Assembly: GCF_029893635.1 (NCBI RefSeq) | Contig: NZ_JARXYR010000001.1 | Span: 124,001-188,000, forward strand | Length of the DNA: 64,000 nt | From: Variovorax sp. TBS-050B | GTDB taxonomy: Bacteria > Pseudomonadota > Gammaproteobacteria > Burkholderiales > Burkholderiaceae_C | Reading direction: 5' to 3' | Shown: positions 1-64,000 of the stretch, one piece after another | How the letters are laid out: every line of letters begins with the position of its first letter | Numbering within the stretch: the first letter of the stretch is position 1 | Position numbers and translations under genes: made by a program | Notes under the pieces: model-generated | Databases searched by the model: none | Seen by the model: only the letters and a program-made list of their open reading frames with translations | Told to the model about the DNA's origin: nothing

Positions 1-152
1 GGAAGGATCGCGCCGCGGTAGCCGTACTTCTGCAGGAACTGCAGCGGCCGGCCGCCGATCTTGGTGACGTCGTCGGAGGCGCCGAAGATCGCGATCGAGC
101 GCGGCGCGAACACGGCGTCGAGGCCGCGGCCGACTTCCATTGGCGGCTGCAT
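1..152 (-). CDS. CoA-binding domain protein, acetate-CoA ligase (ADP-forming) family, N-terminus only
   Basis: Only about the first 50 codons lie in the window; the gene continues beyond position 1. The visible N-terminus reads LDAVFAPRSIAIFGASDD followed by KIGGRPLQFLQKYGYRG, the usual opening of the NDP-forming acyl-CoA synthetase/CoA-binding Rossmann family (FxPrSIAvvGAS motif, then the G-rP/L helix). ATG at 152 is taken; an in-frame ATG at 140 is equally possible. The gene is downstream of, and co-directional with, the acyl-CoA operon at 347-5495, so it would supply CoA thioesters to that pathway, although a 190-bp repeat-containing gap separates them. The substrate cannot be judged from this fragment. 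Confidence 0.7.
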   Translation of the reverse strand, partial: MQPPMEVGRGLDAVFAPRSIAIFGASDDVTKIGGRPLQFLQKYGYRGAIL

Positions 153-210
153 ATCAGCTTTCCGTGGCGCTGCACGCCACCAGCAGCCGATGAAGTGGGC
201 GGCGGATTTT

Positions 211-313
211 CTCCCTCCCCCATTGGGGGAGGGCCGGGGTGGGGGCGAGCGGCGCTTCACCCGCGTGCGCCGTGCCTGCCCCCATCCCAGCCTTCCCCCA
301 GAGGGGGAAGGAG
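211..313. repeat. Inverted pair of REP-like intergenic units (BIME-like)
   Basis: Unit 1 (211-246) and unit 2 (277-313) are near-exact inverted copies of a roughly 36-base element with a C-rich/G-rich palindromic head (CTCCCTCCCCCATTGGGGGAGG) and a GGGGTGGGGGC tail. A 30-base spacer separates them. Each unit folds into a small hairpin, and the pair can fold into one long stem. It sits between two co-directional genes, typical of REP/BIME elements, and may reduce expression of the distal CoA ligase gene or protect the upstream mRNA 3' end. Confidence 0.72.
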
Positions 314-346
314 CCCGGCGTGCCGAACGTGGTGCACAGTTTCATT

Positions 347-1108
347 TCAGCGCCCCTTGTAGACGGGTTTGCGCTTCTCCAGGAAGGCGCGGCGCGCCTC
401 CTGCGCGTCCTCGGTCTTCGCGAGCGCCATGGTGAAGTTCTGCTCGAAGCGGTAGCCGTCGCGCTGCGGCATCAGGTCCATCATGTTGGCGGCCTGCTTG
501 GCATAGGCGATCGCGAGCGGCGCCTTCGAGGCGATCTCCTGCGCGATCTCCATCGCGAGCGGCATCAGCCGATCGGCCGGCACCACCTCGTCGAGCACGC
601 CGCGGCGGTACAGCTCGGCGGCGGGCACGCGCATGCCGGTGAAGAACATGCGGCGCGTGAACGAGCGGCCCACCATGGTGCGCAGCATCGAGACGCCGCC
701 CGCGAGGCCGACGTTGATCTCGGGCATCGCGAAGCTCGCGTCCTCGCTCGCAAGGAAGATGTCGCAGGCCGCCATCAGGCCGAAGCCCGCGCCCAGCGCC
801 GGGCCGTTGACCGCGGCGATCACTGGCTTGGCGCATTCGCGGATCGCGTTGCCGGTCTCGCGCGTGAGGCGGTTGTGGCCGAGGAAGTCGCCGGCCTTCT
901 CCGGGTCGGGCCGGTCCTTGAGGTCGGCGCCCGAGCAGAAGTACTTGCCGGTGCCCGTGAGGATCGCCACGCGCACGTCGGTGCGTTCGGAGATCTCGTC
1001 GAAGGCCTCGATGATGCGGCGCCGCGTGTCGCGGTCGACCGCGTTGACGGGCGGCTTGTCGAGCCGCACGACGGCGATGTGTTCAGAGACTTCGAGGTGG
1101 ACGCTCAT
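347..1108 (-). CDS. Enoyl-CoA hydratase/isomerase family protein
   Basis: 253 residues, the usual crotonase length. Oxyanion-hole segments are visible as FCSGADLKD (about residue 58) and ALGAGFGLMAACD (about 100-112). The first catalytic glutamate corresponds to the E of MPEINVGLAGG. The second catalytic Glu of classical hydratases (in the following AxEMxLTG segment) is replaced, the sequence here being RRMFFTGM, so the precise reaction (hydratase, isomerase or other crotonase chemistry) is open. ATG at 1108 overlaps the stop codon of the upstream acyl-CoA dehydrogenase by four bases (ATGA), indicating translational coupling. It would act on the enoyl-CoA made by the two dehydrogenases upstream. 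Confidence 0.93.
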   Translation of the reverse strand: MSVHLEVSEHIAVVRLDKPPVNAVDRDTRRRIIEAFDEISERTDVRVAILTGTGKYFCSGADLKDRPDPEKAGDFLGHNRLTRETGNAIRECAKPVIAAVNGPALGAGFGLMAACDIFLASEDASFAMPEINVGLAGGVSMLRTMVGRSFTRRMFFTGMRVPAAELYRRGVLDEVVPADRLMPLAMEIAQEIASKAPLAIAYAKQAANMMDLMPQRDGYRFEQNFTMALAKTEDAQEARRAFLEKRKPVYKGR

Positions 1109-2229
1109 CGTGCGCTCCCGGTGCGTGGGTTGGAAACAGAAGGCGAAGGCGTCGCATGCGCGCGCGCCGGATGCAGGTGCGCCGCATGCGAAAGGCGGTC
1201 GCCGTAGCGGAACTCCGAGGCGATCAGGCGCTGCGCGAGGCGCGTGGCGAGCACTTCCTCGCTCACGCCCATGCCGCCATGCATCTGGATCGCGGCCTCG
1301 GCGCAGTGGCGCGCGGTCTCGGCGAGCGAGACCTTGGCCAGCCGCAGCGTGCGGCGCAGATCAGGGGCCTGCTGCGCCTGCTGGTCGAAGCAGTGCACCA
1401 CGAGGCCCTTGGCGCCGAGGTACTTCACGTACATGTCGGCGGTGCGGTGGCGCAGCACCTGGAAGGTGGAGAGCGTCACGCCGAACTGGCGGCGCTCCTT
1501 GAGGTGCGCGACCGTCTGCTGCACCAGCGCCGCGAGCGCGGCCACGGTGTCGGCGGCGGTGAGCAGCAGCGCGGCATCGGTGGCAGCCGCGAGCGCAGTG
1601 CGCGCCGGCTCGCCGCGCGCGATGCAGGCCGCCTCGGGCACGGCGAGGCCGTCGAGCGCGAAGTCGGCGCCGCGGGGGCCTTCCATCGTGCGGTACGTGG
1701 CCGCGGGCGCGCCGATGCGTTCCGCATCGACGAGGAAGATCGCCGCCTCGCCGTCGAGCGTCGCGGGCACGAGCCAGTGCGTGGCGGGGAGCGAGGCGTC
1801 GACGCCCTGCACCCGGCCGCTCAGTTCGAAGCCGATGTCGAGGTGCGTGGCATCGACGGCGATCTCGTCCGGCGTGGCCGCGAGCGCGCAGAGTGGCGCG
1901 AGTTGGGCGCTGCCCTCGGCCACCGCCTCGAGCCAGCGGTTCGCGGTCTCGGGCGCGGCGGCCTGCAGCAGCAGCGGAACGACCGCGCAGGTCTCGACCA
2001 CCGGCAGGTGCAGCCCGTGCGTGGCAAGGCCTTCGACGATCGAGGCCAGGTCGGCCAGCGTGCCGCCCACGCCGCCCGCGGCCTCGGGCACCAGCGTGGC
2101 GGTCCAGCCGAGCTCGCGCACCGGGTCGCCCGGCAGTTCGGCCGCGCCCGCATGGTCCTGCGCGTAGCGCCCGGCCGCGTCGAGCAGCATGCCCGGGAAG
2201 AGGGGAGGGAAGGAGGTGGTGGTGGACAT
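1105..2229 (-). CDS. Acyl-CoA dehydrogenase family protein (second of a pair)
   Basis: 374 residues. The FAD/CoA segment ERRQFGVTLSTFQVLRHRTADMYV and the C-terminal IQMHGGMGVSEEV are clear acyl-CoA dehydrogenase signatures. The N-terminal half is divergent, and the middle domain lacks the usual WITN-type FAD loop; this is typical of the partner subunit in two-gene (alpha2beta2) acyl-CoA dehydrogenases such as actinobacterial steroid FadE pairs. Its ATG at 2229 directly abuts the TGA of the upstream dehydrogenase (TGAATG), which supports equimolar synthesis. The inferred role is flavin-dependent alpha,beta-desaturation of an acyl-CoA together with its neighbour. The substrate is unknown. Confidence 0.93.
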   Translation of the reverse strand: MSTTTSFPPLFPGMLLDAAGRYAQDHAGAAELPGDPVRELGWTATLVPEAAGGVGGTLADLASIVEGLATHGLHLPVVETCAVVPLLLQAAAPETANRWLEAVAEGSAQLAPLCALAATPDEIAVDATHLDIGFELSGRVQGVDASLPATHWLVPATLDGEAAIFLVDAERIGAPAATYRTMEGPRGADFALDGLAVPEAACIARGEPARTALAAATDAALLLTAADTVAALAALVQQTVAHLKERRQFGVTLSTFQVLRHRTADMYVKYLGAKGLVVHCFDQQAQQAPDLRRTLRLAKVSLAETARHCAEAAIQMHGGMGVSEEVLATRLAQRLIASEFRYGDRLSHAAHLHPARAHATPSPSVSNPRTGSAR

Positions 2230-3393
2230 TCAGGCTCCGAGCAGTTCGTTGGCGACCACGTTGCGCTGCACCTCCGAGGTGCCGCCGGCGATGGTGCGGG
2301 CGCGCGTGAACATGTAGTTCTGGATCCAGGTGGCGGCCGGCACGTCCTCGGCGTCATCGAGCGCGAGGAAGCGGTGCGCGGCTTCGGGGCCGACCGCGTC
2401 GAGCGCGATCGTGGTCAGGCGCTGCGCCACGTCGGCGCAGGTCATCTTGATGGCCGAGGGCTGGACGCCGAGCGGGCGCTGGTGGATCAGGTCGTCGGTG
2501 GCCTGCGCCATCATCACGCGCGCGCCCTTCACGTCGGCCTCGCACAGCAGCAGCTTGTGCTGCAGGCTGCTGAAGTCGCGCCGGCCCGCGGCGGCCTGCG
2601 CGGCTTCCTCCACCAGGCGCGTGACCTGGCGCCGCACCAGTTCGAGCCGCGCGACGTTGGCCGGCGGCAGGCGCTCGCGTTCGAGCAGGAACTTGGCGCA
2701 GGTCCAGCCCTTGCCGACCTCGCCGATCAGGTTGTCGGCGCTCACGCGCACCTCGTCGAAGAACACTTCGTTGAGGTGGTGCCAGCCGTCGATGGTGCGG
2801 ATCGGGCGCACGGTGATGCCGGGCGCGTCCATGGGCACCAGCAGCAGCGAGATGCCTTCCTGCTTCTTCGCCTCCTTGGAGGTGCGCACCAGCATGTAGA
2901 TCATGTTGGCTTCGTGGGCATGCGAGGTCCAGATCTTCTGGCCGTTGACCACCCAGTCGTCGCCCTCGCGGCGCGCGCTGGTGGTCAGCGAGGCGAGGTC
3001 GGACCCCGAGCCCGGCTCCGAATAGCCCTGGCACCACCAGTCGGAACCGTCGAGGATGCGCGGCAGGAAGCGCGCCTTCTGCGCCGGCGTGCCGAAGCGG
3101 ACGATCACCGGGCCGATGTGGCCGAGCCCGTGGTGGTAGAGCGGCGGGCAGTCGTTCTCGGCCATCACTTCCTCGAAGATCAGCCGCTGGCGGATGTCCC
3201 AGCCGGTGCCGCCGGCTTCCACCGGCCAGCTCGGCGCGCCCCAGCCCCTGGCGTGGAGGATCTTCTGCCAGGCCTGGTACTCGCGCTTGGTGATCTTCTG
3301 GCCCGCGGCCACCACGGCGCGGATCTCCGGCGGGCACGAGGCGCGCGCGAAGGCTTCGAGTTCACGCCGGAACGCGGCGTAGTCGATGGACAT
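2230..3393 (-). CDS. Acyl-CoA dehydrogenase (first of a pair)
   Basis: 387 residues starting MSIDYAAFRREL, with AGGAGA about seven bases before the ATG at 3393. Three domains are readable: helical N-terminal domain, beta-domain with CQGYSEPGSGSDLASL and the WVVNGQKIWTSHAHEANM flavin loop (about 125-175), and a C-terminal helical domain ending IAGGTSEVQRNVVANELLG. The catalytic glutamate that precedes GTSxxQ in medium-chain enzymes is Gly here, so the base must lie elsewhere, as in long-chain and steroid-type FadEs. It is immediately followed by the second dehydrogenase, with no gap. Confidence 0.95.
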   Translation of the reverse strand: MSIDYAAFRRELEAFARASCPPEIRAVVAAGQKITKREYQAWQKILHARGWGAPSWPVEAGGTGWDIRQRLIFEEVMAENDCPPLYHHGLGHIGPVIVRFGTPAQKARFLPRILDGSDWWCQGYSEPGSGSDLASLTTSARREGDDWVVNGQKIWTSHAHEANMIYMLVRTSKEAKKQEGISLLLVPMDAPGITVRPIRTIDGWHHLNEVFFDEVRVSADNLIGEVGKGWTCAKFLLERERLPPANVARLELVRRQVTRLVEEAAQAAAGRRDFSSLQHKLLLCEADVKGARVMMAQATDDLIHQRPLGVQPSAIKMTCADVAQRLTTIALDAVGPEAAHRFLALDDAEDVPAATWIQNYMFTRARTIAGGTSEVQRNVVANELLGA

Positions 3394-3431
3394 GGATTCG
3401 TCTCCTGGGTTTTCGTTGTGCGGGCCGTGGC

Positions 3432-4379
3432 TCAGCCCTTGCGCAGCTGCGCGATCAGTTCGTCGAGCGCGGCGGCGGCGCCTTCGGCGTCGCGTGCGCG
3501 CAGGCGGCGCGCGATGTTCCGGCGCAGTGGATAGAGGTCGGGCCGCGCGCGCACCGGCAGCACATGCGTCATGCGCTCGCGCAGCACGCTGGTCATGGTC
3601 TGCGCCATCAGCGTGAGCGCCTCGTTGTGGCCCGCAGCCGCGATGGCCGAGAAGAAGCGGCTGGCGGAATCGATGCGGTCGCGGCGCGGTGCGTCGTCGG
3701 CATGGGCCTCGATCGCGTCGACCGCGGCCTCGACCGCGTCGAGCTCGGCCTCGTCCGCGCGCGCGCAGGCGAGCTTGAGCAGCGTGCCGTAGAGCGTGCG
3801 GTAGGCCTCGTCGATGTCGGCGTCGCCGAGCCGGCCCTGCAGCACCAGCTGGCGCAGCGATTCGGCCAGCATCATGTAGGCGCCCTTGTAGAACACCAGC
3901 GCCTGGTCGGCCGCGCCCGCGCCCATGTGGCGCACCTCGCCGATGCAGACCACATGGTCGCCGGCCTCGTGGCGTGCGAACACGCTGCATTCGAAGCTCG
4001 CGAGGCAGTCGTCGATCAGCGGCATGCCGAGTCGCCCCGGGCGCCAGGCCACGCCCTCGAACTTGCGCTCGACCTTGCTGGAGGCGAAGCGCGCCGAGAG
4101 CGCGTCCTGCTGCGCCGAGAGGATGTTGATCGCGAAGCCCTCGGCCTGCTCGAAGGTGGCGAGCAGCCGGCTCGCCTTGCGCAGGCTGAACAGCACCAGC
4201 GGCGGCTCGAGCGAGACCGAGCTGAACGAGTTGCAGGTCAGGCCCGCGGGCTCGCCTTCGGGCGTGCGTGTGGTGATCACGGCCACGCCGGTCGGAAAGC
4301 AGCCGAGCAGCTGGCGGAACAGCGCGGGCTCGACGGCGGGTGAGGCCGCGCGGGCCTCGCGTTCGGCGACTTCGGACAT
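3432..4379 (-). CDS. Flavin reductase domain fused to a C-terminal FCD (GntR-type) sensor domain
   Basis: 315 residues. Residues 1-165 form a flavin reductase-like (FMN-binding split barrel) domain: FPTGVAVITTRTPEGEPAGLTCNSFSSVSLEPPLVLFSL, then FAINILSAQQ and a GDHVVCIGEV strand. Residues about 185-312 are helical and match the FCD ligand-binding domain of GntR/FadR regulators (FFSAIAAAGHNEALTLMAQTM, RERMTHV, RRNIARRLRARDAEGAAAALDEL). No GntR winged helix is present, so this is not a DNA-binding protein. The reductase most likely feeds reduced FMN to the LLM monooxygenase encoded 24 bp upstream. The FCD half may bind substrate or a dicarboxylate/metal effector, or serve as an oligomerisation module; that part is inference. 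Confidence 0.9.
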   Translation of the reverse strand: MSEVAEREARAASPAVEPALFRQLLGCFPTGVAVITTRTPEGEPAGLTCNSFSSVSLEPPLVLFSLRKASRLLATFEQAEGFAINILSAQQDALSARFASSKVERKFEGVAWRPGRLGMPLIDDCLASFECSVFARHEAGDHVVCIGEVRHMGAGAADQALVFYKGAYMMLAESLRQLVLQGRLGDADIDEAYRTLYGTLLKLACARADEAELDAVEAAVDAIEAHADDAPRRDRIDSASRFFSAIAAAGHNEALTLMAQTMTSVLRERMTHVLPVRARPDLYPLRRNIARRLRARDAEGAAAALDELIAQLRKG

Positions 4380-4403
4380 GGCGTCTCCTGGCTGCCGCGC
4401 GGC

Positions 4404-5495
4404 TCAGGCCGCCGCGAGTTCGGGCGCGGGCGCCGCGACGTGCGGCGGGTCGTTGGCGATCTCCTGCCGCACCGCGGGGATGATCACCTTGGCCCAGGTC
4501 TCGAGCTGGCGCAGCATGGTCGGATGGTCGAAGTCGCCCATCTGCGTCTGGAAGCAGTAGTGCACCGGCTTGAGCGTGCGGATCTCGGCGACCACGCGCT
4601 CGATCACGGTGTCGATGGAGCCCACCGGCAGCAGCGCGCGCATCTCGTCGAGCGTGGGTTCGCCCTCGACGATGCCTTCCTCGACCTGGTAGTCGTCGGC
4701 GATCTGCGCGGTGCGGCGCTTCAGGCTCACGGCGATGCGGCGCTGGTAGCGCGCGCAGTCGAGGTAGCGCTCGACCTCGTCCTTGTTGTCGCTGGCATAG
4801 GCGGCGCGCAGCAGGCCCACCTGCACGCCCGCCGGGTCCTTGCCCTCGGCGCGCGCCACCTTGTCGATCAGGGCGCGCGTGCCCGCGAGCTTCTCCAGGC
4901 CGCCGTCGCCGCCCGAGACGAACACATGGTGGTTGGACCGGATCGCACGCGAGAGGAAGGCCGGGTCCACGCTGGTGATCCACATCGGCGGCATCGGCTG
5001 CTGCACCGCGCGCTGGCTGATCGCGCTCATCGGCTGCTGGTAGAACTCGCCCTCGTAGCTGAACTTGGGCTGCGCCAGGCCCATCTCGAGCATGTCGAGC
5101 ATCTCGAAGGTGCGGCCCTTGGCGGTGTCGAGCGAGACGCCGAAGCGCTCGAACTCGAAGTGCTGGTAGCCCGAGCCGATGCCCAGGTTCAACCGGCCGT
5201 TGGAGAGCTGGTCGACCATCGCCACGTCGGCGATCAGGCGCGCCGGGGTGTACAGCGGTGCGACGACAATGCCGGTACCCAGCCGGATCCGTCGCGTGAC
5301 CGCGGCGCAGTGCGCGATCATGGTCAGCGGCGAGGAGCACATGCCGTAGTTGCTGAAATGGTGTTCGGCATACCAGGCCGCGCCGAAGCCCAGCTCGTCG
5401 GCCAGCCGCGTCTGCTCCACCGCGTCGCGAAGGATCTGGTGGGACGTCTTATGCTTGTTCCGTTGCTGCATCAATATGAAGATTCCGAAATCCAT
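4404..5495 (-). CDS. LLM-class (luciferase-like) FMN-dependent monooxygenase
   Basis: 363 residues from ATG 5495, chosen because AAGGAG lies at good spacing; an upstream in-frame non-ATG start at 5534 is less likely. The bacterial luciferase fold opens MDFGIFILMQQ, followed by WYAEHHFSNYG (about 40-50), RIRLGTGIVVAPLYTPARLIADVAMVD and the flavin-phosphate segment NLGIGSGYQHFEF. It needs FMNH2 from a partner reductase, and the next gene encodes one. As first gene of the operon it probably carries out the initial oxygenation (hydroxylation or Baeyer-Villiger type) of the substrate whose acyl-CoA products are handled downstream. The substrate is not identifiable; LimB and alkanesulfonate monooxygenases are relatives, not proven equivalents. 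Confidence 0.94.
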   Translation of the reverse strand: MDFGIFILMQQRNKHKTSHQILRDAVEQTRLADELGFGAAWYAEHHFSNYGMCSSPLTMIAHCAAVTRRIRLGTGIVVAPLYTPARLIADVAMVDQLSNGRLNLGIGSGYQHFEFERFGVSLDTAKGRTFEMLDMLEMGLAQPKFSYEGEFYQQPMSAISQRAVQQPMPPMWITSVDPAFLSRAIRSNHHVFVSGGDGGLEKLAGTRALIDKVARAEGKDPAGVQVGLLRAAYASDNKDEVERYLDCARYQRRIAVSLKRRTAQIADDYQVEEGIVEGEPTLDEMRALLPVGSIDTVIERVVAEIRTLKPVHYCFQTQMGDFDHPTMLRQLETWAKVIIPAVRQEIANDPPHVAAPAPELAAA

Positions 5496-5596
5496 CGCTG
5501 GGCTCCTTGTGTTGGCGGGTTGCGTGCCTGGCATCGTAGGAGCGGGGTCCGCATGCGGCGCACCATGCTTCGCACAGCTTCTTTGCGTGGATTGAA

Positions 5597-6511
5597 ATGA
5601 AGGCGCTCGACTCGCTGCGGATCTTCGTCATCGTCCAGAGGAAGGGCAGCCTCTCGGCCGCGGGGCGCAGCCTGAGCCTCTCGCCCGCGACGATCTCGCG
5701 CCGCATCAGCGCGCTGGAGGACGAGCTCGGCGTGCAGCTGGTCGACCGCACCAGCCGCAACCTCAAAGTGACCGAAGCCGGGCAGGCCTTCCTCGAACAT
5801 GCCGAGGAAGTGCTCGAGGCCATGGCGCGCGCCGAGGAGGCCGCGCGCAACGCCAAGCTGCTGCCCGAGGGGCGGCTGCGCATCCATTCGCGCACCCAGC
5901 TCGGGCTGCGCGTGATCGCACCGCTGCTGCCGGGCTTCGCGCAGCGGCATCCCGACATCCGGCTCGAACTCGAACTCTCGGAGCATCCGGTCAACCTCGT
6001 CGAGCAGGACTTCGACGTCGACATCCGTACCGGCGAGTCGAACGATTCGAGCTTCGTCATCAAGCGGCTGCTGAGCAGCGACGAGGTGCTGGTCGCGAGC
6101 CCGGCCTTCATGAAGGTGCACAAGCGCATCCGCCATCCGCGCGACCTCGCGGAGGTGCGCTGCCTGACCTACCGCCGCGAGCGCGAGGCCACCACCTGGA
6201 AGTACATCGACGAAGAGGGCGTGCAGCAGGAGCTTGCGATCGAAGGCGTGATGAGCGCCAACAACGGCGAGGTGCTGAGGCTCGCGGCCATCGGCGGCAT
6301 GGGCATCGCGCTGCTGTCCGAAGCGACGGTGCGCAGCTGCCTCGACGACGGTACGCTGGTGCGCGTGCTGCCCGACTACCGCTTCGCGGTGCGGCAGTTC
6401 TCCAACGGCATCTACGCGGTGTTCCGCAAGAGCCGCACGCTGCCGCTCAAGGTGCGGGCCTTCGTCGACTACGTGGCCGAGGCGCTGCGCGAGCGCGGCG
6501 CGCCGCCCTGA
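5597..6511 (+). CDS. LysR-family transcriptional regulator
   Basis: 304 residues. The N-terminal winged HTH is obvious (SLRIFVIVQRKGSLSAAGRSLSLSPATISRRISALEDELG, residues 5-45), followed by a type-2 periplasmic-binding-like effector domain. It is divergent from the LLM monooxygenase operon, with a 101-bp shared intergenic region, so it is the natural candidate regulator of that operon. It ends one base before the stop of the convergent SMP-30 gene at 6512. Belongs to the DsdC/PecT-like D-subfamily of LysR proteins by sequence style. Confidence 0.95.
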   Translation: MKALDSLRIFVIVQRKGSLSAAGRSLSLSPATISRRISALEDELGVQLVDRTSRNLKVTEAGQAFLEHAEEVLEAMARAEEAARNAKLLPEGRLRIHSRTQLGLRVIAPLLPGFAQRHPDIRLELELSEHPVNLVEQDFDVDIRTGESNDSSFVIKRLLSSDEVLVASPAFMKVHKRIRHPRDLAEVRCLTYRREREATTWKYIDEEGVQQELAIEGVMSANNGEVLRLAAIGGMGIALLSEATVRSCLDDGTLVRVLPDYRFAVRQFSNGIYAVFRKSRTLPLKVRAFVDYVAEALRERGAPP

Positions 6512-7399
6512 TCAGTCCGCGAAGCGGTGCGCCGGCAGACCCGGCGCCGGCAGCCCCCGCAGCTCGAACAGCGCGCCGTCCTGTGGTGCGCTGCCCGTGA
6601 GGTTGGTGCTCTTCGAGATCGAGGTCAGGTAGACGCGGTCGAGTTCCGGGCCGCCGAAGCACAGGCTGGTCGGGTACGTCGCGGGCAGGTCGATGCTGCG
6701 CTCGACGCTGCCGTCGGGCGCGAAGCGCGCCATCTTCGCGGCGCGCGGCAGCACGCTCCAGACGAAGCCCTCGGCATCCACGGTGGCGCCGTCGGGGCCC
6801 GAGGCGAAGTGCTCGGTCCGCGCGAAGACGCGGCGGTTGGCGAGCGGGCCCTCGGGGTCGTAGTCATAGGCCCAGATGGTGCGCAGCGGACTGTCGGCCA
6901 CATAGAGCGTGCGGCCGTCGAGGCTGAAGCAGGGGCCGTTGGCGAGCGCAAAGCCGTCGGCGAGCCGCTCCACGCGGCCGCCGGGGCGCAGGCGGTAGAG
7001 GGCGCCGAGGACCGGCTCGCCGTCCTGCCGGTGGCCGTGCAGCGTGCCCGCGATGAAGTTGCCCCAGGGGTCGCACTTGCCGTCGTTGAGGCGCACCTCG
7101 GGGTGCGCCGTGTCGATGCTGGCGATGGTCTCAAGCCGGCGTGTCTCGAAGTCGTAGCGCGCGAAGCCGTGCCGCAGCGCCACGAGCACCGCGCCGCTTT
7201 CGCAGCGCGCGATCGAGCCCACCGGCGCGGGCAGCCGGTGCCGCTCGGCCGCGCCGTCGTCGGGCCGCAGGCGGTGCAGCGTGCCCGCGAGCGCATCGAT
7301 CCAGCACAGCGTGCCGCCGCCGCGCGCATCCCAGCAGGGGCTCTCGCCGAGCAGGTCGCGGGTTTCCCCCAGGATGCGTATGGCGGCCTTGTCGTTCAT
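6512..7399 (-). CDS. SMP-30/gluconolactonase family lactonase
   Basis: 295 residues from ATG 7399 (MNDKAAIRILGE). A further in-frame start at 7450 would add a weakly convincing extension. Six-bladed propeller family signatures are present: LGESPCWD with the metal-ligand Glu near residue 15, RLNDGKCDPWGNFIAGT (Asn and Asp ligands), and NGPCFSLDGRTLYVADS. The family hydrolyses sugar-acid or other lactones using a single divalent cation. It is divergent from the Bug receptor gene at 7576, so uptake of a sugar acid or lactone and its hydrolysis may be linked, but that is inference only. Confidence 0.92.
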   Translation of the reverse strand: MNDKAAIRILGETRDLLGESPCWDARGGGTLCWIDALAGTLHRLRPDDGAAERHRLPAPVGSIARCESGAVLVALRHGFARYDFETRRLETIASIDTAHPEVRLNDGKCDPWGNFIAGTLHGHRQDGEPVLGALYRLRPGGRVERLADGFALANGPCFSLDGRTLYVADSPLRTIWAYDYDPEGPLANRRVFARTEHFASGPDGATVDAEGFVWSVLPRAAKMARFAPDGSVERSIDLPATYPTSLCFGGPELDRVYLTSISKSTNLTGSAPQDGALFELRGLPAPGLPAHRFAD

Positions 7400-7575
7400 G
7401 GGGCGGCAGTGTGGCGCTGCCGTCGCGCGCACGGCAGCGCCTTCGTGCAAAGCAGCTTTTCAGACCTCGCAGCGCGCCGGCGCGGGGCGCTCGATAGACT
7501 GGCTTCTCGAGGCCGCCGAAGCGGCCCGGCTTGTCCGCACGGGCGGAAGCAAGCGCAACCGGAGACAAACGAACC

Positions 7576-8532
7576 ATGGCCTTCCTCAAGTTCATCACCC
7601 GCGCCCTGATCGGCCTCAGCCTGGTCGCGGGCGCGGCCCATGCGCAGCAGCCGCTGCGGCTCGTGGTGCCCTTCGCCGCGGGCGGCGGCACCGACCAGTA
7701 CGTGCGGCTGCTCGCATCCGAACTCGCGAAGAAGGGCACGCCCGTGATCGTCGAGAACAAGCCCGGCGCGAGCGGCATCGTCGCCGCCGACTACGTCGCG
7801 CGCGCCAAGCCCGACGGGCTCACCGTGCTGGTCTCCTCGCTCGGCACGCTCGCGAGCAACACGGTGCTGTTCGAGAAGCTGCCCTACGACCCGAAGAAGG
7901 ACTTCGCGCCCGTCACCCAGATCGCCTACCAGCCCGCGATCGTGGTCGGCCGGCCGGACCTGCCATACAGGAACATCAAGGAGATGGTGGCCCATGCGAA
8001 GGCCAACCCGGGCAAGATCAACCGCGGCTCGCCGGGCGAGGCGATCCTCACCAACCTCGCGCCGCTGAGCTTCGAGAAGACGGTGGGCATCTCGACCACG
8101 CACGTGCCCTTCAACGGCGACTCGCCCGCGATCCAGGGCCTGCTGAGCGGCACCATCGACATCGACGGCACCTCCATCACCAGCGTGCTGTCGCTGGTCC
8201 AGAGCGGCAAGCTGCGGGTGCTCGGCGTGATGGACGGCCGCCGGCTGCCGCAGGTGCCCGATGCGCCCACCTTCAAGGAGCAGGGCTTCGACTTCGAGGC
8301 GCTGCTCTGGTACTCGCTCTCGGCGCCTTCGGGCACGCCGAACGACGCCGTGATGCGGCTGAACAAGGCGGTGAACGAGGTGATCGCCGACCCCGCGTTC
8401 GTGACCAGGGCGCGCGCCATGGGCATGGAGCCGCGCGGCAGCACGCCGCAGGAACTCGCGAAGTTCGTGCAGACCGAGCACGACCGCTGGGTGCCGGTGC
8501 TGCAGAGCCTCAATCTGCCGAAGCAGCACTGA
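7576..8532 (+). CDS. Bug-family (TctC-like) periplasmic solute receptor
   Basis: 318 residues from ATG 7576, preceded by a GGAGA ribosome site. Signal peptide at residues 1-23 (FLKFITRALIGLSLVAGAAHA, cleavage before QQPLRLVV). Bug hallmarks: RLVVPFAAGGGTDQYVRLLA, VIVENKPGASGIVAADYVARAKPDG, and VPFNGDSPAIQGLLSG. These proteins bind carboxylates and other small ligands in the periplasm. No TctA/TctB membrane genes are adjacent, so it is a solitary Bug protein that may use a distant transporter or act as a sensor. The flanking SMP-30 and SDR genes suggest a sugar-acid context. Confidence 0.95.
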   Translation: MAFLKFITRALIGLSLVAGAAHAQQPLRLVVPFAAGGGTDQYVRLLASELAKKGTPVIVENKPGASGIVAADYVARAKPDGLTVLVSSLGTLASNTVLFEKLPYDPKKDFAPVTQIAYQPAIVVGRPDLPYRNIKEMVAHAKANPGKINRGSPGEAILTNLAPLSFEKTVGISTTHVPFNGDSPAIQGLLSGTIDIDGTSITSVLSLVQSGKLRVLGVMDGRRLPQVPDAPTFKEQGFDFEALLWYSLSAPSGTPNDAVMRLNKAVNEVIADPAFVTRARAMGMEPRGSTPQELAKFVQTEHDRWVPVLQSLNLPKQH

Positions 8533-8545
8533 AGCGGCGCGGTCT

Positions 8546-9325
8546 TCAGTTGGCGGTGTAGCCGCCATCCACCGGCACGACCGTGCCCGTGATGTAGCGC
8601 GCCTGTTCCGACGCGAGGAAGACCACCGGCCCTGCAATGTCGTCGGGCTCGGCCGCGCGCTTCAGGAAGGTGCGCGCCACCATCGTCGAGAAGCGCTCGC
8701 GGTCGGCCGCGACCTGCGCGGTCATCGGCGTCATCACCAGGCCCGGCGCGACGGCGTTCACGCGCACGCCGTGCGGACCGAAGTCGCGCGCCAGGAACTT
8801 CGTGAGCTGCGCCACCGCGCCCTTCGAGGCGCCGTAGACCAGGTGCGCGCGCGTCGCGACCAACGAGGTGATCGAGGCCACGTTGACCACCGCGCCGCGC
8901 GTCGCCTTCAGGCCGTCGGCGCAGGCCATGGTGAGCTGCAGCACGCCCTTGACGTTGACGGCCATCACGCGGTCGAGGTCTTCGGCCAGCGCGGCCGGAT
9001 CGGTCGATTGGCTGCGCCCGCCGACGCCCGCGTTGTTGACCAGCACGCCGACGGGGCCCCAGTCGGCAGCGAGTTCGGCCACCACCGCGGCGCATTGCGC
9101 GGCGTCGCGCACGTCGAGCGCGAAGGCGCGGCAGCGCGCGGCCGATGCGGCGTCGAGGCCGGCCATGGCTTCGCGGGCATTGTCGAGCTGCACGTCGGTG
9201 ATCGCGACGCGGCAGCCGGCGTCGAGCAGGCGCAGCGCGATCGCGCGGCCGATGCCCTGGCTCGCGCCGCTGACGAGCGCGACGGTGCCGTCGAACAGGG
9301 GAGGGGAGATGGTGGGGTGATGCAT
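8546..9325 (-). CDS. SDR-family oxidoreductase
   Basis: 259 residues, classical short-chain dehydrogenase. Cofactor motif ALVSGASQGIGRAIALRL (about residues 14-31), VNNAGVG, catalytic Ser in VASITSL, and Tyr/Lys in VYGASKGAVAQL. It ends with the typical YITGTVVPVDGGYTAN. The aspartate after strand beta2 (AITDVQ) predicts NAD(H) rather than NADP(H). It is convergent with the Bug gene (13-bp gap) and may belong to the same sugar-acid or lactone oxidation locus. Substrate not predictable. Confidence 0.95.
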   Translation of the reverse strand: MHHPTISPPLFDGTVALVSGASQGIGRAIALRLLDAGCRVAITDVQLDNAREAMAGLDAASAARCRAFALDVRDAAQCAAVVAELAADWGPVGVLVNNAGVGGRSQSTDPAALAEDLDRVMAVNVKGVLQLTMACADGLKATRGAVVNVASITSLVATRAHLVYGASKGAVAQLTKFLARDFGPHGVRVNAVAPGLVMTPMTAQVAADRERFSTMVARTFLKRAAEPDDIAGPVVFLASEQARYITGTVVPVDGGYTAN

Positions 9326-9447
9326 CGGCGCAGTCTAGGAACCGAGCCGCGCTGCATCGCGCACGAAAGCGAAAACCTGCTTTGCGCCGCGTGTGCGTGT
9401 GGGCTTTTGTGCCGGGCGCCGCAAGGCCCGTCGATATACTCCGCGCG

Positions 9448-9825
9448 ATGCGCCGCTGGCTCCTGGTCTTTCTGCTGTTCGTGCTGCCGCTCCAGTTCAC
9501 CTGGGCATCGGCGGCCGGCTATTGCCGCCATGAGCAGGAAGCGGGTGCGCGCCACGTGGGCCATCATTCGCACGAGCATGCGGGCGATCGCGAGGCCGCT
9601 TCGAAGGCCGCCCAACCCGCCGCCGACGATGGCGACGCCACCGCGCTCGGCCTCGAACACAGCGACTGCAGCTTCTGCCACCTGGGCTGCGCCAAGCCCT
9701 TCGCGCGCGAACTCGCCGGCACCATGCTGGCGCTCGGCCAGCACTTCGCGCTCGCGCCGCCGGGCCCGCCCGCGCTGATTGCTGTCGACCGCATCGACCG
9801 CCCCAACTGGCAGCGCCTCGGCTAG
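9448..9825 (+). CDS. czcI: CzcI-like periplasmic protein of metal efflux operon
   Basis: 125 residues from ATG 9448, where a signal peptide begins immediately (RRWLLVFLLFVLPLQFTWASA). An upstream in-frame start would place basic residues before the hydrophobic core and is unlikely. The mature part begins AGYCRHEQEAGARHVGHHSHEHAGD, a Cys/His-rich metal-binding stretch, and contains CSFCHLGC further on. This arrangement, size and position directly upstream of czcC match CzcI, a small periplasmic modulator of cobalt/zinc/cadmium resistance in Cupriavidus. 112 bp separate it from czcC. Confidence 0.86.
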   Translation: MRRWLLVFLLFVLPLQFTWASAAGYCRHEQEAGARHVGHHSHEHAGDREAASKAAQPAADDGDATALGLEHSDCSFCHLGCAKPFARELAGTMLALGQHFALAPPGPPALIAVDRIDRPNWQRLG

Positions 9826-9937
9826 TCCGGCGCGCGGCCCCGATTCCTTTTCCCCGTTCTTCCATCGTCTTCGGACGATTCGCTGACGCGCGCGCCGGAT
9901 TCCCCCCGTTGTCCTTTCCACAACCCCGGAGAATTCG

Positions 9938-11182
9938 ATGCACAGGCTTTTCGTGCCGCTCATATTGGCGGCATCGGCTATCAACCCTTCGTTCGCGCAG
10001 CCCGCGGCCCCGCCGCTGACGCTCGCGCAGGCGGTCTCGCTCGCGATCGCCAATCACCCCGAGCTGCGCGCCGCCGAGCGCGAGATCGAGGCCGCCGGCG
10101 CCGCGCGCGACCAGGCCGGCGTGCTGCTGCCCAACCCGACGCTCGGCATCGAGCTGGAGGACACGCGCCGCGAGACGCGCACCACCACGCTGCTGCTGAG
10201 CCAGCCGATCGAGCTCGGCGGCAAGCGCGCGGCGCGCATCGCCGCGGCCGAGCGTGCACGCGACGTGGCGCGGGCGCAGCGCGTTCAACGCGAGATCGAA
10301 CTGCGCGCGGCCGTGACCTCGGCCTATTTGGCGGCGCTGGTCGCCGAAGAGCGCGTGGCGCTGGCCGAGGCGCTGCTCGGCCTGGCGAAGCGCGGCAGCG
10401 AGGCCGCGGGCAAGCGCGTGGCTGCGGGCAAGGTCTCGCCGGTCGAGGAGACGCGGGCGCGCGTCGCGACCGCGGGCGTGGCGGTCGAACTCGCGCAGGC
10501 GCGCAGCGAGCGCGCGGCCGGCCTGCACGCGCTGCGCGCCGCGATCGGCGTGCCGGGGCTCGACCTCTCGCGGCTCGACGGCAGCGCGCAGATGCTGCCG
10601 CCCGCCGCGCGAAGCGATGACCTCGAGCAGCGCCTCGCCGACGCGCCCGCGCTGCGCGTGGCGGCGCTCGAAGCCGACCGCCAGGGCGCGCTCGCCGCGA
10701 TCGAGCAGTCGAAGCGCATGCCCGACATCACGCTGACCCTGGGCGCCAAGCGCGCGGCCGAGCTTGGCCGTGACCAGGCGGTGCTCGGCATCTCGGTGCC
10801 GCTGCCGATCTTCGACAGCAACCGCGGCAACCAGCGCGAGGCGCTGCGCCGCGAGGACAAGGCGCGCGAGGAAGCCGAGGCGCTCGCACTGCGGTTGCGC
10901 GCCGAGGCGCTCGCGGCGCGGGAGCGCCTCGACACCGCGCGGCTCGAAGCCGAGACGCTCGCGCGCGAGGTGCTGCCCGGCGCGCAGAGCGCCTTCGAGG
11001 CCGCCACGCGCGGTTTCGAGCTCGGCAAGTTCAGTTTTCTCGAAGCGCTCGACGCGCAACGCACGCTGTTCCAGGCGCGTGCGCAACACCTCAAGGCGCT
11101 CGGCGAGGCGCACCGCGCCGCCGCCGAGCTCGATCGCCTCATCGGCACGCCCGCTGCACACCAGGACAAGGACCGCTCATGA
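9938..11182 (+). CDS. czcC: TolC-family outer-membrane efflux protein CzcC
   Basis: 414 residues. Signal peptide at residues 1-22 (HRLFVPLILAASAINPSFAQ), then two repeated outer-membrane efflux domains (coiled-coil helices) typical of TolC proteins; LPNPTLGIELEDTRRE and ISVPLPIFDSNRGNQREALR are family motifs at the ends of the two halves. It forms the outer-membrane channel of the CzcCBA pump. The stop codon overlaps the czcB start (ATGA at 11179-11182), so the two are translationally coupled. Confidence 0.95.
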   Translation: MHRLFVPLILAASAINPSFAQPAAPPLTLAQAVSLAIANHPELRAAEREIEAAGAARDQAGVLLPNPTLGIELEDTRRETRTTTLLLSQPIELGGKRAARIAAAERARDVARAQRVQREIELRAAVTSAYLAALVAEERVALAEALLGLAKRGSEAAGKRVAAGKVSPVEETRARVATAGVAVELAQARSERAAGLHALRAAIGVPGLDLSRLDGSAQMLPPAARSDDLEQRLADAPALRVAALEADRQGALAAIEQSKRMPDITLTLGAKRAAELGRDQAVLGISVPLPIFDSNRGNQREALRREDKAREEAEALALRLRAEALAARERLDTARLEAETLAREVLPGAQSAFEAATRGFELGKFSFLEALDAQRTLFQARAQHLKALGEAHRAAAELDRLIGTPAAHQDKDRS

Positions 11183-12480
11183 CATCCGAACAGAAGAAAC
11201 CCACCTCGCGCATCGGCCGCAAGCAGGCGATCGCCATCGCCCTCATCGTCGTCTTCGGCCTGGTCGCCGGCGCGCTGATCCTGCGCGCGCAGCCCGGCCG
11301 CGCCGGCGGCGAGGACGAACATGGCCACAGTCATGGCGCGGCCGAACAGCATGCCGGCGAGGAAGAAGACGCGCACGGACACGACCATGAGGAGAAGGGC
11401 GCGCACAAGAAAGAGGCCGCGCACAAGGAGGAGGGCGCTCATGCCGACGAGAAGGGCAAGGTCGCGATCACCGAGGCCCAGGCGCAGGCCGCAGGCATCG
11501 CGGTCGAGGCCAGCACCCCGGCGCCGATCCGCCAGGCGCTGCAGTTCCCAGGCGAGATCCGCTTCAACGAGGACCGCACCGCGCACGTGGTGCCGCGCGT
11601 CGCGGGCGTGGTCGAACGCGTGTCGGCCGACCTGGGCCAGCAAGTGAGGAAGGGCCAGGTGCTCGCGGTGATCGCGAGCGCCACGGTCTCGGAGCAGCGC
11701 AGCGAACTCGGCGCGGCGCAGAAGCGGCGCGAGCTCGCGGCCGCCACCTACGCGCGCGAGCAGAAGCTCTGGGAAGAGAAGATCTCGCCCGAGCAGGACG
11801 TGCTGCAGGCGCGTCAGGCGCTGCGCGAGGCCGAGATCGCGGTGGCCAACGCCAGCCAGAAGCTCGCCGCGCTCGGCGCCCCGGCGACCGGTGCGAGTCT
11901 GGGCCAGTACGAGCTGCGCGCGCCCTTCGACGGCATGGTGGTCGAGAAGCACATCGCGCTCGGCGAATCGGTGAAGGAAGACGCCAACGTCTTCACCATC
12001 TCCGACCTTTCGACGGTCTGGGCCGAGATGAACATCGGCGCGAAGGAGCTGCCGCGCGTGCGCGTGGGCGAGAAGGTCACGGTGCGCGCGAGCGCCTTCG
12101 ACGCGACGGCCGAGGGCCGCGTGGCCTATGTCGGTTCGCTGATCGGCGAGCAGACGCGCACCGCGCGCGCCCGCGTGACGCTCGCGAACCCGCAGCTCGC
12201 GTGGCGCCCGGGCCTGTTCGTCAACGTGGAGGTGGTGGCGGACGAGGCGAGCGCGCCGGTCACGGTCGTGAGCGAGGCCGTGCAGACCGTGGACGGCAAG
12301 CCGGTGGTCTTCGTCGCGGTCGAGGGCGGCTTCGTCGCGCGGCCGGTGCAGACCGGCCGCAGCGACGGGCGGCGCATCGAGATCGTGAGCGGCCTTGCGC
12401 CCGGCGTGCGCCATGCGGCGGCGGGCAGCTTCGTCGTCAAGTCGCAGCAGGGCAAGGGCTCTGCGACGCACACCCACTGA
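11179..12480 (+). CDS. czcB: RND periplasmic adaptor CzcB with His-rich N-terminal region
   Basis: 433 residues. A single N-terminal membrane segment (about 14-35, IAIALIVVFGLVAGALIL) is followed by a long His/Glu/Asp/Lys-rich stretch (about 44-95: DEHGHSHG, AHGHDHEEKGAHKKE) that is a plausible metal chelator. Then come the beta-barrel, lipoyl and coiled-coil hairpin domains of a membrane-fusion protein (VVERVSADLGQQVRKGQVLAVI; YELRAPFDGMVVEKHIALGESV). It ends THTH. It links CzcA to CzcC and delivers periplasmic Zn/Co/Cd. The intact His-rich insertion distinguishes it from CusB-type adaptors. Confidence 0.96.
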   Translation: MTSEQKKPTSRIGRKQAIAIALIVVFGLVAGALILRAQPGRAGGEDEHGHSHGAAEQHAGEEEDAHGHDHEEKGAHKKEAAHKEEGAHADEKGKVAITEAQAQAAGIAVEASTPAPIRQALQFPGEIRFNEDRTAHVVPRVAGVVERVSADLGQQVRKGQVLAVIASATVSEQRSELGAAQKRRELAAATYAREQKLWEEKISPEQDVLQARQALREAEIAVANASQKLAALGAPATGASLGQYELRAPFDGMVVEKHIALGESVKEDANVFTISDLSTVWAEMNIGAKELPRVRVGEKVTVRASAFDATAEGRVAYVGSLIGEQTRTARARVTLANPQLAWRPGLFVNVEVVADEASAPVTVVSEAVQTVDGKPVVFVAVEGGFVARPVQTGRSDGRRIEIVSGLAPGVRHAAAGSFVVKSQQGKGSATHTH

Positions 12481-12497
12481 GGCGGACGGACCACGAC

Positions 12498-15400
12498 ATG
12501 TTCGAACGCATCATCCGCTTCGCCATCGAACAGCGATGGCTGGTCCTGCTCGCGGTGTTCGCGATGGCGGCGCTCGGTGTCTACAGCTACCAGAAGCTGC
12601 CGATCGACGCCGTGCCCGACATCACCAACGTGCAGGTGCAGATCAACACCGAGGCGCCAGGCTACTCGCCGCTCGAGACCGAGCAGCGCATCACCTACCC
12701 GATCGAGACCGTGATGGCCGGCCTGCCGGGCCTCGCGCAGACGCGATCGCTGTCGCGCTACGGGCTGTCGCAGGTCACGGTGATCTTCGAGGACGGCACC
12801 GACATCTACTTCGCGCGCCAGCTCGTCAACGAACGCATCCAGTCGGCGCGCACCCACATGCCCGAGGGCATCAGCCCGGCCATCGGGCCGATCTCGACCG
12901 GCCTCGGCGAGATCTACCTCTGGACCGTGGAGGCCGAGGAGGGCGCGCGCAAGGCCGACGGCACGCCCTACACGCCGACCGACCTGCGCGAGGTGCAGGA
13001 CTGGATCATCAAGCCGCAATTGCGCAACGTGCCCGGCGTGACCGAGATCAACTCGATCGGCGGCTTCGAGAAGGAATACCAGGTGGCGCCCGATCCGGCG
13101 CGCCTGTCCTCCTACGGCCTCACGCTGGCCGACGTGGTGACGGCGCTCGGGCGCAACAACGCCAACGTGGGCGCGGGCTACATCGAGCGGCGCGGCGAGC
13201 AGTACCTGATCCGCACGCCGGGCCAAGTGCGCGGCGTGGAGGACATCGGCAACGTGATCCTCGGCAACGTGGGCGGCGTGTCGATCCGGGTGCGCGACGT
13301 GGCCGAGGTCGGCATCGGGCGCGAGCTGCGCACCGGCGCGGCGACCGACAACGGCCGCGAGGTGGTGCTGGGCACGGTCTTCATGCTGATCGGCCAGAAC
13401 AGCCGCGTGGTCTCGCAGGCGGTGGACCTCAGGATGCAGGAGATCAACCGCACGCTGCCCGCGGGCGTGAAGGCGGTGACGGTGTACGACCGCACGGTGC
13501 TCGTCGACCGCGCGATCGAGACGGTGAAGAAGAACCTGCTCGAAGGCGCGGTGCTGGTGATCGCGGTGCTGTTCCTGTTCCTCGGCAACATCCGCGCGGC
13601 GGTCATCACCGCGACGGTGATTCCGCTGTCGATGCTCTTCACCTTCAGCGGCATGGTGAGCCAGAAGGTCAGCGCCAACCTGATGAGCCTGGGCGCGCTG
13701 GACTTCGGCATCATCGTCGACGGTGCTGTCGTGATCGTGGAGAACTGCGTGCGCCGGCTCGCGCATGCGCAAGCCGCGGTCGGGCGCTCGTTGACGCGGC
13801 GCGAGCGCTTCCACGAAGTGTTCGCGGCCGCGCAGGAGGCGCGCCGGCCGCTGCTCTACGGCCAGCTGATCATCATGATCGTGTACCTGCCGATCTTCGC
13901 GCTCACCGGCGTGGAGGGGAAGATGTTCCATCCGATGGCCTTCACGGTGGTGCTCGCGCTGCTCGGCGCGATGATCCTCTCGATCACCTTCATCCCCGCC
14001 GCGGTGGCGCTGTTCATCGGCCGTCGCGTGGCCGAGAAGGAGAACCGATTGATGGGCTGGGCGCGCCGCGCCTATGCGCCGCTGCTCGACCGCGCGATGG
14101 GTGCCAAGCCGGTGGTGATCGCCTTCGCGATCGTCGCGGTGGTGCTCTCGGGCCTGATGGCCGCGCGCATGGGCAGCGAGTTCGTGCCCAGCCTCAACGA
14201 GGGCGACTTCGCGGTGCAGGCGCTGCGCATTCCGGGCACCAGCCTGAGCCAGTCGGTGCAGATGCAGCAGCAGCTCGAACGCACGCTGAAGCAGAAGTTC
14301 CCCGAGATCGAGCGCGTGTTCGCGCGCACCGGCACGGCCGAGATCGCCTCCGACCCGATGCCGCCGAACATCTCGGACGGCTACGTGATGCTCAAGCCCC
14401 TGGACCAGTGGCCCGAACCGCGCCGCACGCGCGAGGAACTGCTGGCGGCTGTGCAGGAAGAGCTGGAGGCGCTGCCGGGCAGCAATTACGAGCTGTCGCA
14501 GCCGATCCAGCTGCGCTTCAACGAGCTGGTCTCGGGCGTGCGCAGCGACGTGGCGGTCAAGGTGTTCGGCGACGACATGGCGCTGCTCGAAGGCACGGCG
14601 AGCGCGGTGGCGGGCGTGCTCGGCCGTGTGCCGGGCGCGGCGGAGGTCAAGGTCGAGCAGACCACGGGCCTGCCGATGCTCACGGTCGACATCGACCGCG
14701 AGAAGGCCGCGCGCTACGGCCTCAACATCGCGGAGATCCAGGACACCGTCGCCACCGCCATCGGCGGGCGCGAGGCCGGCACGCTGTTCGAGGGCGACCG
14801 GCGCTTCGACATCGTGGTGCGGCTGCCCGAAGCGCTGCGCGGCGACATCGAGGCCATCGAGCGGCTGCCGATCGCGCTGCCGCGCGCGGGCGAAGCGGCC
14901 GGCGGCGGCACGGCGGCGCGGGCGAGCTTCATCCCGCTCGGCGAGGTCGCGACGCTGCGGCTCGCGCCCGGCCCCAACCAGGTCAGCCGCGAGGACGGCA
15001 AGCGCCGCGTGGTCGTGAGCGCCAACGTGCGCGGCCGCGACCTCGGCTCCTTCGTGCACGAGGCCGAGGCGGCGATCCGCGCGCAGGTCCAGGTGCCGCC
15101 GGGCTACTGGACCACCTGGGGCGGCCAGTTCGAGAACCTGCAGTCGGCCGCGCGGCGGCTGCAGGTGGTGGTGCCGGTGTCGCTGCTCCTGGTGTTCACG
15201 CTGCTGTTCGCGATGTTCGGCAACCTGCGCGACGGGCTGCTGGTGTTCACCGGCATTCCGTTCGCGCTCACGGGCGGCATCGTGGCGCTGTGGCTGCGCG
15301 GCATTCCGCTGTCGATCTCGGCCGCGGTGGGCTTCATCGCGCTCTCCGGCGTGGCGGTGCTCAACGGGCTGGTGATGATCTCCTTCATCCGCAACCTGCG

Positions 15401-15677
15401 CGAAGGCGGCATGCCGCTCGATGCCGCGATCCGCGAGGGCGCGCTGACGCGGCTGCGGCCGGTGCTGATGACGGCGCTCGTGGCTTCGCTGGGCTTCGTG
15501 CCGATGGCGATCGCCACCGGCACCGGCGCCGAGGTGCAGCGGCCGCTCGCGACCGTGGTGATCGGCGGCATTCTGTCGTCGACCGCGCTCACGCTGCTGG
15601 TGCTGCCGATGCTCTACCGGCTGGCGCACCGGCGTGACGAGGAGCGGCCCGTGGCCGAGGCTGCAGCGGCCGCCTGA
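12498..15677 (+). CDS. czcA: Heavy-metal RND efflux pump CzcA
   Basis: 1059 residues, full family length. It starts MFERIIRFAIEQRWLV at the first membrane helix, 17 bp after czcB. Contains the HME-RND opening KLPIDAVPDITNVQVQINTEAPG. The proton-relay motif in TM4 places Asp at 402 and 408 and Glu at 415 (DFGIIVDGAVVIVEN), the positions known to be essential in Cupriavidus metallidurans CzcA; this pattern is characteristic of divalent (Zn/Co/Cd) rather than Cu/Ag pumps. Twelve membrane segments with two large periplasmic loops. Inner-membrane, proton-driven export of Co2+, Zn2+ and Cd2+. No czcRS regulators are nearby. Confidence 0.98.
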   Translation: MFERIIRFAIEQRWLVLLAVFAMAALGVYSYQKLPIDAVPDITNVQVQINTEAPGYSPLETEQRITYPIETVMAGLPGLAQTRSLSRYGLSQVTVIFEDGTDIYFARQLVNERIQSARTHMPEGISPAIGPISTGLGEIYLWTVEAEEGARKADGTPYTPTDLREVQDWIIKPQLRNVPGVTEINSIGGFEKEYQVAPDPARLSSYGLTLADVVTALGRNNANVGAGYIERRGEQYLIRTPGQVRGVEDIGNVILGNVGGVSIRVRDVAEVGIGRELRTGAATDNGREVVLGTVFMLIGQNSRVVSQAVDLRMQEINRTLPAGVKAVTVYDRTVLVDRAIETVKKNLLEGAVLVIAVLFLFLGNIRAAVITATVIPLSMLFTFSGMVSQKVSANLMSLGALDFGIIVDGAVVIVENCVRRLAHAQAAVGRSLTRRERFHEVFAAAQEARRPLLYGQLIIMIVYLPIFALTGVEGKMFHPMAFTVVLALLGAMILSITFIPAAVALFIGRRVAEKENRLMGWARRAYAPLLDRAMGAKPVVIAFAIVAVVLSGLMAARMGSEFVPSLNEGDFAVQALRIPGTSLSQSVQMQQQLERTLKQKFPEIERVFARTGTAEIASDPMPPNISDGYVMLKPLDQWPEPRRTREELLAAVQEELEALPGSNYELSQPIQLRFNELVSGVRSDVAVKVFGDDMALLEGTASAVAGVLGRVPGAAEVKVEQTTGLPMLTVDIDREKAARYGLNIAEIQDTVATAIGGREAGTLFEGDRRFDIVVRLPEALRGDIEAIERLPIALPRAGEAAGGGTAARASFIPLGEVATLRLAPGPNQVSREDGKRRVVVSANVRGRDLGSFVHEAEAAIRAQVQVPPGYWTTWGGQFENLQSAARRLQVVVPVSLLLVFTLLFAMFGNLRDGLLVFTGIPFALTGGIVALWLRGIPLSISAAVGFIALSGVAVLNGLVMISFIRNLREGGMPLDAAIREGALTRLRPVLMTALVASLGFVPMAIATGTGAEVQRPLATVVIGGILSSTALTLLVLPMLYRLAHRRDEERPVAEAAAAA

Positions 15678-15690
15678 AGCGGCGCGCGTT

Positions 15691-16491
15691 TCAACGCGCC
15701 GGCGCGGCCGCCGACGCGAGATGGCGCGCGATCGCCTCGTTCGCGCGCCGCCCCGCATCGGCATCGACCCGCTCGGCGAGCACCTGCGCGGCCTGCCACA
15801 ACTGGCCCGCGCCGAGTCCGACGTTCATGCCGATGCGGATGTGCGCCTGCAGCTGAGATTCCACGCCCGGCAACGCCGCGAGCATGCCGACGGTCGCGAG
15901 CTCGCGACTTTGCCAGTCGAGGTTGTCGCGCTCGAAGATGTCGCCGAACAGATGGGTCTTGAGGTATTCGTCGATCGCGGGTGCGAAGTCGAACAGCGCG
16001 CCCTTGACCGGCGCGCCCGTGAGCCGCGTCTGGTTGGCCGTGCCCGCGGCGAGCAGCGCCTCGCCCTGCGGCGCGCGGCGGCTCGGCAGGCGGCCGGGCG
16101 CATCGTCGATGCCGCGCCCGCGCCGGGCTTCGAGCACCTTCATCAGTTCGCCTAGCGCATTGAGGCTGCGCGGGAAGCCCGCATAGGCATAGACCTGCAC
16201 CAGCACCTCCTTGATTTCGTTGACCGCGAGGCCGGCGTCGAGGCCGCGGTTCAGCGCATCGGAAAGGCGCGTCATGTCGCCCACCGCGGCCGTCGCGGCG
16301 ATCGGCACGATGGCCTGCTGCCGGGCGGAGAGCGTTTCGGAGGCCGGGGCCTGTCGCATGGTGTTCATGGGTTCGGCAGGTTGCGGGGCGGGCTGGGCAT
16401 GGCCCGGCAGCGCGGTGGCCCAGGCGATCGCCGCGGCCATCGCGCATGCGATGCGCCGCGGGCCACGGTCAGCGTGCGTGGTATTGCGCAT
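15691..16491 (-). CDS. Exported carboxymuconolactone decarboxylase (CMD) family protein
   Basis: 266 residues. Probable signal peptide at residues 1-32 (IACAMAAAIAWATALPGHA). Two AhpD/CMD-like repeats follow: RLSDALNRGLDAGLAVNEIKEVLVQVYAYAGFPRSLNAL (about 76-114) and ELATVGMLAALPGVESQLQAHIRIGMNVGLGAGQL (about 198-232). The repeats lack a CxxC pair, so disulfide reductase activity is unlikely; it is closer to the CMD-like proteins of unknown reaction that sit beside cupin genes. Its start overlaps the upstream cupin stop by 23 bp. Convergent with czcA. Confidence 0.92.
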   Translation of the reverse strand: MRNTTHADRGPRRIACAMAAAIAWATALPGHAQPAPQPAEPMNTMRQAPASETLSARQQAIVPIAATAAVGDMTRLSDALNRGLDAGLAVNEIKEVLVQVYAYAGFPRSLNALGELMKVLEARRGRGIDDAPGRLPSRRAPQGEALLAAGTANQTRLTGAPVKGALFDFAPAIDEYLKTHLFGDIFERDNLDWQSRELATVGMLAALPGVESQLQAHIRIGMNVGLGAGQLWQAAQVLAERVDADAGRRANEAIARHLASAAAPAR

Positions 16492-17038
16492 CGCTGACCT
16501 TCTCCATCCATTCGACGTTCTTGCCGTCCGCCGTGCCGGTCACCGCCAGATGGCTCATCGCGGTGGTGGGCGCGGCGCCGTGCCAGTGCTTCACGCCGGG
16601 CGGGCAGGTGATCACGTCGCCCGCGCGGATCTCCTGCACCGGCTTGCCCCATTCCTGCGTCAGGCCCACGCCCGAGGTCACCACCAGCACCTGGCCCTTC
16701 GGATGCGTGTGCCAGGCCGAGCGCGCGCCGGGCTCGAAACTCACCAGCCCGCCCGAGGCGTTGATGTCCGGCCCCGCGGGCCAGACCGGTTCCACGCGCA
16801 CACGGCCGGTGAAGTAGCTCGCCGGGCCGTCGACGACGGTTTGCGTGCCGGCGCGCACGATCTGCTGCTGGTGTTGTTGCTGCTGTTGCTGCTGCGCTTC
16901 GGCGGGCTGGGCCGAGGCGGCGGCGGAGCCGGCGCATGCCGCCACGCAGAGCGCGAGCCCGCGCAGGCGCGCGTTCGGTGCAGAGGACGCATTCGAAGCA
17001 GCAGCATTCGAAGAGGAAGGGGAGGAGCGTTTGGACAT
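16469..17038 (-). CDS. Exported cupin-domain protein with polyglutamine stretch
   Basis: 189 residues from ATG 17038 (AGGAG upstream is within GGGGAGGAGCG-like context on the opposite side of the start and is not decisive). Signal peptide ends near residue 43 (ALCVAACAGSAAASA). It is followed by AEAQQQQQQQHQQQ, a Q/H-rich low-complexity segment encoded by mixed CAG/CAA codons. A single cupin domain follows: SAWHTHPKGQVLVVTSG (motif 1, His ligands) and GDVITCPPGVKHWHGA (motif 2). The family is the (R)-mandelonitrile lyase/QdoI-like small cupin often paired with CMD proteins. Both proteins are predicted periplasmic, suggesting a joint role on the same substrate; that role is unknown. Confidence 0.92.
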   Translation of the reverse strand: MSKRSSPSSSNAAASNASSAPNARLRGLALCVAACAGSAAASAQPAEAQQQQQQQHQQQIVRAGTQTVVDGPASYFTGRVRVEPVWPAGPDINASGGLVSFEPGARSAWHTHPKGQVLVVTSGVGLTQEWGKPVQEIRAGDVITCPPGVKHWHGAAPTTAMSHLAVTGTADGKNVEWMEKVSDAQYHAR

Positions 17039-17043
17039 ATGGA

Positions 17044-17072
17044 AACCAACTGTAGGGATCGCGCCATTGGTT
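17044..17072. promoter_or_regulatory. Inverted repeat in cupin/LysR divergent region
   Basis: AACCAA (17044-17049) and TTGGTT (17067-17072) form perfect inverted arms 17 bases apart. They lie in the 66-bp gap between the divergent cupin start (17038) and LysR start (17105). The position and dyad symmetry fit a LysR regulator binding site, though the spacing is longer than a canonical T-N11-A box. Confidence 0.5.
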
Positions 17073-17104
17073 GTGTAGATGGAATAATCTGCACGCCCCT
17101 GTGC

Positions 17105-18010
17105 ATGGAATTCACCAGTGTGTTGAACGGCAACCTCAACGATCTGCAGGCTTTCGTCGTCGTGGCACGCGAGCGCAGCTTCACGCGCGCGGCCGCGCAA
17201 CTCGGGCTTTCGCGCTCCGCGCTGAGCCACGCGATGCTGGCGCTCGAGGAGCGCCTGGGCGTGCGGCTCCTCAACCGCACCACGCGCAGCGTCTCCACCA
17301 CCGAAGCCGGCGCGCGGCTGCTCGACACCGTGGCGCCCCGGCTGCAGGAGATCACGCACGAGCTGAGTTCGCTGAGCGCGATGCGCGACAGGCCCGCGGG
17401 CACCGTGCGCATCACTGCGCACGACCATGCGATCGTCACCACGCTCTGGCCGCGTCTCATGCCCATGCTCAAGGCGCACCCCGAGGTGCAGGTCGAGTTC
17501 AGCGTCGACTATGCGATGGTCGACATCGCCGCCCAGCGCTTCGACGCCGGCGTGCGTGTGGGGAACCGCGTCGACAAGGACATGATCGCCGTGCGCATCG
17601 GCCCGGCGTTCCGCATGGCCGTCGCCGCCTCGCCCGAGTATCTGGCCGGCAGAACGCCGCCCGCCACGCCGCAGGAGCTGGCCGAGCACCGCTGCGTCAA
17701 CCTGCGCCTGCCCACGCACGGCGGCCTCTATGCCTGGGACTTCGAGAAGGACGGCCAGGCGCTCAGCGTGCGCGTGCAGGGGCAGACCGTCTTCAACAAC
17801 ACCTTTCTGATGCTGCAGGCCGCCCTCGACGGCATGGGCTTTGCCTACGTGCCGCACGACATCGTCGAGCCGCACGTGGCCGCGGGGCGGCTCGTGACGG
17901 TGCTCGAAGACTGGTGGCCGAGCTTTCCGGGGTATCACCTCTATTACGCGGGTCGGCGGCAGGTTTCGCCGGCGTTGGGGTTGGTGATTGAGGCGTTGCG
18001 GTGGCGGTAG
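17105..18010 (+). CDS. LysR-family transcriptional regulator
   Basis: 301 residues from ATG 17105 (MEFTSVLNGNLNDLQAF). The HTH is LQAFVVVARERSFTRAAAQLGLSRSALSHAMLALEERLG (residues 13-51) followed by the NRTTRSVSTTEAG wing. The effector domain shows the pattern of regulators controlling oxidoreductase or CMD genes. It is divergent from the cupin/CMD pair, its most likely target. The last codons sit directly against the decayed IS30-type element. Confidence 0.95.
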   Translation: MEFTSVLNGNLNDLQAFVVVARERSFTRAAAQLGLSRSALSHAMLALEERLGVRLLNRTTRSVSTTEAGARLLDTVAPRLQEITHELSSLSAMRDRPAGTVRITAHDHAIVTTLWPRLMPMLKAHPEVQVEFSVDYAMVDIAAQRFDAGVRVGNRVDKDMIAVRIGPAFRMAVAASPEYLAGRTPPATPQELAEHRCVNLRLPTHGGLYAWDFEKDGQALSVRVQGQTVFNNTFLMLQAALDGMGFAYVPHDIVEPHVAAGRLVTVLEDWWPSFPGYHLYYAGRRQVSPALGLVIEALRWR

Positions 18011-18946
18011 GTGTTCAAGCGGTGGAGGCGGGCTGCGGTTCGGGCATTGGGCGAGCCCGTCGGCTGTCTTGCTGTCACGATCAGGTGCGCCTGCATCTGC
18101 GCCGCTAGGTCGATCGCGATCCCTGCGACGGCACCGAGTACTTGCAGAGACAGGCGGATTCCGGCCGGCGCAACGATCGCGCCCACCGAATGCGTTGACG
18201 CTGGCCGAGCGCGAGGAGATCTCTCGAGCGATTGCGGCAGGCGAATCGATTCGATCGGCCGCGGCTCGTCTGGGTTGAGCATCGTCGACCATCAGCCGAG
18301 AGATCAAGCGCAACGGAGGCGGCGAAGGCTACCGTGCAAACCAGGCCGATGACGCAGCTTGGCATCGAGCGCAGCGACCGAGGCGCTGCAAGCTGAGCGA
18401 GAACCGCGCCTTGGCTCGCGTTGTGGCTGACAAGCTGCGGATGCTTGGGTCGCCGGAACAATTCGCAGGGTGGCTCAAGCATACTCATCCGAGCGATGAG
18501 AGCCAGCATGTGTCACCCGAGTATCTTGCGTGGAAGACCGAGCGGTTCCTGGTCACTGGGAAGGGGACTTGGTCTTTGGCAGCGGCAATAGCCAGATCGC
18601 GACATTGGTCGAACGTCAAACACGGTACGTGATGTTGGTGAAGCTGGATGGCAAGGACTCTCAGACGGTCGTCAAGGCCCTCATCAAGAACGCTCGCAAG
18701 TTGCCGCAGGAGCTCTACAAATCACTGACCTGGGATAGGGGCACTGAGATGCATGCGCACAAGCAATTCACGATAGCCACCGATATCCAGATCTACTTCT
18801 GCGACCCACAAAGCCCGTGGCAGCGCGGAAGTAACGAGAACACGAATGGGCTGCTCAGACAGACCTGCCCTACGCCCGCTGAGATGTTCAGCGAATGTGT
18901 TGCAGCGAACCCCTCCCCTGGTCCTGTAACGAACCCCGACGACTAG
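18011..18946 (+). pseudogene. Decayed IS30-family transposase
   Basis: Transposase fragments appear in order but in shifting frames. HRVLAETGGFRPAQR and ALTLAEREEISRAIAAGESIRSAAARLG (to 18276) are the N-terminal HTH region. SREIKRNGGGEGYRANQADDAAWHRAQRPRRCKL continues in another frame. SPEQFAGWLKHTHPSDES then jumps to EDRAVPGHWEGDLVFG, missing roughly 70 residues of the usual protein. The DDE-core pieces IATLVERQTRYVMLVKL and YFCDPQSPWQRGSNENTNGLLRQ follow. After LLRQ the sequence goes straight to TPAEMFSECVA, normally the extreme C-terminus, so a second deletion removed about 45 residues. Non-functional. Terminal inverted repeats could not be assigned confidently. Confidence 0.85.
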
Positions 18947-19863
18947 CGTGGAGGAGTCCGCCGGATTGGGGCCAGGTCGCGCGAGACCCACGCTGCAACC
19001 GCGTCGATGAGGGCGCGTACTTTCGGCGGTAAGAACGCTCGCTCCGGGTAGACCAGCGCGATCTGCATTTCGGCGCCGACTACGTTGGCCAGCACCTGCA
19101 CGAGCGCGCCGCTGTCCAGGTGCGGTGCCACGAGACCGTGCGGGAGGAGCGCGATGCCTAGCCCTCGGACGGCGGCGTCACACAACAGGCCGATATCGTT
19201 CGAGATGAATACGCCGTCGACATGGAGCTTGGCTCCCGAGATCAAGGGCCAGTGAAACTGCGGCAGCTCGCCACGAGCGAAGCCGAGCAAACAGCGGTGC
19301 GTACGGAGATCGCGCTGCGTCTGGGGCGTGCCGTGATCGATGAGGTAGGCGGGTGCCGCCACGGCGATCATCGGATCGCGCAAGAGCGTGCGCGCGACGA
19401 GGCCGGGCTGGATTTGGCTGCTGGCACGCAGCGCGACGTCATAGCCGTCGTGGAGGATGTCAACGTGCTGGCTCGACGTGTGGACGTGCATGCGCAGCGC
19501 GGGATGGCGCGCTGCGAAGTCGCAGAGCATCGCATGGAAGCTGGCGTCCATCATCGGCGGTATGGACACGCGCAGGTCGCCACGCACGACGTCGTCGGTC
19601 TTGCGCACGCTCTGCTCGGCCACGCGCACGGCTTCGAGTGCGGCGCAGGCCTGTTGGTAGAAGACTTCACCGACTTCAGTGAGGACAAGACTTCGCGTGG
19701 TGCGGCGCAGAAGACGCGCCCCGAGACGCTCCTCGAGGCGCGCGAGACGACGGCTCACGGTCGCACGCGGAACGCCCAGTTCGGCGGCGGCCCGCGAGAG
19801 GGAGTTGGCCTCTACCGTCCTCGTGAAGGCGATGAGTTCCGATGTTTCGACAGGATCGTCCAT
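18943..19863 (-). CDS. LysR-family transcriptional regulator
   Basis: 306 residues from ATG 19863 (MDDPVETSELIAFTRTVEANSL); an in-frame TTG nine bases upstream is less likely. The HTH covers FTRTVEANSLSRAAAELGVPRATVSRRLARLEERLG, with the RRTTRSLVLTEVG wing. It belongs to the CrgA-like group common in beta-proteobacteria. It is divergent from an NmrA-family gene 143 bp away, which it probably regulates. Its 3' end overlaps the transposase remnant by four bases. Confidence 0.94.
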   Translation of the reverse strand: MDDPVETSELIAFTRTVEANSLSRAAAELGVPRATVSRRLARLEERLGARLLRRTTRSLVLTEVGEVFYQQACAALEAVRVAEQSVRKTDDVVRGDLRVSIPPMMDASFHAMLCDFAARHPALRMHVHTSSQHVDILHDGYDVALRASSQIQPGLVARTLLRDPMIAVAAPAYLIDHGTPQTQRDLRTHRCLLGFARGELPQFHWPLISGAKLHVDGVFISNDIGLLCDAAVRGLGIALLPHGLVAPHLDSGALVQVLANVVGAEMQIALVYPERAFLPPKVRALIDAVAAWVSRDLAPIRRTPPR

Positions 19864-19885
19864 ATGGATCAAATCCTAGCAAATG

Positions 19886-19904
19886 ATGCCAATTTTTGCG
19901 GCAT
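19886..19904. promoter_or_regulatory. Dyad in LysR/NmrA divergent region
   Basis: ATGCC (19886-19890) and GGCAT (19900-19904) form a perfect inverted repeat around the AT-rich centre AATTTTTGC, 23 bp upstream of the LysR start and about 100 bp upstream of the NmrA gene. A plausible LysR operator, from position and symmetry alone. Confidence 0.5.
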
Positions 19905-20005
19905 TGCCACGAATATCGATCCAATGGAAGATCAGCCTGTCCTATCAACAGAACGTTCCCGCGTCCGTGCTGACGCGCTGGAGCAGAACCGAAAGAGGTG
20001 CAGTG

Positions 20006-20920
20006 ATGTCCGTCGAAAAGAAGCTGATTGCCGTCTTTGGCGCAACGGGAAACCAGGGATCCGGGGTTGTGCGAGCCCTGAAAGCCAGCGGCCAATTCAA
20101 GGTGCGAGCGCTCTCGCGCGAGCCGGGCAAGTACAAGGGTGGCGCCGACGAAGTTGTCGCAGCAGACCTGGCGCGGCCAGAGACGCTTGTGTCCGCGCTC
20201 GAGGGCGCGCACGGCGTGTTTCTCGTCACCAACTTCTGGCAGGAAGACGCCGATGAGATCAAACAGGCGACAGCGGCCGTTGAAGCCGCGAAGGCTGCCG
20301 GCGTCAACCATCTGATCTGGTCGACGCTGCCGAACGTCGAGGCGATCAGCCGCGGCGAGTTCAAGCTTCCCCAGTTCACGGGCAAGGCGAAGGTCGATGC
20401 AATCGTGAAGGAGGCAGGGTTCGCGCGCCACACCTTCGTCGTGCCGCCCGCCTACTACCAGAACTTCTCAGGCCCCTTCGGCCCGCAGAAGCAGCCGGAT
20501 GGCAGCCTGGGGTGGGTTCTGCCCATCGATCCAGCGGTGCGTTGTTTTCACATGGGCGACATCAACGAACTGGGCGACATCGTTGCCGGTGCGTTCGCGC
20601 ACCCCGATGAAACGGGCGACGGCGCATACCTGCCATTGGTTGGCGATTTTCTGAGCTTCGGCGACCTTGTCGGTGCGTTGAATGAACTGGGCCATCAACT
20701 CACGTTCACTCGCGTTCCGCGGGAGGTGTACGCAGGCTTCTTCCCTGGTGCGGACGCATTGGGCGAAACACTGGCCTACTACGAGACTTATACCTACCTC
20801 GGCCCAGGATCCCACAGTGACGAGATCGCGCTCGCGAACAAGATTGCGGGAGGGACGCCGACTCCCTTCGCGTCTTGGGCGAGGGACAATTTCCGGATCG
20901 GTCAAGCTTCTGCGGCCTAA
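20006..20920 (+). CDS. NmrA-family NAD(P)-binding protein
   Basis: 304 residues from ATG 20006 with AGAGG upstream. The atypical SDR opening KLIAVFGATGNQGSGVVRALKASG carries the NmrA-type GxxGxxG motif. LIWSTLPNVEAISRGEF and FTGKAKVDAIVKEAGFARHTFV are typical of the NmrA/HSCARG group. Such proteins sense NADP(H) or act as quinone/ether reductases. The GATGNQG start argues for NADP(H) binding. Probably controlled by the divergent LysR. The specific reaction is not assignable. Confidence 0.93.
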   Translation: MSVEKKLIAVFGATGNQGSGVVRALKASGQFKVRALSREPGKYKGGADEVVAADLARPETLVSALEGAHGVFLVTNFWQEDADEIKQATAAVEAAKAAGVNHLIWSTLPNVEAISRGEFKLPQFTGKAKVDAIVKEAGFARHTFVVPPAYYQNFSGPFGPQKQPDGSLGWVLPIDPAVRCFHMGDINELGDIVAGAFAHPDETGDGAYLPLVGDFLSFGDLVGALNELGHQLTFTRVPREVYAGFFPGADALGETLAYYETYTYLGPGSHSDEIALANKIAGGTPTPFASWARDNFRIGQASAA

Positions 20921-20987
20921 AGCGCGGGACGGTGGTCAAGTAGCGATAGGCCCGCCGTACCTGCTGAACCTGCCTGCTCGTGCGGTC

Positions 20988-22157
20988 CTAGTCCGATAAG
21001 CCGCACGCGACGGAAAGATGGCGCCTCATCCGCAGCGTGGCGAGTTCCGGGTCGATCAACACGCCGCTGGCGTCCGCCAATTCGAACAACCTCGAAAAGT
21101 GTGCCGCCCCGCGCGCGGATTGCAGTCCACCCGCCATCGAGAAATGGTCTTGGTGGCCATTGAGCCAGGCCAGGAATACGACGCCAGCCTTGTAATGCCG
21201 AGTCGGCGCACGAAACATCTCTCGTGACAGCGCCACCGTAGGGTCCAGCAGTTCTCGGAAGCGATCGACCCGGCCTGCCGCGAGTTCGCCCAGTGCAACG
21301 GCGGCCACAGGGGCGATTGGATCGAAAATGCCTAGCAAGCCGTGAGAGTGGCCCTGTTCGTCGCCAGCGATCAGCTCGGCGTAGTTGAAGTCGTCGCCCG
21401 TGTACATCTTGACCCCTTCAGGCAGACGCCGGCGCAGATCCAGCTCCCATCGCGCGTCCAGGAGTGACACCTTGATGCCCTCGACCTTCGAGGCGTTTTC
21501 GCTGACCAGCTTGGCTACAGTATCGAGTGCGGTCGGAATGTCGGTGGTCCCCCAGTAGCCTCGCAGCGCCGGGTCGAACATCTCGCCCAGCCAATGGAGG
21601 ATCACTGGCTTGGAAGTGTCCTTGAGCAGGCGACCGTAGAGCGCGAGGTAGTCGTCCGCACTCCTGGCGCAGCGTACCAGCGCACGGCTGGCCATCAAGA
21701 TGGCGCGGCCACCCTCTGCTTCGACGACTTCCAGTTGCTCGCGATAGGCGGCTTCGACCTGTTCGATGGTCACATCCTGTGTTGCCACGAGCTGATCTGT
21801 TCCGACGCCGCAGGCCAGATCGGCGCCGGGAATGGTGCGGGCATGACGCAGGCTGCGTTGAATGAGCTGCCGCGCTACAGCCCAGTCCACCCCCATTCCG
21901 CGTTGAGCCGTGTCCATGGCTTCGGCAACCTTGAAGCCGAGGGAATAAAGATACTCTCTGAACGCCATGGTGCGCTCCCAGTCGACGACTGGCGATGCAT
22001 CCCAGGGGTCTTGGGTCGCCAGCGGGTCGACGACGACGTGGACGGCCGCAAAAACCGTGCGATTGAGCTTCGATGGCGCACCGGTCGGAACGATCGGCTG
22101 AGCCTTCAGCACATGGTTTTTGATCGTGCCGTCGGCCTGGGGTAGCTTGATTTGCAT
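20988..22157 (-). CDS. DUF993 family protein (dihydrodipicolinate-synthase-like TIM barrel)
   Basis: 389 residues. Recognised as the DUF993 family, annotated elsewhere as dihydrodipicolinate-synthase-like, from PQADGTIKNHV near the start, SKPVILHWLGEMFDPALRGYWG (about 195-217), EGIKVSLLDA and GVKMYTGDDFNYAELIAGDEQGHSHGLLGIFDPIAP. The segment EGIKVSLLD supplies a lysine where DHDPS-family aldolases carry the Schiff-base Lys, so aldolase chemistry is plausible but unproven. It is the last gene of the LacI-controlled operon and would be expected to perform a C-C bond cleavage or lyase step. No characterised pathway for the family is known to me. Confidence 0.88.
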   Translation of the reverse strand: MQIKLPQADGTIKNHVLKAQPIVPTGAPSKLNRTVFAAVHVVVDPLATQDPWDASPVVDWERTMAFREYLYSLGFKVAEAMDTAQRGMGVDWAVARQLIQRSLRHARTIPGADLACGVGTDQLVATQDVTIEQVEAAYREQLEVVEAEGGRAILMASRALVRCARSADDYLALYGRLLKDTSKPVILHWLGEMFDPALRGYWGTTDIPTALDTVAKLVSENASKVEGIKVSLLDARWELDLRRRLPEGVKMYTGDDFNYAELIAGDEQGHSHGLLGIFDPIAPVAAVALGELAAGRVDRFRELLDPTVALSREMFRAPTRHYKAGVVFLAWLNGHQDHFSMAGGLQSARGAAHFSRLFELADASGVLIDPELATLRMRRHLSVACGLSD

Positions 22158-22189
22158 GGTGTTCTCCTGATGGAAGGGAAGCCGCGGCT

Positions 22190-22225
22190 GCGCCGCCGGT
22201 TGGCGGCTGCCCGCGCGGGCGGCGC
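22190..22225. other. Intercistronic GC-rich hairpin
   Basis: Arms GCGCCGCC (22190-22197) and GGCGGCGC (22218-22225) are perfectly inverted and enclose a 20-base loop with secondary GC pairing. The element lies between the SDR stop codon and the DUF993 gene in the same operon. There is no U-tract, so it is better read as an mRNA stability/processing hairpin than as a terminator. Confidence 0.5.
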
Positions 22226-22992
22226 TACAGGCGCGGTATGGAAAGGGCGCCGTCGACGTGGATGACGCTGCCGGTCGAAAAGGCGATCTGGCCGCAGGCC
22301 AGGGCAGACACCGCGCGTGCGACGTCTTCGGCGTAGCCCCAGCGCTCCATCGGGACCAGGCCGTCCGCGATGCGTTGCTCGTACTTAGAAGCCACGCCTT
22401 CCGTCATGGGCGTGCGGATGATCCCCGGCCGTACCTCGAAGACCCCGATGCCCAGCGACGCAAGCCTCAAGGCGAACAGCTTGGTGAGCATGCCGAGGCC
22501 CGATTTCGAGACGCAGTATTCGGCCCGCTCGATCGAGGCCATCTCCACGCTGACGGAGGAGACTGTGACAATGGATCGAGGATCGGTGGCCTTGATGCCC
22601 GACATATGGCGTGCGACAGCCTGCGTGAAGAAGAAGGTGCCACGCAGGTTGACCCCCATCACCCGGTCGAAGGACGCGGGGGTGACGTCAAGCAAGTCCC
22701 CTCGGCTTGGCGATGGAATGCCAGCGTTGTTCACGAGGCACGAGATCGGGCCGTGCCACTCGACGATACGTTCGACGACCGAGGTGTGTTCCTCGACGTT
22801 GCCAACGTCGGAATGGAAGAGCTTGCCGGCAGCACCGTGCCCACCGATCGCCGCCAGGGTCTCCTCGGCGACGGAGCCTTCGATGTCCGTGAGTGCGATG
22901 TCGAATCCACGCGATGCAAGCTCGATCGCGATGCCTGCACCGATGCCGCGTCGCCCACCGGTCACCACCGCGAGAGGCCTGTTTGTACTCAT
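22225..22992 (-). CDS. SDR-family oxidoreductase (FabG-like)
   Basis: 255 residues from ATG 22992 with a GGAAGATC-type site upstream. Cofactor motif AVVTGGRRGIGAGIAIELASRG, with an acidic ALTDIE after strand 2 (NAD preference). Other signatures: VNNAGIP, catalytic Ser in TVSSVSVEMAS, Tyr/Lys in EYCVSKSGLGML, and TGSVIHVDGALSIPRL at the end. Within the operon it would oxidise a hydroxy intermediate, for example the hydroxyacyl-CoA produced by the enoyl-CoA hydratase immediately upstream, although that gene carries a frameshift. Confidence 0.94.
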   Translation of the reverse strand: MSTNRPLAVVTGGRRGIGAGIAIELASRGFDIALTDIEGSVAEETLAAIGGHGAAGKLFHSDVGNVEEHTSVVERIVEWHGPISCLVNNAGIPSPSRGDLLDVTPASFDRVMGVNLRGTFFFTQAVARHMSGIKATDPRSIVTVSSVSVEMASIERAEYCVSKSGLGMLTKLFALRLASLGIGVFEVRPGIIRTPMTEGVASKYEQRIADGLVPMERWGYAEDVARAVSALACGQIAFSTGSVIHVDGALSIPRL

Positions 22993-23002
22993 GATCTTCC
23001 TT

Positions 23003-23783
23003 TCAACGGCCCAGATAGTTCGGCGTTCGCTTCGCGCGGAAACTTTGAATTCCTTCCGCCGCATCCTGCGTCGTTGCCGCGAGCGCACCGGCCATCGCTT
23101 CCAGGATCGCACCCGAGTCCTCGTCCACAGCGGCGTTGACCAGCTGCTTGGTCAACTGCAGCGATATCGGAGCCTTGAGCGACATGTCGCGCGCCAAAGC
23201 CATGGCCCTGTCCCGGAGCTGAGCTGCGTTGACCACCTCATGGACGAGGCCGCCGGTCAGGGCATCGGCTGTACTCAGGCGTACGCCGCTCAAGGCGAGG
23301 TACTTCGCGCGACTGGCGCCGACAAGCTTCACCAAGCGTTGAGTTCCAGACCATCCCGGGCAGGTCGCGATAGATGCTTCCGGAAGGGCAAACTGCGCGT
23401 GGTCTGCAGCGATGCGAATGTCACCGACGATTGCCAACTCGAGGCCACCGCCGAAAGCATGTCCGTTGATCGCGGTGATGACGGGTTGACGCAGCCGCGC
23501 CACACTGGTCGAACACCTGGTGGCCGCGCCGCACCCAGCGGCGCCACATGTCCAGCGGGCGGAGCGCAGCCCACTCATTGATGTCAGCGCCGACGCAGAA
23601 CGCCTTCTCTTCTCCGCCCGTCAGGATCACCACCCGCAGGTCGGACTGGGCTTCCAGCTCGCGCGCGGCGAGCTCCAACTGGTCGAGCATCTGCGGCGTC
23701 AGTGAGTTGAGCTTGCTCGGGCGATTGAGCGTGACGGTTGCGACGGTGCCTTCGCGCTCCACTTGAACGAGTGACTCAGCCAC
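23003..23783 (-). pseudogene. Enoyl-CoA hydratase/isomerase gene with a frameshift
   Basis: Two overlapping frames together make one complete crotonase of about 260 residues. The N-terminal half (start 23783: MAESLVQVEREGTVATVTLNRP, CVGADINEWAALRP, RRGHQVFDQ) is continued in another frame by VARLRQPVITAINGHAFGGGLELAIVGDIRIA to TPNYLGR. The join needs removal of one base at about 23502-23503, where the coding strand reads CAG-T-GTGGCG. Everything else is intact, including the oxyanion-hole residues, so the lesion is either a recent mutation or a sequencing error. Its ATG overlaps the CoA-transferase stop by eight bases. Confidence 0.88.
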
Positions 23784-25371
23784 GGCGCGCCTCCTCGGCT
23801 TTCAGCTTCAGGCCAAACGGGGCGTCCGTGAAGAGCGCAGCGTCCATGAGGCGAAGGTCCTCGGCGACTCGCAGCGGGATCTCCGCCTGGTCCAGAATGT
23901 CGCGCTGCAGGTCAATTCCCGGCGCGATCTCGCGCACGACCAGGGCGTCGTCCTCCAGGTCGATGACGCAGCGTTCGGTCACGTAGGTGACCCTTTGCCC
24001 ACGCTGGCGACCGATCACCCCGCTGAAGGTGATGTGTTCAGCCGACTCGACGAATTTTCTGGTCTTGCCTTCCTTCAGGATAGTGAGTTTCCCGTTGCCG
24101 ACTTCAAGCTTTGCGCCGGCCGTGAAAAAGCCTGAGAAGATGATCCGCTTGGCGTGCGCGGTGATGTCGACGAACCCACCGCACCCGGCCGTGAGGTAAG
24201 GCTTCGCACCCAGTTTGGAAACATTGACGCTGCCATTGCGATCGACCTGTAGAAACGACAGGAGCGTCACGTCGAAACCGCCGCCTTGAAAATAGGTGAA
24301 CTGATTCGGCGAAGCCATGATCGCGTCCGCATTCGAGGCGCAGCCAAACGCGAAGCCCAGCAGCGGCATGCCGCCGACCGCGCCTTGCTCGATCGCCCAC
24401 GTTACCTGCCCATGCAGGCCCTCTTCGAGCAGGATGCGTGGCACATTGGCGGAAATCCCGAAGCCGAGATTGGCCGCGCTGCCGTGCGCCAGTTCCATGG
24501 CTGCGCGCCTGGCGATGACCTTCTCGGTGCCCCAGGCCTGCGGATCGAACGTCGCTAACGGCTGCGCGACCTCGCCGCTGATCGCTGGGTCGTAGGGCGT
24601 CTGGGTCGTCTGCCACTGATCGGGATCGACCACGATGTAGTCCACGAGATTGCGCGGGACGTGAACGTCGTGCGGGCGCAGGCTTCCTTCTTTCACCACC
24701 CGTTTGACCTGAGCGATGACGATGCCGCCGTTGTTGCGAGCGGCGAGGGCCTGATCCAGCGCACCAAGCAGTGCTCCCTCGTGCTCGTAGGTCAGGTTTC
24801 CATTCTCATCCGCTGTGGTCGCACGAATGATGGCGACCTGTGGAGCAATGGCGGGAAAGTACAGCCATTCCTGGCCATCGAATGTCTCCTTGCGAACGAT
24901 GGGCTTTGCAGCTGCTGCGTCGTTCATCGCGCACCCCTGCTGGTCCGGATCCACGAAGGTGCCCAGGCCAACTTTGGTGAGTACGCCAGGGCGCTTCGCG
25001 GCTGCATCGCGATGCATGTCGTAGAGGATGCCGCTGGGAATGTTGTAGGCCTCGATCTGGTTGTCGACGACCATGTGCCAGATTGCGGGCATCGGAAGCG
25101 AGGAAGGGCCGCTCGGATAGGAACCGGCAAGGATCCGGGACAGGAGTCCTGGCTTGGCGATGTGGTCGATTCCCCTGATTCCGTACATGTCGCCCGCGGC
25201 GATCGGGTTCAGAGTCGTGAGGTTACGGGGCTGACCCTCGTTGTGGAACCGGGCGCCCAGGGCGGCGAGAACCTTGTCCGGGCAGCCGAGCCCGCTGGAA
25301 GAGGAAATGCTGACGACATCGTCAGTGCGGATAAGCGCGGCCGCCTGTTCGGCGGTGATCACTTTTTTCAT
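23776..25371 (-). CDS. Acyl-CoA:acetate/3-ketoacid CoA-transferase (YdiF/PCT-like)
   Basis: 531 residues from ATG 25371 (MKKVITAEQAAALI), a single-chain family I CoA-transferase with fused alpha and beta halves. VVSISSSSGLGCPDKVLAAL and TADENGNLTYEHEGALLGALDQALAA belong to the alpha half. The probable catalytic glutamate is E328 in WAIEQGAVGGMPLLG, matching the E-x-G motif in which YdiF-type enzymes form the glutamyl-CoA thioester. NGSVNVSKL and AGCGGFVDITAHAKRIIF close the beta half. It would activate the imported carboxylate with CoA from an acyl-CoA donor. It lies between the ABC importer genes and the crotonase/SDR genes, which supports import-then-activation. Confidence 0.95.
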   Translation of the reverse strand: MKKVITAEQAAALIRTDDVVSISSSSGLGCPDKVLAALGARFHNEGQPRNLTTLNPIAAGDMYGIRGIDHIAKPGLLSRILAGSYPSGPSSLPMPAIWHMVVDNQIEAYNIPSGILYDMHRDAAAKRPGVLTKVGLGTFVDPDQQGCAMNDAAAAKPIVRKETFDGQEWLYFPAIAPQVAIIRATTADENGNLTYEHEGALLGALDQALAARNNGGIVIAQVKRVVKEGSLRPHDVHVPRNLVDYIVVDPDQWQTTQTPYDPAISGEVAQPLATFDPQAWGTEKVIARRAAMELAHGSAANLGFGISANVPRILLEEGLHGQVTWAIEQGAVGGMPLLGFAFGCASNADAIMASPNQFTYFQGGGFDVTLLSFLQVDRNGSVNVSKLGAKPYLTAGCGGFVDITAHAKRIIFSGFFTAGAKLEVGNGKLTILKEGKTRKFVESAEHITFSGVIGRQRGQRVTYVTERCVIDLEDDALVVREIAPGIDLQRDILDQAEIPLRVAEDLRLMDAALFTDAPFGLKLKAEEARRG

Positions 25372-25454
25372 GGGAACTCCTTTGCGCTGGATGCGGCGCT
25401 CCCGCACGAACCTCGCGATCCGCGTCAAGCGTCCGACAAAAGTGGGGGGTTGGC

Positions 25455-26210
25455 TTAATGCGCCGCCGAGCTCAAGATCTGGCCGAGGAAGGTTTTGAGT
25501 TTCGGGTGCTGAGGGTTGCCAAAGAACTCCTCAGGGGGCGCCATCTCGAGGACGCGGCCATCGGCCATGAAAATCACCCGATCGGCCACCTGACGAGCGA
25601 ATCCCATTTCGTGGGTCACGCAAAGCATCGTCATGCCGTCTTCCGCCAAGCCGATCATGGTGTCGAGCACCTCGCTGACCATTTCGGGATCCAGGGCTGA
25701 TGTCGGCTCGTCGAACAGCATGACTTTGGGATTCATGCACAAGGCGCGGGCAATGGCTACGCGCTGCTGCTGACCGCCCGAGAGCTGGCTGGGGTACTTG
25801 TTCGCCTGCTCCGGGATGCGTACGCGCTTGAGGAACTTCATCGCCGTCGCTTCGGCTTCCTCGCGCCCGATGCCGCGCGAGTGCACCGGAGACAACGTGC
25901 AGTTCTGCAGGACGGTCAGATGCGGGAAAAGGTTGAACTGCTGGAACACCATGCCGACTTCACTGCGCACGGCGTCCACGTTCTTGCGTTCGTGACCGGT
26001 CAGCTCGATGCCGTCCACGATGATCCGGCCCTTCTGCACCTTTTCCAGGTGATTGATGCAGCGGATGAGAGTGGACTTCCCGGAGCCGGAAGGGCCACAG
26101 ATGACAATGCGCTCGCCTGGCTGGACCTCAAGATCAACGTCGGTCAGCACTTGGAACTGGCCATACCACTTGTTGGCCTTCTCGATACGGATGATGGGAT
26201 CGGCAGTCAT
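25455..26210 (-). CDS. Polar amino-acid-type ABC transporter ATPase (GlnQ-like)
   Basis: 251 residues. Walker [10 protein letters not shown] (about 39-47), Q-loop [15 protein letters not shown], signature [15 protein letters not shown], Walker [14 protein letters not shown], and H-loop [16 protein letters not shown]. The sequence pattern is that of the PAAT subfamily (GlnQ/HisP). It energises import through the two permeases at 27118-28452 with the binding protein at 26248-27075. The gene order permease-permease-receptor-ATPase continues without a break into the CoA-transferase. Confidence 0.96.
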
Positions 26211-26247
26211 GGCGGCGCGCTCGTTCGGGGTCGGTGCTGCTCACGCG

Positions 26248-27075
26248 TTAGTTGGCGAGCGGAAGCGGCGTGGTCGGCAACGCGGGCAGATCGACCTGCA
26301 GCCACTTCTTGTAGAGCTTGTTCAGTTCGCCGTTGTCCACGTACTTGCCAATGAAGGCGTCGACGCCCTTGAGCAGATCGGGCTGGCCCAACCGCATCGC
26401 CGGCGCCATGTACTGTTGCCGTAGCACCAGCTTGTTCTCGTATTCGCCGTTGGTGCGCTTGTCGATCTGCTGCGCGATGGTCGTGGCGCAACCAAGTGCA
26501 TCCACCTGGCCGGACAGGAGTGCCTGCATGGCAGATGCGTCGTCATCGAACCGGCGGATGTCCGTGCCCTCCGGAGCGACGGCGGTGAGCGCCGTGTCCT
26601 GCGTGCTTGCGCGAGCGACAGCGACGCGCACGCCCTTGAGATCCGCGGGCGCCTTGATGTTCATCTTCTTCCGGCCGTACAGCACGATGGTTGCTGCGCT
26701 GTGGGGGCGCGAGAACTGAACCTGCTTGGCACGTTCCGGCGTCGGGGAGAACGACGCGATCAGCAGGTCGACCTTGTTGGTTAGCAGGAAGGGGATACGG
26801 TTCGGGCCAGTGACGGGCACCAGATTCAGCTTGACCCCCCACTCCTTTGCCAGCAGCTTGGCGACATCGGCGTCGTAGCCGTCAGGCTGATTGGAGCTGT
26901 CCACCGTGCCATACGGCGGGAAATCGACGAGAAGTCCGACCGTCAGCGTGCCCTTCTTCTTGATTTCTTCGACCGTCTGGGCCGAAGCGTTCAGGGTGTG
27001 CGAGGCGAGTAGCACGCCGCACAGCGCGGCGGAGGCGAAAGTCAGCAGGCTACGGCGTTGGATGGCGTGGAACAT
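26248..27075 (-). CDS. ABC transporter periplasmic solute-binding protein, family 3
   Basis: 275 residues, starting ATG 27075 behind AGGAGA. Signal peptide at residues 1-33 (RRSLLTFASAALCGVLLASHTLNASA, cleavage before QTVEEIKKKG). The SBP_bac_3 fold is shown by GTLTVGLLVDFPPYG, PDGYDADVAKLLAKEWG and NKVDLLIASFSPTPERAKQVQFSRPH. The family binds amino acids and related polar carboxylates; the neighbouring CoA-transferase suggests the ligand is a carboxylic acid that is subsequently thioesterified. Ligand otherwise unknown. Confidence 0.95.
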   Translation of the reverse strand: MFHAIQRRSLLTFASAALCGVLLASHTLNASAQTVEEIKKKGTLTVGLLVDFPPYGTVDSSNQPDGYDADVAKLLAKEWGVKLNLVPVTGPNRIPFLLTNKVDLLIASFSPTPERAKQVQFSRPHSAATIVLYGRKKMNIKAPADLKGVRVAVARASTQDTALTAVAPEGTDIRRFDDDASAMQALLSGQVDALGCATTIAQQIDKRTNGEYENKLVLRQQYMAPAMRLGQPDLLKGVDAFIGKYVDNGELNKLYKKWLQVDLPALPTTPLPLAN

Positions 27076-27117
27076 GATGTCTCCTAGGGAAAGTGCATTG
27101 GCCGAAAGTGACGCGAG

Positions 27118-27771
27118 CTAGCGAGCGGCGGCGAGCTTCAGTTGCCGCTCCATTCGACCGGCCAGCAGCGAAAGCGGCCAGCACAGCGCGAAATAGACTG
27201 CACCGACCACGCTGAACACGATCAGTGGTTGGAAGGTGGCGTTGTTGATGATCTGGCCTGCCCGAGTGATCTCGGTGAAGCCGATGATTGCCGCCAGCGA
27301 GGTTCCCTTGACGACTTGGACGAGATAGCCGACGGTGGGCGGCAGGGCAATCTTCCAGGCTTGTGGCAGCACGACCAGGCGCATGCGTGCGAAGTAGTGC
27401 AGACCGAGCGCGTGAGCTGCTTCCCATTGGCCTCGGGGAATTGCCTGGATGCATCCTCTCCAGATTTCACCGAGGAAGGCGCTGGTGTTGAGAATCAACG
27501 CGACGCCGGCTGCGAGCCACGGGCTGACGTCGAGCCCAAGAATCGGTGCGCCAAAGAACACCAGGAACAGTTGCATGAGCAGAGGCGTGCCCTGAAACAC
27601 CTGCGTGAAGATCGTGGCGATGCGTTCCAGCACCGCGTTCTCCGAGGTCCGAGCGAGAGCGATGACCAGCCCTCCAATGGCCCCGCCGATGAAGGCGATC
27701 AGCGAAAGAAGAATCGTCCATTGCGCTGCCTGCAGGATGAACAGAACATCACCGATACCGAATGTCCGCAC
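27118..27771 (-). CDS. ABC transporter permease, His/Glu/Gln/Arg/opine family
   Basis: 217 residues. Start is GTG at 27771, supported by AGGAGG seven bases upstream. Membrane segments cover the protein. The EAA-like cytoplasmic loop that contacts the ATPase reads GQWEAAHALGLHYFARMRLVVLPQAWKIALPP (about 117-150). One of two permeases forming the heterodimeric channel. The next gene starts after a 42-bp gap (binding protein). Confidence 0.93.
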   Translation of the reverse strand: MRTFGIGDVLFILQAAQWTILLSLIAFIGGAIGGLVIALARTSENAVLERIATIFTQVFQGTPLLMQLFLVFFGAPILGLDVSPWLAAGVALILNTSAFLGEIWRGCIQAIPRGQWEAAHALGLHYFARMRLVVLPQAWKIALPPTVGYLVQVVKGTSLAAIIGFTEITRAGQIINNATFQPLIVFSVVGAVYFALCWPLSLLAGRMERQLKLAAAR

Positions 27772-27780
27772 GGCGCCTCC

Positions 27781-28452
27781 TCAGCGACGGTCCGGATACG
27801 ACAGCGCGCGGCGCTGAATCGTGCGGAAGATGAATGAAAAGGCGAGAGCCAGCGACAGGTAGATCCCGGTGACGACGATGTAGATCTCGAAACTGCGGAA
27901 GGTCTGCGACTGGAGGTTTGCTGCAACGGAGGTGAGGTCGTCAGCCGAAATGACCGATACCACGCTCGACGTCAGCATGAGCAGGATGAACTGACTCGAC
28001 AGCGCCGGGAAGATCGCCCTGAGTGCGGGCTTGAGCACAACCAGACGGAAGATCTGATGGGGCTTCAAGTTCAATGCCAAGCCCGCTTCGATCTGTCCCT
28101 TCGGGATCGATTCGATTCCGGCCCGGATGATTTCGGTCGCATAGGCGCCGAGGTTCACGACCATCGCAGTCAGCGCAGCGGTATGAGGCGACCAGCGCAG
28201 GCCCACCGCGGGCAAAGCAAAGAAGAAGAAGAACAGCTGAATCAGAAACGGCGTGTTTCGAATCACCTCGATATAGGCATTGCCCGCCATGCGCACCGGC
28301 GCAGGGCCCGAGGTCTTCCCCCACGCACAGACGATCGCAACAACGAGCCCGAGGATCGTCGCGCTGATGGACAACTGAACCGTGATCCACGTGCCCTGCA
28401 AGAGCAGCGGCCACGCGGCAAGAACAGCGTCGAACTGGAACTGGTAGTTCAC
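27781..28452 (-). CDS. ABC transporter permease, His/Glu/Gln/Arg/opine family
   Basis: 223 residues using GTG at 28452 (VNYQFQFDAVLAAWPLL), the usual N-terminus of this family (MNYxFxFxxV), with GGGGAAA upstream. A GTG at 28488 would add 12 basic residues and has a poorer site. EAA loop GQIEAGLALNLKPHQIFRLVVLKPALRAIFP. First gene of the LacI-regulated operon, with the operator-like palindrome about 95 bp upstream. Confidence 0.92.
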   Translation of the reverse strand: MNYQFQFDAVLAAWPLLLQGTWITVQLSISATILGLVVAIVCAWGKTSGPAPVRMAGNAYIEVIRNTPFLIQLFFFFFALPAVGLRWSPHTAALTAMVVNLGAYATEIIRAGIESIPKGQIEAGLALNLKPHQIFRLVVLKPALRAIFPALSSQFILLMLTSSVVSVISADDLTSVAANLQSQTFRSFEIYIVVTGIYLSLALAFSFIFRTIQRRALSYPDRR

Positions 28453-28545
28453 GAGGTTTCCCCGTGGACCCCGGCGTCGGGAAGACACATTGGCATGTGG
28501 AATCGCATGTTCGCCTCGCGTTTACTGGAACGGTTGAATAGAATT

Positions 28546-28561
28546 ATTGGATCGTTCCAAT
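28546..28561. promoter_or_regulatory. LacI-family operator candidate
   Basis: ATTGGATCGTTCCAAT is a 16-base palindrome with one mismatched pair and the central CG dinucleotide that LacI/GalR regulators recognise. It sits midway between the divergent permease start (28452) and the LacI gene start (28679), so one site could control both directions. A related half-site, TGGAACGG, occurs 20 bases to the left (28526-28533). Confidence 0.72.
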
Positions 28562-28573
28562 GGAGGGTCAATG

Positions 28574-28591
28574 AGTGCTAGGGTAAGCACT
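28574..28591. promoter_or_regulatory. Second dyad next to the LacI operator
   Basis: AGTGCT (28574-28579) and AGCACT (28586-28591) are perfect inverted arms separated by six bases, in the 5' flank of the LacI gene. It may be a second operator or a small hairpin in the lacI-type leader. No further evidence. Confidence 0.4.
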
Positions 28592-28678
28592 TAGCCCGCC
28601 GCTCAGGAGCCCGAGCCCTTGTGGGACCCGCGGGCTCGCGGGGCGTCTCGCGTAGAGTGGAGGTTGTCGAAGAAGATC

Positions 28679-29692
28679 ATGCGAAAAACCGTCACATCCC
28701 GGCCCGTCACCATCCTTGACGTGGCAGCAGCCGCGAAGCTCTCCAAGTCCACCGTTTCGCTTGTCTTAAAGGGCAGCCCGCTTATCCCGGCCGAGACGGC
28801 CGACCGCGTCCGCGCGGCGGCCAGCGAACTCGGATACGTCTACAACAGCCGTGCCGGCGAGTTGCGCGGCGGCAGGTCAAAGACCATCGGAGTGGTCGTC
28901 AACGATCTCGCCAACCCCTTCTTCGCGGAGATCCTCGTTGGCGTGGAGCGAAAGCTCGTCGAGGCGGGGTATATCGTGCTGATGGCCCATACCAATGAAG
29001 ACGTCGATCGCCAGCGAGACGTGTTACGCATCATGCGTGAGCAAGGGGCCGCCGGAACCGTGTTGTGCCCTGCCTATGGCACGCCGCGCGCCTTCACGAA
29101 GGAAGTGGAAGCCTCGGGCATGCCGTTGGTCGTGATGGTTCGAACATTGGGTCCTGGAAAGTACGACTTCGCCGGGGCGGATAACGAGCGCGGGATCTAT
29201 GCCGCGACAAAGCACCTGCTGGACGCGGGACACAAGAAGATCGGATTTCTGGGCGGACTGACCGGCGTAGTCCTCGAACAGCGCCTGAACGGATTCAGGG
29301 CGGCACTCGCAGAGCGAAAGATCAAATTCGACGAAAGCTTGGTGGTCGCGGCGCAACCGACCCGACGCAGCGGATCTGAGGCGATGAGGTCGCTCTTGGA
29401 CATGAAGCCTCGTCCAACTGCGGCCGTTTGCTACAACGACGTGGTGGCCTTTGGTGCGTTGTCCGCGCTTGGCGAGCGCGGATTGCATGCCGGAAGGGAT
29501 TTTGCGCTGACGGGCTTCGACAACGTTCGGGATGCCGCGCATTCGAACCCGCCATTGACAACGGTCGACATTCAACCCGATGCCCTGGGCGAGCATGCGG
29601 CGACGCTTTTGCTGAATCGAATTCAGGAGCCAGCGCGCGCTCGGCAGGTATATCTGGCGGAGCCACAGTTGGTCATCAGACAGTCGGCCTAG
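28679..29692 (+). CDS. LacI-family transcriptional regulator
   Basis: 337 residues from ATG 28679. The N-terminal LacI HTH and hinge are VTILDVAAAAKLSKSTVSLVLKGSPLIPAETADRVRAAASELGYVYNSRAGELRGG (about 10-65). Then comes a periplasmic-binding-protein-like effector domain (TIGVVVNDLANPFFAEILVGVERKL; KKIGFLGG; CYNDVVAFGALSALGERGL; TGFDNV). Divergently transcribed from the ABC/CoA-transferase/DUF993 operon with a matching palindrome between them, so it is most likely the ligand-relieved repressor of that operon and of itself. Confidence 0.95.
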   Translation: MRKTVTSRPVTILDVAAAAKLSKSTVSLVLKGSPLIPAETADRVRAAASELGYVYNSRAGELRGGRSKTIGVVVNDLANPFFAEILVGVERKLVEAGYIVLMAHTNEDVDRQRDVLRIMREQGAAGTVLCPAYGTPRAFTKEVEASGMPLVVMVRTLGPGKYDFAGADNERGIYAATKHLLDAGHKKIGFLGGLTGVVLEQRLNGFRAALAERKIKFDESLVVAAQPTRRSGSEAMRSLLDMKPRPTAAVCYNDVVAFGALSALGERGLHAGRDFALTGFDNVRDAAHSNPPLTTVDIQPDALGEHAATLLLNRIQEPARARQVYLAEPQLVIRQSA

Positions 29693-29977
29693 CCGTCATT
29701 TGCGCTCTTCGTTGCCCGACGCAGACTTGCGCATCGCTGCCAGCGACTCCTGAGCTTCCGCCATCGGACCCATCCCAGCGTCGGCTTTGGGCGCGTGCAC
29801 GACGCCGGCGCGACCGGCTACAGTCGGCCATGAGCGGACATAGCGCAGGTCTGGCCAAATTGGACGCCAAAAGCGTTCTCCCCTCGACGATGCACCGGGT
29901 CCATTCGCCCGCAAGCAGTCATTGATTGGAGCGGCCTTGCACGTCGGCCGCTTGGTCGTCGCGCACCGCCCGCGGAT

Positions 29978-30904
29978 TCACGGATGCGACTCGGCGCCAC
30001 GCCCGTCCGATCGACCCGCCGCCTCCATCAGGAAACTGACCAGCGCCTGCACCCTCGCGCTGCGTCCCTTGCGCGTGGGCACCAGCACCACCACCGGGGC
30101 GGCGCCAAATTCCCAGTCCGCCATCACACGCTCGAGGCGGCCGGCGGCCAGGGCTTCGGCGGCATCCCATTGGGAACGGAGCACGATGCCCAGGCCATCC
30201 TCGGCCCATTGGCGGGCCACGCTGCCGTCGTTGCTGACGAACGCCGGGTTGATGCGCAGCGTCTCGCTCTTGCGGGCGCCGCTGCCCGCGGGCCGCATGT
30301 GCCAAAGTGTCACGTCCTCGTCGTTCTCGCGGATGCAGATGCAGGCGTGATAGGCCAGGTCCGCCGGGTTGCGGGGCGTGCCGTGCTCGCGCAGGTAGCC
30401 GGGGCTCGCGCACAGCCAGCGTTCGTTGGAAGCGAGCGTATGGGCCACCCAGGACGAGTCGCGCACCGTGCCCACGTGCACCACGGCGTCGGAATCGTGC
30501 CTGTCGGGCCACGGCGTTTCGCGCAGGTCCAGCTGCAGCCGCAGGGCCGGATGCAGGCGGGAGAAACGGGACAGCCACGGCGCGACCTGCGTGCGGCCAT
30601 AGCCAAAGGACGCGGCCACCCGCAGCGTTCCGCTCAGGCGCCGGTCGTCGCGCTGCAGGGATTCGCGCAGGCCGTCGAACTTCAGCAGGAGTTCATAGGC
30701 CTCGCGCCCGAACCGTTCGCCTTCGGAGGTCAGGTGCAGCTTGCGCGACGTGCGGTTGGCAAGCACCAAGCCCAGCGACGCCTCGAGCTTGCGCAAACGC
30801 ATCGACAGCGCGGGCGGCGTGACACCGAGCGAGCGCGCAGCCGCGCTGAGCGAGCTCTCGCGCAACAGCGCGGCAGCCAGGCGAAGGTCTTCGATCTGCA
30901 TCAT
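29978..30904 (-). CDS. LysR-family transcriptional regulator
   Basis: 308 residues starting ATGATG at 30904. HTH at DLRLAAALLRESSLSAAARSLGVTPPALSMRLRKLEASLG, followed by NRTSRKLHLTSEG. Divergent (63-bp gap to the GTG or 72 bp to the ATG) from the HAD/Bug/dehydratase/RidA cluster, for which it is the evident regulator. The 285-bp stretch to its left contains only a short unconvincing minus-strand frame ending at 29696. Confidence 0.94.
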   Translation of the reverse strand: MMQIEDLRLAAALLRESSLSAAARSLGVTPPALSMRLRKLEASLGLVLANRTSRKLHLTSEGERFGREAYELLLKFDGLRESLQRDDRRLSGTLRVAASFGYGRTQVAPWLSRFSRLHPALRLQLDLRETPWPDRHDSDAVVHVGTVRDSSWVAHTLASNERWLCASPGYLREHGTPRNPADLAYHACICIRENDEDVTLWHMRPAGSGARKSETLRINPAFVSNDGSVARQWAEDGLGIVLRSQWDAAEALAAGRLERVMADWEFGAAPVVVLVPTRKGRSARVQALVSFLMEAAGRSDGRGAESHP

Positions 30905-30976
30905 TCAACGGAGCTTAACTATTGATGACGCAAGAGTGAAGCCCGAAAGCGCCTTGGCACACCTAAAGTGAGCGGC

Positions 30977-31654
30977 ATGCAAGACATTTCCACTCCCATT
31001 GCCGCCGCGGCCGGGCGCTATCCCCGGGCCGTGCTATTCGACCTGCTCACTGCGCTGCTCGACTCGTGGGCCGTCTGGAACGCGGCTGCGGGCTCCGAGC
31101 AGATGGGCCGTACCTGGCGCGCCGAGTACCTGCGGCTCACCTATGGCTGCGGCGCCTACGTGCCCTACGAAGACCTGGTGCGACAGGCTGCCGCCACCGT
31201 GAGGTTGCCCGCCAGCGCCCCCCAGTCGCTGGAGGACCATTGGGACGAACTGCCCGCATGGAGCGGCGCCACCGAACTGCTGCGGGCGCTTCAGCCTCAC
31301 TGCAAGCTGGCCGTGGTGACCAACTGCTCGCGGCGTTTGGGCCAGCGTGCCGCCGATCGCCTGGGAATCGAGTGGGACGTGGTCGTGACCTCCGAGGAGG
31401 CGGGCTTCTACAAGCCCGATCCGAGGCCCTACCGGCTCGCCCTGGAGCGTCTGGACGTGCAGCCGGCCGAGGCAGCCTTCGTTGCCGGTTCAGGCTATGA
31501 CATGTTCGGCACCGCCAGCGTGGGCCTGCGCACCTACTGGCACAACCGCGTCGGCCTCGCCCGGCCCGAAGGCGCGCCGCCGGCGGAGGTCGAGTCGCCC
31601 ACGCTCGATGACGCGTTGCCATGGCTGCGCGGCTTCCGACCGGTCGCTTCCTGA
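30977..31654 (+). CDS. HAD-IA hydrolase (2-haloacid dehalogenase-like)
   Basis: 225 residues from ATG 30977; a GTG at 30968 (MSGMQD) is an alternative. HAD motif I is VLFDLLTALLDSW with the nucleophile Asp at residue 22. The second Asp of phosphatase-type DxD is Leu, as in non-phosphatase HADs such as haloacid dehalogenases. Motif II VVTNCS and motif III/IV YKPDPRPY then AAFVAGSGYDMFG follow. First gene of a four-gene cluster with a Bug receptor, a PLP dehydratase-like enzyme and RidA. It may remove a phosphate or halogen from a related substrate; activity unverified. Confidence 0.88.
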   Translation: MQDISTPIAAAAGRYPRAVLFDLLTALLDSWAVWNAAAGSEQMGRTWRAEYLRLTYGCGAYVPYEDLVRQAAATVRLPASAPQSLEDHWDELPAWSGATELLRALQPHCKLAVVTNCSRRLGQRAADRLGIEWDVVVTSEEAGFYKPDPRPYRLALERLDVQPAEAAFVAGSGYDMFGTASVGLRTYWHNRVGLARPEGAPPAEVESPTLDDALPWLRGFRPVAS

Positions 31655-31681
31655 TTCAACCCACCACTCCAGGACCTGCCC

Positions 31682-32668
31682 ATGATCCGCTCCCTTCGCA
31701 TGGCCGGCAGCCTTGCTGGCCTCTGTGCCGGCTTGCTGGCCGCATCCGGCGCATTCGCACAGGCGTTTCCGAACCGCCCGGTCACCTTGATCGTTCCCTT
31801 CCCGGCCGGCGGCCCCAGCGATGCACTGGCCCGCGCTGTCGCACAGAAGATGGCTGCGCCCCTGGGCCAGCCCATCGTCATCGAGAACCTCGGCGGCGCG
31901 AATGGCGTCATCGGCCTGACGAAGGCGACCAAGGCCGCCGCCGATGGCTACACGATCTCCTTCGGAGGCATCGGCACGCATGTGGCCAACCTCGCGCTGT
32001 ACAAGAAGTTGGCCTACGACCCCGTCGCCGATTTCGCGCCCATCGGCCCCGCAGGCGCGGCGCCGATGCTGCTGCTGGCGCGCGCCGACCTGCCGGCGAA
32101 CGATCTGCGCGAGTTCAGCGCCTGGCTGGCGAAGCACAAGGACAAGGCCTCCTACGGCAGCGCGGGCGTCGGGTCGATTTCGCACTATGGCTGCGTGCTG
32201 TTGCTGTCTTCCCTCGGCCATAACGCCACGCACGTGCCCTACAAGGGGGTTGCGCCGGCCATCAATGACCTGATGGGCGGGCAGACCGATTTCATGTGCG
32301 ACCAGACCACCACCGCGCTGCCGCAGGTCGCCGGTGGGCGCATCAAGGCCGTCGGCGTGCTGTCGGGCACGCGCCTCGCGCAGCTGCCGCGCGCAGCCAC
32401 CGCTGCGGAAAGCGGCCATGCCCTGGACGTGCGGTCCTGGAATGCCTTCTTCGCCCCGCGCGGCACCCCGCAGCCCGTGCTCGCCAGACTGACGGGCGCG
32501 CTGCAGCAGGCAGTGGGGGATCCGGCGCTTCGCAAGCAGATGGAAGGGCTGGGCGTCGACTTGCCCGCACCCGCCGATGCAACGCCCGAGGCCGTCACCG
32601 CCCTCATCGCGCGCGGCATCCGCGACGACGTGCCGGCCCTCAAGGCCAAAGGCCAATACCTGGACTGA
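31682..32668 (+). CDS. Bug-family (TctC-like) periplasmic solute receptor
   Basis: 328 residues. Signal peptide at residues 1-28 (SLAGLCAGLLAASGAFA before QAFPNRPV). Motifs TLIVPFPAGGPSDALARAVA, IVIENLGGANGVIGLTKATKAAADGY and THVPYKGVAPAINDLMGG are diagnostic. Embedded in the D-hydroxyamino-acid-like cluster, so its ligand may be an acidic or hydroxy amino acid; inference only. No TctAB partner genes nearby. Confidence 0.95.
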   Translation: MIRSLRMAGSLAGLCAGLLAASGAFAQAFPNRPVTLIVPFPAGGPSDALARAVAQKMAAPLGQPIVIENLGGANGVIGLTKATKAAADGYTISFGGIGTHVANLALYKKLAYDPVADFAPIGPAGAAPMLLLARADLPANDLREFSAWLAKHKDKASYGSAGVGSISHYGCVLLLSSLGHNATHVPYKGVAPAINDLMGGQTDFMCDQTTTALPQVAGGRIKAVGVLSGTRLAQLPRAATAAESGHALDVRSWNAFFAPRGTPQPVLARLTGALQQAVGDPALRKQMEGLGVDLPAPADATPEAVTALIARGIRDDVPALKAKGQYLD

Positions 32669-32682
32669 CCCGAAAGAACAAT

Positions 32683-33828
32683 ATGCAGAACAACCTCCCG
32701 AATCTTGCCGGGATCGACACCCCCGCAGCGATCGTGGCGCTTGAGCGCATGCAGCGGAACATCGCGCGGATGCAGCAGCAGGCCGATGCGTTGGGCGTGC
32801 GCTTCCGCCCGCACGTGAAGACCAGCAAATGCGCGGATGTGGTCGCGGCCCAGCTTGCCGCCGGCGCGACGGGCATCACGGTGTCGACGCTGAAGGAGGC
32901 CGACCAGTTCTTCGCCCGCGGCGTGACCGACATCCTCTACGCCGTCGGCATGGCGCCGCACCGGCTCGCACATGCGCTGGACCTGGGCCGGCGCGGCTGC
33001 GCGCTGCAGATCCTGACCGACAGCGTCGACGGCGCGCAGGCCATCGCCGAATACGGCCGCGCGCACGACCACGCCTTCGAGGTGCTCATCGAGATCGACA
33101 CCGACGGTCACCGCTCCGGCATCAAGCCGGGCGAGGACCTCCTGCTCGAGGTCGGCCGCGTGCTGCACGAGGGCGGCATGCGCCTGGCCGGCGTGCTCAC
33201 GCATGCGGGCTCCAGCTACGAACTGCACACGCCCGAGGCCCTGGCCGCCCTGGCCGAGCAGGAACGCGCCGGCTGCGTGCAGGCTGCGCAACGCCTGCGC
33301 GACGCGGGCCTGCCGTGCGCCATCGTGTCGGTAGGCTCCACGCCCACGGCGCTGGAAGCCGCGTCGCTGGAGGGCGTGACCGAACTGCGCGCCGGGGTCT
33401 ATGTCTTCTTCGATCTGGTGATGCGCAACGTCGGCGTCTGCAGCGTCGAAGACATCGCGCTGAGCGTGCTCACCACCGTCATCGGGCACCAGGCCGACAA
33501 GGGCTGGGCCATCGTCGATGCCGGCTGGATGGCCATGAGCCGCGACCGGGGCACGGGCAAGCAGCAGCGCGACTACGGCTATGGCCAGGTGTGCACCGTG
33601 GACGGGACGCCGATCGAGGGCTACCTGCTGTCGGCCGCCAACCAGGAGCACGGCATCCTGTCGCGCGAGGGGGCCGCGGACCCGGACATCGCATCGCGCT
33701 TCCCGGCCGGAACCCGCTTGCGCATACTGCCCAACCATGCCTGCGCGACCGGCGCGCAGTTCCCGGCCTACCAGGCGCTGGCCGCGGATGGCACGGTGCA
33801 AACCTGGGAGCGCTTCCATGGTTGGTGA
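32683..33828 (+). CDS. PLP-dependent D-threo-3-hydroxyaspartate/D-serine dehydratase-like enzyme
   Basis: 381 residues. Fold-type III (alanine racemase-like) N-terminal barrel: IDTPAAIVALERMQRNI, then the PLP lysine in RFRPHVKTSKC (about Lys45), and VLTHAGSSYE. The C-terminal domain has ILPNHACATGAQFP with His352 and Cys354. In D-threonine aldolases the metal pair is His-x-Asp. In D-serine dehydratase and Delftia D-threo-3-hydroxyaspartate dehydratase it is His-x-Cys, and the Delftia enzyme has nearly the same length and residue numbers. A dehydratase is therefore favoured over an aldolase. The product would be an enamine/imine, and RidA is encoded by the overlapping next gene. Confidence 0.8.
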   Translation: MQNNLPNLAGIDTPAAIVALERMQRNIARMQQQADALGVRFRPHVKTSKCADVVAAQLAAGATGITVSTLKEADQFFARGVTDILYAVGMAPHRLAHALDLGRRGCALQILTDSVDGAQAIAEYGRAHDHAFEVLIEIDTDGHRSGIKPGEDLLLEVGRVLHEGGMRLAGVLTHAGSSYELHTPEALAALAEQERAGCVQAAQRLRDAGLPCAIVSVGSTPTALEAASLEGVTELRAGVYVFFDLVMRNVGVCSVEDIALSVLTTVIGHQADKGWAIVDAGWMAMSRDRGTGKQQRDYGYGQVCTVDGTPIEGYLLSAANQEHGILSREGAADPDIASRFPAGTRLRILPNHACATGAQFPAYQALAADGTVQTWERFHGW

Positions 33829-34234
33829 GAACGCCCCTGAACCCCGCGATATGTCGGACCCGGTCCATGTCGCAGTGCCCGCCCTGGCCCGGCCGGGCGG
33901 CCACTACAGCCATGCCGCCGTGGGCGGCGGCCTGGTCTTCATCGCCGGGCAACTGCCGATCACGCCGGAGGGCGAGCGTCTGGTCGAGGCGGCGTTCGAA
34001 GTCCAGGCGGCGCAGATGCTCGCGAACATGCAGGCCGCCTTGCTGGCCGCGGGCTCAGGCATCGACAGGCTGCTGCAGGTGAGGGTCTACCTCGACGACG
34101 TCGCCAACTGGCCGGCGTTCGACAGGATCTATGCGCAGTGGGCCGGCCCATCGCGCCCGGCCAGGACCATCGTGCCGACCGGGCCGCTGCACTTCGGGTT
34201 CAAGGTCGAGATGGACGCGATGGCGCTTGCGTGA
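33818..34234 (+). CDS. RidA-family enamine/imine deaminase
   Basis: 138 residues from ATG 33818, which overlaps the upstream stop by 11 bases; a later ATG at 33851 (MSDPVHVAVP) is possible. RidA core: GGLVFIAGQLPITPEGE, QAAQMLANMQAALLAAGSGIDRLLQVRVYLDD and the catalytic-site arginine in PARTIVPTG. It hydrolyses reactive enamines released by PLP dehydratases to 2-oxo acids and ammonia, which fits coupling to the preceding gene. Confidence 0.92.
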   Translation: MVGENAPEPRDMSDPVHVAVPALARPGGHYSHAAVGGGLVFIAGQLPITPEGERLVEAAFEVQAAQMLANMQAALLAAGSGIDRLLQVRVYLDDVANWPAFDRIYAQWAGPSRPARTIVPTGPLHFGFKVEMDAMALA

Positions 34235-34356
34235 TCGGACGATTGACCGCTGAGGGGCGGTGCGAGTGGCTACGGTCGGCCCAGGAGCTGACGTTCGTCC
34301 CGTACCTCCGCAAGCAGACCGAAGGATTCAGGTGAAGAACTCGAAGGAACTTTCCG

Positions 34357-34713
34357 ATGGTCATAGTGAGACAGCATGGCGAAGCGGGGCAACTGTTCGA
34401 CATCTCCTCCTTCCTTGCTGACGTCGACTGCTTTTTTCGTCCCGAACAGTGGCAGATTTCTGTCGAGAGTTGTTTGGGCTCGAATGCGTTGAGCATCGAG
34501 GAAGCGTCGTTTCCCGGCCTCTGTCTTTCAGACGCCGAGTTTCGTTCCCTCTATCGTGGCATCTATCAGACCATCGACGGGCGATTCTGCGGATTCGCAA
34601 AAGGACAGCGCTTGTTCGAATTTGTGGTTGTGGATTCCTCGTATTGGGAGGTAACTGGTCCGCCTGCATTTGAAGCGCACATACTTGCAACATATGGGGC
34701 CTGGAATCGGTGA
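34357..34713 (+). CDS. Hypothetical protein, 118 residues
   Basis: Not recognised. Acidic, soluble, rich in aromatic residues (FFRPEQWQISVESC, LYRGIYQTIDGRFCGF, VVVDSSYWEVTG, ILATYGAWNR), with no signal peptide or membrane helix. Codon usage and GC are visibly lower than in the flanking catabolic genes. The stop (34711-34713) overlaps the GTG start of the next gene, suggesting a two-gene unit. The compact acidic character and tandem arrangement resemble immunity or superinfection-type accessory proteins, but there is no direct evidence. Confidence 0.6.
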   Translation: MVIVRQHGEAGQLFDISSFLADVDCFFRPEQWQISVESCLGSNALSIEEASFPGLCLSDAEFRSLYRGIYQTIDGRFCGFAKGQRLFEFVVVDSSYWEVTGPPAFEAHILATYGAWNR

Positions 34714-35087
34714 GCCGCAAACGACTGGAAGCACGCCCAGGCCCGACGGTTACAGACGACCATTCGAATGCTATGCACGAGCTCAATCTTTCGCTCCCTC
34801 GCGTTGATTGCGACTTCAACGCCTATGCTTTGAGCAACGAGCTGGATGACGTCTGTTACTACTCGTTCAGGGAAGACATTGACAGACTCGCATCCTTGGT
34901 TGGCGAAGTGGTCGTCCTATTTGACTATGACACTCCCGGTGAAATCACTGCTTGCGAGGCGGTCATCGAACGCTATGAGCAAGGTTGGCGCGGAGACCCG
35001 GAGCGCTCATCTTGGTTCTGTGGATGGAGAGCGAGGCGAATTGATGGAACTTGGTTCAGCGGCGCGATCCCATGGGACAACGAGTAG
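34710..35087 (+). CDS. Hypothetical protein, up to 125 residues
   Basis: Not recognised. The GTG at 34710 overlaps the previous stop (GTGA); an ATG at 34773 (MHELNLSLPRVDCDF) is the more protein-like start, giving 104 residues. Acidic and aromatic-rich (DDVCYYSFREDIDRL, VVVLFDYDTPGEITACEAVIERYEQGW, SSWFCGWRARRIDGTWFSGAIPWDNE). Lower GC than the neighbourhood. Probably co-expressed with the upstream hypothetical gene. Confidence 0.55.
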   Translation: MSRKRLEARPGPTVTDDHSNAMHELNLSLPRVDCDFNAYALSNELDDVCYYSFREDIDRLASLVGEVVVLFDYDTPGEITACEAVIERYEQGWRGDPERSSWFCGWRARRIDGTWFSGAIPWDNE

Positions 35088-35156
35088 CCGTTTCGCCAGA
35101 ACCGGGCAGTCATCTAGACGTCCGCTTACGCACACTCCAGACTTCCGGTTTGGGCC

Positions 35157-35450
35157 CTAAGTTGAAGTTCGTTTTGCTCCGAAGCGGTCGTTCAGTTCGG
35201 CGTCAACCGTGTGAAACGGCCCATCTTTCGGGCTTCTCTCGGTCTCGGCGAAGTAAGAAATGAATTCGTCATCGGTATTGAGCTCGTGCTGGACCCGCTC
35301 GATGTGGTGAGACAGTTCGGCAGCACGAAGCACAGCCGAGAAGCCTTCAATGTTGTCCGAGGCAGCTCTCTGCAAGGACTGCACGCTTGTTCCTGGCCAA
35401 CAGCATCTGAGGCATCTTTTTGGCCGCTTCCCGCCCATTGCCAGCGTCAT
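35157..35450 (-). CDS. Possible small hypothetical protein downstream of the MFS gene
   Basis: 97 residues if ATG 35450 is used; this ATG overlaps the MFS stop codon (ATGA) with AAGAGA upstream, as expected for translational coupling. The C-terminal two thirds look protein-like (NIEGFSAVLRAAELSHHI, VQHELNTDDEFISYFAETERSP). No family recognised. The frame also runs open, antisense, through the MFS gene, so it could be accidental. Confidence 0.4.
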   Translation of the reverse strand: MTLAMGGKRPKRCLRCCWPGTSVQSLQRAASDNIEGFSAVLRAAELSHHIERVQHELNTDDEFISYFAETERSPKDGPFHTVDAELNDRFGAKRTST

Positions 35451-36643
35451 TTCCATCTCTTCGTCTTTTCCGCACGGGCGATGAACAAGGCGGTTGCAAG
35501 CGACAGCAATGAAGCTGTCAACATCGCGCCGAGGACTGCAACGCTTGCATTCGGCGCGTCCACGACCAACCCCGAAGCAAAGGCAATGATGCCCGCACCG
35601 ATCAAGGTCAAGGCCGCCGCCAACCCCGATGCAGTTCCCGCAAGACCCGGGTGAAAAGAAAGCACTCGTGCATTTGCCGCTGGCATCGTCAGTCCATTGC
35701 CCAGTCCGACGCTGACGCACGGGCCGAAGAACGCAAGCGGGTGTGTCACGCCGGCGATCATCAAGCCGAGCCCGATCAGAAGGCCCGAGCAAGTGAGGAT
35801 GCGGCCTGCAACGATGAACTCTGTGGAGGAACGGTGGGAACTCGTGCGTCCCACAAAGTAGCTTCCAACGATGAAGCCAGCCGGCACCATTCCCATATAG
35901 AGGCCGAGCGCCGTGCCGGACGTGTCGTGCAGTTGTGCTGCAACCAACGGTGCTCCACTCAGAAAAACGTACAACGTTCCTATGGCCAACGCCATGCAGA
36001 GAGCGTATGCGCTGAACCGCGTCGAGCGAAGTAGGTCGCCATACCCCCTGAACTGCACCCCCATGGACTTCGATGGGTGACGGTTCGTCTCTCGCAAATG
36101 AAACGCGACCAGGTACACGCCGGCGAACCCCAGGAGTGCGAATGCAATGAAGTTTGCACGCCAACCGAAGTGCGTATCGAGCATTCCACCGAAGAGGGGT
36201 CCGATCATCGGGGCCACGGCCCAAGCGGAGGAGACATAGCCAATCCGGCTGGCCGCTGCACGCTCGTCCGAGGTATCGCGAATGGCAGCCAGGGAGACTG
36301 CGTACCCCGCGGTCACGGCCCCCTGTAACCATCGACACAACAAGAACGTGCGAATGTCTGTCGCCAAGCTGCAGCCGATCGAGGCGATCGTGAAAACGGT
36401 CAAAGCAACCAGCGCGATGGGCTTGCGTCCAAAGCGGTCTGAGAGGGCGCCCGCGATCAAGTGTGTGAAGGCCGTGGCCACGGCGTATCCGGCAATAGCG
36501 GCGTTGACCACGAAAAATTCCACACCAAGATCCCTGGCAATGCTAGGCAACGAAGGCACGAACATGTTGACCGGCAGGACCGCGAGTGCAGAAACGGCAA
36601 TCAAGACAAAAAGAGGCGGCGCTTGCTGGGCTTGCGAGGGCAT
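35447..36643 (-). CDS. MFS drug-resistance transporter, Bcr/CflA type
   Basis: 398 residues from ATG 36643 with AAGGAG at good spacing. Twelve membrane segments. LPVNMFVPSLPSIARDLGV is the typical Bcr/CflA opening. The loop 2-3 motif GALSDRFGRKPIAL matches MFS motif A, and CRWLQGAVTAGYAVSLAAIRDTSDE follows TM4. Inner-membrane proton antiporter exporting small drugs, amino acids or metabolites. It lies in the accessory stretch and has no regulator beside it. Confidence 0.93.
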   Translation of the reverse strand: MPSQAQQAPPLFVLIAVSALAVLPVNMFVPSLPSIARDLGVEFFVVNAAIAGYAVATAFTHLIAGALSDRFGRKPIALVALTVFTIASIGCSLATDIRTFLLCRWLQGAVTAGYAVSLAAIRDTSDERAAASRIGYVSSAWAVAPMIGPLFGGMLDTHFGWRANFIAFALLGFAGVYLVAFHLRETNRHPSKSMGVQFRGYGDLLRSTRFSAYALCMALAIGTLYVFLSGAPLVAAQLHDTSGTALGLYMGMVPAGFIVGSYFVGRTSSHRSSTEFIVAGRILTCSGLLIGLGLMIAGVTHPLAFFGPCVSVGLGNGLTMPAANARVLSFHPGLAGTASGLAAALTLIGAGIIAFASGLVVDAPNASVAVLGAMLTASLLSLATALFIARAEKTKRWK

Positions 36644-36932
36644 TACGGCTGAACTCCTTGACTTGGGGCCCTCGGAGTTCCGGGAGCCTTGGGTGACCTG
36701 GTCACGGAGGCGATGCGGTTGCACGGCCTTGATCAGCTCATGTTGGGTCAACAGGAGTCAACGTGTCGCCAGTCCTTATGAGGCCGGGCGAGGTGATGAG
36801 CAGTCGGAACGCTGCTCGGAGAGCGGGTGAGCTCGAATGAGTAGATTGTGCCCCACCGGTGAACGGCAGCTTCTGGCCGAGGTCAGGCCAGCGGTTCGAT
36901 TCGTACTTCCGCTTTTGGCCGACGGTAGTCGG

Positions 36933-37409
36933 TCAGATGGCACCAAGCTTCAACGCCCGGTCGAACGAGTTCCTGTCCCGCGTTGCTAGAAACATCGTCG
37001 GGGTTCCGGCACCCAAGACATGCAGCGGCAGCGCGGCCTCAACTTGAGCCCAAAATCCCGTAGCTTGGTCCGGCGGCAGCGGGGCGAAGCCGAAGTGGTT
37101 AACAGATGAGCGATAGCAGTACGGCCTCGGACGCTCTTCGTACACGTACCACTCATCAAAACCGGGCGCAGGCAGGTCGGAAACGGCGGTTATCTTGGGG
37201 CTTACAGCAATTCTATCCACGACCTCCCAACCGGATCGCAACTCGGCCTCGGTCGGCTTGTAATAGCCGCTGTCACATGAAGCAATGGCCACATGTCTCC
37301 CGAGAACCAGTTCGGGCATACGGTCAAGTAAGTCAAAGAGTGATGGGTCCCAGTCATAAGACCACTGCACGACCGAATAATTCAGCTTATGTCCCGCAAG
37401 ATGGACCAC
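36933..37409 (-). CDS. Hypothetical protein, 158 residues
   Basis: Not recognised. The GTG start at 37409 is supported by AGGAGG at five bases. Soluble and aromatic-rich (VVQWSYDWDPSLFDLLDRM, SCDSGYYKPTEAELRSGWEVV, DEWYVYEERPRPYCYRSSVNHFGFAPLPPDQATGFW), with no signal peptide. The sequence has a coherent protein composition and normal length, so it is likely real. Function unknown; part of the accessory stretch of unrelated small genes. Confidence 0.65.
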   Translation of the reverse strand: MVHLAGHKLNYSVVQWSYDWDPSLFDLLDRMPELVLGRHVAIASCDSGYYKPTEAELRSGWEVVDRIAVSPKITAVSDLPAPGFDEWYVYEERPRPYCYRSSVNHFGFAPLPPDQATGFWAQVEAALPLHVLGAGTPTMFLATRDRNSFDRALKLGAI

Positions 37410-37534
37410 AAACGCCTCCTCTTGATTAGCCGATACGTGAACCAGCGACTTATGTTGAACATCTGAGGTTGCTAGCCGCCTCGGTTCTGACCACTGGCGG
37501 AAGGGCCGCTTATGGCCGAAGGCAGCCGATTGAG

Positions 37535-38098
37535 CTAGCTCGCTGATTTGCGCTCAATGCGAATTACCTGCGGGTCAACGGCATCCATGAACATGTAGCA
37601 GCGGCCGAAGAGCGCCGCCTTTCCATGATCATCAAACACATTGGGCCCCGCGCCGGTGATGAGGACCTCATCAGTGGCCAGGGCGTCCAGGTGCCGCTGC
37701 TGAATCTCTGGCCAGTGGCCGTCAACCAGATCCTTGAGGACGATCGTCGCGACATCGTGGTTGTAGTGAATAAGAATGTTGCCGTCCTTCATCGCGACCG
37801 GGTTCATGTCAACGTGAGCGTGAAAAACGCTTCGAAGGGCGGCCATAGCGTGCGCCTCAGCAGCATTGTCTGACAGTCCGTCCGGAAGTATGGAAATGGT
37901 GCCCTCGCGAAACACAGCGAAGTCTCGTGAGCCGTTGCAGTACGTGTGGGTTCTATCTACAACTTTATCGACAGGAATCGGGTAGGTCGGCCTCCACGCG
38001 GGGACCGGAGGAAACTGCCTGGCCGTCGGAGCTTGCGCCGGCCTCAACCGGTGGGCGTTACGCGGTTCACTAGCTTTCTTCTTGAATGGCCAAATCAT
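37535..38098 (-). CDS. Hypothetical protein, 187 residues
   Basis: Not recognised. ATG 38098; the N-terminus is MIWPFKKKASEP followed by a proline-rich linker to about residue 40. A compact domain follows (ILPDGLSDNAAEAHAMAALRSVFHAHVDMNPVAMKDGNILIHYNHDVATIVL, DALATDEVLITGAGPNVFDDHGKAALFGRCYMFMDAVDP). The short hydrophobic-basic start is not a convincing signal peptide. Likely a real gene of unknown function. Confidence 0.65.
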   Translation of the reverse strand: MIWPFKKKASEPRNAHRLRPAQAPTARQFPPVPAWRPTYPIPVDKVVDRTHTYCNGSRDFAVFREGTISILPDGLSDNAAEAHAMAALRSVFHAHVDMNPVAMKDGNILIHYNHDVATIVLKDLVDGHWPEIQQRHLDALATDEVLITGAGPNVFDDHGKAALFGRCYMFMDAVDPQVIRIERKSAS

Positions 38099-38312
38099 GC
38101 TATTGGTTCAATTCCATACAGGCTAACAAGCCGCCAATGCTACAGATTGGGCGGCAGGTCCGCCGTCCGCTCCTGGCCCGCAAGCGGCCTGCAGGAGGAA
38201 TGCTACTGCGTCGTGCTGCGTATCGAGCCGCTGAGCTTCTCCTGCTGTTAGCATCCATGACTCAGGCCATTGAACCGGAGACTTTCGGATCGCCGTAGAA
38301 GCGGTCTTTCTT

Positions 38313-38840
38313 CTACGATTCGCGCGGCGTATTGTCCTCGCTGACGTGATCTAGCAGATCGTCAACGGTGTTGAAGGACACCGTTTCTGCATCCACTTCT
38401 CGCGCATCGACAGCAAGGTCTTCAAGAGCGAGTTGTTCGTCAAGCTGGGCATGGATCCAGCTGTCGGGAAACTGGCGCGGCGCTTCGAAGCGCAGGAGTG
38501 TCGCCCCGGCGAACACAACGACAGATTTCAAGATCAAGTCGGAGCGCAGGCTGGTGGTTTCCTGCACTGGCTCGTCACCGACCGCCGCTTCAATCTCGTC
38601 TGCGATCTGGTCGATGATCAGGTCCCACTGCGTTGGCGAGATGCCGAGCATTTGGTCGATGCCGCGCAGCAGAGCCGCAACGTCCGGTGCTCCCCCGTCC
38701 TGGAGCTCAGGATCGACGTTGACCCAAACGTCAGCTTGCGCTGCCAACACGCGAGCCCGGCCCACCACAATGTCTTCTCTCACCTCGACATCGGTGAGTA
38801 CCCCGCTGCTTGCGATCGCCTCTCTGATTTTGTGGATCAC
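38313..38840 (-). CDS. Hypothetical protein, 175 residues
   Basis: Not recognised. GTG 38840 (VIHKIREAIASSGVLTDVEV) is chosen because GGGGGAGA lies just upstream; a TTG at 38921 would add 27 residues. Very acidic. Two readable parts: VEVREDIVVGRARVLAAQADVWVNVDPEL with WDLIIDQIADEIEAAVG, then LRSDLILKSVVVFAGATLLRFEAPRQFPDSWIHAQLDE. A small cytoplasmic protein by composition; function unknown. Confidence 0.6.
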   Translation of the reverse strand: MIHKIREAIASSGVLTDVEVREDIVVGRARVLAAQADVWVNVDPELQDGGAPDVAALLRGIDQMLGISPTQWDLIIDQIADEIEAAVGDEPVQETTSLRSDLILKSVVVFAGATLLRFEAPRQFPDSWIHAQLDEQLALEDLAVDAREVDAETVSFNTVDDLLDHVSEDNTPRES

Positions 38841-38973
38841 CCCGTCTCCCCCTGCGAAAGTGCCGTCCAAGTCTGCTGACGGCCGATAGTACCCATTTGC
38901 GCTGCCCAGGGGATTCGGCAACCGCTGCGTAGCTGCCCGTCGGATGTGCCTGCTTCAGCTGCGTGGCCTCCCA

Positions 38974-40005
38974 TCATCGCGCAGGCGGAAGACCTCGTGG
39001 CTTGGGCCTGGCAACGGCCGTTGCTCTTTCGACCGATGCCGCTTCGGCCTCGCGGTCCGACATCTTGCGGATCACGTCCATGAACGCCAGCACGGCCGTA
39101 CTGGGCGGCTCGCCTTGCAGCGTGATCAGGCCGAAGTCTGGTACGCGGTTGGGGAGCTCGGCCGCGATGCGCGTCAGCAGCCCACGCCGCACGTACTTGT
39201 CCACCAGCGCGGAGGGCTGCAGCGACAGCATGGTCGTGTTTTGCATCAGTTCCAATGCGAACAGGAACGACGGCGTCTCGACGATGCCCGAAGTGAGCGA
39301 CAGGCCCGTGCTGCGGAAGATGTCGTCCGATACCTTGCGCAGCGCCGTGGATGTCGGATAGAGAATCCATGGCCAGTTCGACAGTTCCTTCAGTCCGGGG
39401 GGCTTCCGTCCCCGCAGCGGATGGTGCACGCCTGCGGTGATCTGCAAACCTTCACCGGTCAGGTTTTCGTAGTGGAACTGGCCGCGCTGGGATTCGTCGG
39501 TGAAACGGCCGATCATGACGTCGATCTTGCGTTCGGCCAGCCACACGATCAGCTGATCGCTGCTCTGTTCCAGCACCTTCACCACCAGCAGCGGCCGCAG
39601 GCGCTGCAGCTCGGCCACCGCGGCGATCAGCAGATGCGCCGCCGCACCGGAGATCGCGCCGATCGACAGATGGCCGTGCCCGCCCAGTTTCAGGTCGCTG
39701 AACTCATCCACGAACTTGCGGTGGCCGTCCAGTGCCGAGTGCGCATAACGCAGGGTGAAGAGCCCGAGCTCGTTCGGTTGCATGTCGCGCGGCAGGCGAT
39801 CGAAGAGGCGCGCCTCCAGCATTTCCTCGATGTCCATCAACACCTTGGTGGCCGCCGACTGCGTGATGTACATCTGCTCGGCGGTCAGGCGCAGATTGCG
39901 CGTCTTGCCCAGGATATCGAGGAACTGCAGGTGCCGGAAACGCAGCCGCGAGACCTGCGCCAGCATCAGGGGTTTGTCAGAGGTCTGGCCTGAACTCATC
40001 AGCAT
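38974..40005 (-). CDS. LysR-family transcriptional regulator
   Basis: 343 residues starting at ATG 40005 (MLMSSGQTSDKPLML), slightly long for the family because of an N-terminal extension and an Arg/Ala/Pro-rich tail. HTH at SRLRFRHLQFLDILGKTRNLRLTAEQMYITQSAATKVLMDIEEML, of the GbpR/pentose-sugar regulator type. Divergent from the dehydratase remnant/FAH-family gene, so it is the likely regulator of that (now truncated) sugar-acid operon. Confidence 0.94.
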   Translation of the reverse strand: MLMSSGQTSDKPLMLAQVSRLRFRHLQFLDILGKTRNLRLTAEQMYITQSAATKVLMDIEEMLEARLFDRLPRDMQPNELGLFTLRYAHSALDGHRKFVDEFSDLKLGGHGHLSIGAISGAAAHLLIAAVAELQRLRPLLVVKVLEQSSDQLIVWLAERKIDVMIGRFTDESQRGQFHYENLTGEGLQITAGVHHPLRGRKPPGLKELSNWPWILYPTSTALRKVSDDIFRSTGLSLTSGIVETPSFLFALELMQNTTMLSLQPSALVDKYVRRGLLTRIAAELPNRVPDFGLITLQGEPPSTAVLAFMDVIRKMSDREAEAASVERATAVARPKPRGLPPAR

Positions 40006-40122
40006 TTGGAATGGATGCTAGCGAAAAAGTCAGTGGACCGGCAGGGGGCCGTCACCTAGCCTTCGGATGCATCAAGCACGGCTGCGCAGGGAGCCGGCGA
40101 CGCGCGGCAAGGTCGCCGTGGC

Positions 40123-40212
40123 GACACGTGGGTGTCCGACGAAGAGATCGCCCGCCGCCCGCGCGACTTGCCCGCGCTGCAGGTGCATTGGCGAAACCCC
40201 AAGGAAATCTGA
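40123..40212 (+). pseudogene. C-terminal remnant of an IlvD/Edd-family dehydratase
   Basis: The frame ending at TGA 40210-40212 reads DTWVSDEEIARRPRDLPALQVHW and then RNPKEI. VSDEEIARR is characteristic of the extreme C-terminus of IlvD/Edd (dihydroxy-acid and sugar-acid) dehydratases. The stop directly abuts the ATG of the FAH-family gene, as expected for an operon, but no dehydratase body is present upstream; the sequence before 40120 runs into the LysR promoter. A deletion apparently removed almost the whole gene. Confidence 0.5.
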
Positions 40213-41427
40213 ATGACTGCAACAACGACGGCCATGCCGGTGCGCACCGATGGCCTGCACCCGGTGCTGCCGCAGGACGGCCTGGCCGGAACGCTCGTCG
40301 GTCGTGTCTGGCGTGCCGGCGCGCCGGCGGGCCCGGCCGTGGTGGTGCTGCGCCCCGATGGCGTGTTCGATCTGAGCAAGCACTTCCCCACCATGAGCAC
40401 GCTGCTGGAGACCGAGCAGCCGGCGCAGGCCGTGCGTTCGGTGGCCGGCGAGTTCCTGTGCAGCGTCGATGCACTGCTCGACAACAGCAAGGCGCAAGGG
40501 CAGGACCCCACCGTTCCCTGGCTGCTGGCGCCCTGCGACCTGCAGGTGGTCAAGGCCGCCGGCGTGACCTTTGCGGGCAGCATGATCGAACGCGTGATCG
40601 AGGAGCAGGCCGGCGGCGACGCCAGTCGTGCGCTCGCGCTACGCAACCAGATCACGGGGTTGATCGGCACCAGCCTGTCCGACGTCCGTCCCGGCTCTGC
40701 CGAAGCGCTGACACTGAAGAACCTGCTGCAGCAGCAGAAGCTGTGGTCGCAATACCTGGAGGTCGGCATCGGGCCCGATGCCGAGGTCTTCACCAAGGCG
40801 CCGGTGCTGGCGTCGGTGGGGCATGGCCAGGACATCGGCATCCGCGCCGAATCGACCTGGAACAACCCCGAGCCCGAGGTGGTGCTGGCCGTCAGCAGCC
40901 GCGGTGACATCGTCGGCGCTGCGCTGGGCAACGACGTCAACCTGCGCGACATCGAAGGCCGCAGCGCACTGCTGCTCGGCAAGGCCAAGGACAACAACGC
41001 GTCCTGCGCCATCGGTCCGTTCATCCGCCTGTTCGACGCTCACTTCGGCCTCGACCAGTTGCGCCACGAGACCGTGCACCTGCAGGTGACCGGCGACGAC
41101 GGCTACACGCTGCGAGGCATCAACACCATGGTCAGCATCAGCCGCGACCCGGTCGACCTGGTGGCGCAGACACTGGCCTGCCACCAGTATCCCGACGGTT
41201 TCATGCTGTTCCTGGGCACGCTGTTCGCGCCCACCGAAGACCGGGACGCGCCGGGCGGCGGTTTCACCCACAAGCTGGGCGACGTGGTCAGCATCCACAG
41301 CCCCTGGCTGGGCTGCCTGAGGAACCGGGTGGCCCATTGCGAGGCGGCATCGCCATGGCGCTTCGGCCTGCGTGCCTTGATCGGCAACCTGGCCGACCGC
41401 GGCCTGCTGCAGGGCGCGCAGCTGTGA
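40213..41427 (+). CDS. FAH-superfamily protein, 2-keto-3-deoxypentonate dehydratase-like
   Basis: 404 residues. A fumarylacetoacetate hydrolase-superfamily C-terminal domain carries the metal-site region (VGIGPDAEVFTKAP, STWNNPEPEVVLAVSSRGDIVGAALGNDVNLRDIEGRSALLLGKAKDNNASCAIGPFI). An N-terminal domain resembles that of bacterial XylX/2-keto-3-deoxy-D-xylonate dehydratases (LVGRVWRAGAPAGPAVVVLRPDGVFDLSKHFPTMS). The context (preceding IlvD/Edd tail, GH10 xylanase downstream, LysR upstream) supports an oxidative pentose (Weimberg-type) role. It could be another FAH hydrolase. Confidence 0.85.
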   Translation: MTATTTAMPVRTDGLHPVLPQDGLAGTLVGRVWRAGAPAGPAVVVLRPDGVFDLSKHFPTMSTLLETEQPAQAVRSVAGEFLCSVDALLDNSKAQGQDPTVPWLLAPCDLQVVKAAGVTFAGSMIERVIEEQAGGDASRALALRNQITGLIGTSLSDVRPGSAEALTLKNLLQQQKLWSQYLEVGIGPDAEVFTKAPVLASVGHGQDIGIRAESTWNNPEPEVVLAVSSRGDIVGAALGNDVNLRDIEGRSALLLGKAKDNNASCAIGPFIRLFDAHFGLDQLRHETVHLQVTGDDGYTLRGINTMVSISRDPVDLVAQTLACHQYPDGFMLFLGTLFAPTEDRDAPGGGFTHKLGDVVSIHSPWLGCLRNRVAHCEAASPWRFGLRALIGNLADRGLLQGAQL

Positions 41428-41470
41428 CGGCCATGCGCCGCAGGATTCCTTTCAACCCAAGGAGACAAGC

Positions 41471-41566
41471 ATGCATCTGACCATCGAACCTCGATCCGCG
41501 AGAGGGCGCACAGGCGGGCGCCGCAGAGCCAGCCAAAGAGAACGCCTCGATCGCAGGACTCACTAG
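41471..41566 (+). pseudogene. Orphan gene start (truncated 5' end of a lost gene)
   Basis: A perfect ribosome site (AAGGAGACAAGC, then ATG 41471) opens MHLTIEPRSARGRTGG and a basic stretch that stops after 31 codons. The excellent start followed by meaningless basic sequence suggests that only the first seven or so codons of an operon gene survive, fused to unrelated DNA at about 41495. It lies 43 bp after the FAH-family gene and before the xylanase. Confidence 0.35.
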
Positions 41567-41578
41567 AAGGACCGGATC

Positions 41579-44341
41579 ATGTTCAGCAGACTCGACTTCA
41601 AGCGTCTTTGGATTGCGCTGCCCACCGGACTCGTGATCGCGAACGCCGCCTTGGCGGCCGAGCGGCCTTCGAACCCCGCCGATTGGCCGGCGCTGAAGGA
41701 TGTGTACAAGAACTACTTCCTGATCGGCAGCACCAATCTCGACGCGCGCAACTTCGGCGCCGAGGTGGTGCCGGGTGAAAACTCGGTCGCCGCCATGACC
41801 CTGAAGCACTTCAATGCGGTGACGCCCAGCAACGCGATGAAGCCGGATTTCTGGAACGGCGGGAGCAGCAACCCGAGCCCGAACTTCCTCACCAACCTGA
41901 GCTCGGGCATCAACGCCGACATCAGCGCGGCCAATGCGCGCGGCGTCAAGGTCACCGGGCACGTGCTGCTCTGGCACAACCAGTCGGCCCAATGGCCCGC
42001 CCCCAACGTGCTGACTCCGACGGGCGGATGGGAAACGCCGTGGGACTACGCCACGGCCAAGACGAACCTGGAGTACTACGTCCGGACCGTGGCCGGCCAT
42101 TTCGACAAGGAGCCCTTCAAGGCCTACTCCTGGGACGTCGTCAACGAAGCGTTCAAGGACAACCCCGACAACCCCGCCGACTGGAGGAACGCCCTCCGAA
42201 CCGGCTACAGCCCCGAGGAGCGGCCGTCCCGATGGGCCCAGGCCTATTCCAAGGGCGGGAAAAGCTGGGACTACATGTATGACGCTTTCTACTACGCGCG
42301 CCAGCACACCACAGCCATCCTGAACTACAACGACTTCAATGACAACGAGCGCGCCTCGAAGGCCACGGCGATCGCCGCGATGGTCAAGGAGTTCAATGAG
42401 CGGTACGCGGCCGAATCGGCTGCGGGCAAAGGGCGGGTACTTCTGGACGCCAAGGGGAAGCCCAGGCCGTTGGTCGACGTCATCGGCACGCAGGGGCACT
42501 GGGACATGCGGCTCAACCTCGACGCCTTCGAGCGGACCATCAAGACCTATCTGGAAACCGGGGCGAACGTCGACCTGACCGAGCTGGATCTCGCGCCGCT
42601 CCTGGGCCTGGACAAAGGCCTGCGGATTCAGAACGGCCCTGAGATGGATGCGCTGTTCATGGAGCAGGGCATCCAGTACGCGAAGCTTTTCAGCCTGCTC
42701 AAGGAGTACGCCGCCGGCCCCGGAGGTCGTCACCCAGAGTACAAGGGGGGTGTGCACCGGGTCACCTGGTGGGGGATGACGGACCCGGGTTATCACACCA
42801 ACGGCTATCCGTGGTCCGGCGTCGGCCGACCGAAGGAGGCGTACTGGGCCACGACGAATCCGGAGCAGTACCTCATCGATGCGGGCCTGCCGCCGAACGG
42901 GGTCACCGCGACCTTCAGCTATGGCGGCGAATCCTTCAAGGCCCGGACCTGGGGCGGCAAGAACGCCCAGGCGATGCTCGACATCAACGTGCCGGCCGAA
43001 ACGAAGAACGTGGTTTTCACCGCTGCCAACGTCTCCCTGCCCGCGGGCTTTGCCGTCGAGAGCATGAAGTTCAATCCGCCCGACTGCGCGGTGGTCCCTG
43101 GCGCGCCCTGCCATGTCACGGTGACCGCGAGGGGGCCCGCACCGGCGACGGCCTATGCGGAGAACACGGCGACCTTCGTCCTGTCCTTCGGCAAGATGAC
43201 CGTCGGGTGGATGGAAGCCCCCAATGCACTGGAGGCACCCTTGTCCTATGCGGACGTTCGCTTCAGTGACGGCGTGACTCCCCTCAAGCAGTACAAGACC
43301 TCCTATGGGAGCGACGGCATCGCGAGGGCGTCCGGCGGCACGGAAACCAAGGCGGTGCCCAAACATGGTCGCAGCACGCTCGTCCTGTCGCCGCAGGACC
43401 CGGTCGTCAGCCCGTTCGGACTGCGCTTGCACAAGCATGCGGGGACTGAAAAATCCTGGCGGCTCGTCACGCGGTTCGAGCCCGGAAGGACGTACATGGT
43501 CGTATCCGCGGAGTCGGACCTCAACGGACAGACACAGGCCGCCGCGTTGACCAACAGAAGCAAGCCCGCGACCGCGGCCTCGCCGGAATCGCTGTCGCGC
43601 ACGCCTGTCATCCTTCGTGGCGACATCCTGCTGCCATCCGCCAACTCGAATGCGCCACCGGGTGAGCCCGCCCTGGCGCAGGACAACCTCAAGTTCGTCT
43701 TCGAAGAGGCGAAGAGCCCCGCCGCGGGCCCTTACGCCGCCCAGGAAGGGCACACGATGCAGAGCTTCATCCATGGCACCAATGTCTACCCGCATGTCGT
43801 GTTCAGAGGCAACGGCGCGACGGGCACCGTGGTGGCGGGTCAGCATTCGCTGATCACGCGACAGACGAACGGCCAGGAGGGCTCGCAGATCGCCGACAGG
43901 GCACTGGACCAGGCGGTCTGGTTCAACACCCCCATCGACCCGAAGACCGGCGAGATGAAGATGTTCCTGTATTCCGAGAAGGACGGCGTCAAGCAGCATC
44001 ACGTTCTCAAGGAAGTCGGCGACGGCGAGACGCCGAACAGGGACGCCGGCAACGCCATCAGCCAGCGGCAGGGGGCGGTTGGCGGGTTCGTCGCCATGCA
44101 GGCGGAGAGTCCCAAGGAGGGGACGAGCGTCAAGCTCTACGCCTACGACATCGAGCCCTACAGGTCGAACAACGAGCCGCCGTCGACGACGCCGCCGCCG
44201 ACGACGGAGCCCCCTCCGCCGGAGATGTCGATCGCCTTCCCGTTCACCCGACGCGGCGGATCGCTCGACGCGGGCGACCTCGCGCTCGCGCTGGCCGGCC
44301 TCGCGGCGCTTGCGCTCGCCCGCCGTCGCCGCCGGTCCTGA
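41579..44341 (+). CDS. Secreted GH10 endo-1,4-beta-xylanase with GlyGly-CTERM-like tail
   Basis: 920 residues. Signal peptide at residues 1-27 (LWIALPTGLVIANAALA before AERPSNP). GH10 barrel about residues 35-430: acid/base Glu190 in WDVVNEAF, nucleophile Glu335 in VDLTELDLAP, and the binding strand GVKVTGHVLLWHNQSAQW. A beta-rich segment (about 440-560) and a second unrecognised domain (about 580-855: EKSWRLVTRFEPGRTYMVV, HGTNVYPHVVFRGNG, FVAMQAES) follow. A Pro/Thr linker leads to RRGGSLDAGDLALALAGLAALALARRRRRS: a GG motif, a hydrophobic helix and a terminal Arg cluster, the layout of GlyGly-CTERM sorting signals. The rhombosortase gene lies 22 bp away, convergent. Probably released or anchored at the cell surface after type II secretion; degrades xylan. 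Confidence 0.94.
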   Translation: MFSRLDFKRLWIALPTGLVIANAALAAERPSNPADWPALKDVYKNYFLIGSTNLDARNFGAEVVPGENSVAAMTLKHFNAVTPSNAMKPDFWNGGSSNPSPNFLTNLSSGINADISAANARGVKVTGHVLLWHNQSAQWPAPNVLTPTGGWETPWDYATAKTNLEYYVRTVAGHFDKEPFKAYSWDVVNEAFKDNPDNPADWRNALRTGYSPEERPSRWAQAYSKGGKSWDYMYDAFYYARQHTTAILNYNDFNDNERASKATAIAAMVKEFNERYAAESAAGKGRVLLDAKGKPRPLVDVIGTQGHWDMRLNLDAFERTIKTYLETGANVDLTELDLAPLLGLDKGLRIQNGPEMDALFMEQGIQYAKLFSLLKEYAAGPGGRHPEYKGGVHRVTWWGMTDPGYHTNGYPWSGVGRPKEAYWATTNPEQYLIDAGLPPNGVTATFSYGGESFKARTWGGKNAQAMLDINVPAETKNVVFTAANVSLPAGFAVESMKFNPPDCAVVPGAPCHVTVTARGPAPATAYAENTATFVLSFGKMTVGWMEAPNALEAPLSYADVRFSDGVTPLKQYKTSYGSDGIARASGGTETKAVPKHGRSTLVLSPQDPVVSPFGLRLHKHAGTEKSWRLVTRFEPGRTYMVVSAESDLNGQTQAAALTNRSKPATAASPESLSRTPVILRGDILLPSANSNAPPGEPALAQDNLKFVFEEAKSPAAGPYAAQEGHTMQSFIHGTNVYPHVVFRGNGATGTVVAGQHSLITRQTNGQEGSQIADRALDQAVWFNTPIDPKTGEMKMFLYSEKDGVKQHHVLKEVGDGETPNRDAGNAISQRQGAVGGFVAMQAESPKEGTSVKLYAYDIEPYRSNNEPPSTTPPPTTEPPPPEMSIAFPFTRRGGSLDAGDLALALAGLAALALARRRRRS

Positions 44342-44363
44342 AGCGGCGGGGCAGGCGCCGAGC

Positions 44364-44975
44364 TCAGACCTCGGCGCCGGCCCAGGCCCGCCGCAGGTGC
44401 GGCCACGCACCCTGGCAAAGGCAGAGCGCCAGTGCGCACAGCGCGCCGTACAGGTGCGCCTCGACCATCACCTCGCCGCCGATCAGCGCACGTTGCGCGT
44501 CCGAAGGCGGATGGAACATCTGCCAGCCGACGCGTGCGATGACGGCCATCAGGACGATCCAGGCCACGCGATCGCCGCGCCAGGCGCGCGGCGCCAGCAC
44601 CCAGACGAATAGACCGTAGAGCACGCCCGAGAGGCCCGCATAGTTCATGGCCTGGGGCGACGCAGCCAGCAGCAGAATCCCCACGCCGAGGGCCAGCACA
44701 ACGATCGCAACAGCCCAGGCAGACCCGCTGCGGGTGCCTGCCGCGAACGCGGCGCACAGCGCCAGCCCGCCAACGTTCATCAGGCAGTGCGCCCAGCCGA
44801 GATGCACCGCATGCGCCGAAAGCAGGCGCCAGTACTGTCCGCCGAGCACGGCCGCGCGTTCGTAGCGCAGCGCTTCGTACACCGGCTCACCGCCTGCCTG
44901 CAACGCCAACACGAGGCCGGCGAGTGCGACGGGAACGAGCCAAGGGGTGAAGGACCGCAGGGGGAGAGATTGCAC
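44364..44975 (-). CDS. rrtA: Rhombosortase (GlyGly-CTERM rhomboid-like intramembrane serine protease)
   Basis: 203 residues using GTG 44975 (VQSLPLRSFTPWLVP), which begins at the first membrane segment and gives the family's normal size; no strong ribosome site was found, and a longer N-terminal frame looks non-coding. Rhomboid-type core: GQYWRLLSAHAVHLGWAHCLMNVGGLALC, active-site Ser in YAGLSGVLYGLFVW, and active-site His in VEAHLYGALCALAL. The spacing and the WRLLSAHxVHLxWAHxxxN motif are those of rhombosortases rather than general rhomboids. Its predicted substrate is the GlyGly-CTERM tail of the adjacent xylanase. Confidence 0.85.
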   Translation of the reverse strand: MQSLPLRSFTPWLVPVALAGLVLALQAGGEPVYEALRYERAAVLGGQYWRLLSAHAVHLGWAHCLMNVGGLALCAAFAAGTRSGSAWAVAIVVLALGVGILLLAASPQAMNYAGLSGVLYGLFVWVLAPRAWRGDRVAWIVLMAVIARVGWQMFHPPSDAQRALIGGEVMVEAHLYGALCALALCLCQGAWPHLRRAWAGAEV

Positions 44976-45400
44976 GCGCGCGGCCCATTCAGAGATTGGG
45001 GGAAGTCGCCGTGAGGCGGGATGGAAGGTACTCGGTGAATGCCTTGTGATGGCGGGATTGTGCCGTTGGCTTGCTCCGGCTGCCAGCGCTCCAGTTGGGG
45101 CTCGACAGGCGAATTTTTCCTTTGTGGACAAGGAAGTCCTCGAAATCACTTTCGACGTCTTCAGTTGAACGCTCGCCGCATTGAAGCCAGTCCCGAAGTT
45201 CCTCGCGTCCGCGAGGGACTGAAGCAGGTCGAAAGCCGCAGTAACGTGCACTGCTCTCACTCGTGCTCTTGTTGATCCTCCGGTCCAGCGACTTATTGGT
45301 GCCAGACCGCGTGAGTCGGCGTCGCCTGCAGCGACTGCAACTGCTGCGAAGCGGCCGCTTTAGACTGGTTGCTGTCAGTCGGCGCGGCGCGCTGCATGTC
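44976..45400. other. Region without a confident gene
   Basis: Holds the upstream region of the rhombosortase gene. A minus-strand open frame across 45000-45240 encodes VPRGREELRDWLQCGERSTEDVESDFEDFLVHKGK, which is acidic and protein-like. It has no start signal and no recognisable family, so it may be a gene fragment. GC is lower than in the neighbouring operons. Together with the kinase remnant to the right, this looks like a junction of rearranged DNA. Confidence 0.4.
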
Positions 45401-45651
45401 TGCGGCAAGGTGGTGACGATCACTGTGCGCGATGAAGGTATCGGCATCGCCCCCGCGGACCTGCCGCATCTGTTCGAACGTTACCGGCGGGCGGGTGGCT
45501 GCCGACTCGGCGCCGGCCACGGTCTTGGATTGTGGCTGGTGCTTACGGTGGCGCAACGGCATGGTGGTCGTGTGGCATGTACCAGCACGCCGGGACAGGC
45601 AGCCTGTTCACATTGACGTTGCCAATGCTGATGTTCCAACAGGTGAGGTAA
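45401..45651 (+). pseudogene. C-terminal fragment of a sensor histidine kinase
   Basis: VVTITVRDEGIGIAPADLPHLFERYRRAGG (N/G1 boxes of the HATPase_c domain) and GAGHGLGLWLVLTVAQRHGGRVACTSTPGQ (G2 box) are unmistakable. The terminal FTLTLPML strand continues in another frame (GSLFTLTLPMLMFQQVR, stop 45649-45651), so a frameshift lies near 45590. No dimerisation, sensor or upstream kinase sequence is present. Non-functional remnant. Confidence 0.8.
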
Positions 45652-45834
45652 GCCTTCTTCCACCCGCTGCACTGCAAGGTGCAGGGTCTAGCCGGAGCGG
45701 CTTGGTGCGAAGCGCCGCTTCCTTCGGGGTGCAGCGCGGAGACACAAACTACTCCTCCAGCTTCCGACCGGTACGCTCGTCGTTCTCGTAGTTCTATCGC
45801 GTGCCCGCGCCAGAAACTGCCGGCTACTGATGCA

Positions 45835-46719
45835 TCAAGACGAAGCGCGCTGCTGCACAGCGGATGCGGCAAGACGGCTCAACACTGTGTCGAGTCCGGT
45901 CCTCCCCTTTCGGGTCTCGCCCGCTGCGGCTTCGAATTCGATCCAACCCTCGTTGAAGCCATCCAGCATTCGCATGCGCGGGAGAGGATTGACCATGCCC
46001 TGCGAGCGAAACAGAGATTCCCACGTCGTGCGAGGCACCGCGCGAGCGACGACCTCGCGCCCGAGCACCCGGCCCAGGGTAGCAGCTAGCCCTGATGGCG
46101 TGACCCGAACCGGCCCCTCCAGCTCTATCACCCGGTGCCCCTCCCAGCTGTCTTGCAGCATTTGCGCCGCCGTTTCGGCAACATCCGCCGTCGCGACCAT
46201 TGGCACCGCCTTGTCCAGGGGCTGGAGGAAACTCGACAGCACCCCCAGCGACCGCGCTTCGTCAATGTCCCAGGCGGCGTTTTCCATGAACCATGCAGCA
46301 CGCAGGAACGCGAGCGGCATCGGCAGCGCGGCAAGTCCGCGCTCCATCATCTGCAGCTGCGTGAGCAGGTTGACTTGCGCGGCCTGTGCGCCGATGGTGG
46401 AGAGGGCCACCACCCGCCGCGGCCGGGCCAAGTGCAAGGCGGCGACGAGCGCGGCGACATTCGCCCGCGTTTCTGCGAAGTCCTCCGACGGGTCGAACAC
46501 CGGCGGCAACAGCACGAACACGGCTTCCGCGGTGGCAAATGCGCGAGCCAGCGCGGCGGCGTCGTCCATCGACGCGAAGGCGGTGTTGCAACCCAGCGCC
46601 TGGAACGCCGCGGCTCTGGCCTTGTCTCGCAAGACAGCCCTCGTCGGCAAGCCTGCCCCCTGCAATTGCCTGATGACCTGACCGCCGACCTTGCCAGTGG
46701 CTCCCGTGACAACGAACAT
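45835..46719 (-). CDS. NmrA-family NAD(P)-binding oxidoreductase
   Basis: 294 residues from ATG 46719 (MFVVTGATGKVGGQVIRQLQGAG) with AGGAGAAAAG upstream. Atypical SDR with the TGATGKVG cofactor motif, PTRAVLRDKARA, VALSTIGAQAAQVNLLTQLQMMERGLAAL and LRAAWFMENAAWD, all typical of the NmrA/quinone-reductase-like group (QOR2/azoreductase relatives). Likely NAD(P)H-dependent reductase or redox sensor. Divergent from a LysR gene 112 bp away, which is its probable regulator. Confidence 0.93.
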   Translation of the reverse strand: MFVVTGATGKVGGQVIRQLQGAGLPTRAVLRDKARAAAFQALGCNTAFASMDDAAALARAFATAEAVFVLLPPVFDPSEDFAETRANVAALVAALHLARPRRVVALSTIGAQAAQVNLLTQLQMMERGLAALPMPLAFLRAAWFMENAAWDIDEARSLGVLSSFLQPLDKAVPMVATADVAETAAQMLQDSWEGHRVIELEGPVRVTPSGLAATLGRVLGREVVARAVPRTTWESLFRSQGMVNPLPRMRMLDGFNEGWIEFEAAAGETRKGRTGLDTVLSRLAASAVQQRASS

Positions 46720-46831
46720 CGTCTTTTCTCCTGCTTCGGCGCACCGCGCGCCGCGTTGCTGCGATTTTGCGAAGCTCGCCCGCAAAGAGCGATAGCATGA
46801 AAGGCATTTAATTTATGCGCGAGAATCATCA

Positions 46832-47758
46832 ATGAACCATGTCAGCGTGCAGATGCTCGAAGGCGTCGATGTCCTCGCAGCCGTTGTTGACACGCGCAGC
46901 TTCGGACGTGCCGGCGAAGCGCTTGGCATGTCGCAGTCTGGCGTGAGCCGCGCCGTCGAGCGGCTGGAGGCACGTTTGGGCATCCGAGTGTTCGATCGCA
47001 CTACCCGATCCGTCCGACTGACCGAAGAGGGGCGGCGCTTCTACGAAGAGGTCATGCCGCTGGTTGGCGCACTGGCAGAAGTCACTTCCAGGGCGGCGGG
47101 CGGCGCAGCGGCCGTGCGGGGCCGCCTCCGGGTGAACATCGACCCCTTCTTTTCCAGCCTCATCCTGGCTCCGCGACTGGGGGCCCTGCTGGACAAGCAT
47201 CCGGACCTGGAGATCGAATTGCGCAGCCGCGATGACCTGGGCGACTTGGTGGCCGAAGGCTTTGACTTGGCAATCCGCTTCGGACACCCCAGGCCTAGTT
47301 CCCTGGTCGCCCGAAAGCTGCTCGACACGCGAGTGCTGACGGTGGCGTCTCCTGGCTACCTCCGGCGTCATGGACATCCGTCGGACCCGCGGGAACTCGA
47401 GACCCAGCACCACCGGTGCATCCTGTTCCGGGATCCGGCTACTGGCCGGCCCTTTCCCTGGGAATTCCATCAGCGTAGCCGCAGGCGCACGGTTGCCGTC
47501 CGCGGGTCCCTGATGGTCAACGATGCCGGCACCCTCTACAGCAGCTGCCTGGCCGGCCACGGGATCGCCCAACTGTTCGAGCTTGGGGCCGAGTCCTTCA
47601 TCACGGCGAAGAAGCTGGTGCCGCTGTTCCCGGACTGGTCCGACGAGCGCTTCCCGCTGTACGCCTACCACCCGTCCCGACATCATGTGCCGGCCAAGAC
47701 GCGCGCCTTGCTGGATTTCGTAGCAAGCCTCGTGAACGAAGCCGGCGAGGGAGGCTGA
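46832..47758 (+). CDS. LysR-family transcriptional regulator
   Basis: 308 residues. HTH at VLAAVVDTRSFGRAGEALGMSQSGVSRAVERLEARLG, followed by FDRTTRSVRLTEEG; CrgA-like LysR group. Divergent from the NmrA-family gene. This repeats the LysR/NmrA arrangement at 18.9-20.9 kb, although the proteins are not close copies. Confidence 0.95.
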   Translation: MNHVSVQMLEGVDVLAAVVDTRSFGRAGEALGMSQSGVSRAVERLEARLGIRVFDRTTRSVRLTEEGRRFYEEVMPLVGALAEVTSRAAGGAAAVRGRLRVNIDPFFSSLILAPRLGALLDKHPDLEIELRSRDDLGDLVAEGFDLAIRFGHPRPSSLVARKLLDTRVLTVASPGYLRRHGHPSDPRELETQHHRCILFRDPATGRPFPWEFHQRSRRRTVAVRGSLMVNDAGTLYSSCLAGHGIAQLFELGAESFITAKKLVPLFPDWSDERFPLYAYHPSRHHVPAKTRALLDFVASLVNEAGEGG

Positions 47759-47867
47759 GCACACGCACTCGGCTCAGGCTCGAGTGTTCCTGCGCAACCT
47801 GCTCCAGCTTCATGCTGGCATCAGAGAGGATCTCCGAGAAACGCTGAGCCGTGAGGTGCACGCCGCG

Positions 47868-47938
47868 TTGACTGTGACTATTTACACATATAGCGCGGAC
47901 TTCGAGCGTGACTTTGTGTACACGATGTTACGTCGTAA
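47868..47938 (+). promoter_or_regulatory. Candidate promoter and palindromes upstream of the autotransporter
   Basis: TTGACT (47868-47873) and TATAGC (47889-47894), 15 bases apart, form a possible sigma70 promoter with short spacing. Downstream are two exact palindromes, GTGTACAC (47916-47923) and TTACGTCGTAA (47928-47938), which look like regulator sites. The whole 301-bp interval between the LysR stop and the autotransporter start is AT-richer than its surroundings and holds no gene. Confidence 0.4.
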
Positions 47939-48059
47939 ATAAAATCACACAGAGCGGCAGCTGCATAACAAGATTCACAACAAACAGAAAGCGTTTCGCT
48001 CGCCCGAGCGACGTGGCACCCGCTTGTGGTCATGCGTCAGTCTTACAGGAGCTAGGACT

Positions 48060-51000
48060 ATGTTTGTTGGATCTCGGAAACGAGCTGCGTCCCTGATCGA
48101 ACCCCGCGCCATCCGTCATACCACTCTATCGGCGATGTTGATGTCGGGCTTTTCCGTGTCCACGGGCGTTTTTGCCCAGCCCGCCACGGATATCACTGTC
48201 GGAGGGCCCCCTGGCGACAACGCCACATATGCCGTGCCAGTTGGGGTTACCACCAATAACAGGCAAGCGGTGTTGGGGGCCCAGGCTGGAGCGACCGGGA
48301 CGGTGACAGTGGCCGGCCCATCCACGGTTTGGGCTCTCAGTACGACAGCTGCTGGGCAATATCCATTGTTAGTTGGTAGGAGAGGCTCAGGCACTTTGAT
48401 CATCAAGGATGGCGGGAAAGTCAGCAGTTCCTCGCCCTTTGCTGGTTATTTCAACGAAGTGGCGTCCTCCACGGGGTCGACGGGCTCCATGGTCGTTGAA
48501 GGGGCGGGTTCGAACTTCACCTCCAACGCCAACCTTGCGATAGGCTACTCTGGAGTGGGATCTCTGCGGATTTCTGGTGGCGCAGTCGTAAGTACCGCAA
48601 GCGGCGTGGTCGGTTTAGATGCAGGCTCCGCCGGTTCCACTGCGATCGTGACTGGCGCTGGGTCCACGTGGAATGCATCCGCCCTGCTCGTCGGCCAGTT
48701 CGGCGATGCTGGCGGGCGTTTGGATGTACTGGACGGTGGAAAGGTGGCAAGTCGCGGAGTTGCTGTCATCGCATTGCAGAGTGGTTCGTCTGGCATCCTG
48801 AATGTCGATGGAGCGGGAAGCCGCGTGACCGCTGGAGGCAACCTCGCGGTCGGGGACGGCGGTGTCGGGCAGCTGAATGTCACCCGCGGAGCGTCTGTTC
48901 AGACGACCAAGGCTGCCTCATTAGGAGCCTCCACGACAGGAAACGGCAGCGCAACCATTGATGGCCAGGGGTCGCTCTGGGATGTCGTCGGAAATCTGAC
49001 GGTGGGAGGTGCGGGTAAGGGGACCCTCTCGGTAAGCAACGCAGCGCAGGTTCGCAGTGCAACCACCATCATTGGCGATTCAACGGGAAGCACTGCGACG
49101 CTCAATATTTCAGGAGCAGCCGATGCACGCGGAATATTGAGTACAGGCCAATTGACAGCTGGTACGGCCCCCACCGGCAAAGCCTTTCGCGACGTGACCT
49201 TCGACAACGGCGTGCTGCAGGCCACGGCAGATCGACCGGACTTCATCCAGGGCTTTGGTGCGGGCGAGCTGCAAATTATGAGCGGCGGCTTGATGCTCGA
49301 CACCAATGGCCACACCGTTGGTGCGAACAGCACCTTGTCCGGCGCGGGAGGACTTGTCAAAGTCGGAGAAGGCACGTTGGTGTTGCGAGCTGATAACACG
49401 TACGCAGGCCCCACACACATTGCAAGTGGCACGCTGCAGCTTGGCGATGGAGGCACCCAAGGCAGCATCCAGTCTGCGAATCTGCAAAACGATGGCGTCC
49501 TTGTCTTCAAACGCTCGGATGCGGTGAATTTTCCCGGCGCGATCACAGGCGCGGGCAGCGTCACCCAGGCGGGTAGCGGCACGACGACCTTGTCGGCGGT
49601 CAACGCTTATGCGGGCGGCACCACCATCACCGCAGGCAAATTGGTGGGTACTGCCTCCAGCTTTGGTAGCGGCGACATCACCAACAATGCGGCTCTGGTG
49701 ATCGATCAAGCAGGTGATGCGGCCGCCCCCAATACCATCGGCGGCGCTGGCAAGCTCTTCAAGGAGGCTGACGTTGCGATCATGCGCAACGCCATCAACG
49801 GCAATGGATCGCTCGTGAAGGAGGGCGCCGGCACCTTGATCTACACCGGCGTCGGCTCCCTAACGGGCCCGACCAGCGTTTCGGCAGGCAAGCTGGTGGT
49901 CAATGGCTCATTGGCGAATTCCGCGATGACCGTTGCCAACGCCGCCACGCTTGCCGGCACCGGTACAGTGGGTTCCGTTCTGATCACGAGTGGGGGGACC
50001 ATCGCGCCAGGCGATGGCGCCATCGGAACGTTGAAAGTCAATGGCGGCTTCACGTCCAAGGCAAACTCGAATTTTCAGGTCCAGGTCGACTCCTCGACCA
50101 AGGGCGTATCCAGCCGGGTGAGCGCAACTGGTGATGTCGCCATAGAGGACGGCTCCGTGTTGACAGTCTCACGCACCTCCACGGCGCCTTATATGCTGGA
50201 CAGCAAGTACACCGTGCTCAGCACGACGGGCCAGGTCAGTGGCAAGTTCTCGCTCGCAGGTGATACGCGCACGGCTTTTGTCCAGATCGGCGATACATAC
50301 GACCAGAGCAATGTCTATCTGACGGCATCGCAGGTTCGATCGTTCGTGACGGCTGCGACAACTGTCAATCAGACCGCAACAAGTGCTGCGCTGGACGGCC
50401 TCAGCAGTGGAAGCGTCTTGCGCAATGAAGTTGCCTTTCTGCCCAATGACGTCGTGGCGCGTCAGGCGTTTGATCGCCTCTCCGGTGAAGTTCACGGCTC
50501 CATGCGCCGTTCGATGGTGGAGGACAGCCGATTCGTGCGCGAGGCGGCGATCGCAAGGCTTGCAGATTGGTCCTGTGGTCTAGACGATCCTGATCTCGGC
50601 CCAACCGGCCAGCGTGAGCCGGTCAGCAGCAGTTGGGAGCGGTGCCCGAGCACGCAGCACACGGTCTGGGCGCAAGCTTTTGGCTCAACTGGCAAGTTTC
50701 ATGCAGACGGCAACTCGCAAGGCATGCGCCGCTCCCTGAGCGGCATCCTTGTCGGGGCAGACACCCCTCTAGCAGAGGGATGGCGCGCAGGCGCGCTGGT
50801 GGGGTATGGCCGCACGTCCAGCGACGCGGGCAACGATCAAGGGAATATCGACAACATTCACCTTGGTGTGTACGGCGGCAAACGCTGGGGTGCTCTGGGA
50901 CTGCGCTTGGGCGCAAACTATACAAAGCATAGTATCGAGACGCAGCGACGTGTGAGCTTCGGCGACTATTTCGATGCGCTGAATGCCAAATACGACGGCT

Positions 51001-51464
51001 CTTCGACGCAGGTTTTTGGTGAGATTGGATATGCGATGAAGATCAACGACGGCTTTGCCGTCGAGCCTTTTGCCGGACTCGCTTACGCAAACACGAAGAC
51101 GAACGCTTTCAGTGAAAGCGGCAATGCTGCGGCGCTGAACGTGGGCAAGGCCAGTCAGAAAACCACGTTCAGCACCCTTGGCGCTCGTCTTCATTCTCAC
51201 CTCAATAGCACAACCACTTTCACCGGAATGATCGGCTGGCGGCGTGCATACGGCGACGTGCTCGCGGCAAGCGCGAGCGCATTCAGAGGCGGCCAACCGT
51301 TTGCGGTGTACGGCACACCTTTGGCCAAGGACACCGCGATCGTTGAGGCTTCCATCGAAATAGCGGTTACTCCGGCGCTCACGGTCGGTGCAGCCTACTC
51401 GGGACAGTTCGCAAAGAGATTGCGTGACAACGGGGCTAAAGCGTATCTGAATTACAAATTCTGA
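48060..51464 (+). CDS. Type V autotransporter (adhesin-like) protein
   Basis: 1134 residues from ATG 48060 (AGGAG eight bases upstream). An extended signal peptide ends near residue 39 (LSAMLMSGFSVSTGVFA before QPA). The passenger has strand-loop-strand repeats of the form GSTW-LxVG-xGxGxLxVxxGxxVxS (residues about 110-390) and PATR-type repeats (GLVKVGEGTLVLRADNTYAGPTHIASGTLQLG, GTTTLSAVNAYAGGTTITAGKLVG). A SGGTIAPGDGAIGTLKVNG edge motif follows near 640. The C-terminal translocator barrel (about 865-1134: AQAFGSTGKFHADGN, VFGEIGYAMKI, LNYKF with terminal Phe) is intact. Surface-exposed or released adhesin. GC is lower than average, so possibly acquired. Confidence 0.95.
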   Translation: MFVGSRKRAASLIEPRAIRHTTLSAMLMSGFSVSTGVFAQPATDITVGGPPGDNATYAVPVGVTTNNRQAVLGAQAGATGTVTVAGPSTVWALSTTAAGQYPLLVGRRGSGTLIIKDGGKVSSSSPFAGYFNEVASSTGSTGSMVVEGAGSNFTSNANLAIGYSGVGSLRISGGAVVSTASGVVGLDAGSAGSTAIVTGAGSTWNASALLVGQFGDAGGRLDVLDGGKVASRGVAVIALQSGSSGILNVDGAGSRVTAGGNLAVGDGGVGQLNVTRGASVQTTKAASLGASTTGNGSATIDGQGSLWDVVGNLTVGGAGKGTLSVSNAAQVRSATTIIGDSTGSTATLNISGAADARGILSTGQLTAGTAPTGKAFRDVTFDNGVLQATADRPDFIQGFGAGELQIMSGGLMLDTNGHTVGANSTLSGAGGLVKVGEGTLVLRADNTYAGPTHIASGTLQLGDGGTQGSIQSANLQNDGVLVFKRSDAVNFPGAITGAGSVTQAGSGTTTLSAVNAYAGGTTITAGKLVGTASSFGSGDITNNAALVIDQAGDAAAPNTIGGAGKLFKEADVAIMRNAINGNGSLVKEGAGTLIYTGVGSLTGPTSVSAGKLVVNGSLANSAMTVANAATLAGTGTVGSVLITSGGTIAPGDGAIGTLKVNGGFTSKANSNFQVQVDSSTKGVSSRVSATGDVAIEDGSVLTVSRTSTAPYMLDSKYTVLSTTGQVSGKFSLAGDTRTAFVQIGDTYDQSNVYLTASQVRSFVTAATTVNQTATSAALDGLSSGSVLRNEVAFLPNDVVARQAFDRLSGEVHGSMRRSMVEDSRFVREAAIARLADWSCGLDDPDLGPTGQREPVSSSWERCPSTQHTVWAQAFGSTGKFHADGNSQGMRRSLSGILVGADTPLAEGWRAGALVGYGRTSSDAGNDQGNIDNIHLGVYGGKRWGALGLRLGANYTKHSIETQRRVSFGDYFDALNAKYDGSSTQVFGEIGYAMKINDGFAVEPFAGLAYANTKTNAFSESGNAAALNVGKASQKTTFSTLGARLHSHLNSTTTFTGMIGWRRAYGDVLAASASAFRGGQPFAVYGTPLAKDTAIVEASIEIAVTPALTVGAAYSGQFAKRLRDNGAKAYLNYKF

Positions 51465-52262
51465 CTTTGATCGAAAGGCAGATGTAGGTAGCTGATGCCC
51501 GCGGATTGCATAGCCACCTTGAACACCCCATGACGTCATGTTCGACACAGAGGATCTGCGGGCAGGCTCGTGCGATCCGGGACGCGTGTGCCTCGTCGCC
51601 ATCAACAAGCTCAAAGTCGCCGACCGTTGCCGTAAAGATGTTGGGCACTGGCTGGCATTTGCGGAGTCCTATCTTCGCCAAAGTGCGATTCAAATGATTG
51701 AACCTGCACGAGATGCTGTCGGCAAACTGCTTCGCAGTACCCGAGAGAAGGATAAGACTCCCAACAGTATCGCGTGTGTCGTGTTCCGGGCGATAGGGAC
51801 TGATACGGTGCTGCTTACAACGGTTCTTCGACGCGCGAGCCTGGCAGTGCCTGTCTTAACTGTTAGAAGTCAAGGCGTCCTGTTGTGACGACTGCTAGAT
51901 ATTGGGGGCCTTGGAATCGTCTGGTATCCACCACTGAGCAGCCTGCTGGCCGTGAATTGTTGAGCGTCGGCTTTCGCTGCAAAGGTGCCATCGGCTTTGC
52001 GATTGCCCTTTTTGGTCGACAGCGTCGTCAAAATTCCTCTCGAGCAGGCCAAAAAGCGCGGCGAGTACTGCCGTTGACCCACACTTGCGCTCGGCGCGAT
52101 CACCGCACAAGCGTTGTGCCCTGCAGCGGCACGAAGGACTTCCGGGCGAATGGCGGCGCAGCGCAACAGCCTGGGCACAATCATCCACCATGGCACCATC
52201 GCCGAACAGCGACCTACGCTCTCCCGCGCCTCCGCGCAATTCTTTTTCTGAAGAGGACCCCC
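51465..52262. other. 800-bp interval with no convincing gene
   Basis: Several short open frames occur on both strands (for example plus 51538-51888 and minus 51436-51693), but none has a ribosome site, recognisable motif or coherent protein composition. The codon pattern at the right edge returns to the high-GC type just before the methionine aminopeptidase start. Probably decayed sequence following acquisition of the autotransporter gene. Confidence 0.4.
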
Positions 52263-53009
52263 ATGACCATCGAAACCCAAGACGACGTCCTCGCGCTGAA
52301 GCGCATCGGCCGCATCGTCTCGCTGGTGCTGCAGCAGATGCTCGATGCCGCCCGCCCCGGCATGACCACGCGCGAACTCGATCAGCTCGGTGAGCGGCTG
52401 CTCGAGGAACATGGCGCGCGCTCCGCGCCGCGGCTCACCTACGGCTTTCCGGGGGCGACATGCATCAGCATCAACGAGGAAGCGGCGCACGGCATTCCGG
52501 GTGAGCGCGTGATCCGTGCGGGCGACGTGCTGAACGTCGACGTGTCGGCCGAGCTCGGCGGCTACTTCGCGGACACGGGCGGCACCCGGATCGTGCCGCC
52601 GTCCACGCTGCAGAAGACGCGGCTCTGCCACGCCACGCGCACGGCGCTGGTCGAAGCGATGAAGCGCGCGCGGGCCGGGCAGCCGGTCAGCGGCATCGGC
52701 GCCGCCATCGAGCGCACGGCCAAGGCCTATGGCTTCAAGGTGATCGAGAACCTCGCGAGCCACGGCGTGGGCCGCGCGCTGCACGAGGCGCCGGAGCAGA
52801 TCGCCGGCTATTTCGATCCGGCCGACAAACGCGTGCTGCACGAAGGCATGGTCATCACGATCGAGCCCTTTCTCTCGACCAAGAGCCGCATCGTCGAAGA
52901 GACCGGCGACGGCTGGACGCTCGCGGGCGTCCGCGGCAACCTCTCGGCGCAGTACGAGCACACGATGATCATCACCAAGGGCGCGCCGATCGTCGTCACG
53001 CAGCACTGA
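52263..53009 (+). CDS. map: Type I methionine aminopeptidase
   Basis: 248 residues from ATG 52263. Pita-bread fold with all five metal ligands visible: Asp in LNVDVSAELGGYFADTGG (two), His in LASHGVGR, Glu in MVITIEPF, and Glu in SAQYEHTMII. RPGMTTRELDQLGERLLEEHG and ATCISINEEAAHGIPGERV are typical of MetAP-I. Removes N-terminal Met from nascent proteins. It is separate from any rpsB/tsf operon, so it may be an additional copy rather than the housekeeping one. Convergent with the EF-Tu paralogue. Confidence 0.94.
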   Translation: MTIETQDDVLALKRIGRIVSLVLQQMLDAARPGMTTRELDQLGERLLEEHGARSAPRLTYGFPGATCISINEEAAHGIPGERVIRAGDVLNVDVSAELGGYFADTGGTRIVPPSTLQKTRLCHATRTALVEAMKRARAGQPVSGIGAAIERTAKAYGFKVIENLASHGVGRALHEAPEQIAGYFDPADKRVLHEGMVITIEPFLSTKSRIVEETGDGWTLAGVRGNLSAQYEHTMIITKGAPIVVTQH

Positions 53010-53059
53010 GGCGCACACCCTGCAAGCCGCCGCCACCTCGACCGAAAGGTGGGCGCTCC

Positions 53060-53100
53060 AAAAAAATGCCCCTGCCGCCTCGCAAGAGGCGACAGGGGCA
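53060..53100 (-). terminator. Rho-independent terminator after the EF-Tu paralogue
   Basis: The stem pairs TGCCCCTGCCGCCTC (53067-53081) with GAGGCGACAGGGGCA (53086-53100), with one G-U wobble and a CGCAA-type loop. On the minus strand it is followed by a run of seven T (53066-53060). Positioned 17 bp after the EF-Tu stop; it could also serve map from the other side, although the U-tract is on the minus strand. Confidence 0.88.
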
Positions 53101-53116
53101 AGTGCGCATCAGCCTT

Positions 53117-54313
53117 TCAGCCGATCAGCGCGGTCACGACGCCTGCGCCGACGGTCTTGCCGCCTTCGCGCATCGCAAAGCGCATGCCGGCTTCGATCGC
53201 GACGGGCTTGTTCAGCTCGAAGCTGATCTGCGCCTGTGCGCCCGGTTCGACCAGGCCGGTCTCGGTCTCGACGCGAATGACACCTGTCACGTCGGTCGTG
53301 CCGAAGAAGAACTGCGGCTGGTAGCCGGAGCCGAACGGGGTGTGGCGGCCACCTTCGTCCTTGCCGAGGACGAAGATCTGCGCACGCCCCGTCCGGTACG
53401 GCTTCAGCGCACCGGGCTTCACGACCACCTGGCCTCGCACGACATCGTCGCGCTTGACTCCGCGCAGCAGCAGGCCGACGTTCATGCCGGCCCGTGCCTC
53501 GACGACGTCCTTGTGAAAGGACTGCACGCCGGTCACGACCACCTGTTCGTCGCCGGCCGCGCTGAGCCCGATGATCTCCAGGCTGTCGCCGACACGGATC
53601 ACCCCGCGCTCGACGCGGCCGCTCACCACGGTGCCGCGGCCCGTGATGGTGTGCACGCCTTCGACGGGCATCATGAACGGGCCACCGTAGTCGCGCACCG
53701 GATCGGGGATGCACGTGTCCAGCGCGTCGACCAGATCGGCAATGCACTGCACATCGGGCCCTTCGAGCTCGCCGCGCTCGGCGGCGGCCAGGGCCTTCAG
53801 CGCACTGCCGAAGACGAAGCGCGGATCGCGGTACCCGTGGGCTTCCAGCAGCGCGCCGATCTCCATCTCGATCAGCTGCTCGATGTCGGCGCGGTCGCTT
53901 TCGGCCACGAGGTCCATCTTGTTCACGAACACCACCATGTGGCCGACGTTGACCTGGCGCGCCAGCAGCACATGCTCGATGGTCTGCCGTGCGGCGCCCT
54001 CGGTGCCGTCCACCAGCAGGATCGCGCCGTCCATCTGCGAGGCGCCGGTGATCATGTTCTTGATGTAGTCGGCATGCCCCGGGCAGTCGATGTGCGCGTA
54101 GTGGCGGCTGTGCGATTCGTACTCGACGTGCGAGGCGTTGATCGTGATGCCACGCTCGCGCTCTTCCTTCGCGTTGTCGATCTGACCGTAGGACAGCGCA
54201 CGACCGCCGAGGCGTGCAGCCTGCACGGAGGTCAGAGCGGCCGTCAGGGTCGTCTTGCCATGGTCGACGTGACCGATGGTTCCGACGTTCACATGAACTT
54301 TGTTGTTCATCAT
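53117..54313 (-). CDS. Divergent elongation factor Tu paralogue
   Basis: 398 residues from ATG 54313 (ATGATG; GGAG seven bases upstream). All G-motifs are intact: GHVDHGKT (14-21), [14 protein letters not shown] (76-83), NKMD (131-134) and SALKAL; domains 2 and 3 are complete through [15 protein letters not shown]. It differs from housekeeping EF-Tu in several ways. It starts MMNNKVHVN and so lacks the basic KEKFERTKP segment. It has [14 protein letters not shown] in place of the usual VAATDGPMPQTREH. In the domain 3 segment [13 protein letters not shown], Gly338 replaces the near-invariant Arg333 (E. coli numbering). No fusA or ribosomal protein genes adjoin. Binds GTP and presumably aminoacyl-tRNA. 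Regulation is suggested by two upstream leader-peptide/terminator units. Confidence 0.93.
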
Positions 54314-54426
54314 TTTTTTCTCCAGTTTGAGAGAGTGAAAAAGCCGATCCGGCCCGCTGGCCAGGCGAAACAGTCGGCGGGTTGCAGGTGCGCGCGCACC
54401 AAACTCACGTGTCCGCCAAGCGGACG

Positions 54427-54459
54427 AAAAAAAACCTGTCGGGCTGACCACCCGACAGG
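54427..54459 (-). terminator. Attenuator-type terminator 1 (EF-Tu proximal)
   Basis: Perfect nine-base stem CCTGTCGGG (54435-54443)/CCCGACAGG (54451-54459) with a seven-base loop, followed on the minus strand by eight T (54434-54427). It lies 114 bp upstream of the EF-Tu start and just downstream of a 27-codon leader ORF, so it would stop EF-Tu transcription unless bypassed. A competing-type stem CTCCAGGC/GCCTGGAG (54485-54508) precedes it. Confidence 0.88.
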
Positions 54460-54510
54460 CTTTCTTCTTGCCTGAAGGATGGACCTCCAGGCGCACGAGG
54501 GCCTGGAGCT

Positions 54511-54594
54511 CTACACGAACCACTCCACGGAGGCGCAGCACGGCACTGCGCAGGCAGCACGTGCGGCGAAAGAAAGTTCTCGTTCAAGGCTCAT
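54511..54594 (-). CDS. Leader peptide 1, 27 residues
   Basis: ATG 54594 with GGAG at good spacing encodes [20 protein letters not shown] then ASVEWFV and stops at 54511-54513. Rich in Ala and Cys codons (three Cys, two adjacent), ending Trp-Phe-Val. It is followed by a perfect eight-base stem and then by terminator 1, the classical layout of ribosome-dependent transcription attenuation. Another frame of the same mRNA ([12 protein letters not shown]) is also open, so the functional frame needs confirmation. Confidence 0.6.
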
Positions 54595-54617
54595 GTCCGA
54601 ATCTCCAGGTAAGCAGA

Positions 54618-54659
54618 CAAAAAAGAAAAGACCCGGTGGCTCGAGGCCTACCGGGTCTT
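54618..54659 (-). terminator. Attenuator-type terminator 2 (EF-Tu distal)
   Basis: Perfect ten-base stem AAGACCCGGT (54628-54637)/ACCGGGTCTT (54650-54659), extended by inner GC pairs. On the minus strand it is followed by TTTTCTTTTTTG. Sits after leader peptide 2 and a GGAGGC/GCCTCC stem (54670-54684), upstream of leader peptide 1. It could also end the antiporter transcript, but the leader ORF and pre-terminator stem make a second attenuator more likely. Confidence 0.85.
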
Positions 54660-54695
54660 GTGAAACTCAGGAGGCCGAGCCTCCGGGGGAAAGCT

Positions 54696-54791
54696 CTAGA
54701 AAAGCGGTTCAGCGAAAAACGCGCTCAACGAAGCCGCCGCAGCAGCGGTGCGGGTCTTCGAGTCGGCTTGCGCGTTGGCGAACGGCTTCAT
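54696..54791 (-). CDS. Leader peptide 2, 31 residues
   Basis: ATG 54791 opens MKPFANAQADSKTRTAAAAA then SLSAFFAEPLF and stops at 54696-54698. Five consecutive Ala codons and a Phe-rich end are notable. No strong ribosome site precedes it, so confidence is lower than for leader 1. Its stop codon lies 12 bases before a perfect six-base stem and 37 bases before terminator 2, the same spacing logic as the first unit. Confidence 0.5.
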   Translation of the reverse strand: MKPFANAQADSKTRTAAAAASLSAFFAEPLF

Positions 54792-54853
54792 GGTGCTGGG
54801 CGTGCGGCCGGCTTCGGCCACACGACGATGTTGATTTCTTTGGGGGGCGAAGG

Positions 54854-56626
54854 CTAACACTGCCGGGGCGGTTCCGCAAGCGCGTCGCCGCTGAACAAGG
54901 CGCGGCCTGCGGCGAGGCCGCTCACCAGTTCCATCTGCAGGCGCTGTTCGTCCTGCCGTCGGATGCGCCGCGACAGTTCGGCGATCGCCGCCGCGTCCAC
55001 GCCCAGCCGCTGCAGCGCGGCTGCGCCCAGCACCATCGCGGATTCGAAGGTCTCGCGCACCTGCACATCGGCGCCGGCGTGGATGAGATCGAGGCTGTGG
55101 ATGCGGTCCCTGGCGCGCGTGACGACCGGCAGAAGGGGAAACGTCGCCTTCAGCACCTCGGTGATGCGCGTGGCCGCCTCGGGAGCATCGACGCAGACGA
55201 GCGCGACGCGGGCCCTGCCGGCGCCGGCGGCACGCAGGATGTCGAGTCGGGTGCCGTCGCCGTAGTAGACATCGAACTTGAGCCCGCGCGCGACTTCGAT
55301 CATCTCGACGTCGGTGTCGATGATCGAGACGCCATAGCCGCGCGAGAGCAGGAACTGGCTCGCGATCTGACCGACGCGGCCGAACCCGATCAGCAGCGCC
55401 GCCTCGGTGACGTCGGGCGGTCCTTCGAAACCGCCGGGTGCCGACGTGCGGCGCCGGCTTCGCGCGATGCGCATGACGGTGGTCGCCAGTGGCGTCAGCA
55501 CCATCGAGAGGATGACGATGGCGGTCAGCACGGCACTCTGCCGTGCATCGATGATGCCGACGGCCGCCGCAGCCGCGTAGAGCACGAAGGCGAACTCGCC
55601 TCCCTGCGCCATGAGCACGGCGCGTTCGAGCGCTTCGTCGCGCGGCGTACGGAACACCCGGGCGACCAGGTAGATCGCCAGCGACTTGAGCAGCATGTAC
55701 ACGGTGACGTGCGCCAGTACCCACGGCCATTGGGCCGCGACCAGGCCGAAGTCGAGCGACATGCCGACAGCCAGGAAGAACAGGCCGAGCAGCACGCCGC
55801 GGAACGGCTCGATGTCGACTTCCAGCTGATGGCGATACGACGATTCCGACAGCAGCACACCGGCGACGAACGCGCCCATCGCCATGGAGAGGCCGCTGCG
55901 CTCCATGATGCAGGCGGCGCCCAGCACGACCAGCAGCGCCGCTGCCGTCATCACTTCGCGCGCCCTGGCCTTCGCGAGCAGGTCGAACAGCGGGTTCAGC
56001 AGCCAGCGGCCCGCCGCGACGAGCCCGGCGATCGCGGCCGCGGCGGCAAGAACCGTACCGAACGCGCCACCTGCCTGCGTCGTCCCCGTGCCCCCGTGCG
56101 CCGGCGCGAGCAGGCTCACGACAGCGAGCAGCGGCACGATCATCAGGTCCTCGAGCAGCAGGATCGACACGATCTTCTGTCCGCGCGGCGATGCGAGCCG
56201 CCCGCTCTCCTCGAGCATCTGCATGACGATGGCCGTGGAGGTCAGCACGAAGCCCGCCGCAGCGATGAAGGAGATGGCGGCGCGCTCGCCCATGGCCATC
56301 CCGGCGGCCGTGAGTGCCGCCGCGCAGACCGCCACCTGCACCGAGCCGAGTTCGAAGATCTGCCGCCGCATGCCCCAGAGCCGTGAGGGGCGCATCTCCA
56401 GCCCGACGATGAAGAGGAACATCACGATCCCGAGTTCTGCGAGCTGCAGGATGGCCGAGGGGTCGGTGAAGAGACCCAGGCCGAAAGGCCCGATCGCCAG
56501 GCCCGCGGCGACATAGCCGAGCACCGACCCCAGGCCAAGGCGCTTGAACAGCGGCGCGGCGATCACCGCGGCCGCGAGCAGCGTGACGACCGGCAGCAGA
56601 TCGATGCCATGCCGCGACGCACTCAT
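54854..56626 (-). CDS. CPA2-family monovalent cation:proton antiporter (KefB/KefC-like)
   Basis: 590 residues. About 12 membrane segments in residues 1-385 (LPVVTLLAAAVIAAPLFKRLGLGSVLGYVAAGLAIGPFGLG; VAGVLLSESSYRHQLEVDIEPFRGVLLGLFFLAVGMSLD). A cytoplasmic RCK/TrkA-N domain begins LLIGFGRVGQIASQFLLSRGYGVSIIDTDVEM (about 405-436, GxGxxG nucleotide motif). Inner-membrane K+/H+ exchange, gated by nucleotide or glutathione adduct in the family. No KefF/KefG ancillary gene is adjacent. Upstream of the EF-Tu leader region on the same strand. Confidence 0.95.
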   Translation of the reverse strand: MSASRHGIDLLPVVTLLAAAVIAAPLFKRLGLGSVLGYVAAGLAIGPFGLGLFTDPSAILQLAELGIVMFLFIVGLEMRPSRLWGMRRQIFELGSVQVAVCAAALTAAGMAMGERAAISFIAAAGFVLTSTAIVMQMLEESGRLASPRGQKIVSILLLEDLMIVPLLAVVSLLAPAHGGTGTTQAGGAFGTVLAAAAAIAGLVAAGRWLLNPLFDLLAKARAREVMTAAALLVVLGAACIMERSGLSMAMGAFVAGVLLSESSYRHQLEVDIEPFRGVLLGLFFLAVGMSLDFGLVAAQWPWVLAHVTVYMLLKSLAIYLVARVFRTPRDEALERAVLMAQGGEFAFVLYAAAAAVGIIDARQSAVLTAIVILSMVLTPLATTVMRIARSRRRTSAPGGFEGPPDVTEAALLIGFGRVGQIASQFLLSRGYGVSIIDTDVEMIEVARGLKFDVYYGDGTRLDILRAAGAGRARVALVCVDAPEAATRITEVLKATFPLLPVVTRARDRIHSLDLIHAGADVQVRETFESAMVLGAAALQRLGVDAAAIAELSRRIRRQDEQRLQMELVSGLAAGRALFSGDALAEPPRQC

Positions 56627-56669
56627 CCCCGTGGCTTCCGTGGCGATGCTGCTTGCCGGCGGCGCCGTG

Positions 56670-57473
56670 TCAGATCGTGTTTTCCCACGCCGAATGCTGG
56701 TGCAGCTTGAGCATGTCCTCGATCGCCTTGGGCACGACGTTGCGGAACCTGCCCGTGTCGGCCGGCACGATCTCGATCATGCGGTCGATCATCTCCTGCG
56801 GGTCCATCTTCCCTTCGGGTGTCGCGAAGAAGTCGTCGAAGCCCTTGCGCAGGTCGGCGCGCTTGGTGAAGTTGCGGGCGTCGTCGAGCCAGCGGAAGGC
56901 GTTGTCCGCCATGGTCTCGTTGTAGCCCGTGTAGTAGGCGCCCGGATTGATCGTCTGGATCTTGATGCCGTGCGGCCTGAGCTCCTGCTGCAGCGCCTCG
57001 GCGATCGATTCCAGCGCATGCTTGGTCGAGACGTAGGTGCCCCAGTTCGCGGGCGTGAAGAGACCGCCCATCGACGAGGTGAACACCACCTTGCCCGGTG
57101 TCTTGCGGCTCACCCACTTCTGCACGACGCCCTGCGTCAGCACCAGCGGCAGGAAGACGTTGATCTCGAAATTGCGCCGGACCAGTTCGATCGGGATCTC
57201 CCAGACCGGTCCGCTCTCGCCCTGGCCGGCGTTGTTCCAGAGCACGTCGAAGTCCCAGGTCAGCGCCTGAGCGATGTCGAAGCGGTCGGTCAGATCGAGC
57301 CGCTCGACGCGGAGGTTGGAAAGTCCGAGCGATTTCGCCTTCTCGCGCAGCGGCGTGACCTGCGGCGACACCTGCACGGTGGCGATCACCTGGTGTCCGT
57401 TCCGGGCCATGCCGATGGCGGCGGCTTCGCCGAAGCCGCTGCCCGCGCCGGTGATGAGGATGGTCTTGCTCAT
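56670..57473 (-). CDS. SDR-family oxidoreductase
   Basis: 267 residues from ATG 57473 (MSKTILITGAGSGFGEAAAIGMARNG), with AAGGAGCAC upstream. Cofactor motif TGAGSGFG, then WNNAGQGESGP, catalytic Ser in VFTSSMGGLF, and Tyr/Lys in TYVSTKHALESIAEAL. The active-site segments and the C-terminal TPEGKMDPQEMIDRMIEIV match SDRs annotated only as oxidoreductases. Same direction as the HbpS-like gene upstream, with a 55-bp gap, so the two may be co-transcribed. Confidence 0.94.
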   Translation of the reverse strand: MSKTILITGAGSGFGEAAAIGMARNGHQVIATVQVSPQVTPLREKAKSLGLSNLRVERLDLTDRFDIAQALTWDFDVLWNNAGQGESGPVWEIPIELVRRNFEINVFLPLVLTQGVVQKWVSRKTPGKVVFTSSMGGLFTPANWGTYVSTKHALESIAEALQQELRPHGIKIQTINPGAYYTGYNETMADNAFRWLDDARNFTKRADLRKGFDDFFATPEGKMDPQEMIDRMIEIVPADTGRFRNVVPKAIEDMLKLHQHSAWENTI

Positions 57474-57528
57474 GAAAGTGCTCCTTCGGAGGGTTGGGTT
57501 GAGGTTGGATTCGAGAAGGACTCGGTGC

Positions 57529-57933
57529 TCAGGCCGGGAGTGCCGCGGCCGCGGCCTGGGCGATATCGAGGTCCTGCGCCACGGCGCCGCCGGAGACGCC
57601 GACCGCACCGAGCAGGGCGCCGCCCGGGTCGCGCAGCGGGACGCCGCCCGCGAAGACGACGAGAACGCCGTTGGTGAGCTCCAGGCCCGGCGAGGTGCCG
57701 CCGGGCCGGCAGAACTCGCCGACGGTTTCGGTGCTCATGCCGAACAGGGCGGCGGTCCTGGCCTTGCCGAGCGCGATGTCGATCGAGCCGAGCAGGGCAC
57801 CGTCCATGCGGCTGAAGGCCTTGAGGTGGGCGGCGCCGTCGAGCACTGCGATGTTCGCGCGCACACCGATTGCCTTGGCGCGCGCTTCGCCCGCGGCGAC
57901 GATCGCCGAGGCCTGCTGAGAGGAAATCTGCAT
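57529..57933 (-). CDS. GlcG/HbpS family protein (heme-binding-like)
   Basis: 134 residues from ATG 57933. The family core is complete: MDGALLGSIDIALGKARTAALFGMSTE, PGLELTNGVLVVFAGGVPLRDPGGALLGAVGVSGG and the terminal DLDIAQAAAAAL. Members include HbpS (heme/redox sensor) and PduO-C/GlcG-like proteins of unclear function. No signal peptide, so cytoplasmic unlike Streptomyces HbpS. Probably forms an operon with the SDR gene. Confidence 0.9.
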   Translation of the reverse strand: MQISSQQASAIVAAGEARAKAIGVRANIAVLDGAAHLKAFSRMDGALLGSIDIALGKARTAALFGMSTETVGEFCRPGGTSPGLELTNGVLVVFAGGVPLRDPGGALLGAVGVSGGAVAQDLDIAQAAAAALPA

Positions 57934-58145
57934 CTGTGCTTCTCCGATGTCGATGAACGATGGATGGGAATGGGCCGCGGGGCGACGAAAGCGCGGCCCG
58001 CGCCATGCCCCGACGGTCCGCTTCATGGTCGGACCGCCGCCGCAGCGCGTCGAGTTAATTCGCGTCAATCCTTGCTTAGCGCTGCCTTGCCGGTTGATTC
58101 GCGCTTGCCTAAACTTCGCGGCCCACCAGGTCAGGAGCCCTTGCG

Positions 58146-59147
58146 ATGTCCGCTGTCCCGCTTCTTTCCACCTGCCGCGCTTCGGCGATGGCCGCCCTCC
58201 TGTTTGCATGGGCCGGAGTCTCGCCAGTGCTCGCGGCCGAGCCGTTCCCGAGCCGGCCGATCCGCCTCGTCGTGCCCTTCGGCACGGGCGGCCCCACAGA
58301 CCTGGTGGCGCGCGGCATCGCGACGAAGATGAGTGCCTCGCTCGGCCAGCCGGTGCACGTCGAGAACCGCGCCGGCGCGGGCGGCGCCATCGGCGCCGAT
58401 GCGGTGGCCAAGGCCAGGCCCGACGGCTACACGATTGGCATTGCGACGGCGTCGACGCACGAATTCACGCCCGCTTGCAGCAAGGAGCCGCCGTACCACC
58501 CGGTGAACGATTTCGAGATGGTGGGCCTGATCGCGACCGCGCCGACGCTGGTGCTGGTGAAGGGCGACGCCATGTTCACGAGCTTTGCCGAGTTGATCGC
58601 CGCGTCGAGAAAGGAACCCGAGCGCTATACCTGGGGCACGCCGGGCGTCTGCAGCAACGCGCACTTCCTGGTCGAGATGCTCAACCGCAGCGGCGGCGGG
58701 CGCATCCTGCCGGTGCCGTACCGCGGCAACAACCAGGCCACGCTGGACCTGATCGCCGGGCGCGTCACGCTCGCGAGCGATGCAGTCACCACCGTCTCGA
58801 TGGGCTTCATCGCCTCGGGGGCCGTCCGCCCGATCGCGATCATCGGCAAATCCGGGCTCGACGCATTGCGCGGGGTGCCGACCTTCGCGGACCAGGGGTT
58901 CGACGTTGGCGCCTTCAACGTGTGGCAGGGGCTCGTGGCGCCGGCGAAGACGCCGGCCGACGTGGTCGGCCGACTCAATGCGGCGCTGCGCGATGCCCTT
59001 CAGGATGCCGCGCTCCAGCAGCGCTGGCTCGACGATGGCGTGACGCCCTCCCCGGACCTGAGCCCGGCTGCGATGAAGGCGCAGATCCAGGCCGGCTACG
59101 AAAACGCGCGCAGGCTCGCCGAGGCGCTCGGCCTCGCGATCAACTAG
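58146..59147 (+). CDS. Bug-family (TctC-like) periplasmic solute receptor
   Basis: 333 residues. Signal peptide at residues 1-30 (MAALLFAWAGVSPVLA before AEPFPSRPIRLVVPFGTGG). VHVENRAGAGGAIGADAVAKARPDGYTIG and PVPYRGNNQATLDLIAGR are Bug signatures. Third solitary Bug gene in the window. Its stop overlaps that of the convergent winged-helix/NTPase regulator by four bases. It is divergent from the HbpS/SDR pair. Confidence 0.95.
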   Translation: MSAVPLLSTCRASAMAALLFAWAGVSPVLAAEPFPSRPIRLVVPFGTGGPTDLVARGIATKMSASLGQPVHVENRAGAGGAIGADAVAKARPDGYTIGIATASTHEFTPACSKEPPYHPVNDFEMVGLIATAPTLVLVKGDAMFTSFAELIAASRKEPERYTWGTPGVCSNAHFLVEMLNRSGGGRILPVPYRGNNQATLDLIAGRVTLASDAVTTVSMGFIASGAVRPIAIIGKSGLDALRGVPTFADQGFDVGAFNVWQGLVAPAKTPADVVGRLNAALRDALQDAALQQRWLDDGVTPSPDLSPAAMKAQIQAGYENARRLAEALGLAIN

Positions 59148-62100
59148 CGCGGTGCATCCAGCAGCGCCTTCGCTTCGATGGAGGCGGCACGCGCCGCGAC
59201 CGCGTCCTGCGTGTCGAAGCCTTCGCTCACGAGCGCCAGCGTCGACTCGAGCACCTCGATCGCCGCCTGCGGCTCGCCGCGCGCGCGGGCCGCGGCGGCA
59301 AGGCTCACCGCCGTGCGCAGCGCCCAGGGCAGCGTGCCTTCGCGCAGGGCGAGGGCGTGCGTCTCGACCAGCAGCCGCTCAGCCGCGACGGCGTCCGTTG
59401 CGCGCAGGCGCTCCGCGGCGACGCGCTGCAGCTCGCAGCGGCACCAGCCCGCGAGGCCCGCTTCGCCGATCCCGACCAGGCGATCGGTCACGTAGTGGGG
59501 ATGGAAGGTCGCCAGCAGCTGCGACAGCTGCGGCACCCGCTCGACGGAGGAGGGCAGCGGTGGCGGCAGGCCCTGGGCTCCCTGTTCGCGCCAGCGGATG
59601 TAGACCTCGAACGCGCGGCCGTAGCCGTGCCAGACCGTCAGCGCGCGCTCCGCAGTCAGCCGCAAGAGCCGGTCGAGGCGCTCGCGCGCCAGTTCGATGC
59701 GGCCGCACCAGATCGCGAGTGGACAGGCGCTCGAGGCGAGCGCGCTCGCCAGGGCGACGGGCTCGTGCGCGCGCTCGGCCGCGTCGATCGCCTGCCGGAC
59801 GGCGCGCTCTGCCTGCTCGGGCAATCCGAGCAGCCAGAGCACGCGCGCGTGGATGGCGCCCATCGCGACGCGTCGATCGATGCGCACGCCCGCGAGAAAA
59901 GGCACGCGCGTGAGCGCCGGTTCGGCCAGGCCGCGCTCGCAGCAGGCCGCTGCCTCGCGCTGCGCCCCCAGCAGGTGGAGCGTGGGTGCGAAGATGCGGT
60001 CGCGGTGCAGCTGCAGCGCCACGTCGCTGGTGCCGGCGGTCAGGATTTCATATTGCTGCGCATGCAGGAGCATGAGGCCGGGGTCCGAGGCCTGGTAGGC
60101 CCCCATCCACTGCGTGCTGCGCGTGACCGCCATCAGGTGCGCGTCCCCGATCTGCTCGGCCAGTTCGAGGGCCTTGGCGAAGGCGCGATCCCGGTCGGGA
60201 TGCAAGCCGTGGGCATTGAAGATCACATGCCCCGCGATCACGTTGAGTTCGAGCTCCAGCCGCGGCTCGATGCGATGCCCCGAGCGCGCGAGCTCGGCCA
60301 TCGCCGCCTCGACGTATTGGCGGTGCTCGTCGGTGAACGACATCTGGAAGAACAGCGCCGCCGCCTTCACCACGAGCGCGATGCCCAGCGACAGGTCGCC
60401 ACCGCTCTGGAAGCACCAGTTCAATGCGGCGCGCACGTCGTCCACGTGGCCGCCGAAGGCAGCCATGAAATCGGCAGGCAGCATCGTCCGCCATGCCTCC
60501 TCGGAGCGCTCGAGCGCTGCCAGGAAGTGCTGCGCGTGCAGGCGGCGCAGCCGCGCCGACTCGACGTCGACGGGCGCGAGTCGCTCGGCCGCATAGGCGC
60601 GCGTGGTCTCGAGCAGCCTGAAGCTGAGCTCCTCGCCGCCTGCATCGACCGTGAGCAGCGACTTGGCGACGAGTTCGGTGATGGCGTCCACGGCCTCTTC
60701 CTGCGCGAGGTCCGGACTCACTGCCACGGCCAGCGCGGCGTCGAGCGTGAACGGCCCCGCGAACACCGACAGCCGCAGCAGCAGACGGCGCTCCGCGTCC
60801 GACAGCAGCTCGAAGCTCCAGTCCAGCGTCGCACGCAGCGAACGGTGGCGCGGCACCGCCGTGCGACGGCCCTTGTTGAGCATCGCAAACCTGTCGTCGA
60901 GCGCCTCGGCGACGGCCTTGAGTCCGAGCGAGCCGACACGTGCCGCTGCGAGCTCGATGGCCAGCGGAAGCCCATCGAGGCGCCGGCAGATGGCCTCGGC
61001 CGCGGCTGCGTCCGAGTCCTGCAGGCTGAACTGGTCGACGGATGCGGCGCATCGCTCGACCAGCAGTTCCACCGCGGAGAAGGCGAGCAGTTGCCTGGCC
61101 GAAAGGCCCGCGCCCGCAGGCGGCATGGTCAGTGGCGGTAGCCGCTGCACCCACTCGCCCTGAGCCCCGAGGGGCTCACGGCTGGTGGCGAGCACGTGCA
61201 CGCCGGGCGCGCGCCGCAGAATGTCCTCGATCAGCGTGGCAACCGGGCCGATCAGGTGTTCGCAGTTGTCGAGCAGCAGCAGAAGGCGCTTGTCGTGCAG
61301 GAAGGCGACGAGGCTGCTGAGCGCATCGCCCACGAGCGAGCCGAGGCCGAGCGCCGACGCCAGCGCAGCCGGCACGAGCGCGGGATCCGAATGCGAGGCG
61401 AGGTCCACGAAGTGCACCCCGCTCCATTGCGCGGCGACGTCCTCACGCGTGGCCACGGCCATCGCGACGGTCGTCTTGCCGATGCCCCCCGTCCCCACCA
61501 GCGTCACGAGGCGGCGCCGCGCGATCTGCTGCACCAGCGTCTGGATCGCTGCCTCCTGGCCGATCACGCGGCTCAGCGGCGAGGGCACGAAGCCGCCCGG
61601 CGCCGGCTGCATGCCGCGCGTCTGCGCCGACGGCGGGGCCGGCACCGCGGCGCTGCTGCGGAACAGCTCCGCGACGAAGCTGTAGCCGCGGTTGGGCACG
61701 TTGATGATGTAGCGCCGTCCCTCCTGGCCGTCACCGATGGCCCGGCGCAGGCTGGCGATGTGCACGCGGAGATTGCCTTCGACCACGACGTTGCGCGGCC
61801 AGACGCGCTTGAAGATTTCGGTGTTGCTGACGAACTTGCCCGCGTTCTCGATCAGGAACAGCAGGATCTCCAGCGCCCGGCTGCCGAGCCGTACCGGCTG
61901 GCCCGATTCGAGCAGCACGCGCCGGGTCGGCGAGAGGCTGAACGGACCGAAATGGATCAGCATCTCCAGGCCGGCCGGCCCTCCGCCGCCGCCCGAGGGC
62001 GGATCGCCGCCGCCAATGTCGCGCAGCATGTGCGCGCTTGCGAAGCCGGACCGCGCGTGGTGGGCGCCGCCGCGTGCGCCGCCGCGACGGGCGGTTTCCC

Positions 62101-62158
62101 TGCATTGGAGGTCGAAGGCCTCGGCCCATTCCAATGGCCATTTGCGCCTGTTGCTCAT
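59144..62158 (-). CDS. Winged-helix/NB-ARC-type ATPase transcriptional regulator
   Basis: 1004 residues from ATG 62158 (GGAGA at good spacing). Residues 66-163 form an OmpR/PhoB-type winged helix (FGPFSLSPTRRVLLESGQPVRLGSRALEILLFLIENAG; RVHIASLRRAIGDGQ; YIINVPNRGYSFV). An NTPase of the STAND type follows: Walker A GTGGIGKTT (222-230), Walker B LLLLLDNCEHL (Asp297), and sensor ATSREPLGAQGEW. The C-terminal half is helical, TPR-like repeats (ALERSEEAWRTM, RLELELNVIAGHVIFNAHG). No response-regulator receiver is present. Divergent from the paoAB operon across 273 bp, so it is a strong candidate for its effector-dependent activator. Confidence 0.93.
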   Translation of the reverse strand: MSNRRKWPLEWAEAFDLQCRETARRGGARGGAHHARSGFASAHMLRDIGGGDPPSGGGGGPAGLEMLIHFGPFSLSPTRRVLLESGQPVRLGSRALEILLFLIENAGKFVSNTEIFKRVWPRNVVVEGNLRVHIASLRRAIGDGQEGRRYIINVPNRGYSFVAELFRSSAAVPAPPSAQTRGMQPAPGGFVPSPLSRVIGQEAAIQTLVQQIARRRLVTLVGTGGIGKTTVAMAVATREDVAAQWSGVHFVDLASHSDPALVPAALASALGLGSLVGDALSSLVAFLHDKRLLLLLDNCEHLIGPVATLIEDILRRAPGVHVLATSREPLGAQGEWVQRLPPLTMPPAGAGLSARQLLAFSAVELLVERCAASVDQFSLQDSDAAAAEAICRRLDGLPLAIELAAARVGSLGLKAVAEALDDRFAMLNKGRRTAVPRHRSLRATLDWSFELLSDAERRLLLRLSVFAGPFTLDAALAVAVSPDLAQEEAVDAITELVAKSLLTVDAGGEELSFRLLETTRAYAAERLAPVDVESARLRRLHAQHFLAALERSEEAWRTMLPADFMAAFGGHVDDVRAALNWCFQSGGDLSLGIALVVKAAALFFQMSFTDEHRQYVEAAMAELARSGHRIEPRLELELNVIAGHVIFNAHGLHPDRDRAFAKALELAEQIGDAHLMAVTRSTQWMGAYQASDPGLMLLHAQQYEILTAGTSDVALQLHRDRIFAPTLHLLGAQREAAACCERGLAEPALTRVPFLAGVRIDRRVAMGAIHARVLWLLGLPEQAERAVRQAIDAAERAHEPVALASALASSACPLAIWCGRIELARERLDRLLRLTAERALTVWHGYGRAFEVYIRWREQGAQGLPPPLPSSVERVPQLSQLLATFHPHYVTDRLVGIGEAGLAGWCRCELQRVAAERLRATDAVAAERLLVETHALALREGTLPWALRTAVSLAAAARARGEPQAAIEVLESTLALVSEGFDTQDAVAARAASIEAKALLDAPR

Positions 62159-62431
62159 GGTTCTCCTCGCCAAGGGAGTGCACGAGCACCGGCTCTGGCT
62201 TCTGGGGTTCTTGGTATGTGTCAACGAAGCGTAGACGTAAGAAAAAATCTTTGCAACTGCGCGGCCTGGCCCCTCGACCTTGATCTTTGGCGGCCTTTCT
62301 TCGCCCGATTAGCACCTTTTGCCACTTAATCAAGGATTGACAAGTCTTAACTCGAAAGACGCAGCACGTCGCTTCATCATCGCCAGCCGGCATCCCCCAC
62401 CAGGGCCCTCCAGGCTGATGAAAGGAAGTTC

Positions 62432-63085
62432 ATGTCAACAGCGTTCGATCGATACGAAGAGCCTTCTCCATGGTCCACGGCGTCCGACGCGTTCGGCCCG
62501 GGGGATCCGGAGCTCACGCGCAGGCAACTGCTGCTCGCGAGCAGCGGCGTGCTCGCTGCGGCGGGCCTGTCGCCTGTACCGGCGGCCGCCGCGGCAGGGT
62601 CGGGCCGCGCCGAACCCACGGCCGCAGTGCGCCTGCGGGTCAACGGTCGACCGGTGGAGCTCGAGGTCGACCTGCGACAGTCGCTGCTCGACGTACTGCG
62701 GGAGAAGCTCGCGCTGACCGGCACCAAGAAGGGCTGCAACCAGGGTGCGTGCGGCGCCTGCACGGTGCTCCTCGACGGACGGCGGATCAATGCGTGCCTG
62801 ACTCTTGCGGCGATGCACGATGGCGCCGAGATCACCACCGTCGAGGGGCTCGCGCAGGGCGAGCAGCTGCATCCGCTGCAGGCCGCCTTCATCGAACACG
62901 AAGGCTTCCAGTGCGGTTATTGCACGGCCGGTCAGCTGATGTCCGGCGTCGCCTGCATCCGTGAAGGGCATGCCGGCTCGGCCGACGAGGTCCGCGCCTG
63001 GATGAGCGGCAACATCTGCCGCTGTGGCGCTTACCCGGGCATCGTCGAAGCGATCGTCGAGGTCGGAAAGGAGCGGTCATCATGA
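62432..63085 (+). CDS. paoA: Aldehyde oxidase (PaoABC-type) iron-sulfur subunit
   Basis: 217 residues. Tat signal with the twin arginine in TRRQLLLASSGVLAAAG (residues 29-45). Plant-type [2Fe-2S] cluster: Cys102, 107, 110 and 122 (CNQGACGACTVL). Second [2Fe-2S] domain: Cys161, 164, 196 and 198 (CGYCTAGQ, CRCGAYPG). Matches the periplasmic E. coli PaoA small subunit. Transfers electrons from the Mo active site of the PaoC homologue (outside the window). Its stop overlaps the paoB start (ATGA). Confidence 0.94.
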   Translation: MSTAFDRYEEPSPWSTASDAFGPGDPELTRRQLLLASSGVLAAAGLSPVPAAAAAGSGRAEPTAAVRLRVNGRPVELEVDLRQSLLDVLREKLALTGTKKGCNQGACGACTVLLDGRRINACLTLAAMHDGAEITTVEGLAQGEQLHPLQAAFIEHEGFQCGYCTAGQLMSGVACIREGHAGSADEVRAWMSGNICRCGAYPGIVEAIVEVGKERSS

Positions 63086-64000
63086 TCCCGTTCACCCTTC
63101 AGAAGGTCTCGACCCAGAGCGCCGCGCTGCAGGCCGCGGCCAGCGGCGGCCGCTACATCGCCGGCGGCACCACGCTGATCGACCTCATGCGCGAAGAGGT
63201 CGAGCAGCCGCAGAAGCTGGTTGATATCAACGCCTTGCCGCTCGGCCATATCCGCATCGAGGGCGAGGAGCTCGTGATCGGCGCGCTGGCACGCATGTCC
63301 GAGGTCGCCGCGCATGCGCAGGTACGGGCGCTGCAGCCGCTGATCGCGGAGTCGCTCGTCGAGGGCGCCTCGCCGCAGCTGCGCAACATGGCGTCGGTCG
63401 GCGGCAATCTGCTGCAGCGCGTACGCTGCCCCTACTTCCGCATGCTCGATGCGGCCTGCAACAAGCGCACGCCCAATTCGGGCTGCGCGGCGCTCGGCGG
63501 CCTGAATGCCGGCCACGCGATCTTCGGCACGAGCAGCCACTGCATCGCGACCCATCCTTCGGACCTGGCCGTCGCCCTGGTCGCGCTGGATGCGACGCTT
63601 CGGGTGCAGGGGCCCGCCGGCCTGCGTGCACTGCCGGTCGAAGCGCTTTACCGCCTGCCGGGGCGGACGCCGCACCTCGAGCACAGCCTGGCGCCCGGCG
63701 AGCTGATCGTGGAGGTCAGGGTGCCGAACGCAGCGCACGCCCGGGCCGCGCGCTATCTCAAGGTGCGCGACCGCTCGTCCTATGAGTTCGCGGTGGTCTC
63801 CGCCGCCGCGGCCTTGCAGGTGGAGGGCGGCGTGATCCGCGCGGCGCGCGTGGCTTGCGGTGGCGTGGGCACCATCCCGTGGCGGCTGCGCGCCGTCGAG
63901 AACCAATTGGTCGGCAAACCCTTCGCACGCGCCAGTTTCGAGCAGGCTGCGAACATCGCAGCCACGGGCGCGAGCCCCTCGGCGCACAACGGCTACAAGG
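63082..64000 (+). CDS. paoB: Aldehyde oxidase (PaoABC-type) FAD-binding subunit, 3' end missing
   Basis: 306 codons visible; the gene runs past the window edge. FAD-binding PCMH domain of xanthine dehydrogenase family: YIAGGTTLIDLMR, LVDINALP and NMASVGGNLLQRVRC. Cysteines at 116, 126, 135 and 154 (RCPYFRM, ACNKR, SGCAAL, SHCIATHPSDLA) correspond to the extra [4Fe-4S] cluster loop known from PaoB and 4-hydroxybenzoyl-CoA reductase-like subunits. CO-dehydrogenase flavoprotein C-terminal domain begins near 205. Coupled to paoA by an ATGA overlap. Confidence 0.94.
   Translation, partial: MIPFTLQKVSTQSAALQAAASGGRYIAGGTTLIDLMREEVEQPQKLVDINALPLGHIRIEGEELVIGALARMSEVAAHAQVRALQPLIAESLVEGASPQLRNMASVGGNLLQRVRCPYFRMLDAACNKRTPNSGCAALGGLNAGHAIFGTSSHCIATHPSDLAVALVALDATLRVQGPAGLRALPVEALYRLPGRTPHLEHSLAPGELIVEVRVPNAAHARAARYLKVRDRSSYEFAVVSAAAALQVEGGVIRAARVACGGVGTIPWRLRAVENQLVGKPFARASFEQAANIAATGASPSAHNGYK

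Follow-up and report, generated by a model that had tools for sequence, protein, structure and literature searches.

An EF-Tu paralogue of huge-phage lineage behind a conserved uORF-terminator leader in Variovorax sp. TBS-050B

The stretch of the Variovorax sp. TBS-050B genome analysed here (the window; 64,000 nucleotides of contig NZ_JARXYR010000001.1, positions 124,001 to 188,000) carries an intact paralogue of elongation factor Tu that groups with EF-Tus of huge phages, away from the housekeeping EF-Tu of the same genome. The gene is under purifying selection, stands alone as a unit and is preceded by a conserved leader in which two short upstream ORFs (uORFs) are each followed by a terminator hairpin. 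The explanation favoured here, with a probability of roughly 0.6, is that a domesticated viral-lineage EF-Tu is kept off by ribosome-sensing attenuation and induced by a failure of translation such as EF-Tu inhibitors would cause. No description of such an EF-Tu was found in searches of the open-licence literature.

Results

An intact EF-Tu gene under purifying selection

The coding sequence occupies 53117..54313 on the minus strand, with a start ATG at 54313 or 54310 and the stop TGA at 53119-53117, and the complete ORF encodes 397 or 398 amino acids depending on the start chosen. The product matches EF-Tu over its full length, passing the cut-offs of NCBIfam PRK00049 (543.3 bits vs 449), PRK12735 (528.2 vs 479) and PRK12736 (521.1 vs 452) and just missing that of the EF-Tu equivalog TIGR00485 (518.5 vs 522.4). 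All GTPase motifs of bacterial EF-Tu are kept, and the basic N-terminal tail is absent. The preliminary description had reported a complete protein with these motifs, without the basic N-terminal segment and with Gly at E. coli position 333; the ORF and profile search, the alignment with orthologous and bacterial sequences and the alignment to TufA bear it out on each of these points.

The genome consists of two contigs, and both housekeeping tuf genes lie on the larger one (4.93 Mb), apart from the paralogue on its contig of 600,856 bases. Identity between the paralogue and its own housekeeping EF-Tu is 55%. Since the orthologues share 88-94% identity with the window protein and dN/dS ranges from 0.07 to 0.17 across 28 pairs of orthologues, the paralogue is evidently under purifying selection; its GC3 is 0.88 vs 0.90 for housekeeping tuf.

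Placement within a viral EF-Tu lineage

The three nearest EF-Tus in IMG/VR are 65-67% identical to the window protein, and the best identity in a bacterial set of 81 rows is 58%. In a 94-row tree, which took in 43 of the 81 bacterial rows, the eight distinct orthologues form one clade (support 100) inside a 28-row clade (100) whose remainder is 20 viral rows, and the housekeeping EF-Tu of the same genome falls with Duganella, near E. coli. A slower 41-row tree, with 10 bacterial and three other viral rows as outgroup, recovers the bacterial clade at 100/100 and its union with viral sequences L118 and L119 at 95/93; none of 200 bootstrap trees contains a viral clade that excludes the bacteria, and p in the AU test is 0.04, only just under 0.05. 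Both trees thus place the paralogue within the huge-phage EF-Tu clade and away from its own housekeeping counterpart.

The label “viral” rests on IMG/VR membership and on tRNA arrays. Contigs of 190-620 kb carry 13 of the 22 loci from the first IMG/VR scan, and tRNA genes occur in 20 of the 21 viral loci scanned, with up to 23 in 11 kb. At the locus nearest in the tree (L118), a gene for a T4 gp32-type single-strand DNA-binding protein adjoins tuf.

All 28 rows of the clade, the 8 orthologues and the 20 viral sequences alike, have Gly333; among the other 23 IMG/VR rows, 22 have Arg and one has Tyr. For the viral rows this count is circular, because the 20 rows were labelled by having Gly, but their union with the orthologues in one clade comes from the tree and is independent of that labelling. 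Four sequences were left out of the 94-row tree and of the counts over 28, 81 and 23 rows, namely L108 (349 aa, a shortened frame), L112, L114 (a near-copy of L098) and L162; an alignment that keeps L095-L115 has 21 viral rows, 17 with Gly333 and 4, L108 among them, with Arg. A separate viral EF-Tu clade of 12 rows keeps Arg333.

Huge phages encode elongation factors G, Tu and Ts, as described by Al-Shayeb et al. 2020 (PMC7162821). Their EF-Tus share with the paralogue Gly333, the lack of a basic N-terminal tail, a deletion at E. coli positions 163-164 and the signature residues. Unlike them, the paralogue sits in a bacterial genome, with no phage domain among seven scanned neighbours and no tRNA array, resembles housekeeping tuf in GC3, and has a uORF/terminator leader of which the covariance model described below found none near tuf in 21 viral loci.

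Residues at drug-related positions

Residues are numbered after mature E. coli TufA of NC_000913.3, the alignment reference. We take R230, R333 and T334 to be pulvomycin resistance positions, Y160, Q124, G316, Q329 and A375 to be positions of kirromycin-class resistance, and G257 and G275 to be those of GE2270A resistance; no co-mention of pulvomycin with R230 or R333 was found in the open-licence literature. In domain 3 the paralogue has Gly333 against the E. coli reading RPQFYFRTTDVTG, together with Gln at 327 and Phe at 331. Unchanged relative to TufA are Q124, Q329, A375, E378, G316, R230, G257 and G275, which agrees with the earlier statement that the kirromycin-contact residues Gln124, Gln329 and Ala375 are retained. 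Differences occur at D109, M112, E348 and M351, among other positions; these four lie near the EF-Ts interface.

Gly333 occurs in all eight distinct orthologues, and Arg333 in all 81 bacterial rows, the genome's own housekeeping copy included; the housekeeping EF-Tus of relatives, where a Gly would have made the residue ordinary, therefore do not have it. A resistance mutation private to this bacterium is ruled out, as Gly333 marks the whole lineage, orthologues and viral clade together. Being common to the viral lineage that encloses the gene, Gly333 is probably an inherited lineage mark rather than a residue selected in this bacterium.

A change from Tyr to His at position 160 had been overlooked in the preliminary description. 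His160 is present in 8/8 distinct orthologues and in none of the 81 bacterial rows, which have Tyr (65), Asn (7), Gln (7), Glu (1) or Lys (1). It adds a second presumed resistance position changed in the paralogue.

Distribution and surroundings of the gene

Orthologues were found in 6 of 61 sampled genus genomes (own included), 4 of 299 family genomes, 1 of 399 order genomes (the own genome) and 2 of 397 phylum genomes (own and a congener); these samples overlap, and in the later ones no more than a few candidates were scored in each genome. A species collection added at least one orthologue among the matches listed (80 loci kept), from Albitalea terrae; its locus entered twice as the same record (L014 and L015) and was counted once, giving 8 distinct orthologues. 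Matches in two further collections, one of plasmids (E limit 1e-100, 63 records) and one of phage records (E limit 1e-20, 19 records), are all below 60% identity.

The seven neighbours scanned with Pfam encode an autotransporter, an M24 peptidase, a Na/H exchanger, a short-chain dehydrogenase, an HbpS-like protein, a TctC protein and a regulator, with no phage or defence domain among them. As these are ordinary genes, cargo of a prophage or plasmid was rejected as an explanation. ARAGORN finds no tRNA within the window, and Rfam gives no match at the gathering threshold there, leader included. Nucleotide similarity between the window copy and the others reaches at most ~550 bases upstream of the gene and ends ~65 bases downstream of it, past the terminator. 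No neighbour gene common to all 8 loci was found by crude longest-ORF calling; in the nucleotide comparison, run with three of the eight loci as queries, 200-500 bases downstream are common to three same-genus loci and an upstream stretch to two. An empty-site comparison through the upstream transporter gene was abandoned: the best copy in 40 other genus genomes is only 59% identical, so there is no clean empty site. At 59144-62224, adjoining the gene for the TctC-type binding protein, lies a large regulator in which an NB-ARC-like domain comes after an OmpR-type DNA-binding domain.

A leader with two uORF-terminator modules

The leader, conserved across three genera, is read on the minus strand like the gene. 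It begins with a possible promoter core at 54851..54879 (TTGCGG, 17 nt, TAGCCT), suggested by the leader alignment, in which GTGTTAGCCT is invariant across the 8 aligned sequences; a consensus scan found no sigma-70-type promoter. Module 1 comprises uORF1 at 54696..54791 (31 codons and TAG, MKPFANAQADSKTRTAAAAASLSAFFAEPLF), the 5' arm of a predicted antiterminator at 54668..54687 (CCCGGAGGCTCGGCCTCCTG), which is nearly invariant in the 8 leaders and starts 8 nt past the uORF1 stop codon, and terminator hairpin 1 at 54619..54659, a stem with a U-rich tract (-22.5 kcal/mol, z -4.2). Module 2 comprises uORF2 at 54511..54594 (27 codons and TAG, with GGAG ahead) and terminator hairpin 2 at 54427..54460, a stem followed by U8 (-31 kcal/mol for a 54-nt stretch, z -5.7). 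An intrinsic terminator at 53060..53100, supported by both the fold and the consensus scan, closes the unit, and a similar stem stands 3' of the gene in all 8 distinct loci.

Module 1 is present in 8/8 distinct orthologues and module 2 in 7/8, the Albitalea copy being without it, and homologous uORFs follow the same counts. A short ORF followed by an intrinsic terminator ahead of the gene, the arrangement of an attenuator, is therefore found here, and the conserved frame suggests that the uORFs are translated. Their lengths vary (93, 96 or 105 nt for uORF1; 84, 87 or 93 nt for uORF2), by 3 to 12 nt between leaders, yet the frame from homologous start to homologous stop is preserved; the four segments flanking the uORFs have lengths of mixed phase. 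That uORF lengths are multiples of three follows from the definition of an ORF, and the informative part is the retention of homologous starts and stops. The N-terminal starts and C-terminal ends are more alike than the middles, where selection on amino acids is not clear in either uORF; ribosome passage therefore seems to count more than a particular peptide. The commonest residues are Ala, Leu, Thr and Ser in uORF1 and Ala, Ser, Val and Glu in uORF2.

The consensus scan, for which 1.7 terminator-like stems are expected by chance in the region, lists neither leader terminator on the minus strand and stem 2 on the plus strand only. A bulge in stem 1 and the pairing of stem 2 into its U-run are the probable reasons, and the folding energies support both terminators. 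A covariance model (R1), built for module 1 from the orthologue leaders, recognises module 2 of the window as well (54505-54422, E 7.5e-4). It has no match at either housekeeping tuf locus or around tuf in the 21 viral loci, the sole viral match (L115) lying 3.7 kb from tuf.

A competing fold in module 1

In module 1 a second fold, the predicted antiterminator, consumes the arms of the terminator, and the best terminator and non-terminator forms differ by no more than 2.8 kcal/mol in all 8 leaders. The mean terminator probability is 0.64. Shuffling the upstream arm and nothing else, 200 times per leader in all 8, gives 0.98, and each leader falls in the lowest 9% of its own shuffles. Two of them, L009 (0.96) and L013 (0.99), are terminator-dominated and lie hardly below their own shuffle means.

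The effect of a ribosome was modelled by folding only the RNA past an assumed ribosome edge, 14 nt beyond the A-site codon. With no ribosome, the module-1 terminator probability ranges from 0.11 to 1.00. A ribosome on the uORF1 stop codon raises it to at least 0.99 in 5/8 leaders, with 0.21-0.33 in the other three, and moving the edge 3 nt further on gives at least 0.99 in 7/8. One codon earlier it is 0.10-0.58 in 6/8, L009 and L013 remaining terminator-dominated with the ribosome lagging. Covariation says little about module 1, which is too conserved: one pair of 21 has a two-sided change.

Module 2 has no competing fold, its terminator probability being 0.91-1.00 at every modelled ribosome position. 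Pairing schemes first drawn by eye for both modules were replaced by these computed folds, which leave a switch in module 2 unsupported.

Accessory EF-G genes under similar leaders

In the 61 genus genomes, R1 matches the 6 tuf leaders and three leaders ahead of an accessory EF-G of 671-672 residues; two more EF-G leaders were found among 250 family genomes. Accessory EF-G occurs in 5/61 genus genomes, with two uORFs around a terminator in 4/5, and is absent from the window's genome at E 1e-250. Two genomes (G014 and G016) carry both accessory tuf and accessory EF-G, the EF-G of G014 being without the leader. The remaining R1 matches (8/17 in the genus scan, 14/20 in the family scan) were judged by eye, from the downstream ORFs, to be unrelated terminators. 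A viral origin of the EF-G paralogue was dropped, as a viral scan with its own peptide patterns confirmed no relative.

Accessory EF-G with two uORFs around a terminator is seen at L235:3991-6009 and in the leaders of L236, L237, L240, L245 and L251. The uORFs begin MKF or MKI... and MRTYDKLIATI..., uORF1 being less clear in L251. In two EF-G leaders (G016 and G045), uORF2 contains an RLR run, a motif described for macrolide-resistance leader peptides (PMC6310831).

Discussion

The claim that the paralogue is a special-purpose protein and not a spare copy is well supported by its separate lineage, stand-alone unit, uORF/terminator leader and purifying selection, and a role while translation is inhibited is plausible in view of the leader. 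In the favoured explanation, an EF-Tu of huge-phage lineage would have been domesticated in the bacterium as a self-contained unit of promoter, uORF1-terminator 1, uORF2-terminator 2, tuf and closing terminator. While translation is normal, the ribosome would complete each uORF, rest on the stop codon and cover the start of the antiterminator, whereupon the terminator would form and tuf stay off. When elongation is slow, with housekeeping EF-Tu inhibited or scarce, the ribosome would lag within the uORF, the antiterminator could form and tuf would be transcribed; termination at module 2 would presumably be relieved too. The product would act as a replacement elongation factor whose drug-contact surface, with Gly333 and His160, differs from that of the blocked EF-Tu. 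Because the direction of the switch, on when translation is slow, is drawn from module 1 and from the known attenuators of HflXr and armZ, we infer it by analogy. Counting against this account are the module-2 terminator, which dominates throughout, the unevenness of module 1 among the eight leaders, and the retention of Arg230, Gly275, Gln124, Gln329 and Ala375 at presumed resistance positions.

Both of these attenuators show the kind of logic proposed here. HflXr (lmo0762) of Listeria is controlled by a small-ORF-dependent transcription attenuator, with induction and resistance shown there (PMC6310831); like the paralogue, HflXr is a homologue of a housekeeping ribosome-acting factor. It is another factor, however, and its leader has one 14-aa ORF with an RLR motif, whereas the paralogue has two modules with uORFs lacking an RLR run. 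For armZ (PA5471) of Pseudomonas aeruginosa, PMC13041342 describes a leader ORF, PA5471.1, whose full translation leads to the terminator and whose stalling leads to readthrough, which is the terminator logic suggested for the paralogue; that system has one leader ORF, and the gene it regulates encodes an efflux anti-repressor instead of a translation factor.

Streptomyces tuf3 is a reserve elongation factor under stringent conditions, and the alignment with it proposed in the preliminary description yields a partial likeness. Eleven EF-Tu3-like sequences were compared, ten from a Streptomyces-centred search and one from Nocardia, all identified as second copies in the sampled genomes and not by name; L261 and L307 were left out of the count. 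L261 comes from a plasmid of Streptomyces, and its tuf clusters with that of E. coli in the tree. As in the window genome, an extra divergent EF-Tu accompanies the housekeeping copies, and position 160, His in the window protein, is His in 8/11 and Gln in 3/11. The likeness ends with the other residues: Ala230 and Ala275 are found in 11/11, all of which retain Arg333 as well as the N-terminal tail, whereas the window protein has Gly333, Arg230 and Gly275, and the two fall in separate clades. EF-Tu3-like proteins and the paralogue are therefore not one family, and membership in Streptomyces EF-Tu3 is ruled out by residues and tree. What stands is a functional parallel, that of an extra EF-Tu with changed drug-contact residues, drawn by analogy with the Streptomyces/Nocardia EF-Tu3 (actEF-Tu) that PMC4342817 describes as resistant to EF-Tu-targeting antibiotics. 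The plasmid tuf of L261 (NZ_CP109451.1, 61843-65955) is foreign or contaminating.

The same leader anatomy would answer any slow translation, and the paralogue could accordingly be a general stress or starvation EF-Tu, its uORFs sensing low charged tRNA or slow growth and its product serving as a reserve elongation factor. Expression of Streptomyces EF-Tu duplicates in stress conditions (PMC4342817) and the response of the armZ leader to a tRNA maturation defect (PMC13041342) fit such a role. It nevertheless appears rather unlikely, as no single rare amino acid dominates uORF1 or uORF2, and a sporadic distribution (6/61 genus genomes) is more what one expects of an optional protection gene than of a core response. 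Phage-exclusion proteases and interbacterial toxins also act on EF-Tu. An EF-Tu that replaces or shields the housekeeping protein under attack by phage, toxin or competitor would agree with the viral lineage of the paralogue, and the leader would then sense the damage; yet Gly59-Ile60, the presumed cleavage site of the Lit protease, is kept in the paralogue, although 19 of 47 IMG/VR rows are changed there, and the seven Pfam-scanned neighbours are without a defence or phage domain, which makes a defensive role improbable.

Two further explanations deny the leader or the gene a function of this kind. The terminators might be those of the upstream gene and the uORFs might have arisen by chance, with an ordinary promoter downstream of them driving the paralogue; a same-strand transporter gene does end just upstream, at 54854, and the scan expects 1.7 such stems by chance. 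We consider this less probable again, because other orthologues carry this leader after a different upstream sequence, the two uORF-terminator pairs recur with starts and stops in frame, and the competing fold of module 1 goes beyond that of shuffled sequences. Viral lineage and scattered distribution could also be those of a decaying, functionless relic of a phage insertion. That account is very improbable and already disfavoured by the evidence of selection: the frame is intact, dN/dS is low, GC3 is near that of housekeeping tuf and the leader is conserved in three genera.

If the favoured explanation of a domesticated, attenuated EF-Tu is right, transfer from virus to bacterium has brought in a central translation factor that now answers to a sensor of its own process, which would constitute a case of domesticated viral translation machinery. 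It would also offer a testable reason for huge-phage EF-Tu, as a form escaping whatever blocks that of the host, and point to on-demand target replacement as a resistance principle that resistance-gene catalogues may not look for. A wider proposal is put forward tentatively, at somewhat less than even odds: some Burkholderiales would have taken up a giant-phage EF-Tu as an inducible reserve that steps in once their own EF-Tu is blocked and which, together with the accessory EF-G and its similar tandem-uORF leader, makes up a ribosome-controlled reserve elongation machinery. Tolerance would then come from replacing the target factor on demand and not from removing the drug.

The viral EF-Tu genes collected for comparison yielded some observations of their own. 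Thr-Val or Val-Val stands at positions 59-60 in L100-L105, L107, L108, L111, L140, L144-L146, L148-L151, L154 and L156. The Gly59-Ile60 bond of E. coli EF-Tu is, we assume, the cut site of the Lit exclusion protease, and escape from host defence is a possible meaning of these changes. Nine IMG/VR EF-Tu genes have a common 5' RNA element (L100:4922-4950 and its equivalents in L101-L105, L107, L108 and L113), consisting of two hairpins, first GCCCCUGGAGYCGGA..UCCGRCGGGG and then a small one, GGG-YUGGCA-ACCC. No Rfam match to it was found in the 8 of 9 loci searched; compensatory changes affect 7/14 predicted pairs, and the element may be autoregulatory or translation-enhancing. At L108:4998-6044 the viral EF-Tu open frame has only 349 residues, possibly through a frameshift or an assembly error.
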